This document shows positions 1-35,000 of a stretch of DNA of 35,000 nucleotides, one piece after another (position 1 is the first letter of the stretch; each line of letters starts with the position of its first letter). Origin of the DNA: Oceanospirillales bacterium (GTDB taxonomy: Bacteria; Pseudomonadota; Gammaproteobacteria; Xanthomonadales; SZUA-36); contig QIKG01000107.1 in assembly GCA_003232965.1 (NCBI GenBank), forward strand, positions 1 through 35,000. Reading direction: 5' to 3'. The notes under the pieces were generated by a model that did not search any database, was not told the origin of the DNA, and was given only the letters and a program-made list of their open reading frames with translations. The translations under genes were made by a program, and so were the position numbers.

Positions 1-26
1 TAAGTGTTTGATATATATTGAAAAAA

Positions 27-102
27 TGGTGGCTCGACCCGGAATCGAACCAGGGACACGCGGATTTTCAATCCGCTGCTCTACCAACTGAGCTATCGAG
101 CC
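27..102 (-). tRNA. tRNA-Phe (GAA)
   Basis: Read on the minus strand, the 76 bases fold as a standard tRNA. The acceptor GGCTCGA pairs with TCGAGCC, the D-arm contains AGCTCAGTTGG, and the anticodon stem GCGGA/TCCGC closes the loop TTGAAAA with anticodon GAA. The T-arm carries GGTTCGATTCC. The discriminator is A and the 3' CCA is encoded in the DNA. A run of six T follows immediately and could help end transcription. Confidence 0.97.
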
Positions 103-138
103 ATTACTTACCTGCACAATTGCTGTGTAGGGCGCGTT

Positions 139-167
139 ATTAGACAATTACAGGGGGGTGAAGTCAA
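139..167 (-). promoter_or_regulatory. sigma-70 promoter of tRNA-Phe
   Basis: On the minus strand there is a -35 box TTGACT (162-167), a 17-base spacer and a -10 box TCTAAT (139-144). Each box matches the consensus at five of six positions. A GC-rich stretch (CGCGCCC) follows around the expected start point near 132. GC-rich discriminators are typical of stable-RNA promoters under stringent control, so growth-rate control is plausible. The leader before the mature tRNA would be about 30 bases. Confidence 0.7.
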
Positions 168-210
168 GTTAATTCTGGGTTTTTCTATTGAAAAACTGAA
201 TTCTTCGGTG

Positions 211-480
211 TCATTCCGGTGCTACAAAGCCTTCCGGTTTTTCTGAGCCTCTACCAAAAAAATACTTTTCCATCTCAGTCTCAATAAATTGACGATCTTT
301 TGGGTTTAATGGGTTCAATCTATGTTCGTTTATCAGGGTGGTTTGGTGATCCATCCAGGTTCGCCAGGCCTGTTGAGAAACCTCATTATAGATACGCTTG
401 CCCAGTTCGCCGGGCCATGGTGGGCGTTTTAGGCCATCGGCTTGTTGTTTAAGAATGGTGCAATTGACTTTATGATTCAT
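211..480 (-). CDS. yggX: YggX, Fe(2+)-trafficking / oxidative damage protection protein
   Basis: The 89-aa protein has the full length and sequence pattern of the YggX family: MNHKVNCTILKQ at the start, then PPWPGELGKRIY and WMDHQTTLINEHRLN, and a C-terminal EMEKYFFG. Family members are small cytosolic proteins that help protect iron-sulfur clusters and limit iron-driven oxidative damage. The frame is open upstream to 609, but the family start is the ATG at 480. That start overlaps the end of mutY by 11 bases, so the two are probably translationally coupled. The mutY-yggX pairing is the same as in E. coli. MutY carries a [4Fe-4S] cluster, which makes the pairing functionally sensible. Confidence 0.95.
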   Translation of the reverse strand: MNHKVNCTILKQQADGLKRPPWPGELGKRIYNEVSQQAWRTWMDHQTTLINEHRLNPLNPKDRQFIETEMEKYFFGRGSEKPEGFVAPE

Positions 481-1531
481 CTGGGTTCTCTGTTTGCCGG
501 TTTGCTGTAAGGGGTATTTTAACGCTTTGCTCAAGAATTTGCCGGATGGGTGCAGGCAGGCCGAGTTTACGCCAGTCATTGGTGGCGAAATAGCCACCCT
601 TTGCCTCATTCACCTGCATTTGTTTGTGGTCAACTAGTAGTGGCGTGATATGTAGTCGAAAATGGCTGAAATCATGAATTAACAAAGGTAATTGTTGTTC
701 AATATTTATAGCATCCTGCTCGGTGTGCTCGGGGAGTGACCAAAGTCCACCCCAGATTCCAGTAGGCGGGCGTTTTTCCAAATAAATGCGACCTTGGGAA
801 TCCCGATTGATGAGTAATTGTTTGAATTGCTCAGGGTTCTTTTTCGCAACTTTGCGACCGGGAAACTCAGCTACTCGATTTTCCAACAAGGCGTAGCAAT
901 CGGCATTAACTGGGCAGTGCGTACACTCGGGCTGGCTGCGGCTGCAAAGGCTGGCTCCCAAGTCCATGATGGCCTGGGTGTAGGCTGCGCCGTTTACTTT
1001 TGTAAGTCGGCCTTCAGCTGCCTGCCAAAGTTTATTTTGTACTGCTACCTTGCCTGGCCAGCCGGGAATGCCTGCATGGCGGGCAAAAACCCTCTTGGCG
1101 TTGCCATCAAGGATGGCTAAAGGCGTGTTGCTTGCCTGTGAGGCGATGGCATTTGCAGTTGAGCGGCCGATGCCGGGGAGTATCAACAATTCCGCTGCCG
1201 AGTCCGGAAAAGTCGTAGAAATCCGGTGGGTTATTTGTGCGGCTTTATGTAAATTGCGGGCGCGGGCGTAATATCCTAGCCCCGACCATAGCGCCAGCAC
1301 CTCATCCAGACTGGCTGTTGCAAGAACCGGTAGTGACGGGAATTGCTGCATAAATGCCTGGTAGTAGGGTATTACTGTTTTTACCTGGGTTTGCTGGAGC
1401 ATTATTTCTGCTACCCAGATGGGGTAAGCGTCTATTTTTTTAGAATTCCGGCTTCTCTTGGGCTGCCAGGGCAGGTCATGGCGACCATGGACTTTCGCCC
1501 AGGCAAGCAGCCTTTCGGGGAATGACTTCAA
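470..1531 (-). CDS. mutY: MutY, A/G-specific adenine DNA glycosylase
   Basis: The 353-aa protein removes adenine mispaired with 8-oxoguanine or guanine in base-excision repair. Catalytic Glu is at residue 42 (VAEIMLQQTQV) and catalytic Asp at residue 142 (ILDGN). The helix-hairpin-helix is LPGIGRST (118-125). The [4Fe-4S] loop is C196-X6-C203-X2-C206-X5-C212. The C-terminal third is the NUDIX-like 8-oxoG recognition domain (PPTGIWGGLWSLPE). There is a short extra segment (about residues 25-35) before the catalytic helix compared with E. coli. The start is a TTG at 1531, because the codon five places upstream is the ftsY stop in the same frame. It follows ftsY by 12 bases and overlaps yggX, so the three probably form one operon. 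Confidence 0.96.
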   Translation of the reverse strand: MKSFPERLLAWAKVHGRHDLPWQPKRSRNSKKIDAYPIWVAEIMLQQTQVKTVIPYYQAFMQQFPSLPVLATASLDEVLALWSGLGYYARARNLHKAAQITHRISTTFPDSAAELLILPGIGRSTANAIASQASNTPLAILDGNAKRVFARHAGIPGWPGKVAVQNKLWQAAEGRLTKVNGAAYTQAIMDLGASLCSRSQPECTHCPVNADCYALLENRVAEFPGRKVAKKNPEQFKQLLINRDSQGRIYLEKRPPTGIWGGLWSLPEHTEQDAINIEQQLPLLIHDFSHFRLHITPLLVDHKQMQVNEAKGGYFATNDWRKLGLPAPIRQILEQSVKIPLTANRQTENPDES

Positions 1532-1543
1532 GCGAGTAGGTAA

Positions 1544-2560
1544 CTAATGATTTTCAGGGATTGGCAGGATAGCATTAATAAATGTACCCGCATCAAAGGG
1601 TCGCAGATCGACAGCAGACTCACCCACACCGATAAATCGTATGGGTATGTCCAGTTCTTTGGCGAGTGCGAAAAGTACTCCGCCTCTAGCGGTACCATCT
1701 AGCTTGGTAAGGGTAATTCCTGTTACTTTCACAGACTCGTTGAATTGTTTGGCCTGGGCGATGGCGTTTTGCCCGGTTCCGGCATCCAGTACCAGCATAA
1801 CTTCATGTGGGGCATGGCTATCGAGCTTGCCCATCACCCGATGTATTTTACGCAGTTCTTCCATCAAGTTGGACTGGGTATGCAGGCGCCCGGCAGTATC
1901 GGCAATGAGTACATCGACACCACGCGCGCGGGCTGATTCCAGCGCATCAAAAATAACCGAAGCAGAATCAGCCCCGGTTGCCTGGGCGACTACGGGTATC
2001 TGATTGCGTTCACCCCAGGATTGTAGCTGTTCAACGGCCGCTGCCCGGAAAGTGTCACCGGCGGCCAGCATCACCTTTAGGCCTTCTTCTTTATAGCGCT
2101 GGGCGAGTTTACCGATGGTTGTGGTTTTACCGGCACCATTAATACCCACCACAAGGATTACAAAGGGCTTGCTACTGGTGTCAATCTGTAATAATTGCTC
2201 CGAGGGTTCAATTAATTCATACAACTCGGCCTGCACAGCGGGTAATAATTGCGAGGCTTCTGTAATCACCCCGGCTTTTATACCCTGGCGTAAGGCGTCG
2301 GCAATTTCGAGGGTAGCACTAACCCCAACATCAGCCATCAGCAGGGTAGTTTCCAGTTCTTCAAGCAAGTCTTCATCCAGCATAACCCCAGGGGAGAAAA
2401 GCTTGCTGAGGGTATCGCCAAGTGATGTGCGGGTTTTACCCAGCCGTCGCTCCAGTGGGTCAATGCCGGCAATTTCTACCGGTCGTAATTGCACATCTGA
2501 AACTTGACCGGCTTGTGTGCTACCGGTTTTGTCGCGTTTTTTTCTAAAAATTCTGAACAT
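1544..2560 (-). CDS. ftsY: FtsY, signal recognition particle receptor GTPase
   Basis: FtsY docks the SRP-ribosome complex at the inner membrane for co-translational membrane protein insertion. The 338-aa protein has an N domain (about 35-125) and a G domain with P-loop GINGAGKTT (139-147), DTFRAAAVEQL (from 169), DTAGR (221-225) and TKLDG (285-289). The acidic A domain seen in E. coli FtsY is almost absent; only about 35 residues with a basic MFRIFRKKRD start precede the N domain. The frame is open to 2632, but the ATG at 2560 gives the usual basic start and is preferred. It is divergent from rsmD, so the roughly 85 bases between the two starts should hold both promoters. Confidence 0.95.
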   Translation of the reverse strand: MFRIFRKKRDKTGSTQAGQVSDVQLRPVEIAGIDPLERRLGKTRTSLGDTLSKLFSPGVMLDEDLLEELETTLLMADVGVSATLEIADALRQGIKAGVITEASQLLPAVQAELYELIEPSEQLLQIDTSSKPFVILVVGINGAGKTTTIGKLAQRYKEEGLKVMLAAGDTFRAAAVEQLQSWGERNQIPVVAQATGADSASVIFDALESARARGVDVLIADTAGRLHTQSNLMEELRKIHRVMGKLDSHAPHEVMLVLDAGTGQNAIAQAKQFNESVKVTGITLTKLDGTARGGVLFALAKELDIPIRFIGVGESAVDLRPFDAGTFINAILPIPENH

Positions 2561-2646
2561 GAAAGGCCTGATATCTGCTGGTGTTTGTAGCTGAAGCAGG
2601 TATGCTATCAGCAATATGTATATTGTAAACAAATATTGAAGCCGGG

Positions 2647-3216
2647 ATGCCGAAACAGAGTAAAAATTATGGCATCAGGATTATCGCGGGTAAGTGGCGA
2701 GGTCGTCGCTTGCCAGTAGTTGATTTACCAGGTCTGCGACCAAGCGGTGACCGTGTCAGAGAAACTTTATTCAACTGGTTACAAGCCGATATTCGCGGAG
2801 CCCGGTGTCTAGACCTGTTTGCTGGCAGTGGTGCGCTTGGTTTGGAAGCCGCTAGCCGAGGGGCAGCTTCAGTCAAGTTGTTGGAAAAGCATCCGCAAGC
2901 GGCGATGCAATTGCAGGAAAATTGCCGCGTGCTTGCGGCTGAGAATATACACATCGAGAATGTTGACAGCCTTGATTGGCTTAATTCGGTTAAGCCCGGT
3001 AGTTTTGAAATTATTTTTATCGACCCGCCGTTCGATAGTCAATGGCAAAGCAGCTTGCTTGAAAAAACAACATCGGTCGGAATGCTGACTGAAGACGGTC
3101 GGCTTTATGTTGAGTCAGCCCGCCGTTTCGAGGCTCCGCTTGTTCCGGCAGGACTAAGAGAACTAAAAATAAAACTCCTGGGTGAGGTTCGAATGCAGCT
3201 GTTAGCGCTAGCCTGA
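2647..3216 (+). CDS. rsmD: RsmD, 16S rRNA (guanine966-N2)-methyltransferase
   Basis: The 189-aa protein is a class I SAM-dependent methyltransferase that modifies G966 of 16S rRNA. It shows the family N-terminal block (RIIAGKWRGRRLPV), PSGDRVRETLFNWL, SAM motif I CLDLFAGSGALGLEAASRG and the N-methyltransferase catalytic motif DPPF in IIFIDPPFD. Its length is normal for the family. It is divergent from ftsY and followed by a strong intrinsic terminator, so it appears to be a single-gene transcript. The ftsY/rsmD/coaD neighbourhood is conserved in Pseudomonas relatives. Confidence 0.95.
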   Translation: MPKQSKNYGIRIIAGKWRGRRLPVVDLPGLRPSGDRVRETLFNWLQADIRGARCLDLFAGSGALGLEAASRGAASVKLLEKHPQAAMQLQENCRVLAAENIHIENVDSLDWLNSVKPGSFEIIFIDPPFDSQWQSSLLEKTTSVGMLTEDGRLYVESARRFEAPLVPAGLRELKIKLLGEVRMQLLALA

Positions 3217-3249
3217 CCGTAGTCATAAAAAACATTCCAACTAGTTTGA

Positions 3250-4200
<951 letters not shown>

Positions 4201-4207
4201 TTCAACG

Positions 4208-5884
4208 ATGAAGTTTTTAAATAAAACCCTGCTGTTATTGGTAGTGGTGTTAATCAGCAGCTCTTTACTGGCGGCAGACAAGCCCGGCAAATCAGCTATT
4301 TCCAGTGCCCACTACCTTGCCACTGAAGCAGGTTTTGAAGTGCTTGAGCAGGGTGGAAATGCCTTTGATGCTGCGGTTGCAGTTAGCGCTGCACTGGCGG
4401 TTGTTGAACCTGCAAGTTCCGGTATAGGTGGCGGTGGGTTTTGGTTGCTTCATCGTAATGAAGATCAGAAAAACATCATGATAGACGGTCGCGAGGAGGC
4501 ACCTTCTTCGGCGCACCGGGATATGTACCTTAACGAAGAGGGTGAGGTCAATCGTGATTTGGCAATGCAGGGCCCGTTGGCCGCAGGTATTCCAGGCCAT
4601 GTAGCTGGAATGGTGCATATCGCCACAAACTACGGCCGCTTGCCGCTCAAGGTATCCTTGGCACCGGCTATTCGCCTGGCAAAAGAAGGTTTTCCAGCAG
4701 ATGAAAAATATATTCGCCTGTTAAAGCCAGTGCGTAAGCACATGCTGCGCTGGCCGGCGGGTCGCGCGATATTCCTGCATGACGACCAAATTCCCGCGCT
4801 TGGTGCGGTAATTAAACAGCCCGATATAGCGCGGGTGCTTGAGCAAATAGTCTTAACCGGAACCAACGACTTTTACCATGGAGAAACGGCCCGTTTACTA
4901 GTCAAGGGTGTGAATGAGGCTGGTGGTAATTGGTCTCTAGAGGATCTCGCGGCGTATAAAGTTGTTGAACGGGAGCCGGTTCGCTTTACATATAATGATT
5001 ACGAATTGATTACTGCTTCACCTCCCTCCTCAGGTGGGGTAGCAATAGCTGAAATCCTCAATATTCTCGAGCCCTACAAAATCGCTGAACTATCTGAAGC
5101 TCAGCGCACCCACCTGGTAGTGGAAGCCATGCGGCGTGCCTATCGTGATCGCAGTATTTACCTTGGCGATCCGGACTTTGTTGATGTGCCGGTTGCAATG
5201 CTTATCGACCCGCAGTATGCAGCTGGTATGCGCACCTCGATTCGTATTGATAAAGCGACCCCTAGTTCCGCGCTTGCGGGAATAGGCGATGTTGCTAGAG
5301 GCACACACACAACACATTTCTCGATTGTTGACTCGGAAGGGAATCTGGTGGCAGCCACTTTAACTGTGAATACGCTCTATGGGGCTAATTTTGTAGCACC
5401 TGGAACGGGTTTTCTGCTGAATAACCAGATGGATGATTTTTCTGCCAAATCAGGAACTCCGAATGCTTACGGTTTGACCGGTTTTGAAGCCAATGCGATT
5501 GCCCCAGGAAAACGCCCGCTATCGAGCATGAGCCCGACTTTTGTTATCGGTGAAGATCGAGTGGCGGTATTGGGAACACCGGGCGGTAGCCGAATTATCA
5601 CGATGGTTTTATTGAGCATTCTGGATTTCTTCGCTGGCAATGGCCCGCAATCTTGGGTAGCGCTGCCGCGTTACCATCATCAGTACTTGCCGGATCGGAT
5701 ATTTGCCGAGCCGGATGCTTTCAGTGAAGAGTTGCAGAGTCAGTTACGCGCGCTTGGGCATGAGGTGCAGATATTGAATCGGCAATGGGGTAATATGAAC
5801 GCGATAATGTGGGATCGGCGCAGCGGAAAGTTAGAGGCTGCCAGCGACCCACGCACACCTTCCGGCAAGGCAACCGTAAAATAA
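4208..5884 (+). CDS. ggt: Gamma-glutamyltranspeptidase / glutathione hydrolase
   Basis: This N-terminal nucleophile hydrolase cleaves gamma-glutamyl bonds of glutathione and related peptides in the periplasm and self-processes into two subunits. A signal peptide is clear (MKFLNKTLLLLVVVLISSSL, cleavage near LLA-A). Family motifs include GGNAFDAAVA, SSGIGGGGFW, the processing site GTHTTHFS with nucleophile Thr368, and RPLSSMSPTFV and GTPGGSRI near the oxyanion hole. The length of 558 aa is normal. Two starts are possible: ATG 4190, overlapping the ferredoxin end, or ATG 4208. The latter gives the more compact signal peptide. It is cotranscribed with coaD-fdx by overlap and with the downstream hydrolase by a 16-base gap. 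Confidence 0.93.
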   Translation: MKFLNKTLLLLVVVLISSSLLAADKPGKSAISSAHYLATEAGFEVLEQGGNAFDAAVAVSAALAVVEPASSGIGGGGFWLLHRNEDQKNIMIDGREEAPSSAHRDMYLNEEGEVNRDLAMQGPLAAGIPGHVAGMVHIATNYGRLPLKVSLAPAIRLAKEGFPADEKYIRLLKPVRKHMLRWPAGRAIFLHDDQIPALGAVIKQPDIARVLEQIVLTGTNDFYHGETARLLVKGVNEAGGNWSLEDLAAYKVVEREPVRFTYNDYELITASPPSSGGVAIAEILNILEPYKIAELSEAQRTHLVVEAMRRAYRDRSIYLGDPDFVDVPVAMLIDPQYAAGMRTSIRIDKATPSSALAGIGDVARGTHTTHFSIVDSEGNLVAATLTVNTLYGANFVAPGTGFLLNNQMDDFSAKSGTPNAYGLTGFEANAIAPGKRPLSSMSPTFVIGEDRVAVLGTPGGSRIITMVLLSILDFFAGNGPQSWVALPRYHHQYLPDRIFAEPDAFSEELQSQLRALGHEVQILNRQWGNMNAIMWDRRSGKLEAASDPRTPSGKATVK

Positions 5885-5900
5885 ATTTATAGGCGAATAC

Positions 5901-6767
5901 ATGAAAATCTGGTCAATAGAGGGAAACCAGCAAAAACTTGATGGTGGTGCAATGTTCGGGAATGCGCCAAAAGCGGTGTGGGAACGCTGGATAAAACCCG
6001 ATGATCGTAATCGTATTTCCATACCAACCCGCACCATGTTGGTAGAAAACCTGAACGGTAAAACAGTATTATTTGAAACTGGGATAGGCGCGTTTTTTGA
6101 ACCGTCCTTGCGCGACCGTTTCGGGGTGGAATCCAGCGAGCATGTATTGCTGAATAACCTCTCGGAGCTGGGTTTCAAAGATGAAGATATTGATGTGGTG
6201 GTTCTCAGCCATCTGCATTTCGATCATGCTGGCGGGCTGCTTTCAGCTTGGCAGGAAGATAGCGACTATGAGCTATTATTTCCTAATGCCCATTATCTGG
6301 TAGGCAAATCCCATTGGCAGCGAGCCACCCACCCACATCCACGGGATGCCGCATCCTTCATTCCCGAACTCAACCAACTGCTCGAACAAAGTGGGCGCTT
6401 AGAATTGGTAGATGACCGGCAACACCCATTATTGGGTGATAGTGTGCGCTTTAGTTTTAGTGATGGGCATACGCCAGGTTTAATGCTCGCGGAAATTGGT
6501 CCAGCTGAAGGTGGGGGAATTATTTTCTGCTCGGACTTAATTCCCGGACGCCCCTGGGTTCATACTTCAATCAGTATGGGTTATGACCGTTATCCAGAAT
6601 TATTATTAAACGAAAAAAAGACCTTTCTTGAAGATAAGCTGGCACGCAATGTACGCTTGTTTTTTACCCACGACAATGAATGCGCGCTAGTGAGTGTGCG
6701 TAAAGATGATCGTGGGCGCTTTGTTTCCAGTAAAGAAGTAGCCATTCTGGCAGGTCTACAATTGTGA
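5901..6767 (+). CDS. Metallo-beta-lactamase-fold hydrolase
   Basis: The 288-aa protein has the metal-binding set of the MBL superfamily: SHLHFDHAGG (HxHxDH), a later DGHTPG histidine, CSDL with the bridging Asp, and a C-terminal FFTHD histidine. No signal peptide is evident, so it is probably cytosolic. The substrate is unknown; the family includes lactonases, glyoxalase II and arylsulfatase-like enzymes. It sits between gamma-glutamyltranspeptidase and an M20 amidohydrolase, with its stop overlapping a possible GTG start of the next gene, so a role in processing small amides, lactones or thioesters is inferred. Confidence 0.85.
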   Translation: MKIWSIEGNQQKLDGGAMFGNAPKAVWERWIKPDDRNRISIPTRTMLVENLNGKTVLFETGIGAFFEPSLRDRFGVESSEHVLLNNLSELGFKDEDIDVVVLSHLHFDHAGGLLSAWQEDSDYELLFPNAHYLVGKSHWQRATHPHPRDAASFIPELNQLLEQSGRLELVDDRQHPLLGDSVRFSFSDGHTPGLMLAEIGPAEGGGIIFCSDLIPGRPWVHTSISMGYDRYPELLLNEKKTFLEDKLARNVRLFFTHDNECALVSVRKDDRGRFVSSKEVAILAGLQL

Positions 6768-6775
6768 GCTTTATT

Positions 6776-8071
6776 ATGAAAAAAATCTTCAGCATATTCA
6801 TCCTGACTTGGACACTCTTGGCCAGCACAGTGAATGCCGCCCCCGAATGGCAGGCAATCGATACGGTTATTGCCACTAATAACCAGCAAATCATTGAATG
6901 GCGCCGCTGGTTTCATCAGAACCCCGAGCTTTCCAATCGCGAATTTAATACCGCAGAATATATTGCCAGAGAACTCAGTAATATGGGCCTGGATGTTGAA
7001 ACCGGAATTGCCAAAACTGGAGTAGTTGCAATATTACAGGGCGGTAAGCCAGGCAAAACTGTGGCTTTACGCGCAGATATGGATGCCTTACCGGTTCGCG
7101 AAGAAACCGGACTGTCATTTGCCTCCACGGTTGAGACCGAATTTGGCGGTAAAACGGTAGGGGTTATGCATGCCTGTGGTCATGATGCACATATGGCAAT
7201 CTTACTGGGAGTGGCTAAAACACTTTCGGCGATGCGCGATCAGATTCCCGGAAAAGTTCTGTTTATTTTTCAACCAGCAGAAGAGGGCGCTCCTGTAGGT
7301 GAAGAGGGTGGGGCTGAGCTGATGTTGCGAGAGGGCTTATTTGAAAAACATAAGCCGGAGGCAATATTCGGCCTGCATGTTGGTCTGAACATGCCATATG
7401 GCACTATCGCCCTGCGCCGTGGCCCGATGATGGCAGCAGTAGATACCCTCACTATTAATGTCAAAGGCCGGCAAACCCACGGCGCCCGACCCTGGGGCGG
7501 AGTTGATCCCATTGTGACCAGCGCACAAATCATTAACGGTCTGCAAACGATTGTTTCCCGGCAGGTCAACATCACCAAAGCTCCGGCGATAGTGACCATC
7601 GGCAAAATTACCGGCGGTATACGGCATAATATTATTCCCGATGAAGTAGAGCTCTGGGGTACCATCCGCAGCTTCGATCCGCAGATGCGCGAACAGATTC
7701 ATGCACAGGTCAAACGGATTGCTGAAAATATTGCGGCTTCTGCCGGGGCTACTGCAACCGTTGAGATCGACACGGGTTACCCGGTCACTGTCAATGACAG
7801 CGACCTATACGACCAGATGATGCCGACGCTGGTTAAAGTATCCGGCGAGCGCGAAATATTTACCCCTTCGTTAGTGACTGGTGCAGAAGACTTCTCGTTT
7901 TTTGCCAATGAAATTCCCGGAATATATTTCTATCTAGGTGCTGTAGCTGAAGGTCAGGATCCCTTGACCGCGCCATCCAATCATTCACCAATGTTTGATG
8001 TGGATGAGTCGGTGCTGGAAATTGGAACCCGGGCTTTGAGCCACCTAGCGATAGATTACCTCTCAAACTAA
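6776..8071 (+). CDS. Secreted M20-family amidohydrolase (hippurate/IAA-amino acid hydrolase type)
   Basis: The 431-aa protein is a metal-dependent amidohydrolase of the M20D type, which removes N-acyl groups from amino acids or short peptides. It has a signal peptide (MKKIFSIFILTWTLLAST, cleavage near VNA-AP), so it acts in the periplasm. Metal-site motifs are RADMDALPVREETG, HACGHDAHM, FQPAEEGAPVGEEGGAE, FGLHVG and a C-terminal NHSPMF. A dimerisation domain begins around VKGRQTHGA. GTG 6764, overlapping the previous stop, and ATG 6776 are both possible starts; ATG is chosen for the typical signal peptide. Together with ggt it suggests salvage of amino acids from conjugated peptides. Confidence 0.9.
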   Translation: MKKIFSIFILTWTLLASTVNAAPEWQAIDTVIATNNQQIIEWRRWFHQNPELSNREFNTAEYIARELSNMGLDVETGIAKTGVVAILQGGKPGKTVALRADMDALPVREETGLSFASTVETEFGGKTVGVMHACGHDAHMAILLGVAKTLSAMRDQIPGKVLFIFQPAEEGAPVGEEGGAELMLREGLFEKHKPEAIFGLHVGLNMPYGTIALRRGPMMAAVDTLTINVKGRQTHGARPWGGVDPIVTSAQIINGLQTIVSRQVNITKAPAIVTIGKITGGIRHNIIPDEVELWGTIRSFDPQMREQIHAQVKRIAENIAASAGATATVEIDTGYPVTVNDSDLYDQMMPTLVKVSGEREIFTPSLVTGAEDFSFFANEIPGIYFYLGAVAEGQDPLTAPSNHSPMFDVDESVLEIGTRALSHLAIDYLSN

Positions 8072-8183
8072 AAGGTAAAGATAATTAGGCTCAGGGGTAT
8101 CTGATTTTTTTGATTTTGATTAGAGAGGGGTAGACGGGTAACCCAGTGGCAGTTTGAAGTGTAAATAAGGCACAACATTTAGT

Positions 8184-8381
8184 TTATTCAAAAGAATTTC
8201 GGAAAACTAAACTGCTATTATCAGCTCTTGGCCCATATCGGGTTAATGGTCTACCAAGTTCATGAGCTCCGAGATCTGGCGCTGCTGCATTAAAACCATT
8301 GTTGAGTATGAGGTGTCTGTTCCCGATACCCACTGCAAGAAGTAGTTGAGTACATTGTGGGCACAAAATTCTATTTGACCA
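8184..8381 (-). pseudogene. Probable remnant of the C-terminus of a right-handed beta-helix-type protein
   Basis: An open frame of about 66 codons on the minus strand has no ATG start; only a TTG at 8366 is available. It encodes [19 protein letters not shown] followed by RPLTRYGPR. This resembles the conserved end of many secreted parallel beta-helix repeat proteins, where a pattern like (N)DG(F/Y)-x-G-APDLGAYE-x-G-PLPHYGPR closes the protein. Nothing upstream in any minus frame continues the similarity, and a TAG closes the frame at 8382-8384. I infer a 5'-truncated leftover from a deleted gene. A chance reading frame cannot be excluded. Confidence 0.45.
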
Positions 8382-8419
8382 CTACATAACGACCAAGGTA
8401 CTTTAAGAAGTGCATGCCC

Positions 8420-8466
8420 TATGGTTTGACTATGGTTTAGTCTATGATTTAGTTTATGGGTTTGGG
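8420..8466. repeat. Four imperfect 12-bp tandem repeats
   Basis: Consecutive units read TATGGTTTGAC, TATGGTTTAGTC, TATGATTTAGTT and TATGGGTTTGGG. The first lacks one base. They sit just beyond the stop of the barrel gene and have no obvious coding or regulatory role. Confidence 0.6.
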
Positions 8467-8472
8467 TGTTTA

Positions 8473-9240
8473 TCAGAAATCGAAACCCACTCCCAGCATA
8501 AGCCCTGACACCCCCATATCAAGAACAAAATTATTATCATCATAGTCCATATCTAAATGCCGATAACCAAACCGCATAGATGTCAAATCATTGAATTGAT
8601 AGCTTACAGTCGCTGCTAGCTGATAACTAAAATCTGAACCTACCCCAAAACCGCCAACATCAGCACGAGCCCTGAAGCCCCACTTGTCACTTATCGGCCA
8701 AGTTCCCCGAATTCCGACAATGGGGTCGACCCAGCTATCACCTATTCGAATTCTGTAATCAATGCCAATCGGCGCATTACTCTGAAAATGGATAAGAGTA
8801 TCAACATCAACAGACCGAACCCCGCCGAAGACCTGCAGATTGTCATTGTTGCCAAGTTGGTAAGCCGCAACCATTTCCCATAGTTTCTGGGTCAGCTCCA
8901 GCGTGACACTCGAGGGTCCGCCTAAAACTTCGGTTTCGTTGGCGAGATTCATACGATTATAGTCTAACCAGTATGTCCAGCTGCCTTTGCTGGCCTCCAT
9001 GTTGATGATGATTGCGCCATCTAGATTGTCTAGAACATCACCAAAATTCATATCCACATCTGCCTCGGAACCTTTAGGGCCAGTTTGCCCTGACATACCA
9101 ATTGCCCACAGATAGGGTGTCACTGAATAAGACCATTCATCCGGATCTTCAGCTATTGCAGAAAACGGAAGCATACACAGACCAGCAAGGACAACTCGAA
9201 AAATAATTTTAAAATAAATGCCCTCACTTTTTCCAGTCAT
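8473..9240 (-). CDS. Putative outer-membrane beta-barrel protein
   Basis: The 255-aa protein has a signal peptide (about residues 1-30, ending FSAIA-ED) and then alternating polar/apolar stretches rich in aromatic residues, such as EWSYSVTPYLWAIGMSGQTG, WTYWLDYNRMNLA and SMRFGYRHLDMDYD. The last residues, MLGVGFDF, end in Phe as in many outer-membrane barrels recognised by BamA. The overall pattern resembles small barrel families of unknown function. GGAG lies about 8 bases before the ATG at 9240, supporting that start. It stands alone with 238 bases upstream, and its role is unknown. It could be a porin-like or surface-integrity protein. Confidence 0.75.
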   Translation of the reverse strand: MTGKSEGIYFKIIFRVVLAGLCMLPFSAIAEDPDEWSYSVTPYLWAIGMSGQTGPKGSEADVDMNFGDVLDNLDGAIIINMEASKGSWTYWLDYNRMNLANETEVLGGPSSVTLELTQKLWEMVAAYQLGNNDNLQVFGGVRSVDVDTLIHFQSNAPIGIDYRIRIGDSWVDPIVGIRGTWPISDKWGFRARADVGGFGVGSDFSYQLAATVSYQFNDLTSMRFGYRHLDMDYDDNNFVLDMGVSGLMLGVGFDF

Positions 9241-9478
9241 ATGATTTTCTCCAATTATGCTACGGGTGTAACCCGGCTATCGGGTCGAATCTATACAACT
9301 ATAACATGTTCGCTATCGGAGTAAGTTAAGGGGCTTTATCATGCGACCTATCAATGGCTTAACCCTTATTTAAAGCCAAATTAGAAGGTGTTACATCAAT
9401 GCAAAAATGGCTTAACTTAGTGCCATTCTGGACAGACATCCAATAAACCCAGCTGCTTTCGGTAAAGTGTGAGCGGTT

Positions 9479-11188
9479 TTATCCGCCCTGCAGTCGCTGT
9501 TTGAGGTGACTGATAATTTCTGTCAGTGGTATCTGGGTGTTTTCGCTTTCAGTGCGGGCGCGATATTCTATTTCGCCGGCATCGAGTCCGCGTTCGCCAA
9601 TAACAATCCGGTGGGGAATACCTATCAACTCCATATCGTTGAACATCACTCCGGGGCGCAGTGGGCGGTCATCAAAAAGCACATCAATGCCGGCATCTAC
9701 TAGTTCAGCGTAAAGCTTTTCAGCCGCTTCGCGAACACGCATCGATTTTTTCATATTCATCGGCAGCAGCACTACCTCGAATGGTGCCAGCGGTAGCGGC
9801 CAAATAATCCCACGGTCATCATGGTTTTGCTCTATCGCTGCGGCTACAATCCGGGTAATACCTATGCCATAGCAGCCCATGGGCATGGCGTGTGCTTTTC
9901 CGTCTTCGCCTAAAACCACGGCGTTCATGGATTCAGAATATTTACTTCCCAGCTGGAAGATATGCCCGACTTCGATCCCGCGTAATAGCGAAAGTGTACC
10001 TTTGCCATCAGGGCTGGGGTCACCGGCGACAACTACACGCAGGTCAGCAATTTGGGTGGCAGTAACATCGCGCTGCCAATTGACTCCGCTGTTATGGAAA
10101 CCATCTTCGTTTGCGCCGCAGACAAAATCTGCCAGCACGGCGGCACTGCGATCAATAATCATTGGGATCGGTAAGTCTAGCGGACCCAGCGAGCCGGTAC
10201 CGCAACCAATAGCGGCTTTAATTTGCTCCTCATCGGCTAGTTGCAAGGGCGCTTTAACCCCATCCAGTTTCTCGGCTTTTAGCTCATTGAGCTTGTGATC
10301 ACCGCGTAGAACCAGTGCAATTAATCCCTCATTAGCCTCTACCACCAGGGTTTTGACTGTTTGTGTGGCTTCAATATTTAAATGTTTACACACATCTTCA
10401 ATTGAATGGCAGCCGGGGGTGGGGTGTTTTTCTACGCTTGCACTTGCCGCTGGTGCTGCATCAAGCCCAGGCAGGGCTTCAGCCATTTCGGTATTGGCGG
10501 CATATTCGCTGCTGTCGGAATAGGCTATAAAGTCTTCACCGGAATCTGCCAATACATGAAACTCGTGTGACTGACTGCCACCAATGGCACCGGAATCTGC
10601 TTGTACCGCACGAAAAGTTAATTCTAGGCGAGTAAATATGGCGGTATAAGCCGTGTGCATAATTTCATAAGATTGTTGCAGGCTGGCGTTATCAATGTGG
10701 AAAGAGTAGGCATCTTTCATGATAAATTCGCGTGACCGCATTACTCCGAAGCGTGGTCGAATTTCATCTCTGAATTTTGTTTGTATCTGGTAGAAAGTCG
10801 CGGGTAGCTGTTTATAGCTTTTTAGTTCTTGGCGCGCCCAGTCAGTAATGACTTCCTCATGGGTGGGGCCGAAGGCATATTGGCGACCGTTACGATCTGT
10901 CATTTTAAGTAATTGTGGACCAAATTGATCCCAGCGGCCGCTTTCTTCCCATAGTTCAGCTGGCTGAACTGACGGCATTAGCATTTCCAATGCGCCAGCG
11001 CGGTTCATTTCCTCACGCACAACATGTTCAACTTTGCGCAGCACCCGTAGCCCCAGCGGTGACCAGATATAAATGCCGGATGTCAGTTTACGAATCATGC
11101 CGCTGCGCAGCATTAAACGGTGTGATGCGATTTCTGCATCGGCAGGGGTTTCCCGGGTGGTAGCCAGGTGAAATTGCGATGTTTTCAT
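9479..11188 (-). CDS. proS: Prolyl-tRNA synthetase, bacterial type with editing insertion
   Basis: The 569-aa class II synthetase attaches proline to tRNA-Pro. It starts [20 protein letters not shown] as in E. coli-type ProRS. Motif 1 lies around LVSG-like [12 protein letters not shown], motif 2 is [19 protein letters not shown], and motif 3 is [17 protein letters not shown]. The region around residues 225-405 is the YbaK-like INS domain that clears mischarged Ala-tRNA. The anticodon-binding domain follows ([10 protein letters not shown] onward). Its length and architecture are normal. It appears to have its own upstream region, 117 bases from the DUF4124 gene. Confidence 0.96.
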
Positions 11189-11305
11189 AACTATATTCTT
11201 ATTTTAGAGATACTATTTGACAGGTATAGAACAGAGCCGCTAATTTTAGCCTGAGAAACCACTGTAAGCTAGTGCTTATTTGTCTTTGAGTTAGCGTAGG
11301 AGAGT

Positions 11306-11773
11306 TTACTTATCACAGTATTCTTTTTCAGCGTCTCTGGATTTTTGTAACCAATCCATACGCTCATCATCATTTAGTCTGCGCATTGTCCCATCTTCAC
11401 TTTTGACTAGAATTCTGGGGGTTGGCTCCAGCGTTGCAACTCGTTTTCTGGCAGTTGCGCAATGCTGTTCACGCAAGGCTTTGTCTTCTTCTCGCGTGCG
11501 CCTTTCTTCTTTTTCAGCTGCCGCGGTTTCTTTGCGTTTTAGCGCCTCTTGTTTAGAAGCTTGTAGTTCTTGAGCTGTGGGGGCGGCAGTTCCAACTTTG
11601 CGAGTGTCGGGGGTGATTTTTTCTGCCTGAATGCCCTCGGGGGCTTTCTCACCAAAATGCAAATTGCCTTCGGAATCAACCCATTTGTAGATATTTCCGG
11701 CCGACGCTAAGGCCGGTAAAATCACCAATATTGCAGCGATAAGAGAAAAAACACTCCATGTTTTATTCATCAT
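11306..11773 (-). CDS. DUF4124-domain periplasmic protein
   Basis: The 155-aa protein has a signal peptide (MNKTWSVFSLIAAILVILPA, cleavage near ASA-GN). A DUF4124 module follows directly (GNIYKWVDSEGNLHFGEKAP). Then comes a charged, probably helical stretch (about 75-115) and a C-terminal segment with two cysteines that could form a disulfide. DUF4124 proteins are common in Gammaproteobacteria and have no established function. Two adjacent Met codons make the exact start uncertain by one residue. Confidence 0.85.
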   Translation of the reverse strand: MMNKTWSVFSLIAAILVILPALASAGNIYKWVDSEGNLHFGEKAPEGIQAEKITPDTRKVGTAAPTAQELQASKQEALKRKETAAAEKEERRTREEDKALREQHCATARKRVATLEPTPRILVKSEDGTMRRLNDDERMDWLQKSRDAEKEYCDK

Positions 11774-11893
11774 TACAGGTTTCCGGTAAGCTATTATGCC
11801 CTCAGTATAGCCTGCAATTATTCGGCTGGCTATTGGCGTACTACCCTAATCCGCAGATAAAAAATTTCTGTCATGTTAAAGATTCATTTTTTA

Positions 11894-12664
11894 TCATTTC
11901 TTTTGTTGTTGCTTATATAAATCCAGTGCCTCGTCAAGCTCACCGTAAAAAATCATCTTACCTTTTGAGAGCACCAAGCCCTTGGTACACAGAGATTGCA
12001 TAAGGCTTGTGTTATGGGTGGCCAATACCAGCCCGCGACTACTCTCGACTAAGCCTTCCATACGCTGTTTTACCTTAGCCCTAAATTGCGTATCCCCAGC
12101 GCCTAGCCATTCATCAAGTAGTAATATATCCGGCTCGACTATGGTGGAAACTGAAAAGGCAAGGCGCATACGCATGCCGGTTGAATACGTATTTAACGGG
12201 TTATCAATGGCTTCGCTTAGTTCTGAAAAATCAACAATCCCTGGAACTAATTCCTTGATTTGCTTCAACTTCAAACCCATTTGCAGCCCGCGCATATAAA
12301 TGTTCTCTAGGCCGGTGGCTTCCTGGTTCATGCCGAGTGAAATTTCAAACATGCCTTTTGCTACCCCATTGACAGTCAGTTTTCCGGACGAAGGTTGGTA
12401 TATTCCAGCCAATACGCGCAGTAGCGTGCTTTTGCCAGCTCCATTAGCACCAATTAGCCCGAGGCGCTCGCCACGCTGAAGTTTAAAAGAAAGTTTATCA
12501 AGAATGGTGACAATTCCGCGCTTGGTTCGGGAGAAATAAAGGTCGGTCAAAAATCGTGACGGGTTGGATAGTAATTTGCGGTCGTTGGGCTGAAAAATTG
12601 GCACCTGCAGGGTGAGATTTTTAGCTTCAAGCAGTGGGCGTGGCTTTGGGGCATCGGTTTTCAT
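11894..12664 (-). CDS. ABC-2 polysaccharide exporter, ATP-binding subunit (Wzt/KpsT type)
   Basis: The 256-aa ATPase has Walker A GANGAGKST (72-80), the degenerate signature NTYSTGMRMRLAF typical of polysaccharide exporters, Walker B DILLLDEWLGAG (179-190) and the H-loop LATHNTS. An N-terminal segment of about 55 residues precedes the ABC core. The C-terminal carbohydrate-binding domain of O-antigen Wzt proteins is absent, so it resembles the KpsT/TagH class more. The frame is open upstream to 12829, but that part overlaps the permease gene. The ATG at 12664 lies 8 bases after the permease stop, showing tight coupling. It should power glycan export across the inner membrane. Confidence 0.9.
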   Translation of the reverse strand: MKTDAPKPRPLLEAKNLTLQVPIFQPNDRKLLSNPSRFLTDLYFSRTKRGIVTILDKLSFKLQRGERLGLIGANGAGKSTLLRVLAGIYQPSSGKLTVNGVAKGMFEISLGMNQEATGLENIYMRGLQMGLKLKQIKELVPGIVDFSELSEAIDNPLNTYSTGMRMRLAFSVSTIVEPDILLLDEWLGAGDTQFRAKVKQRMEGLVESSRGLVLATHNTSLMQSLCTKGLVLSKGKMIFYGELDEALDLYKQQQKK

Positions 12665-12672
12665 TGTGACAG

Positions 12673-13455
12673 TTAAACCCAAAGCGGAACATTGTGGGCA
12701 AAACGCTTGTAAAAGAAGTTTGCCAAGGTAAATCCGACGATCGTGATAGTAATTACCACTATCCAGCTTAAAGGAGCAATGGGGTTTCCGAGCAAAGGGG
12801 CGCGGATTAATTCCAAAAAATGATAGCAAGGGTTGTAGACCAAAAACGCACCCATAACACCACCTCGGCCGTCCGTGCCTGGCATCCAGATGATAGGGGT
12901 AGCAAGAAAAGCAATGCGCATAATTGCTTGTACAACCTCCGATAGGTCACGATAACGCGCACCGATCATGCCAAAAAACATGGAAAGCCAGATACCATTA
13001 GCGATGAGCAGGGCAAGGCCGATTAGGCTGACAAGGGAATAAAAAGAAACATCTATGCCAAAAATGATAAAAACGATGACGATAAGAATAATTTTATGTA
13101 GGAAATTGAGAACGGTTGTAAACACATTAATAATAACAATATCCACAAGGTTCAAGCCACCCTGTAATATTTGCGCTCGCCCTCGTTGAAATACTGTCGT
13201 GCTGCTGGTGATAAAGCCGGTGATTAGGGTCCAAGCGATCAGGCCGATGGCGAGATGGGGGATAAATACGGCTGGGTCATTGCCACCAATACGAGAAAAC
13301 AGCATGCCTAGTAAGGCGATAAACAATGCTGGACTAACCAAAAGCCAAATTGGCCCGAGCATAGTCCTGCGATAACTAATGAGGAATTGGAACCATGTAA
13401 TATAGGCATGGCGTCCAAAGCTATCAAAAGGATAAGTCAGGATAGTACGGAGCAC
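12673..13455 (-). CDS. ABC-2 polysaccharide exporter, permease subunit (Wzm/KpsM type)
   Basis: The 260-aa inner-membrane protein has about six hydrophobic segments and the ABC-2 type arrangement. An amphipathic N-terminal part (ITWFQFLISYRRTMLGPIW) is followed by membrane segments and the conserved late region IWMPGTDGRGG...YNPCYHFLELIRAPL. That pattern is characteristic of Wzm/KpsM/TagG permeases. It is immediately upstream of its ATPase partner. No outer-membrane export proteins (Wza/KpsD/KpsE) are encoded in the window, so the route past the periplasm is not shown here. Confidence 0.9.
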   Translation of the reverse strand: MLRTILTYPFDSFGRHAYITWFQFLISYRRTMLGPIWLLVSPALFIALLGMLFSRIGGNDPAVFIPHLAIGLIAWTLITGFITSSTTVFQRGRAQILQGGLNLVDIVIINVFTTVLNFLHKIILIVIVFIIFGIDVSFYSLVSLIGLALLIANGIWLSMFFGMIGARYRDLSEVVQAIMRIAFLATPIIWMPGTDGRGGVMGAFLVYNPCYHFLELIRAPLLGNPIAPLSWIVVITITIVGFTLANFFYKRFAHNVPLWV

Positions 13456-13492
13456 GGTCTAGTACCTCCTGAAAAATAGATAGGCTTACTTT

Positions 13493-14692
13493 TCATGTTT
13501 TTTCTGCGATTATTCTACCGACCACTGGGTTATCGTCTTTATAAACAGCAAGACCTTTCTCTTCTACTGAAAATATCTCCATAAACCCAATGGCCTTAAT
13601 TCTTTTTCTAAGTAACTGAAAGTCGATAAACCTTCTATAGTGATCAGTGATTCTTTCATTTTTACCGAATACGAAACCGCTTTTCGCCAGAGGATCATTG
13701 ATTGTCCGGAACTCAATCATTATTCGACCGCCAGATGGCAACATGGAGTAGGCTCTACGGATGAACTTCTCTTGTGCATCTTCGCTCATCGCGTGCAGCA
13801 CAAACCGAGAGTACACTACATTAATTCCCATTGGCAAGTCCAATGAGAAATCTGAGAAATCTCCATTTATGAATTCAATTTGTGGGGTTTCATTTTGAGT
13901 TAATTGTATAGCAAAATTATTGTTATTTGTTACCGCTTCTAAAGATAAATCAATACCGACTATTTTATTTTTAGCATTAATATAAAAAGTATCCCTGCCG
14001 TCACCACATCCAACATCAATGATGTGATCCTCTTTTTTCAGATAATGCTCGTTACACCAAACTGCAAAAGGGCTGGGGCTTTTATTTCTTCTTGAATTCT
14101 TATAATACTTGTTCCAATAGGCCGTAACATCTTCCTTCAATTTCCCTTCCCACATATTACTATTAACTATACCTTTATCATCAATACTGGTTGAGAATAC
14201 TTTTTCCAGAATCAAAGTTGCCGCAGCCAAAGGCGTTGTATCCCCATGGTTGTTAATCACAAGGTCAGGGTTTTGGGGTAACTCATAGTCTTGCATATAA
14301 ACACTACTATCTGCATTTTGCTTTTCTTTATAACTGGTATACAATCCTTTCTGATCTCGCTTTTGGAGTACGCTCAACGGAACCTGTAAATATACTTCCA
14401 GGTAATCAGCGTTATTTTCTCTATTCCATCTACGCACATCCTCAAACATCGCCACTGTGGCACAAATCACGGTATTGCCCTCATCAGACAAAAATTGACA
14501 CAAGCGTGAATATACAAATCCCAAGTCCTTTCTTTCTTCTTTTTCATACCCCCACCTATTGCCAAATATTGTTCTCAAATTATCTCCATCTAAAACGATA
14601 TTCCTGATACTCAATAGTTGGAGTTTTTTAGACAGACTTTTAGCAATAGTAGTTTTGCCAGACCCTGAGAGCCCGGTGACCCATATTATCAT
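13493..14692 (-). CDS. Adenylylsulfate (APS) kinase-like domain fused to a SAM methyltransferase
   Basis: The 399-aa protein has two modules. Residues 1-170 resemble CysC: P-loop GLSGSGKTT (7-15), DGDNLR (35-40), GYEKEERK, then VYLQVPLSVLQKRDQKGLY. CysC phosphorylates adenylylsulfate to PAPS, the sulfate donor. Residues 190-399 are a class I SAM methyltransferase with IIDVGCGDGRD (224-234), GIDLS and a YSRFVLHAM segment after the fourth strand. It lies 35 bases downstream of a sulfotransferase gene, which supports PAPS supply for glycan sulfation. An alternative is a nucleotide-phosphoramidate kinase like Campylobacter Cj1415, which belongs to the same kinase family, but the other genes of that pathway are not seen here. 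Base composition is more AT-rich than in the flanking housekeeping genes. Confidence 0.82.
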   Translation of the reverse strand: MIIWVTGLSGSGKTTIAKSLSKKLQLLSIRNIVLDGDNLRTIFGNRWGYEKEERKDLGFVYSRLCQFLSDEGNTVICATVAMFEDVRRWNRENNADYLEVYLQVPLSVLQKRDQKGLYTSYKEKQNADSSVYMQDYELPQNPDLVINNHGDTTPLAAATLILEKVFSTSIDDKGIVNSNMWEGKLKEDVTAYWNKYYKNSRRNKSPSPFAVWCNEHYLKKEDHIIDVGCGDGRDTFYINAKNKIVGIDLSLEAVTNNNNFAIQLTQNETPQIEFINGDFSDFSLDLPMGINVVYSRFVLHAMSEDAQEKFIRRAYSMLPSGGRIMIEFRTINDPLAKSGFVFGKNERITDHYRRFIDFQLLRKRIKAIGFMEIFSVEEKGLAVYKDDNPVVGRIIAEKT

Positions 14693-14727
14693 AATGATTT
14701 CCTGCTCTAATTCCTACGGTTGGTGTG

Positions 14728-15615
14728 CTATTTAATATAATTGCCATTTTGCTCGCATTTTTCGCGATATTTTTCGATATCTTCCAGGTATGGCGCTCCT
14801 TGTAAGCTACGTAAAAACTTTTGTTTCTTAATTTCATAAAAAGCTATATCAAAGCCGATTAATTCTGAGATTTCTCGCTCTAATCCTCTTGGTATAGCAA
14901 CTGGTTTTGGTTTCGCGGTGTTTCGTTTGTCCAGCTCCCAAACAGGAGCTTGGTTGATCCCTATTTGGCTTAAAAATGATATAACTGACGCTTCAAACAG
15001 TTCACATATACCAAACCAGGAGATGTTGTTCGAAAAGTTTGCCTCCGCAACAGAAATCATTTCACCAATCGGTTTTTGGTCGATAATATGTGCAGTTTTA
15101 GTTGCTCTGTTGTCAAACGCAAATTGACGAACCTGCGCGTAAGTACGCCAATCTTGCCTTACCCAAGAGATGATATCTCGACCCATGATTTTCTCTGGAT
15201 GATGTGAGAGTAACCAGTAATATATAGAAAAAACCCTTTTCATTGGGTCGCGCAACATTGTGACACATTTAGCCCCAGGGTAGTTCTTTTCGTATCCGAA
15301 TAATCCGTGATCAATAAGAATAGGGTTGATTTCCAGTTTTTGTGAAAACTGGGCAAGCGCCTCTTCTCTTCCCGCAGGCATTTGCATATACCTACACATG
15401 AAACGCTTAATGTTTCCAGACTCTTTATAAGCCATATGAAGTGCTTTAGCGAAGGCCAAGCTACCACTTTTGTTAACACCATGGAATAAGATGGGAACAT
15501 TGTGAATAGTTGACTTCTCACTGGATGTGTTGATGCTATTAATGTTGTATATAGCCGGACGAACCAATGGTGTGTATGAGCCTGATGGTACTGCGTTTTT
15601 TGCTTTATTTATCAT
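14728..15615 (-). CDS. Sulfotransferase family protein
   Basis: The 295-aa protein carries a PAPS-binding arrangement. An early strand-loop (PILFHGVNKSGSLAFAKAL, about 42-60) matches the 5'-phosphosulfate loop, and CVTMLRDPMKRVFSIYYWLL matches the 3'-phosphate-binding motif (R-D-P-x-x-R). No signal peptide is seen, so it probably acts on the cytosolic face during glycan assembly. It lies between a methyltransferase and the APS-kinase fusion in one minus-strand run. The sugar acceptor is not predictable. The loop is a variant of the usual PKxGT form, so activity is inferred rather than certain. Confidence 0.75.
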   Translation of the reverse strand: MINKAKNAVPSGSYTPLVRPAIYNINSINTSSEKSTIHNVPILFHGVNKSGSLAFAKALHMAYKESGNIKRFMCRYMQMPAGREEALAQFSQKLEINPILIDHGLFGYEKNYPGAKCVTMLRDPMKRVFSIYYWLLSHHPEKIMGRDIISWVRQDWRTYAQVRQFAFDNRATKTAHIIDQKPIGEMISVAEANFSNNISWFGICELFEASVISFLSQIGINQAPVWELDKRNTAKPKPVAIPRGLEREISELIGFDIAFYEIKKQKFLRSLQGAPYLEDIEKYREKCEQNGNYIK

Positions 15616-15690
15616 TTCTCACCTAAATAGTTAACAATTTTTAGTTTCGGCAGTTCTCCATCGTTAACGAGACCACAATTATGGAAACTA

Positions 15691-16563
15691 TTATTTTTTT
15701 CCAAAGATAGCGCGACAGAAATTCGGCTCGATTCCACCAGTTTCAATAAGAAATCTATCAATTTCCCACATTTCTTTTATAAATCTCATGTCATGTTCAG
15801 CATTTGTGTAATTCTGTGCAAACCCGTTAAATATTGGAAACAATACCCCGCAGAGAAAATAATGAGATTTCAAATCTAAATATTCAGTAAGAGCAGGCCA
15901 AATTGCATCTGACCTGATTGCCTCAAAGGGCGACATATTTTCCTTACACGGTATGGGTACGTTTTTGAATACTTTACCCGAATGATTAGTTCTCAATCTT
16001 TCTGGCATTGTTCTCCAGATACGCTCAGCGAGATGCAATTGTTTTTCAGTTCGCTGCAAGAACGGGCGCCCAATATAGTCGATAAGTACAAATATCCCAT
16101 CCGACTTAAGTGACTTATTAATTTCTTGTGCAACATACTCGACCTCAATCAGGTGATGGTATGCTTGCTGGATGAATATTAAGTCGTATTTTTCTTCGGG
16201 CAACACAATCTCATTGACATCGCAGATTTGGTAATTCACATTGATCGATTTATCGTAGTCACTTTGAAGAAATTTTTTCCTTTGTCCTTCACTTATATCA
16301 TAGGCGTCAATGGAGGTCGCACCTCGTGCTTTCAGGTATGCAAATTCTCCAGTCATCATTCCGCAAGCAAGACTCAAAGAAGTTATATTTTGTTTGCCGG
16401 ATAATAGATGATCTACCGAGGTAGTGATATTATATTCCTGATGAATTTGTTGCTGAAAATAGGGGATCGCACCCCAACTAACTGAGCGCGTAAGTTGGTT
16501 ATTAGCTTCGCCGAAAAACTCTGCCTCTGCTTGAAGTTTGTTCTTAAATTTACCTTTTAACAT
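15691..16563 (-). CDS. SAM-dependent methyltransferase of the glycan cluster
   Basis: The 290-aa protein shows a Rossmann-type methyltransferase core. SLSLACGMMTGEFAYLKARG serves as motif I, followed by IDAYDISEGQRKK and CDVNEIVLPEEKYDLIFIQQ. The QQAYHHL stretch after motif IV is common in small-molecule and sugar methyltransferases. The C-terminal half (about 160-290) is less conserved and may bind the acceptor. It could methylate a sugar or the glycan end; methylation is used to cap some ABC-exported O-antigens. The target is inferred only from context. Confidence 0.75.
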   Translation of the reverse strand: MLKGKFKNKLQAEAEFFGEANNQLTRSVSWGAIPYFQQQIHQEYNITTSVDHLLSGKQNITSLSLACGMMTGEFAYLKARGATSIDAYDISEGQRKKFLQSDYDKSINVNYQICDVNEIVLPEEKYDLIFIQQAYHHLIEVEYVAQEINKSLKSDGIFVLIDYIGRPFLQRTEKQLHLAERIWRTMPERLRTNHSGKVFKNVPIPCKENMSPFEAIRSDAIWPALTEYLDLKSHYFLCGVLFPIFNGFAQNYTNAEHDMRFIKEMWEIDRFLIETGGIEPNFCRAIFGKK

Positions 16564-16665
16564 CTAGCATTACTCACACTATTTCCCTCTGTCTATATCG
16601 AAACCATTGAAGTGTCCCATGGTCATTCTCATAAAACTTCCTACACCATGGTGCCATATTATATA

Positions 16666-19600
16666 TCACTCAATTGCAATAGCTTGTTTGTAATCTAATG
16701 TGCTGTAAAGCGCCTTTCGTCTGATACTTCGAATCGTGCTCAGAATTGATGCGGCAGAAGCTTCTTCAGCGATAAAACCCAAACTATAATCTTTTACACG
16801 TTCCGCCGGTGCGCCTAAATCAAAACATATCAGTGGTATGTTTAACTGCATTAATTCCTGAGTCACATATGAGAATGTTTCTGGCCAGATAGATGGTAAA
16901 ACACAGATGTTAATCCCATACTGGTAGATTAGTTCGGGAAGTTCACTGTGACGATATGAGCCATGAACAATAAAATTCGGTAGCTCACAGGCATATTGTG
17001 GATTGATTTTACCCAATAATACAATTTTCGCTGCGGGCTCACTTTTACTTAATTCCTGGGCTAAGTCGATAACAATTTTAGCACCTTTAGAAAGGTTTAG
17101 GTTGCCCACAACACCGATGACTAGACGGTCTGTTTGCGGGGCTGGGTCCAAAGGTTGAAAGTCTTTCAGAGGCTGGTGTGGCTTTACCGATGTTTTTTCC
17201 GAATCAAGCGGCCATGCGCGTGCGGCAATATCAAGACTCGCTTGTGAGAAACACACGATTTTGTGCGCCTTGGACAAAAGGTCACCCCATGTCTTACGCC
17301 ACTCGATCATACTCACACTGTTTAGTTCAGAATTTTTATTTTTCCTCAGGCATCGCCCGCATTCTTCAATATTTTCAGGCACATAGCAATAATTATCGTT
17401 ATCATTAAGTAGTGTGTAGGAGGGGCAAATAGCATAGTAATCATGAAATAATATTTTGATTTTCAATTTAACATTCTCACTAAACCTTGAAATTGTATGC
17501 ACAATTTCTAAAGGTTCAGGCCAGCCCACAATATTGCTAATAACGATATCTGCTCGGTCTATTCTGCCAAGTAGTTTGCCTATCCAGTTGATATCAGCGA
17601 AGTTAAACAGTGCTTTGGCATGGTCAAATTCGACTTGCAACCTAAAGCACATATTGCCTGCGTCATATGTGAGTAAGATTATAGGCCGTCCACTATCTAA
17701 TGTTTCCTGCACCAATCGTGCCCGGTAAGCATTAGCACCCCCCCCTAAGGCATGGTCTAAAACAAAGAGTGGATTATTTACACAGCAAAGGTGCAAAGTT
17801 ATAGACTCTCGTAGAACTCGCCATTTATCTATATTGATAAATTTTTCAACTGAGCTTTTATACTCAGGCCATCGTGAATTAATTAACGATAGATGTTTTC
17901 TAATTAATGCTTGTTTTTCTTCTGCCGAAAACGAGCCTCCATGTTTGTGATACACATACAGATTGGGAACTAAATTGTTTCTATATCCGCTTGCTATGGC
18001 TCGTTGACACCAATCATTTTCCTCTCCATATCCCTTGCCAAATGCCGCCTCGTCAAAGCCGCCGATTTTATCCCAAACCTGACGGTTTATACCCATACAA
18101 AAACCAACTCCAGTGGGTGCGTCGAGTTCTATATTTGTTTGTATTTGTAGTTGCTTGAAAGAGTGATCTATTTCCTTAACTGATAATCCAGCGACTATTG
18201 AACTATCTTGAGGGAATTCTGGGTAGCTGAAAATTGTTGCGGCATTCGAAAACGGAGTGGTCGAGGCGATGGTAGGATCCTTTATGATAGGAAACATCAA
18301 GCGTTCAAGCCAGTCTGGAGGAACAATAGTATCAGAGTTTAATATTACAAAGTTATTGGTATCACCTTTCGCCGCTTTATTTACAGTTTTCACAAAGCCT
18401 ATATTGTTGTCATTGTTTAGCACCTGAATCTGTTTATTATTACGCTCGTATATATCCAATAGGGGTTTGACCCCGGCGTCGGTACTAGAATCGTTTACCA
18501 ATAGTATTTTGTGTTTAGGGTCAGTGTTTTTAACGAGCGAGGGAAGTAGTTCCTCCAAATGCATAACGCCGTTGTATATAGGTACCAGAATAGTAATTGA
18601 CTCAGTTAGCTCTGGTACGGAAACGGGGGTTTTCGAAATTAGATCCAATGTACCCTTCAGAGGCGTGCCTAAGATGTGTATAGGCTGATTATTTGAAGGT
18701 TTTAATCCCTCTGCGGGTAGCGGTGATCGTCCTTCAACTTTCCCAAAACGCAAATAATGCAACAATGGGTTCTGCCTGGAAGAAAACACATCAGGATATT
18801 GCTGATAATACCAGTTGGAATCAAATGCTTTTGATGGGCTCCTTCCTTCATTGCCTCCATAATCTATATAATGATCAAGCAATTCTCTATGGTTTTTATT
18901 TGCCAAGTCCGCATTGTTGTTTCGATAGTAATCCTTGTCAAACATGTTGGATTTGCTAACTAATCTTCTTGTGCGTAAAACTACAATCTTGTTATGAAAT
19001 AGTTTAAATGCGCCTAGCAGCGCGTTGATTACAGAATGTTGGCTTATTTTTTTGACCAAAAGTGTCACTCGCCAAGACCTCGAACTTTCTATCGCATAGA
19101 GCCGTTCTTCGGAAAGAAGTAATTCGTCTTTTACGCCCAATATCTCCTTGTCACAGATATGTGTCTGCTCTTCAAGCTCACTGACCCTCCCTTGGGCTTG
19201 TTCAAAGCGTTTCTCAAACTTACTTGCTTTCTCTTTGGCGCTCGCCAATTTTTTATTTAATTTTGTTGTTTCTAACTCTTTTTCATACAGTTTAGTATCC
19301 AGTTTCTTGGACTTGGCTACTGCTTTTTTTATTTTTGCTCTGAGGCTACCAACCTCGTTTTTGTATTTGACTAGCTTAGTGTCCAAGCCAACAAATTCGC
19401 CATCCCGCTCCTTTCGCACCTCAGCATAAAGTCTGCTCATAATCGGACTCGCATTGCTGAATTCCGAGTCAATTTTGTCAAGCCTGGCAATAGCCTGCCT
19501 GGAACCTGGGTTGCGTGTGAGTATAAGCAATGCCTCATAGGCTCCCCCAACCCAGTCACACAGCATAGGGTCAAGCAGAACATCCTCGGTGTTGTAAAAG

Positions 19601-20337
19601 TGGTGACGATGGCTCGAAGAGAGAAACTCTTCTACCTGTGGGGCGATTTCTTTAATCGTGTGCCATCCCTCGACATCAAGTTGTTCGCTAATCTTGGAAA
19701 TACTAGCCTGCCAGTTCTCAAGGAAGTGATAATATGTGAGGATAGCGCGGTTTTGGTTACGCGTGGCTTTCTCTGCATCTAATACATGTCGCAGCCAGAG
19801 CAGAACGGCATCGACGCGTTTCATACCGTTTCGCGCCTCAAGCGACTCACATACCTCGAGCGGATTACGGAAGGTGAGAACGGGGAAAACATTTATACCC
19901 CCTTCGCGCAACAGTTCCATGAAAAATGGTGCGAAGCGACAGATGCGAGGGTCTTTGATAACAAACAGAGCGGTAGCACCATAATCGGCAACAATAATTT
20001 CGTGTATTTCTTGTTTAATTTCTTTACGTCGTTTGACGGGAAGGCGGCTTATATCTAGTGGTTGCCAGTCGTCCCACGAACTACTTAACTCAGTTAGCAG
20101 ACTATCATGATATTTAACAAGGTCTGCCGGCTCCCAATGTCCGGCTTCATTGCTTGTGTTCGGGCCAACTAGGTTTTGTGGTAGTTTTGCGCCGGCGATG
20201 CCAAGCACGCGTGTTAGTGCTGAGGTGCCTGAACGATGCATACCAAGAGCCAGTAAGCAGGTAGGTTTTCCCTCATGTGCTTTCCTAACAGCTTTGATTT
20301 TGGTTATTTTGCTTATCTTTGTATCTTGTTCAGGCAT
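16666..20337 (-). CDS. Large multidomain sulfotransferase / coiled-coil / GT2 / GT4 glycan synthesis protein
   Basis: This 1223-aa protein appears to combine four parts. Residues 25-275 are sulfotransferase-like, with LLALGMHRSGTSALTRVLG as the PAPS loop and FPVLTFRNPLEVCESL as the second site. Residues 300-425 are a Lys/Glu-rich coiled coil. Residues 460-535 hold two copies of a short motif, FDKDYYRNNNADL and FDSNWYYQQYPDV, each followed by a GxxEGRSP-type turn. Residues 578-800 are a family 2 glycosyltransferase (ITILVPIYNG, LNSDT, GYGEENDWC). Residues 845-1215 resemble GT4 (GVVGNLNLSKGA, LPSIWPETFSYVTQELM). The frame is open to 20352 from a TTG, but ATG 20337 follows GGTGGG and is preferred. 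It heads the minus-strand cluster, 102 bases before the methyltransferase gene. Confidence 0.85.
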   Translation of the reverse strand: MPEQDTKISKITKIKAVRKAHEGKPTCLLALGMHRSGTSALTRVLGIAGAKLPQNLVGPNTSNEAGHWEPADLVKYHDSLLTELSSSWDDWQPLDISRLPVKRRKEIKQEIHEIIVADYGATALFVIKDPRICRFAPFFMELLREGGINVFPVLTFRNPLEVCESLEARNGMKRVDAVLLWLRHVLDAEKATRNQNRAILTYYHFLENWQASISKISEQLDVEGWHTIKEIAPQVEEFLSSSHRHHFYNTEDVLLDPMLCDWVGGAYEALLILTRNPGSRQAIARLDKIDSEFSNASPIMSRLYAEVRKERDGEFVGLDTKLVKYKNEVGSLRAKIKKAVAKSKKLDTKLYEKELETTKLNKKLASAKEKASKFEKRFEQAQGRVSELEEQTHICDKEILGVKDELLLSEERLYAIESSRSWRVTLLVKKISQHSVINALLGAFKLFHNKIVVLRTRRLVSKSNMFDKDYYRNNNADLANKNHRELLDHYIDYGGNEGRSPSKAFDSNWYYQQYPDVFSSRQNPLLHYLRFGKVEGRSPLPAEGLKPSNNQPIHILGTPLKGTLDLISKTPVSVPELTESITILVPIYNGVMHLEELLPSLVKNTDPKHKILLVNDSSTDAGVKPLLDIYERNNKQIQVLNNDNNIGFVKTVNKAAKGDTNNFVILNSDTIVPPDWLERLMFPIIKDPTIASTTPFSNAATIFSYPEFPQDSSIVAGLSVKEIDHSFKQLQIQTNIELDAPTGVGFCMGINRQVWDKIGGFDEAAFGKGYGEENDWCQRAIASGYRNNLVPNLYVYHKHGGSFSAEEKQALIRKHLSLINSRWPEYKSSVEKFINIDKWRVLRESITLHLCCVNNPLFVLDHALGGGANAYRARLVQETLDSGRPIILLTYDAGNMCFRLQVEFDHAKALFNFADINWIGKLLGRIDRADIVISNIVGWPEPLEIVHTISRFSENVKLKIKILFHDYYAICPSYTLLNDNDNYCYVPENIEECGRCLRKNKNSELNSVSMIEWRKTWGDLLSKAHKIVCFSQASLDIAARAWPLDSEKTSVKPHQPLKDFQPLDPAPQTDRLVIGVVGNLNLSKGAKIVIDLAQELSKSEPAAKIVLLGKINPQYACELPNFIVHGSYRHSELPELIYQYGINICVLPSIWPETFSYVTQELMQLNIPLICFDLGAPAERVKDYSLGFIAEEASAASILSTIRSIRRKALYSTLDYKQAIAIE

Positions 20338-20425
20338 ATAATACCCACCCAAACCTATATAAAATAGACATACTAACTCTTAATTTCCGCATGGAAGCGT
20401 GACTATAACACAAGCTCTTGACGCA

Positions 20426-20518
20426 CCTGCAAATATCGATCAGCCCCTCTAAACCCTCTTCTTCATAGTGGCAAATATAGCGCCTAAATGTGCGTGGATA
20501 TACATTCACAGCGGACAT
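20426..20518 (-). pseudogene. Transposase helix-turn-helix remnant
   Basis: A 31-codon stretch reads MSAVNVYPRTFRRYICHYEE and then EGLEGLIDICR. It closely follows the pattern of insertion-sequence transposase helix-turn-helix regions (LGVS-x-RTVRRW-x-RYEEEGLEGLIDRR), as in ISNCY/IS481-like elements. No catalytic domain or terminal repeats follow, so it is a short relic if real. It lies exactly between the glycan cluster and pssA, suggesting past transposition at the cluster edge. The frame continues to 20653 upstream, overlapping pssA, but that part has no similarity that I recognise. Confidence 0.45.
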
Positions 20519-20556
20519 GTTAATATTGCGCGTAGTTAATGAACGGAATTTCATCG

Positions 20557-21360
20557 ATGACAGAACCCAGCACCAGCAATAAACCCTCACGCGGGGTTTA
20601 CCTGCTACCAAACCTAATGACAACAGCGGCGTTATTTGCTGGATATTATTCAATCGTTGCAGGTATTAACGGGCATTTTGAGAAAGCGGCAATTGCGATT
20701 CTATTGGCAGGTATTTTTGATGGTCTAGATGGCCGTATCGCCCGAATGACGAACACCCAAAGTGAATTCGGGGTGCAGTACGATAGCCTTTCGGATTTGA
20801 TTTCTTTTGGGCTGGCACCTTCGTTGCTGGCATATAACTGGTCACTGGCGAGCCTGCATGAGATATCCCCATTTATGGGTAAGCTCGGCTGGTTGGCGGC
20901 ATTTATTTATACCGCTTGCGCGGCGTTGCGACTGGCCCGTTTTAATACTCAGGTTGGGGTTGCCGATAAAGCGTATTTTCAAGGACTTGCCAGTCCGGCT
21001 GCAGCCGGGACCATGGCGGCCATAGTTTGGTTTGGTGTGGATCAGGGGGTAACAGGCAACAGCCTTGCCTGGCCGATGCTAGTGATAACTCCGCTGCTGG
21101 GATTATTAATGTTTAGCCGAATCCGTTATTTTAGTTTCAAGAGTGGGCCAGCCGGTGACCGGGTGCCTATACTCTGGATTTTCATTCTTATGCTGTTGCT
21201 GGTATTACTGGCAATTGACCCGCCGACGGTATTGCTGGTTGTCGGACTTGTGTATATCGCTTCCGGCTTTGTGTTCACGCTGATGGGCAAACAACGGCAC
21301 CGCAAAAGAAAAGAAGATGCTCAAAAACACAGCAGAGAAGCTGATATAGATGAGCAGTAG
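20557..21360 (+). CDS. pssA: CDP-diacylglycerol--serine O-phosphatidyltransferase
   Basis: The enzyme makes phosphatidylserine, the precursor of phosphatidylethanolamine, in the inner membrane. The 267-aa protein has the CDP-alcohol phosphotransferase signature DG-x2-AR-x8-G-x3-D-x3-D in DGLDGRIARMTNTQSEFG and VQYDSLSD. It also has several membrane segments and the LPNLMTTAALFAGYYSI start of this subfamily. The C-terminal tail is very basic. ATG 20539 is also in frame, but ATG 20557 has GGAA about 9 bases upstream and removes an unconserved extension. Its end overlaps the next gene by 11 bases. Confidence 0.93.
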   Translation: MTEPSTSNKPSRGVYLLPNLMTTAALFAGYYSIVAGINGHFEKAAIAILLAGIFDGLDGRIARMTNTQSEFGVQYDSLSDLISFGLAPSLLAYNWSLASLHEISPFMGKLGWLAAFIYTACAALRLARFNTQVGVADKAYFQGLASPAAAGTMAAIVWFGVDQGVTGNSLAWPMLVITPLLGLLMFSRIRYFSFKSGPAGDRVPILWIFILMLLLVLLAIDPPTVLLVVGLVYIASGFVFTLMGKQRHRKRKEDAQKHSREADIDEQ

Positions 21361-21832
21361 TCAGGAAAAAGCCATGTTGCTTGAGGCCATGGGTATTCAA
21401 CAGTGGCACTGCCGAGATACCATTGCAGAAGTAACTTCCCCAGCTGACCAGGCTCTAGTTGATAATGCTGTCGCGGTTTTGGTCACGGGAAACTCCAGCA
21501 GTGGCTGGCTTTGGCTGACAGAGACCTCTGTGAGTGAAAGAGAGCAGCGTTTGCTGGCTGATATACAGCGTGCTGTAAATTGTAATGATGGTGGCCTGCT
21601 TGCTCATGTCGATGCAACTTCGGCGGCTCGATTACTGGAAATTGCTATCAATGAGAATAAAATTAACCGACTGATGGTTTTTGGTAAGAGTGACTTTCAA
21701 GAGCAGGTCAAAACCAGTATTGAACAAACATCTGTAGTACAAATTTCTACACTGACACTGTCTGATCTAAGTCAGAGTCCAAGCGCAAAACGCCAACTCT
21801 GGACCGAACTAAAAAACCTGATAGCACAGTGA
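21350..21832 (+). CDS. holD: Divergent DNA polymerase III psi subunit (HolD)
   Basis: The 160-aa protein is weakly conserved, but both ends match E. coli HolD. LLEAMGIQQWHCR aligns with LQQLGITQWSLR, and LSDLSQSPSAKRQLWTELKNL aligns with LTDLRANPTARAALWQQI. The middle carries a VLVTGN strand comparable to the VMVAN of HolD. Psi links the clamp loader to chi and so to SSB at the replication fork. Its position directly before rimI is the same as in E. coli, which strengthens the call. It overlaps pssA by 11 bases. The assignment rests on short motifs recalled from the family plus synteny. Confidence 0.72.
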   Translation: MSSSQEKAMLLEAMGIQQWHCRDTIAEVTSPADQALVDNAVAVLVTGNSSSGWLWLTETSVSEREQRLLADIQRAVNCNDGGLLAHVDATSAARLLEIAINENKINRLMVFGKSDFQEQVKTSIEQTSVVQISTLTLSDLSQSPSAKRQLWTELKNLIAQ

Positions 21833-21841
21833 TGCTCTGAA

Positions 21842-22309
21842 ATGGCCGCTAATCTTGCCAGCTCGAAGCTTGCTGAAATTCGCCGGATGCAGCCTGAAGA
21901 TCTCGATGAAGTCTTCCAAATTGAGCTTAAAGCCTATCCCTTTCCGTGGACCAGAGGCATATTTACCGACTGCCTAGAGTCCGGTTTTCCTGCATGGGTT
22001 ATGCAGCAAGACGGCGTGATTTGCGGGTATTCTCTGATGAGCATTGCAGCCGGGGAATCCCATTTGCTGAATCTCTGCATAGATCCTAATAATCAGGGTG
22101 CAGGTCTCGGTGCATATTTTCTAGATTGGTTGTTGTTAGAAGTTGCAAAGCAGGGCGCCCAAGTTGTTTTTTTGGAAGTCAGACCCAGCAATTTTGCGGC
22201 AATACGTTTGTATGAACAGCGTGGGTTCAATCAGATCGGGCTGCGGCCTGGGTATTATCGAACCGGTCCCAAGCGTGAAGATGCGCTGGTGATGGCGTTG
22301 CAGCTGTAA
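21842..22309 (+). CDS. rimI: RimI, ribosomal protein S18-alanine N-acetyltransferase
   Basis: The 155-aa GNAT enzyme shows the acetyl-CoA-binding motif NQGAGLGAYFLDWLL, the N-terminal IELKAYPFPWTRGIF region and the C-terminal FLEVRPSNFAAIRLYEQRGF plus GYYRTGPKREDALVMAL. These are diagnostic for RimI, which acetylates the N-terminal alanine of S18. It starts 9 bases after holD, so the pssA-holD-rimI run is probably one transcript. The start at 21842 adds a few residues before the conserved IRRMQPEDL, so a later start is possible. Confidence 0.93.
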   Translation: MAANLASSKLAEIRRMQPEDLDEVFQIELKAYPFPWTRGIFTDCLESGFPAWVMQQDGVICGYSLMSIAAGESHLLNLCIDPNNQGAGLGAYFLDWLLLEVAKQGAQVVFLEVRPSNFAAIRLYEQRGFNQIGLRPGYYRTGPKREDALVMALQL

Positions 22310-22315
22310 CGCGAT

Positions 22316-22345
22316 CCCAAGCCCAAGCCCAAGCCCAAGCCCAAG
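22316..22345. repeat. Five perfect copies of a 6-bp repeat (CCCAAG)
   Basis: Five exact CCCAAG units lie 6 bases after the rimI stop, in the gap between convergent rimI and valS. Such hexamer tracts can change copy number by slippage. No gene crosses it, so an effect on protein sequence is unlikely. Confidence 0.9.
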
Positions 22346-22349
22346 TCAG

Positions 22350-22395
22350 GTGCTGGTATGGCGCGGGTATTAACACACGCCACAACACCCAGCAC
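22350..22395. terminator. Possible bidirectional hairpin between rimI and valS
   Basis: GTGCTGG (22350-22356) pairs with CCAGCAC (22389-22395), and GGCG/CGCC can pair inside. It sits between two converging genes, where a shared terminator is expected, but there is no T tract on either side. The function is inferred from position and the fold only. Confidence 0.35.
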
Positions 22396-22399
22396 GGCT

Positions 22400-25165
22400 T
22401 CAGTCGAGAGCTTCCATTTTGCTGATTTGCTCCTGCAGTTGGTCTACTTTCAGCTGGTGAGTCTGCAGGCGCTCGCGCTCCTGGACTACAACGGCTTCAG
22501 GAGCATTGGCGACAAAGTTTTTGTTACCGAGCTTGCCTTTGGATTTTTGCAAGTCGATCTGCTCTTTCTGCAATTGCTTTTTCAGCCGGGAAACTTCTTC
22601 GGCAGTATCTATCAGACCCGTCAGCGGAATAAGCAGCTGCATTTTCTCAACCAGGGCAACGGCGCAATCTTCGCTTGAGCGGGTGGTGTCTTCGTCCAGA
22701 ATTTCGATAGACTCGATGCGTGCCAAGGCACAGAACAGTTCATTAAACCGCCCCAGCCGGGCCTTGTCTTCATCCTGAGTACCAGACAACAACAGTGGCA
22801 AGGGTTTGCCCGGGGGTAAATTGAGTTCACTACGGATACGCCGCACACCCTGGATCATTAATTTCAGCCAAGCAATATCCGCCTCGGCCGCATTATTAAT
22901 GCTGCCCGGTTGCGGATAAGGCTGGAGCATAATGGTCTCGGCCTTAATGCCCAACTCAGGCGCTATGCGTTGCCATATTTCTTCACTGATATAGGGCATA
23001 ACCGGATGTATCAGTCGTAAGATCCCTTCTAGTACGGTTAACAGAGTATGGCGGGTAGCATTTTTAGCGGCTGAATCACCGTATTTTAACTGGGGTTTAC
23101 TAAGCTCCAGATACCAGTCACAGAATTCATCCCAGACCAGTTCGTAAATAGCTTGGCTGGCAAGATCGAAGCGGTAGTTGTCGAAATGACCGCGAACTTC
23201 AGCAACCGTGCGCTCAAAGCGCGAGAGTATCCAGTTGTCGATAGCGGAAAGCTCGGAAGCCTGTGGTTTACTGGTGGTTTCGCCATCAATTTGCATTAAT
23301 ACATAGCGACTGGCATTCCAGAGTTTATTGCAGAAATTGCGATAACCCTCGATACGACCGAGTTCGAAACGAATATCACGACCATTGGTTGCCAGGGAAG
23401 CGAATGTAAAGCGCATAGCATCTGTGCCAAAGGCAGAAATACCATCTGGAAATTCTTTTCGCGTTGCTCGTTCAATCTCTGGAGCCATTTGTGGTTGCAT
23501 CAGGCCGGTGGTGCGTTTGCTAACCAAAGACTCCAGATCAATACCGTGGATCAAATCCAGGGGGTCGAGAACATTGCCCTTGGATTTAGACATTTTCTGA
23601 CCTTGGCTGTCACGAATCAGGCCGTGCATATAGACTTCGGTAAATGGCACCTTGCCGGTAAATTTGATGCCCATCATGATCATTCTGGCAACCCAGAAGA
23701 AAATGATGTCAAAGCCGGTGACCAGTACTGAAGTCGGGTAGAAGGTTTCCAAGCGCTCGGTTTTTTCAGGCCAGCCAAGGGTAGTGAAAGGCCACAGGGC
23801 AGAAGAGAACCAGGTATCGAGTACATCCTCATCTTGTCTTAGCTCAACATTAGCACTCAATTGGTGGCGCTTGCGGGCATCGGCTTCATCTAGGCCAACA
23901 TAAATATTACCCTCGTTGTCATACCAGGCGGGAATTCGGTGCCCCCACCACAGCTGCCGGGAAATACACCAGTCCTGGATATTGTTCATCCATTCAAAAT
24001 AAGTTTTTGACCAGTTTTCCGGTACAAAGCGAACCTCTCCGCTTTCAACGGCGGCAATTGCTGGCTTGGCCAGTGGTTCAATTTGCACATACCACTGGTC
24101 GGTGAGATACGGTTCGACAATTTCACCGGAGCGATCACCGCGAGGGATCATCAGGCGATGGTCTTCAATTTTTTCCAGTAAACCGGCGACTTCTAAATCT
24201 GCAACGATCTGCTTGCGCGCTGCAAAACGATCGAGCCCGCGATAGGCTTCCGGTACATTGTCGTTAAGGCTTGCATCCTCGTTGAGAATATTAATAATCG
24301 GCAAGTCATGGCGTTTACCAATATCGTAATCATTGAAATCGTGTGCCGGGGTGATTTTTACACAACCGGTGCCGAATTCGCTGTCGACATAATCATCTTC
24401 GATGACCGGTAGATAGCGATCGCAAAGTGGTAGTTCAAGCTCGGTTCCAAGCAGGTCGGTGTAACGATCATCGCCGGGGCTGACGGCAACTGCAACATCG
24501 CCAAGCATGGTTTCCGGGCGGGTTGTAGCCACAATTACATAGCCTTTGCCGTCCCGGCGGGGATAACGAATATGCCAGAGTTTGCCGTTTTCTTCTTCAG
24601 AGAGTACTTCAAGGTCGGAAAGGGCGGTGCGTAATACTGGATCCCAGTTGACCAGTCGTTTGCCGCGGTAAATCAGGCCTTCTTCGTGCAGGCTGACAAA
24701 TACTTTAGTTACCGCATCGGATAAATCTTCATCCATGGTAAAGCGGGAATTTTTCCAGTCAACCGAGGCGCCGAGGTGGCGCATCTGCTTGCTGATTTTG
24801 CCACCGGATTCGTCTTTCCACTTCCAAACTTCATCAACAAAGGCATCACGCCCCATGTCGCGCCGATGTTTGCCTTCGGCTGCCAGTCGTCGCTCAACTA
24901 CCATTTGGGTGGCGATACCTGCATGGTCCATACCCGGCTGCCAGAGGGTGTTGTCGCCCTGCATGCGGTGGTAGCGGGTGAGGATATCCATAACGGTATC
25001 TTGAAACGCATGCCCCATGTGCAAGGTGCCAGTCACATTAGGTGGCGGCAGCATAATGCAGTAGGGCTTTTCGCCGCCCTGCGGACTGAACCAGTCGTTT
25101 TCTTCCCAATAGTTGTACCAGCGTTGTTCAATTCCGCCGGGGTTATAACTTTTATCCATGTTCAC
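22400..25165 (-). CDS. valS: Valyl-tRNA synthetase
   Basis: The class I synthetase charges tRNA-Val and edits mischarged threonine. The 921-aa protein has [17 protein letters not shown] with the HIGH-type motif, an editing domain around [33 protein letters not shown], and KMSKS at 524-528. The C-terminal coiled-coil arm runs over the last 70 residues ([18 protein letters not shown]). A GTG at 25165 has AGG seven bases upstream. The ATG two codons later (25159) is the alternative. The start directly follows the pepA stop with no gap, so the two are coupled; the usual intervening holC is missing. Confidence 0.96.
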
Positions 25166-26653
25166 TTATTCGCCTGATTGATCGATAAGATACTGACTGA
25201 GCAGGCCAACCGGTCGTCCGGTCGCGCCTTCCTGGGTTCCCCATTTCCAGGCTGAACCGGCGACATCAAGATGTGCCCAGTTCTGATCTTTAGCGAACCT
25301 TGAAAGGAAGCAGCCAGCGGTAATGCTGCCGGCCGGCATACCGCCGATATTTTTCATATCTGCAAATGGTGTGTCCAGTTGTGTCTGGTATTCATCCCAA
25401 AGCGGTAAGCGCCAGGCGCGATCGATAATCTCATCACCGGCGGTAAGTAGTTCTGCAACCAGGCTATCGCTCTTACTCATCAAGCCGCTGGCATGGTGAC
25501 CAAGGGCAATCACGCAGGCACCGGTGAGGGTGGCAACATCAATTAGTGCAGCGGGGTTAAAGCGTTCGGCATAGGTCAATGCATCACAAAGCACCATCCG
25601 ACCTTCTGCATCAGTATTTAGGACTTCAATGGTTTGGCCAGACATGCTGGTTATGACATCACCCGGGCGGTAGGCATCACCATCCGGCATATTTTCAGCG
25701 GCGGCGACAATAACAACCAGATTGATAGCCAGTTGCATCTGCGCACAAGCCTCAAATGTACCGATAACCCCGGCAGCACCGCCCATGTCGTATTTCATCT
25801 GCTCCATGTTTGCGCCGGGTTTAATTGAAATTCCGCCGGTATCAAAAGTAATTCCCTTACCTACCAGGACGATGGGTTTTACATCTTTATCAGCACCGTT
25901 ATACCGCATGATGATTAGGCGCGGGGGGTTGCGGCTACCACGGGCGACACCCAGTAGAGCCTGCATGCCCAGTTCCTGCATTTGCGCCGTATTCAAGGCT
26001 TCACTGCTACAGTTATCATAAGCTGCGGCAATTTCATCGGCCTGTGCTGCCAGATAAACCGGGTTACAGATATTGGGTGGCAAGTCACCTAGTGTGCGGG
26101 CGCGGTTGTAACCGCTGACTATCGCATCGGCCTGCTGTAGAACAGCGTCTGCAGAGGTATGCTCGGGAGTGCAAACAAGTTCAAGTTGCTTCAGTGGTTT
26201 CGGCCCGTCTGCTTTAGGCGCTTTGGTTGCAGTATAGAAATAATTAGCATTGCCAATGGCTATAACGGATTGACGCAGGCGCCAGTCGGCTGATTTGGAT
26301 TTAATCTCGAACTCGTGCAGACAGCTGGCGGCGGTATCAAATGCTAGATCACGCAACTGTTCGCCGGCAGCCTGGCAAGTGCTGCTGAATTTTGCGGCAT
26401 CAAGTTCTTCGGCCTTACCCATGCCTACCAGCAATACCCGCTCTGCGGAAACGCCTTGGAGATGATGCAGTAAGGTGGTTTTCCCGGCAGCAGTTTGAAT
26501 GTCACCGGTTTCCCGCATTTTTTCTAAGCCACCCTTGCAGGCAGTATTTACAGCAGCCGTGCTGCCGCTGAGTTTTTGGTCGGAAAATATCCCAAGCACA
26601 AGGCAGGGAGTTTGGAGACTAAGAATGGTTGTAGTAGTAATGTTAGTTTTCAT
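25166..26653 (-). CDS. pepA: Leucyl aminopeptidase (M17 family, cytosol aminopeptidase)
   Basis: The 495-aa enzyme removes N-terminal amino acids using two metal ions. The catalytic C-terminal half has VGKGITFDTGGISIKPG, the active-site loop, and the family signature NTDAEGRMVLCDALTYAE. The N-terminal half is the smaller variable domain. In E. coli PepA also binds DNA in cer recombination and gene control, which cannot be judged here. It is divergent from lptF with 136 bases between starts, the same layout as in E. coli. Confidence 0.95.
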   Translation of the reverse strand: MKTNITTTTILSLQTPCLVLGIFSDQKLSGSTAAVNTACKGGLEKMRETGDIQTAAGKTTLLHHLQGVSAERVLLVGMGKAEELDAAKFSSTCQAAGEQLRDLAFDTAASCLHEFEIKSKSADWRLRQSVIAIGNANYFYTATKAPKADGPKPLKQLELVCTPEHTSADAVLQQADAIVSGYNRARTLGDLPPNICNPVYLAAQADEIAAAYDNCSSEALNTAQMQELGMQALLGVARGSRNPPRLIIMRYNGADKDVKPIVLVGKGITFDTGGISIKPGANMEQMKYDMGGAAGVIGTFEACAQMQLAINLVVIVAAAENMPDGDAYRPGDVITSMSGQTIEVLNTDAEGRMVLCDALTYAERFNPAALIDVATLTGACVIALGHHASGLMSKSDSLVAELLTAGDEIIDRAWRLPLWDEYQTQLDTPFADMKNIGGMPAGSITAGCFLSRFAKDQNWAHLDVAGSAWKWGTQEGATGRPVGLLSQYLIDQSGE

Positions 26654-26789
26654 ATTTTACTTCTCTGCAAAAGATTATCCGGGTGCATACTGCAGCTGGG
26701 TAATCACGGGGATTAATGTTATCTGTTCACCAGACTGTTAGAATTCACGCAATCCATTATTTTACAGAAAATTACGCCGCACAGATAGC

Positions 26790-27878
26790 ATGCTGACAAT
26801 ACTGCAAAAATACCTTTTTCGTGAATGGTTGCTGGCTTTTCTGGCAATTACCGTTGTGCTGATGATGGTAATGCTTGGTGTATTGCTGGGCAATCTGCTG
26901 GGAGATGTAGCTAAAGGCTCTTTGCCGGCTACTTTATTAGGCCAGCAATTGTTCTATCAGCTTCCCGAGGCATTGGGGCTGATTATTCCCCTTTCACTGT
27001 TTCTAGGGCTAATGACCGGGCTTGGCAGGCTCTATCGAGATAATGAAATGGCGGTAATGTGGGCTACGGGGTTTCGCGGGCGTGACTTGTTTAAGCCTTT
27101 GATGTTTTTAGTTATTCCGCTATTTATATTGCTGTTGGTAAATGGTTTTGTGTTGATGTCAGGAGCGGCCCGTGCGGCTGATGCCGCCATTGACAAAGCC
27201 TATAAAAGTGCGGTGCTCTGGGGCTTGCGACCAGCTACTTTTCATAGCTTGAGGAAGGGTGATTTGGTGATATACATTGAGTCCATGGGTACGGATGGCA
27301 ATTCATTAAACAATGTTTTCTTGCTTAACCGTGGCGCGGGGCAAGAGGAAGGAAAACTTGGCCGGGAGCAGTCATGGTTCGCAAAAAGCGGTCGTTTCTG
27401 GGTAGAAAAAGAAACCGGCAAGCGCTTTATCGAGCTGCAAGATGGTGAAATTATTGAACGCGACTTGAAAACAAAAGAGCTACAGAAGCTCAGCTTTGAG
27501 CGAGCCCAGCTCATTATTCCCGAAAATGAACAAAAAACTAAAAAAGATAACGCCCGGCGTTTGGATTCGCGGGAATTACTGGCTTCATCAACAGTTGCAG
27601 ATAAGGCGGAATTACACTGGCGAGGAATCTCCGCTGTAATGGCCTTGCTGATGGCAATATTGGCAATACCCTTGTCACATGTGGCACCGCGTGACAGTCG
27701 CGGTGGCAGAATCGTCATTGGATTGTTGGTTTATGTAATGTATATCAATTTGCTGACGGTAGCCCGTGGCTGGTTGGTCGTCGGTAAATTACCATCAATG
27801 CTGGGCTTATGGTGGGTGCATGCGATATTTTTTCTGTTGGCAGCCGTCTGGATCTGGCTACAGCGACGGCACAGATAA
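26790..27878 (+). CDS. lptF: LptF, LPS export ABC transporter permease
   Basis: LptF is one of two permeases of the LptB2FG complex that extracts lipopolysaccharide from the inner membrane and pushes it into the Lpt bridge. The 362-aa protein has the YjgP/YjgQ layout. Three N-terminal membrane segments follow LQKYLFREWLLAFLAI, then a periplasmic beta-jellyroll (about 150-265) and three C-terminal segments ending in a basic tail. It is followed 15 bases later by lptG, with an AAGGAGCC ribosome site in the gap. It supports an LPS-bearing, Gram-negative outer membrane. Confidence 0.95.
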   Translation: MLTILQKYLFREWLLAFLAITVVLMMVMLGVLLGNLLGDVAKGSLPATLLGQQLFYQLPEALGLIIPLSLFLGLMTGLGRLYRDNEMAVMWATGFRGRDLFKPLMFLVIPLFILLLVNGFVLMSGAARAADAAIDKAYKSAVLWGLRPATFHSLRKGDLVIYIESMGTDGNSLNNVFLLNRGAGQEEGKLGREQSWFAKSGRFWVEKETGKRFIELQDGEIIERDLKTKELQKLSFERAQLIIPENEQKTKKDNARRLDSRELLASSTVADKAELHWRGISAVMALLMAILAIPLSHVAPRDSRGGRIVIGLLVYVMYINLLTVARGWLVVGKLPSMLGLWWVHAIFFLLAAVWIWLQRRHR

Positions 27879-27893
27879 AGGAGCCGCTGGACT

Positions 27894-28985
27894 ATGAAGA
27901 TTATTGATCGCTACATGGCAATTACCGTTATTCGCGGGATACTCTCGATTTGGGTTCTGCTGCTGGGTTTTATTTTGGTGGTCACGCTGATATCAGAACT
28001 TCAGACCGACAAGGGTAGTTATGGCCTCGGGCAAGCCGCCTGGTATGTGCTTTTGCGAACCCCCTACCTTGCCTATCAAGTGTTTCCCTTTGCCGCTTTA
28101 ATCGGTACTTTGGTGAGTGTAGGTAATCTGGGTAATTCCCAAGAACTGGTCGCGCTGCGCTCATCCGGAGTATCGCGTCAGCGACTGACAGTTTCCGTGC
28201 TGATGGGTGCGAGCGTGTTATTGATTCCAATCATGATGGTGGGTGAATACCTGGCGCCGGATTTACAGCAGTCAGCTCGAATCTTTCGCTTTGCCCATAA
28301 AACCGGGCGCATCCATATGGGTGGCAGTGGTGGCTTGTGGATCAGGGATGGTGGTCAAATTATTAATATCCGGACACCGATTATTGTTCCGGGCGAAACA
28401 ACCCGTTTTTCCAGTATTCAAATCTATAACCTCGACAGTGACTTTAGCTTGCAATCCATGACCAATGCAAAGGAAGCCCTGCATACCACCAATGCGTCGG
28501 ACGGCTCGCCTGAGTGGGCCCTGTTACAGGTTTCTGAAACAGTAATCGGTGATTCGCGTATCCGGGTGCAACACGAGCCTAGGCGGGCTTGGGCCACTCG
28601 GGTCGAGGTTGGCTTGTTAAGCTCAGTGGTTAACCGCCCAAACGCTATGTCGATGCGTTCATTACATAATTATGCGGAGTACCTGCAGGAAAACGGGCAG
28701 GATGCGCGTGAATATGTAGCTGCATATTGGGAAAAAATCTATTTTCCATTCACAATTTATGCGCTATTACTGTTGGGCCTACCCTTTGTGTTTGTGATGA
28801 ACCGGCAGCAAAGTATCGGGGTTAATATTTTTGCAGGGATTGTAGCCGGGTCGGTTTATCTAGTAATGGCTCGTTGGGTACAAAACTTTGCCGAGGCTTT
28901 TGGCTTTCCTTTTTGGCTGATTGCCGCACTGCCTATCATTGCACTTTCTTCGTTTGGCCTTTATCGTCTGCGAAAGGCAGCTTGA
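27894..28985 (+). CDS. lptG: LptG, LPS export ABC transporter permease
   Basis: The 363-aa partner of LptF has the same six-segment, jellyroll-containing architecture and the usual MKIIDRYMAITVIRGILSIW start. The coupling region around NSQELVALRSSGVSRQRL is typical of LptG contact with the LptB ATPase. The C-terminal block LPFVFVMNRQQSIGVNIFAG is conserved. It ends 17 bases from the stop of the converging RDD gene. No clear terminator hairpin is visible in that small gap. Confidence 0.95.
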   Translation: MKIIDRYMAITVIRGILSIWVLLLGFILVVTLISELQTDKGSYGLGQAAWYVLLRTPYLAYQVFPFAALIGTLVSVGNLGNSQELVALRSSGVSRQRLTVSVLMGASVLLIPIMMVGEYLAPDLQQSARIFRFAHKTGRIHMGGSGGLWIRDGGQIINIRTPIIVPGETTRFSSIQIYNLDSDFSLQSMTNAKEALHTTNASDGSPEWALLQVSETVIGDSRIRVQHEPRRAWATRVEVGLLSSVVNRPNAMSMRSLHNYAEYLQENGQDAREYVAAYWEKIYFPFTIYALLLLGLPFVFVMNRQQSIGVNIFAGIVAGSVYLVMARWVQNFAEAFGFPFWLIAALPIIALSSFGLYRLRKAA

Positions 28986-29002
28986 GTGAAATATACTTAT
29001 AC

Positions 29003-29476
29003 CTAAATCCTTACCAGTCGGCTATGACTCACCAAATCGTGCCAGCAGGCACGATCTTTCCGCAGCAGCGATAAAATAAAGCCGCTGGCAAACACAATTA
29101 GACCCAACCAAGCGGCACAAAAGCGCAACATGCTGCCCATCCAGCTTATCTTGTCGCCAGTATCGGTAAGCAATTTAACTTTCCATGCCCGCATGCCTAG
29201 CGTTGCCCCGCCCTTACGCCAACTAATCGCAAAATAAAACCAGGCAGCTAAAAATAAAGAAGCAAGGTACAGCGGGTAGACCGTCTGCCCCGGAGTTACT
29301 GCCTCACCTGAATTGCCGGTAACCCATAGTGCTGTTAGCAAAAAGCTTATCGACAGTACAGCGAAGCTGTCGTAGAGAATAACCATTAAGCGCCTTAGCA
29401 GTCGGCAGTACACTGGTGCGCCGTCGGCTGAATTTAAATCTTTTTCACGCTGTTTTGAGTTGCTTATTTTGTCCAC
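29003..29476 (-). CDS. RDD-family membrane protein
   Basis: The 157-aa protein has three or four membrane segments with the RDD arrangement: LLRRLMVILYDSFAVLSI (R...D pair), then WRKGGATLGMRAWKVKLL and a C-terminal DRACWHDLVSHSRLV. RDD proteins are widespread, and some act in ion transport, but no single function is established. The start is a GTG at 29476 with AGGA about 10 bases upstream. It is convergent with lptG and divergent from the TonB operon. Confidence 0.85.
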   Translation of the reverse strand: MDKISNSKQREKDLNSADGAPVYCRLLRRLMVILYDSFAVLSISFLLTALWVTGNSGEAVTPGQTVYPLYLASLFLAAWFYFAISWRKGGATLGMRAWKVKLLTDTGDKISWMGSMLRFCAAWLGLIVFASGFILSLLRKDRACWHDLVSHSRLVRI

Positions 29477-29584
29477 TTTTGGTCTGTCCTGAGGAATAAT
29501 CGAGTTGCTATATTCTATATTTTTTTACGCTAGTACTGGAAATTTATCAAGCGCTTAGTTATCCTGAGTTATTGAGTTAACGGA

Positions 29585-29612
29585 TTCATATCGTTTTCTT
29601 GGGTAATATAAT
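29585..29612 (+). promoter_or_regulatory. Likely promoter of the TonB operon
   Basis: A -35 element TTCATA (29585-29590) and a perfect -10 element TATAAT (29607-29612) are 16 bases apart. Transcription would begin near 29619, about 40 bases before the DUF3450 gene start. I saw no convincing Fur box in the region, so iron control is not shown. Confidence 0.5.
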
Positions 29613-29659
29613 GAATATTCACCTTGTTTTTTCTGCTTCAACAGGACTGGAAACCGGCT

Positions 29660-30472
29660 ATGCCAATGCAAACTATCAAGCAAACTATCAAGCAAAATAT
29701 TAAACAAATCACCAAGCAACACTTTATCAGTTTGGTGCTCGTGTTGAGTTGTGTTCTATTCGCAGCTTCTTCTTTACAAGCCCAGTCTCTGAATTCTTCG
29801 ATCCAGACGCAAACGAAGATAAACACTGATGCCAAAAGGTCGCAGCAAAAAATCAGCAACCTCGCCAGTCAGACTCAAGACTTGTTGAATGATTTTCGTA
29901 AGGTCGTAAACGAAACCAATGGCTTGAAGGTTTACAACAAGCAGTTAGAAAAGGTTGTGACCGATCAGCGTAACGAAAAGACATCAATTACCAATCAACT
30001 GGCAGGCCTTGAGGCTACTAACCGTGGGGTTACCCCGCTGATGATTGATATGGTGGAAATGTTTGACAAGATTGTAGAGCGCGATATTCCCTTCCATCTT
30101 GAACAACGCCGCGAGCGAGTAGTTAAACTCAAAGCCATGCTTGACCGTGCAGATGTAACCACATCTGAAAAATATCGCCGGGTAATGGAAAACTATATTG
30201 CTGAATTGGAGTATGGCCGTACTACTGAGGCTTACCGGGGTCAGCTGGAAGACGGAACCGTGGTTGATTTCCTGCGAGTTGGCAGGACAATGTTGTTATA
30301 TCAATCCTCTGATTTAAAGCGTACTGGTAGATACAATCTCGAAACGCGGGCTTTTGAAGACCTGGGTGATGATTACCGCCTTGAAATTAAAGAAGGGCTG
30401 TCGATTGCCAAAAATGAAAAGGCACCTGATCTGGTTCCCCTGCCGGTTAGTGCACCGGAGAGCGCACGATGA
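29660..30472 (+). CDS. DUF3450 periplasmic coiled-coil protein of the TonB system
   Basis: The 270-aa protein has a basic N-terminus made of repeated (T/N)IKQ units, then a signal peptide (HFISLVLVLSCVLFAASSLQ, cleavage near AQA). A long coiled coil follows (about 50-115), and then the conserved region RGVTPLMIDMVEMFDKIVERDIPFHLEQRRERV typical of DUF3450. Family members are nearly always the first gene of a TtpC/ExbB/ExbD/TonB operon, as here. It may interact with the periplasmic part of TtpC. The frame is open to 29624, but ATG 29660, or 29666, follows a purine-rich GGAAA and is preferred. Confidence 0.85.
   Translation: MPMQTIKQTIKQNIKQITKQHFISLVLVLSCVLFAASSLQAQSLNSSIQTQTKINTDAKRSQQKISNLASQTQDLLNDFRKVVNETNGLKVYNKQLEKVVTDQRNEKTSITNQLAGLEATNRGVTPLMIDMVEMFDKIVERDIPFHLEQRRERVVKLKAMLDRADVTTSEKYRRVMENYIAELEYGRTTEAYRGQLEDGTVVDFLRVGRTMLLYQSSDLKRTGRYNLETRAFEDLGDDYRLEIKEGLSIAKNEKAPDLVPLPVSAPESAR
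29669..29716 (+). repeat. Four 12-bp units inside the DUF3450 gene
   Basis: The units CAAACTATCAAG (twice, identical), CAAAATATTAAA and CAAATCACCAAG are contiguous. They encode QTIK, QTIK, QNIK and QITK before the signal peptide. Copy-number change would lengthen or shorten the N-region in frame. Confidence 0.85.
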
Positions 30473-31824
30473 AAAAATTGATATTAATTTTTACCGCACT
30501 CCTGATCTTCGGTAGCAGCGCAAATGCCCAGTCCTTATCTGATCTTTATCGTCAAGTGCAAGAAGCAGTGGCGAATGAGGGCAAAATTAACAAAAAACGC
30601 GAGGCCGAATTTGTGGCGGCGCGGAATCGTCAGTCACAATTGTTAGCCCAAGCTAAGTCAGAACTGGCTGCTACGGAGCTCAGGGCCGAAGTACTGACAG
30701 CTGAATATTCTGCAAACGAAAAAGAACTTGCTGAGATGATGGAAACCCTGACAGATAGAATGGGTAACCTGGGTGAGTTATTCGGTGTAGTCCGGCAAAT
30801 TTCGGGTGATGTGCTTTCTGTTGTTAATGACTCTATGGTCAGTGCTCAATTTCCAGGCCGTGGTGAATTTCTCGCCGAGCTGGCGCAGGCTAAAGAGCTT
30901 CCAACTACTGCTGAATTGCGAAAGTTATGGGCTTCAATGGTTCATGAAATATCCGAAGCTGGTAAGGTCGCTAAATTCACCGCCCCAGTTATCGATGCCA
31001 ACGGCGAAAGACACGAGAATACTGAGGTTGTAAGAATCGGGGTATTTAATGCAATCGCAGACGGCAGTTTTCTGGTATGGGATACGGCTGTAGGTGGCGG
31101 TACTCTAGTGCAACTGGGTCGTCAGCCTGCCGGAAGATACCAGTCAATGGCTAAAGATCTTGAAAACACGACTAGTGGCACAACTAAGATGCCGGTTGAT
31201 TTTACTCGAGGCGCTATTCTAACCCTGGTGGTTAAGTCGAAAACTCCTTGGGAGCGGGTCAAAGAAGACGGTGGGCCTGTGGGTTGGGTAATCGTTGCAG
31301 TCGGCGTTTTCGGCTTGTTGCTGGCGCTGTGGAAGTTCCTTTCTCTGGCCGCTATTTCAACCAAAATTCGCAAACAGCGGAAGAGCGATACAGCTAATCA
31401 GGGCAACCCATTAGGTCGTGTTATGGCAGTCTATACTGATAACCCTGATGCCGAAATTGAAACCCTTGAGTTAAAACTGGATGAAGCAATTTTGCGTGAA
31501 ACCGCGCCGGTTGAGTCAACCCTTTCCTTTATCAAAGTTCTCTATGTGGTAGCTCCACTGCTGGGGCTTTTGGGTACGGTAGTTGGCATGATTGCTACCT
31601 TCCAGATGATTACCTTATTTGGTACCGGTGATCCTAAAATGATGGCTGGCGGCATTTCAACGGCACTGGTAACAACGGTTCTTGGTCTGGTGGTAGCGAT
31701 TCCGCTGACGCTGTTGCACAGTTATCTGCACAGCAGAGCAAAAACCATTATTCAGGTTCTCGAAGAACAGGCAGCTGGAATTATCGCTAGACTGGCAGAG
31801 AAGCGCGATGCTGGTACTGCATAA
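30469..31824 (+). CDS. MotA/TolQ/ExbB proton-channel protein, long TtpC type
   Basis: The 451-aa protein has a signal peptide (about 1-20), a periplasmic coiled-coil half (25-95), a middle domain, and a C-terminal ExbB-like channel module. That module has membrane segments at about 263-285 (GWVIVAVGVFGLLLALW), 345-370 (VAPLLGLLGTVVGMIATF) and 395-420. This long form matches TtpC of the Vibrio TonB2 system, which is needed for TonB2-dependent iron-siderophore uptake. Its ATG overlaps the DUF3450 stop (ATGA). Its own end overlaps the next gene by 17 bases. Confidence 0.88.
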   Translation: MKKLILIFTALLIFGSSANAQSLSDLYRQVQEAVANEGKINKKREAEFVAARNRQSQLLAQAKSELAATELRAEVLTAEYSANEKELAEMMETLTDRMGNLGELFGVVRQISGDVLSVVNDSMVSAQFPGRGEFLAELAQAKELPTTAELRKLWASMVHEISEAGKVAKFTAPVIDANGERHENTEVVRIGVFNAIADGSFLVWDTAVGGGTLVQLGRQPAGRYQSMAKDLENTTSGTTKMPVDFTRGAILTLVVKSKTPWERVKEDGGPVGWVIVAVGVFGLLLALWKFLSLAAISTKIRKQRKSDTANQGNPLGRVMAVYTDNPDAEIETLELKLDEAILRETAPVESTLSFIKVLYVVAPLLGLLGTVVGMIATFQMITLFGTGDPKMMAGGISTALVTTVLGLVVAIPLTLLHSYLHSRAKTIIQVLEEQAAGIIARLAEKRDAGTA

Positions 31825-32332
31825 TATACTCAACTCAATTCGTGAGTTTATAGAGCTCGGGGGCGATGTACTCTGGGCTATAGCACTGGTTGTGTTATTG
31901 ATGTGGACGCTGATTATTGAGAGGATCTGGTATTTTTATAAGATCTATCCCTCCGAGCGCAAACAGGTTGTATCAATCTGGGATCAGCGTGCAGATACAA
32001 CATCATGGTTTGCCAAGGGTATTCGTGATCAGATGATTTCCGATGCCAGTCTCAAGTTGAAACAGAATGTCGGCATGATTAATGCGTTGATCGCTATTTG
32101 CCCTTTATTGGGGCTACTGGGAACGGTAACTGGTATGGTCGGGGTTTTTGATGTTATGAACTATAGCGGTTCGAGTAATGCTAGGGCTATGGCGGATGGC
32201 GTTTCCAAGGCCACTATCCCAACAATGGCAGGCATGGTTGCTGCGTTATCGGGAGTGTATTTTGGTACATTCCTCGAGCGTAAGGCTGTTTCTGAATCCC
32301 AACAACTTGAAGACATGTTGCAAGCCCATTAG
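31808..32332 (+). CDS. exbB: ExbB, TonB-system proton-channel subunit
   Basis: The 174-aa inner-membrane protein has the three-helix ExbB layout: GGDVLWAIALVVLLMWTLII near the start, then the signature NALIAICPLLGLLGTVTGMV and a third helix PTMAGMVAALSGVYFGTF. With ExbD it uses proton flow to energise TonB. It is shorter than E. coli ExbB and resembles the ExbB2 type, which works together with TtpC. Translation is probably coupled to the upstream gene through the overlap. Confidence 0.92.
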   Translation: MLVLHNILNSIREFIELGGDVLWAIALVVLLMWTLIIERIWYFYKIYPSERKQVVSIWDQRADTTSWFAKGIRDQMISDASLKLKQNVGMINALIAICPLLGLLGTVTGMVGVFDVMNYSGSSNARAMADGVSKATIPTMAGMVAALSGVYFGTFLERKAVSESQQLEDMLQAH

Positions 32333-32372
32333 GTCTGCGGTAGTTTATAGCTTAGATATGAGAGGTTAATGC

Positions 32373-32780
32373 ATGGCACGAAGACGACATGCCCATGAAG
32401 AAGAAATTGAAATCAACATCACCCCGATGCTTGATATAGTGTTTATCATGCTTATCTTTTTCATTGTAACCACTTCATTCACTAAAGAAACGGGTGCGGT
32501 GATCAACAAACCCGAGGCGGCAACTACAACGGCGAAGAAGAACGGGACAATCTTAATTGGTATCCGCAGCAATGATGACATCTGGATAGCCAAACGCCAG
32601 ATGAAACTCAGCGATGTGCGGACTGCAGTAGAACGCGCGCATTCAGAAAACCCCAAAGGCAGTGTGGTAATTATCGCTGATAAGGGTGCTCGGGTTGGCA
32701 GAATAACCAAAGTGATGGACCAGGTGAAACTGGCCGGTATTAACGATATCGCGATTTCCGCTGAGTTACCGGGGAGCTGA
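32373..32780 (+). CDS. exbD: ExbD, TonB-system energy-transducing subunit
   Basis: The 135-aa protein has a short cytosolic start (MARRRHAHEEEIEINITPM) and one membrane helix, LDIVFIMLIFFIVTTSF, with the essential Asp. A periplasmic domain follows (GTILIGIRSNDDIWI, VVIIADKGARVGRI). GAGAGGTT lies upstream of the ATG. It ends 2 bases before tonB. Confidence 0.93.
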   Translation: MARRRHAHEEEIEINITPMLDIVFIMLIFFIVTTSFTKETGAVINKPEAATTTAKKNGTILIGIRSNDDIWIAKRQMKLSDVRTAVERAHSENPKGSVVIIADKGARVGRITKVMDQVKLAGINDIAISAELPGS

Positions 32781-32782
32781 GC

Positions 32783-33415
32783 ATGAAGACACCGAGAATG
32801 TTGGTCTCCTGTTTGCTGGCTGTTGCAGTAACTTTTAGCCTGTTTTATTTAATGGTAACCCTAGTTTTTTCAAATAACGATCGAGTGATTGATAAAGATA
32901 ATTTAGCCGGTATACACTTTGGGCCGGTAGATATACCTGAGGATGCTGCCTCTAAGCAGCGGATTAAACCTAAACCGCCACCGCCACCTAAAGAGCCACC
33001 ACCACCACCAAAAATGCAGGTAGATCAGGCTAATGTTGAACCTACCATACTGAATTTAAACATACCCAAGCTGGATGTGCCTTTGGTGGGTGGCAGTGGT
33101 TTGTTTTTGGGTAATTTTGCGGCGGTTGATCGTACAGCAGAAGGCGATATTATTCCGTTGGTTCGTATTCAGCCGCAGTATCCACGGGATGCCCAAATAA
33201 AAGGCACAGAAGGTTGGGTGACAATCGAGTTTACCATTACCCCAGTTGGTACGGTAACAAAGCCTCGGGTAATAGACTCTAAACCACCGCGAATATTTAA
33301 CCGCGAAGCCATTCGTGCCATTTTGAAATGGAAATTCAAACCTCGGGTAGTTGACGGTCAGGCTGTTGAGCGCCAGGCCACACAAACCATCGATTTTAAT
33401 TTGGGTGGTGACTGA
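32783..33415 (+). CDS. tonB: TonB, energy transducer to outer-membrane receptors
   Basis: The 210-aa protein has an N-terminal membrane anchor (LVSCLLAVAVTFSLFYLMVTLVF), a short proline-rich linker (KPKPPPPPKEPPPPPK, about 54-70) and the C-terminal TonB domain (about 128-210). That domain includes RIQPQYPRDAQIKGTEGWV and AIRAILKWKFKPRVVDG. The short linker is typical of TonB2-type proteins. It should carry energy from ExbB/ExbD to TonB-dependent receptors, none of which is in this window. Confidence 0.94.
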   Translation: MKTPRMLVSCLLAVAVTFSLFYLMVTLVFSNNDRVIDKDNLAGIHFGPVDIPEDAASKQRIKPKPPPPPKEPPPPPKMQVDQANVEPTILNLNIPKLDVPLVGGSGLFLGNFAAVDRTAEGDIIPLVRIQPQYPRDAQIKGTEGWVTIEFTITPVGTVTKPRVIDSKPPRIFNREAIRAILKWKFKPRVVDGQAVERQATQTIDFNLGGD

Positions 33416-34764
33416 TGGGTAACACGGCTGATATGAATCAATTAAATATGATTAAGCAGCAAGGCATACCTATACAGCTGCCTAAGAAATGGCCTATGCA
33501 ACTATCCACGCAGCTCACCAAGAAGCCGAGCCGTAGTCTCAAGGCCTGTCTTTTTGGGGCTTTGCTGTTGCTCAGCTTTTCGGGTTTTGCCGCAGAAGCT
33601 TGTCACCTTGAACGAGATGTACAAGCCGGCAGCTACAGTGAAATTGAATATAAACGGATGGAGAAAATTTACGCGGTTATTGGCGATGAAAAGTACGCTG
33701 AAGCGGCTACAGCGCTTAACGAACTGCTTAAGCGCACCAAAAACAATGACTATGTAAAGGCGATTGGTCATCAGCTATTGGCACAGGTTGAGTGGTCTCG
33801 AGAACGCTACCCGGCAGCCTTGAAGCATTTTGAAACCGCTGTTGAACTTAATGCCCTGCCGGATCAGACTCACTATGCATTAATGTACCAAATTGCACAG
33901 CTGTATTATGCGGACAAACGCTATACCGAAGCGTTAGCGCGGTTAGATATGTGGTTTTGTGAAATACCCGAAGAAGATATCAATCCGCTGGCGTATGTAC
34001 TCAAAGCCTCAATTCATGTGGCAGAGGAGGATTATCGAAGCGTTTTAGTTGCTATTAAAAGCGCAATCGACTTGTCGGATAAACCTAAAAAGAGCTGGTA
34101 TGAAGTTAAGCTCGCCTCACACTATGAGCTACAACAATTTCCTGAAGCGGCGGAAACATTGGAAGCTATGATTTCCCGCTGGCCTGAAAACAAGCAAAGC
34201 TGGTTGCAGCTTTCTTCAATTTATGTCAGGCTGAAACAACATAAGCGAGGGCTGGCGGTTCTGGCGCTGGCTTATAGCAATGGTCTGCTGGATAAAAAAT
34301 CAGATGTATTGCAACTGGTTAGTCTTAATCAGTATCTTGATCTTCCCTACAAGGCGGCAGTAATTTTGCAGAAAGGTATGGCCGATGGTCTGATTGAAAA
34401 AACAGAAAAAATGTTGACCCAGTTGGGTGATGCCTGGTATCAGGCTGAAGAGAGTGATAAAGCACTGCTTGCCTTTGGTGAGGCCGGTAAGTTGGCGAAT
34501 GATGGTAAGATTGATCTGCGCCGCGGTTATCTGCTTGCTGATAGTGAGAAATGGGCCGAGGCCGGCATAGCGATGAACAGTGCGATTAAAAAGGGTGGCA
34601 TCAAAGAAAAAGAAGTCGGTGATGCTTGGTTGCTTAAAGGCATGGCTGAATTTAATACTAATGAATACAAGGCAGCGAGAGATAGTTTTGGCAATGCAAG
34701 TCGGTATCAGAAGACAAGTAAAGCGGCTATGCAATGGATAAAACACATGAATGAGCTAAACTAG
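33415..34764 (+). CDS. TPR-repeat periplasmic protein of the TonB operon
   Basis: The 449-aa protein has a signal sequence at about residues 40-61 (SLKACLFGALLLLSFSGFAA) and then many helical repeats of TPR type, for example YPAALKHFETAVELNALPDQ, YTEALARLDMWF and DKALLAFGEAGKLA. A TPR protein commonly closes TtpC/ExbB2/ExbD2/TonB2 operons and is thought to aid complex function. The ATG at 33415 overlaps the tonB stop (TGATG). A start at 33496 would give a more normal signal peptide and is a real alternative. Confidence 0.85.
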   Translation: MGNTADMNQLNMIKQQGIPIQLPKKWPMQLSTQLTKKPSRSLKACLFGALLLLSFSGFAAEACHLERDVQAGSYSEIEYKRMEKIYAVIGDEKYAEAATALNELLKRTKNNDYVKAIGHQLLAQVEWSRERYPAALKHFETAVELNALPDQTHYALMYQIAQLYYADKRYTEALARLDMWFCEIPEEDINPLAYVLKASIHVAEEDYRSVLVAIKSAIDLSDKPKKSWYEVKLASHYELQQFPEAAETLEAMISRWPENKQSWLQLSSIYVRLKQHKRGLAVLALAYSNGLLDKKSDVLQLVSLNQYLDLPYKAAVILQKGMADGLIEKTEKMLTQLGDAWYQAEESDKALLAFGEAGKLANDGKIDLRRGYLLADSEKWAEAGIAMNSAIKKGGIKEKEVGDAWLLKGMAEFNTNEYKAARDSFGNASRYQKTSKAAMQWIKHMNELN

Positions 34765-34828
34765 TCGACATCGCATAGTGTTTTGTGGCATCTTAATAGG
34801 TACTTGATTAAAATTAGGGAGATAATAT

Positions 34829-35000
34829 ATGTTGCACCATGAAGAAGAACTTTTGGAAGATAAAGCTGAAACGAATGTTACTGGTGGCGCTACTAGTAGC
34901 AAAAAGAAAGTAGCCAAGAAAAAGGTAGCCAAGAAAAAGGTAGCCAAGAAAAAGGCAGCTAAGAAGAAAGTCGCCAAGAAAAAGGTAGCCAAGAAAAAGG
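34829..35000 (+). CDS. Lysine-rich repeat protein, histone H1-like / AlgP-like (5' part only)
   Basis: The ATG at 34829 follows AGGGAG by about 7 bases. The first 24 residues are acidic (MLHHEEELLEDKAETNVTGG), and then a KKKVA repeat begins and runs to the window edge. Such lysine/alanine repeat tails bind DNA non-specifically in bacterial H1-like proteins and in AlgP of Pseudomonas. The reading frame has no stop before 35000, so the length and any later domain are unknown. A long shadow frame on the other strand (MATFFLATFFLA-like) arises from the repeat and is not a gene. Confidence 0.8.
   Translation, partial: MLHHEEELLEDKAETNVTGGATSSKKKVAKKKVAKKKVAKKKAAKKKVAKKKVAKKK
34901..35000 (+). repeat. 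15-bp tandem repeats encoding KKKVA
   Basis: Units close to AAGAAAAAGGTAGCC follow one another at least six times and continue past the window end. One unit encodes KKKAA instead. Third-position differences (AAG/AAA, GTC/GTA, GCT/GCC) show that some copies have diverged, while neighbouring copies are identical. Confidence 0.9.

Follow-up and report, generated by a model that had tools for sequence, protein, structure and literature searches.

A kinase-methyltransferase fusion that probably builds a methylated phosphate-type decoration of a surface polysaccharide

The fusion protein and its locus

A gene in a bacterial polysaccharide locus joins an APS-kinase-like domain to a SAM-dependent methyltransferase (MT), which raises the question of what the kinase phosphorylates and what the methyltransferase methylates. 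It lies within a 35,000-nucleotide stretch of contig QIKG01000107.1 from an Oceanospirillales bacterium, the whole of which is called the window here, occupies positions 13493-14692 on the minus strand and encodes 399 aa from an ATG start with zero internal stops. The kinase domain (14195..14692, minus strand, aa 1-166) matches Pfam PF01583 (APS_kinase, aa 2-147, E 1.4e-30) and NCBIfam NF004041. A linker modelled with low confidence (14144..14194, minus strand, about aa 167-183; pLDDT <50 at 173-191) connects it to a class I SAM methyltransferase domain (13493..14143, minus strand, aa ~184-399 plus stop), which was detected by Pfam (aa 219-327, E 4e-12) and by a family HMM built here. The P-loop GLSGSGKTT, the DGD motif and the SAM motif GCGDGRD are unbroken. 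An AlphaFold2 model of the fusion (37 sequences; mean pLDDT 79.7) contains both folds, with good confidence in the kinase part and the C-terminal MT part, and Foldseek matched it to APS kinases and class I MTases separately. A chimeric assembly was ruled out as origin of the fusion, since the same architecture is present in three further genomes. The fusion is real and forms one intact ORF, as claimed in an earlier sequence-only reading, which had described an intact CysC-family P-loop kinase continuous with an intact methyltransferase.

The glycan-tailoring role proposed in that reading agrees with the surrounding genes, which are all encoded on the minus strand. These comprise a Wzm-type ABC exporter permease (12673..13455; NF050109, E 6.6e-53, below cut-off; PF01061) and a Wzt-type ATPase of 256 aa from a likely internal start (11894..12664; NF050108, E 4.4e-63, below cut-off; PF00005), which is too short to hold the C-terminal carbohydrate-binding domain. 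Directly upstream of the fusion lies a sulfotransferase-like protein, our candidate transferase (14728..15615), and further upstream a second class I methyltransferase (15691..16563; Pfam Methyltransf_11, E 2.6e-11) and a 1228-aa glycosyltransferase with coiled coil, GT2 and GT4 regions (16666..20352; PF00535, PF00534 and coiled-coil models), the N-terminus of which is possibly sulfotransferase-like (Sulfotransfer_3 only at E 0.15). The GC content is 0.38-0.41 at window positions 13500-19500 and 0.45-0.52 in the flanks; this low-GC region is likely an acquired glycan island. The candidate transferase is weakly assigned as a sulfotransferase: its Sulfotransfer_3 match is sub-threshold (E 0.032), its single-sequence model was uninformative (pLDDT 39), and tblastn retrieved 'sulfotransferase family 2' proteins at E 1e-6 and 8e-4, the latter adjoining a phosphoramidate-type cluster in A. 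ramasamyi.

Affiliation of the kinase domain

We compared the kinase residues of the fusions with those of 24 CysNC proteins and 86 relatives; in this set and in the tree, which took in three of the four fusions, the APS-kinase side is represented by CysNC, and stand-alone CysC enzymes are absent. The fusions have kept neither the CysNC invariants N57, P82, K120 and R122 nor the FTGI loop. Positions 57, 82, 120, 122 and 129-132 of the APS site, invariant or near-invariant in the 24 CysNC, are replaced in them. Retained are the cluster-kinase features V-A-M-F/Y and C65, T79 in three of four fusions, and the arginines at 40 and 54, which bind the anionic acceptor in APS kinase. An acceptor-loop glycine common to APS kinases and cluster kinases is missing from the fusions. 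In the tree the fusions form one group (support 100/84) nested among the cluster kinases (branch 96/87), and the CysNC clade is separate at 100/100 and contains no fusion. The tree gives good support for placing the fusion kinase in the cluster-kinase (CDP-amidate-kinase-type) clade. With 154-157 bits it exceeds the cut-off (127) of the NCBIfam model PRK05541/NF004041, 'adenylyl-sulfate kinase', and is the only kinase of its genome to do so; two other fusions score 116.6 and 125 bits, under the cut-off. A separate CysNC is encoded on contig C52 of the same genome.

The closest stand-alone kinases, from Azospirillum plasmids and a deltaproteobacterium, adjoin a PEP-utilising enzyme, a gamma-glutamyl hydrolase and a phosphocholine-cytidylyltransferase-like protein. 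When species genomes were scanned with one kinase motif, which biases the sample towards the cluster-kinase group, glutamine-kinase-, amidohydrolase- (CDP-amidate-hydrolase-) and cytidylyltransferase-like genes occurred together at 62 of 80 kinase loci, 59 loci having a methyltransferase as well. Among NCBIfam models the cluster amidohydrolase best matches gamma-glutamyl-CDP-amidate hydrolase, with E 1.4e-30 and a score below the cut-off. The cluster enzymes presumably correspond to Cj1418, Cj1417 and Cj1416, and by gene content the clusters appear to be of the Campylobacter CDP-phosphoramidate pathway type. Sulfotransferase-type genes lie directly upstream of several cluster kinases, and in L135 the two genes overlap at their ends; a sulfotransferase-type match was obtained for 5 of the 37 upstream neighbours. 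At its N-terminus the A. lipoferum kinase is extended by a long segment that appears sulfotransferase-like by eye, without a Pfam sulfotransferase match, and the A. ramasamyi kinase has an extension of similar length.

Most sampled PRK05541 members (L050-L129) stand in CDP-amidate-type clusters; the hosts include Pseudomonadota, Acidobacteriota, Bacillota, Planctomycetota, an archaeon and others, and for this large group the name 'adenylyl-sulfate kinase' looks wrong. Kinase and glutamine-kinase-like enzyme form one protein of ~1000 aa in L052, L060, L062, L065, L067-L073, L080, L083, L087 and L088.

The window's genome encodes a glutamine-kinase (GlnK) homologue (E 5e-66) on contig C231, the gene running off the contig end, and a cytidylyltransferase homologue (E 3e-45) on C200, next to a sulfotransferase and an MT of the type usual in phosphoramidate clusters. 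The fusion is unlinked to these genes. The corresponding locus of the sister genome G152, in which the fusion is absent, reads GlnK (internal deletion)-GGH-MT-CT-sulfotransferase and has no kinase; the fusion could therefore supply the kinase absent from the GlnK cluster. A GGH in the window's genome is predicted solely from synteny with G152. In a same-genus genome (L150, 3236-4310) an internal deletion breaks the glutamine-kinase gene, and the sulfotransferase ORF is shortened too. Among 39 genomes of the family, such a kinase is present in 5 of the 6 with intact GlnK (G007 has GlnK and no such kinase) and in 0 of the 33 without it (p 1e-5, the fusion counted).

Fusion proteins in other genomes

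A survey for the same fusion, as the sequence-only reading had suggested, found full-length proteins of the same domain order in three further genomes. Two belong to the Pseudomonas group (L059 and L063; 90% alike; kinase 47-48%, MT 40-41% relative to the window's protein) and the third to a distant complete genome of 4.7 Mb (G1068, L188; kinase 51%, MT 38%). The fusion is rare, with 2 carriers in 400 Pseudomonas-group genomes and, in a phylum-wide sample of 399 genomes, the window's own genome and one other; none was found in viral contigs scanned with a single protein. Gene contexts differ from lineage to lineage. The Pseudomonas operon consists of a hexapeptide acyltransferase, a Glyphos_transf gene and the fusion, beside rfbF/G/H-like CDP-sugar genes; in G1068 the TPR protein after the fusion matches Sulfotransfer_3 (E 2e-5). 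Cytidylyltransferase-like matches in L059 and L063 (31%) resemble RfbF and were set aside.

GlnK was not detected in the fusion carriers G664, G665 and G1068, the last a complete genome; the same search did show it in two genomes with stand-alone kinases. CDP-amidate can hardly be the substrate of every fusion, because these three genomes have no detectable glutamine kinase. Acceptor-site positions, too, are different in the fusions of these genomes, and both observations together suggest either that several CDP-linked phosphoryl compounds serve as substrates or that the fusions have left the phosphoramidate pathway.

The methyltransferase family

The MT of the fusion is not the usual MT of phosphoramidate clusters, as two family HMMs barely cross-match, and its family has no clear member in the sampled phosphoramidate clusters. 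In 18 of 25 viral contigs, some of them near-identical, a member adjoins or is fused with a LicD-family protein. Phage S-CAM7 encodes the MT followed by LicD, Shinella a LicD-MT fusion, and in the LicD-MT fusions of L036, L169 and L174 the phosphoryl-transfer domain comes first, followed by the MT. In three genomes a CDP-glycerol-phosphotransferase-like gene follows the MT (scoring against PF04464 covered the L133 copy alone), and such a gene precedes the fusion in Pseudomonas. That the family is repeatedly paired with phosphoryl-transfer proteins whose folds are unrelated suggests a phosphoryl group as the methylation target of the MT, as in WbdD. The family has invariant basic residues, which are only suggestive of phosphate-specific activity.

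Pairs or fusions of a LicD-family protein with this MT family occur mostly in phages (L156-L176; L036, 11098-12309; L033, 7983-9082). L132, L133 and L134 share an operon of methyltransferase, CDP-glycerol-phosphotransferase-like protein and YidC-like membrane protein.

Proposed function

Judged from its sequence, the fusion probably builds a methylated phosphate-type decoration of a surface polysaccharide, since its kinase is related to phosphoramidate-type kinases and relatives of its MT adjoin phosphate-transfer enzymes. Our preferred reading, tentative and at somewhat less than an even chance, is a bifunctional enzyme that tailors the donor of an O-methylated phosphoryl decoration. The N-terminal kinase would act on a CDP-activated phosphoryl compound and phosphorylate one of its hydroxyls, judging by homology the ribose 3'-OH; in the window's genome this compound would most likely be CDP-phosphoramidate from the glutamine-kinase/amidohydrolase/cytidylyltransferase cluster elsewhere in that genome. 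The C-terminal MT would O-methylate the phosphoryl group, the product being a PAPS-like 3'-phosphonucleotide that bears this group, and the neighbouring sulfotransferase-fold protein would transfer it onto the polysaccharide exported by Wzm/Wzt. Alongside the observed fusion, kinase clade, residue differences and gene contexts, we infer all substrates, the order of the steps and the transferase of this scheme. A more specific form is unlikely: here the fusion would make 3'-phospho-CDP with O-methyl phosphoramidate from CDP-phosphoramidate, the unassigned methylation step, and sulfotransferase-fold proteins would be phosphoramidate transferases acting on the PAPS-like donor.

Donor-level tailoring is preferred because of the kinase ancestry, the retained anionic-acceptor arginines, the pathway in the own genome and the sulfotransferase-type neighbours. 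It is weakened by the fusion carriers lacking detected GlnK (G664, G665, G1068) and the lost acceptor-loop glycine, by the absence of the fusion's MT family from the sampled phosphoramidate clusters, the own cluster already having the usual MT, and by the missing linkage of the fusion to that GlnK cluster, the GGH known from the sister only and the weakly assigned sulfotransferase of the window.

The main rival is a serious one, if somewhat unlikely. As in WbdD, the kinase would phosphorylate a sugar hydroxyl of the glycan, e.g. at its end, and the MT would convert this phosphate to a methyl phosphate, making phosphoramidate unnecessary. WbdD does so for an ABC-exported O-antigen, with its MT acting on phosphate (PMC3482155). 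The layout of the three LicD-MT fusions, the invariant basic residues of the MT, the changed acceptor loop in all fusions and the undetected GlnK in three fusion genomes fit this mechanism, whereas the close relatives of the kinase are all cluster kinases of a nucleotide pathway, the acceptor-site arginines are retained, a GlnK cluster is present in the own genome and the Wzt is too short to perform an export check of the WbdD/Wzt type.

Very improbable is PAPS synthesis for the neighbouring sulfotransferases, one of the roles offered by the sequence-only reading, with the MT an unrelated passenger. Although Pfam and NCBIfam name the kinase an APS kinase, its fold is of this type and sulfotransferase-like genes are close by, PAPS synthesis by it is not supported: it groups with the phosphoramidate-cluster kinases outside the CysNC clade, the APS-kinase invariants and the FTGI loop are lost by comparison with CysNC, not stand-alone CysC, and a CysNC is encoded separately in the genome. 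Through this grouping and the lost invariants, the refuting check that the sequence-only reading had itself named speaks against its PAPS role. It is also doubtful that the kinase has some other small molecule or nucleotide-sugar from glycan synthesis as its substrate and that the MT acts on a separate sugar position. The Pseudomonas operon near CDP-sugar genes and the contexts varying between lineages point in this direction, but the fusion is kept in distant lineages and its MT family is repeatedly joined to phosphoryl-transfer enzymes, which suggests coupled chemistry. The second role in the sequence-only reading, a kinase for another nucleotide with methylation of the product, fits best, although glutamine kinase was undetectable in three of the four fusion genomes.

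Comparison with known systems

The fusion is a new combination of parts already known. Cj1415 of the C. jejuni MeOPN pathway, a cytidine diphosphoramidate kinase, is a separate protein; the window kinase presumably belongs to the same group, and its relatives adjoin Cj1416-, Cj1417- and Cj1418-like enzymes. It differs from Cj1415 in being fused to an MT, and most fusions occur without glutamine kinase. With CysC and CysNC it shares the fold, the P-loop and the DGD motif, but the APS-site invariants are lost and its clade is separate from CysNC. The LicD-MT pairs of phages and Shinella have the same MT family as C-terminal partner of a phosphoryl-transfer domain, with a LicD nucleotidyltransferase fold at the N-terminus where the fusion has a P-loop kinase. 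WbdD of E. coli O9a likewise combines kinase and MT in one protein of an ABC-exported polysaccharide locus, but there the MT precedes a kinase of eukaryotic-type fold and a coiled coil lies at the C-terminus (PMC3482155), whereas the fusion starts with a P-loop kinase of the APS-kinase fold, ends in the MT domain and has no coiled coil.

Of the known MeOPN genes, Cj1415-1418 and the transferases Cj1421/1422, none is assigned to the methylation step, and Cj1419 and Cj1420 have no assigned function, their knockouts having changed nothing (PMC11800397, PMC3907429). With a kinase of presumably the Cj1415 group and a methyltransferase in one protein, the fusion is a concrete candidate for an enzyme that couples phosphorylation to methylation. 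Our survey also suggests sulfotransferase-fold proteins as phosphoramidate transferases; in the literature searched we found no paper linking phosphoramidate and sulfotransferases in Campylobacter capsules. In L098, L102, L105 and L139, two different cluster-type methyltransferases are adjacent, recalling Cj1419/Cj1420.
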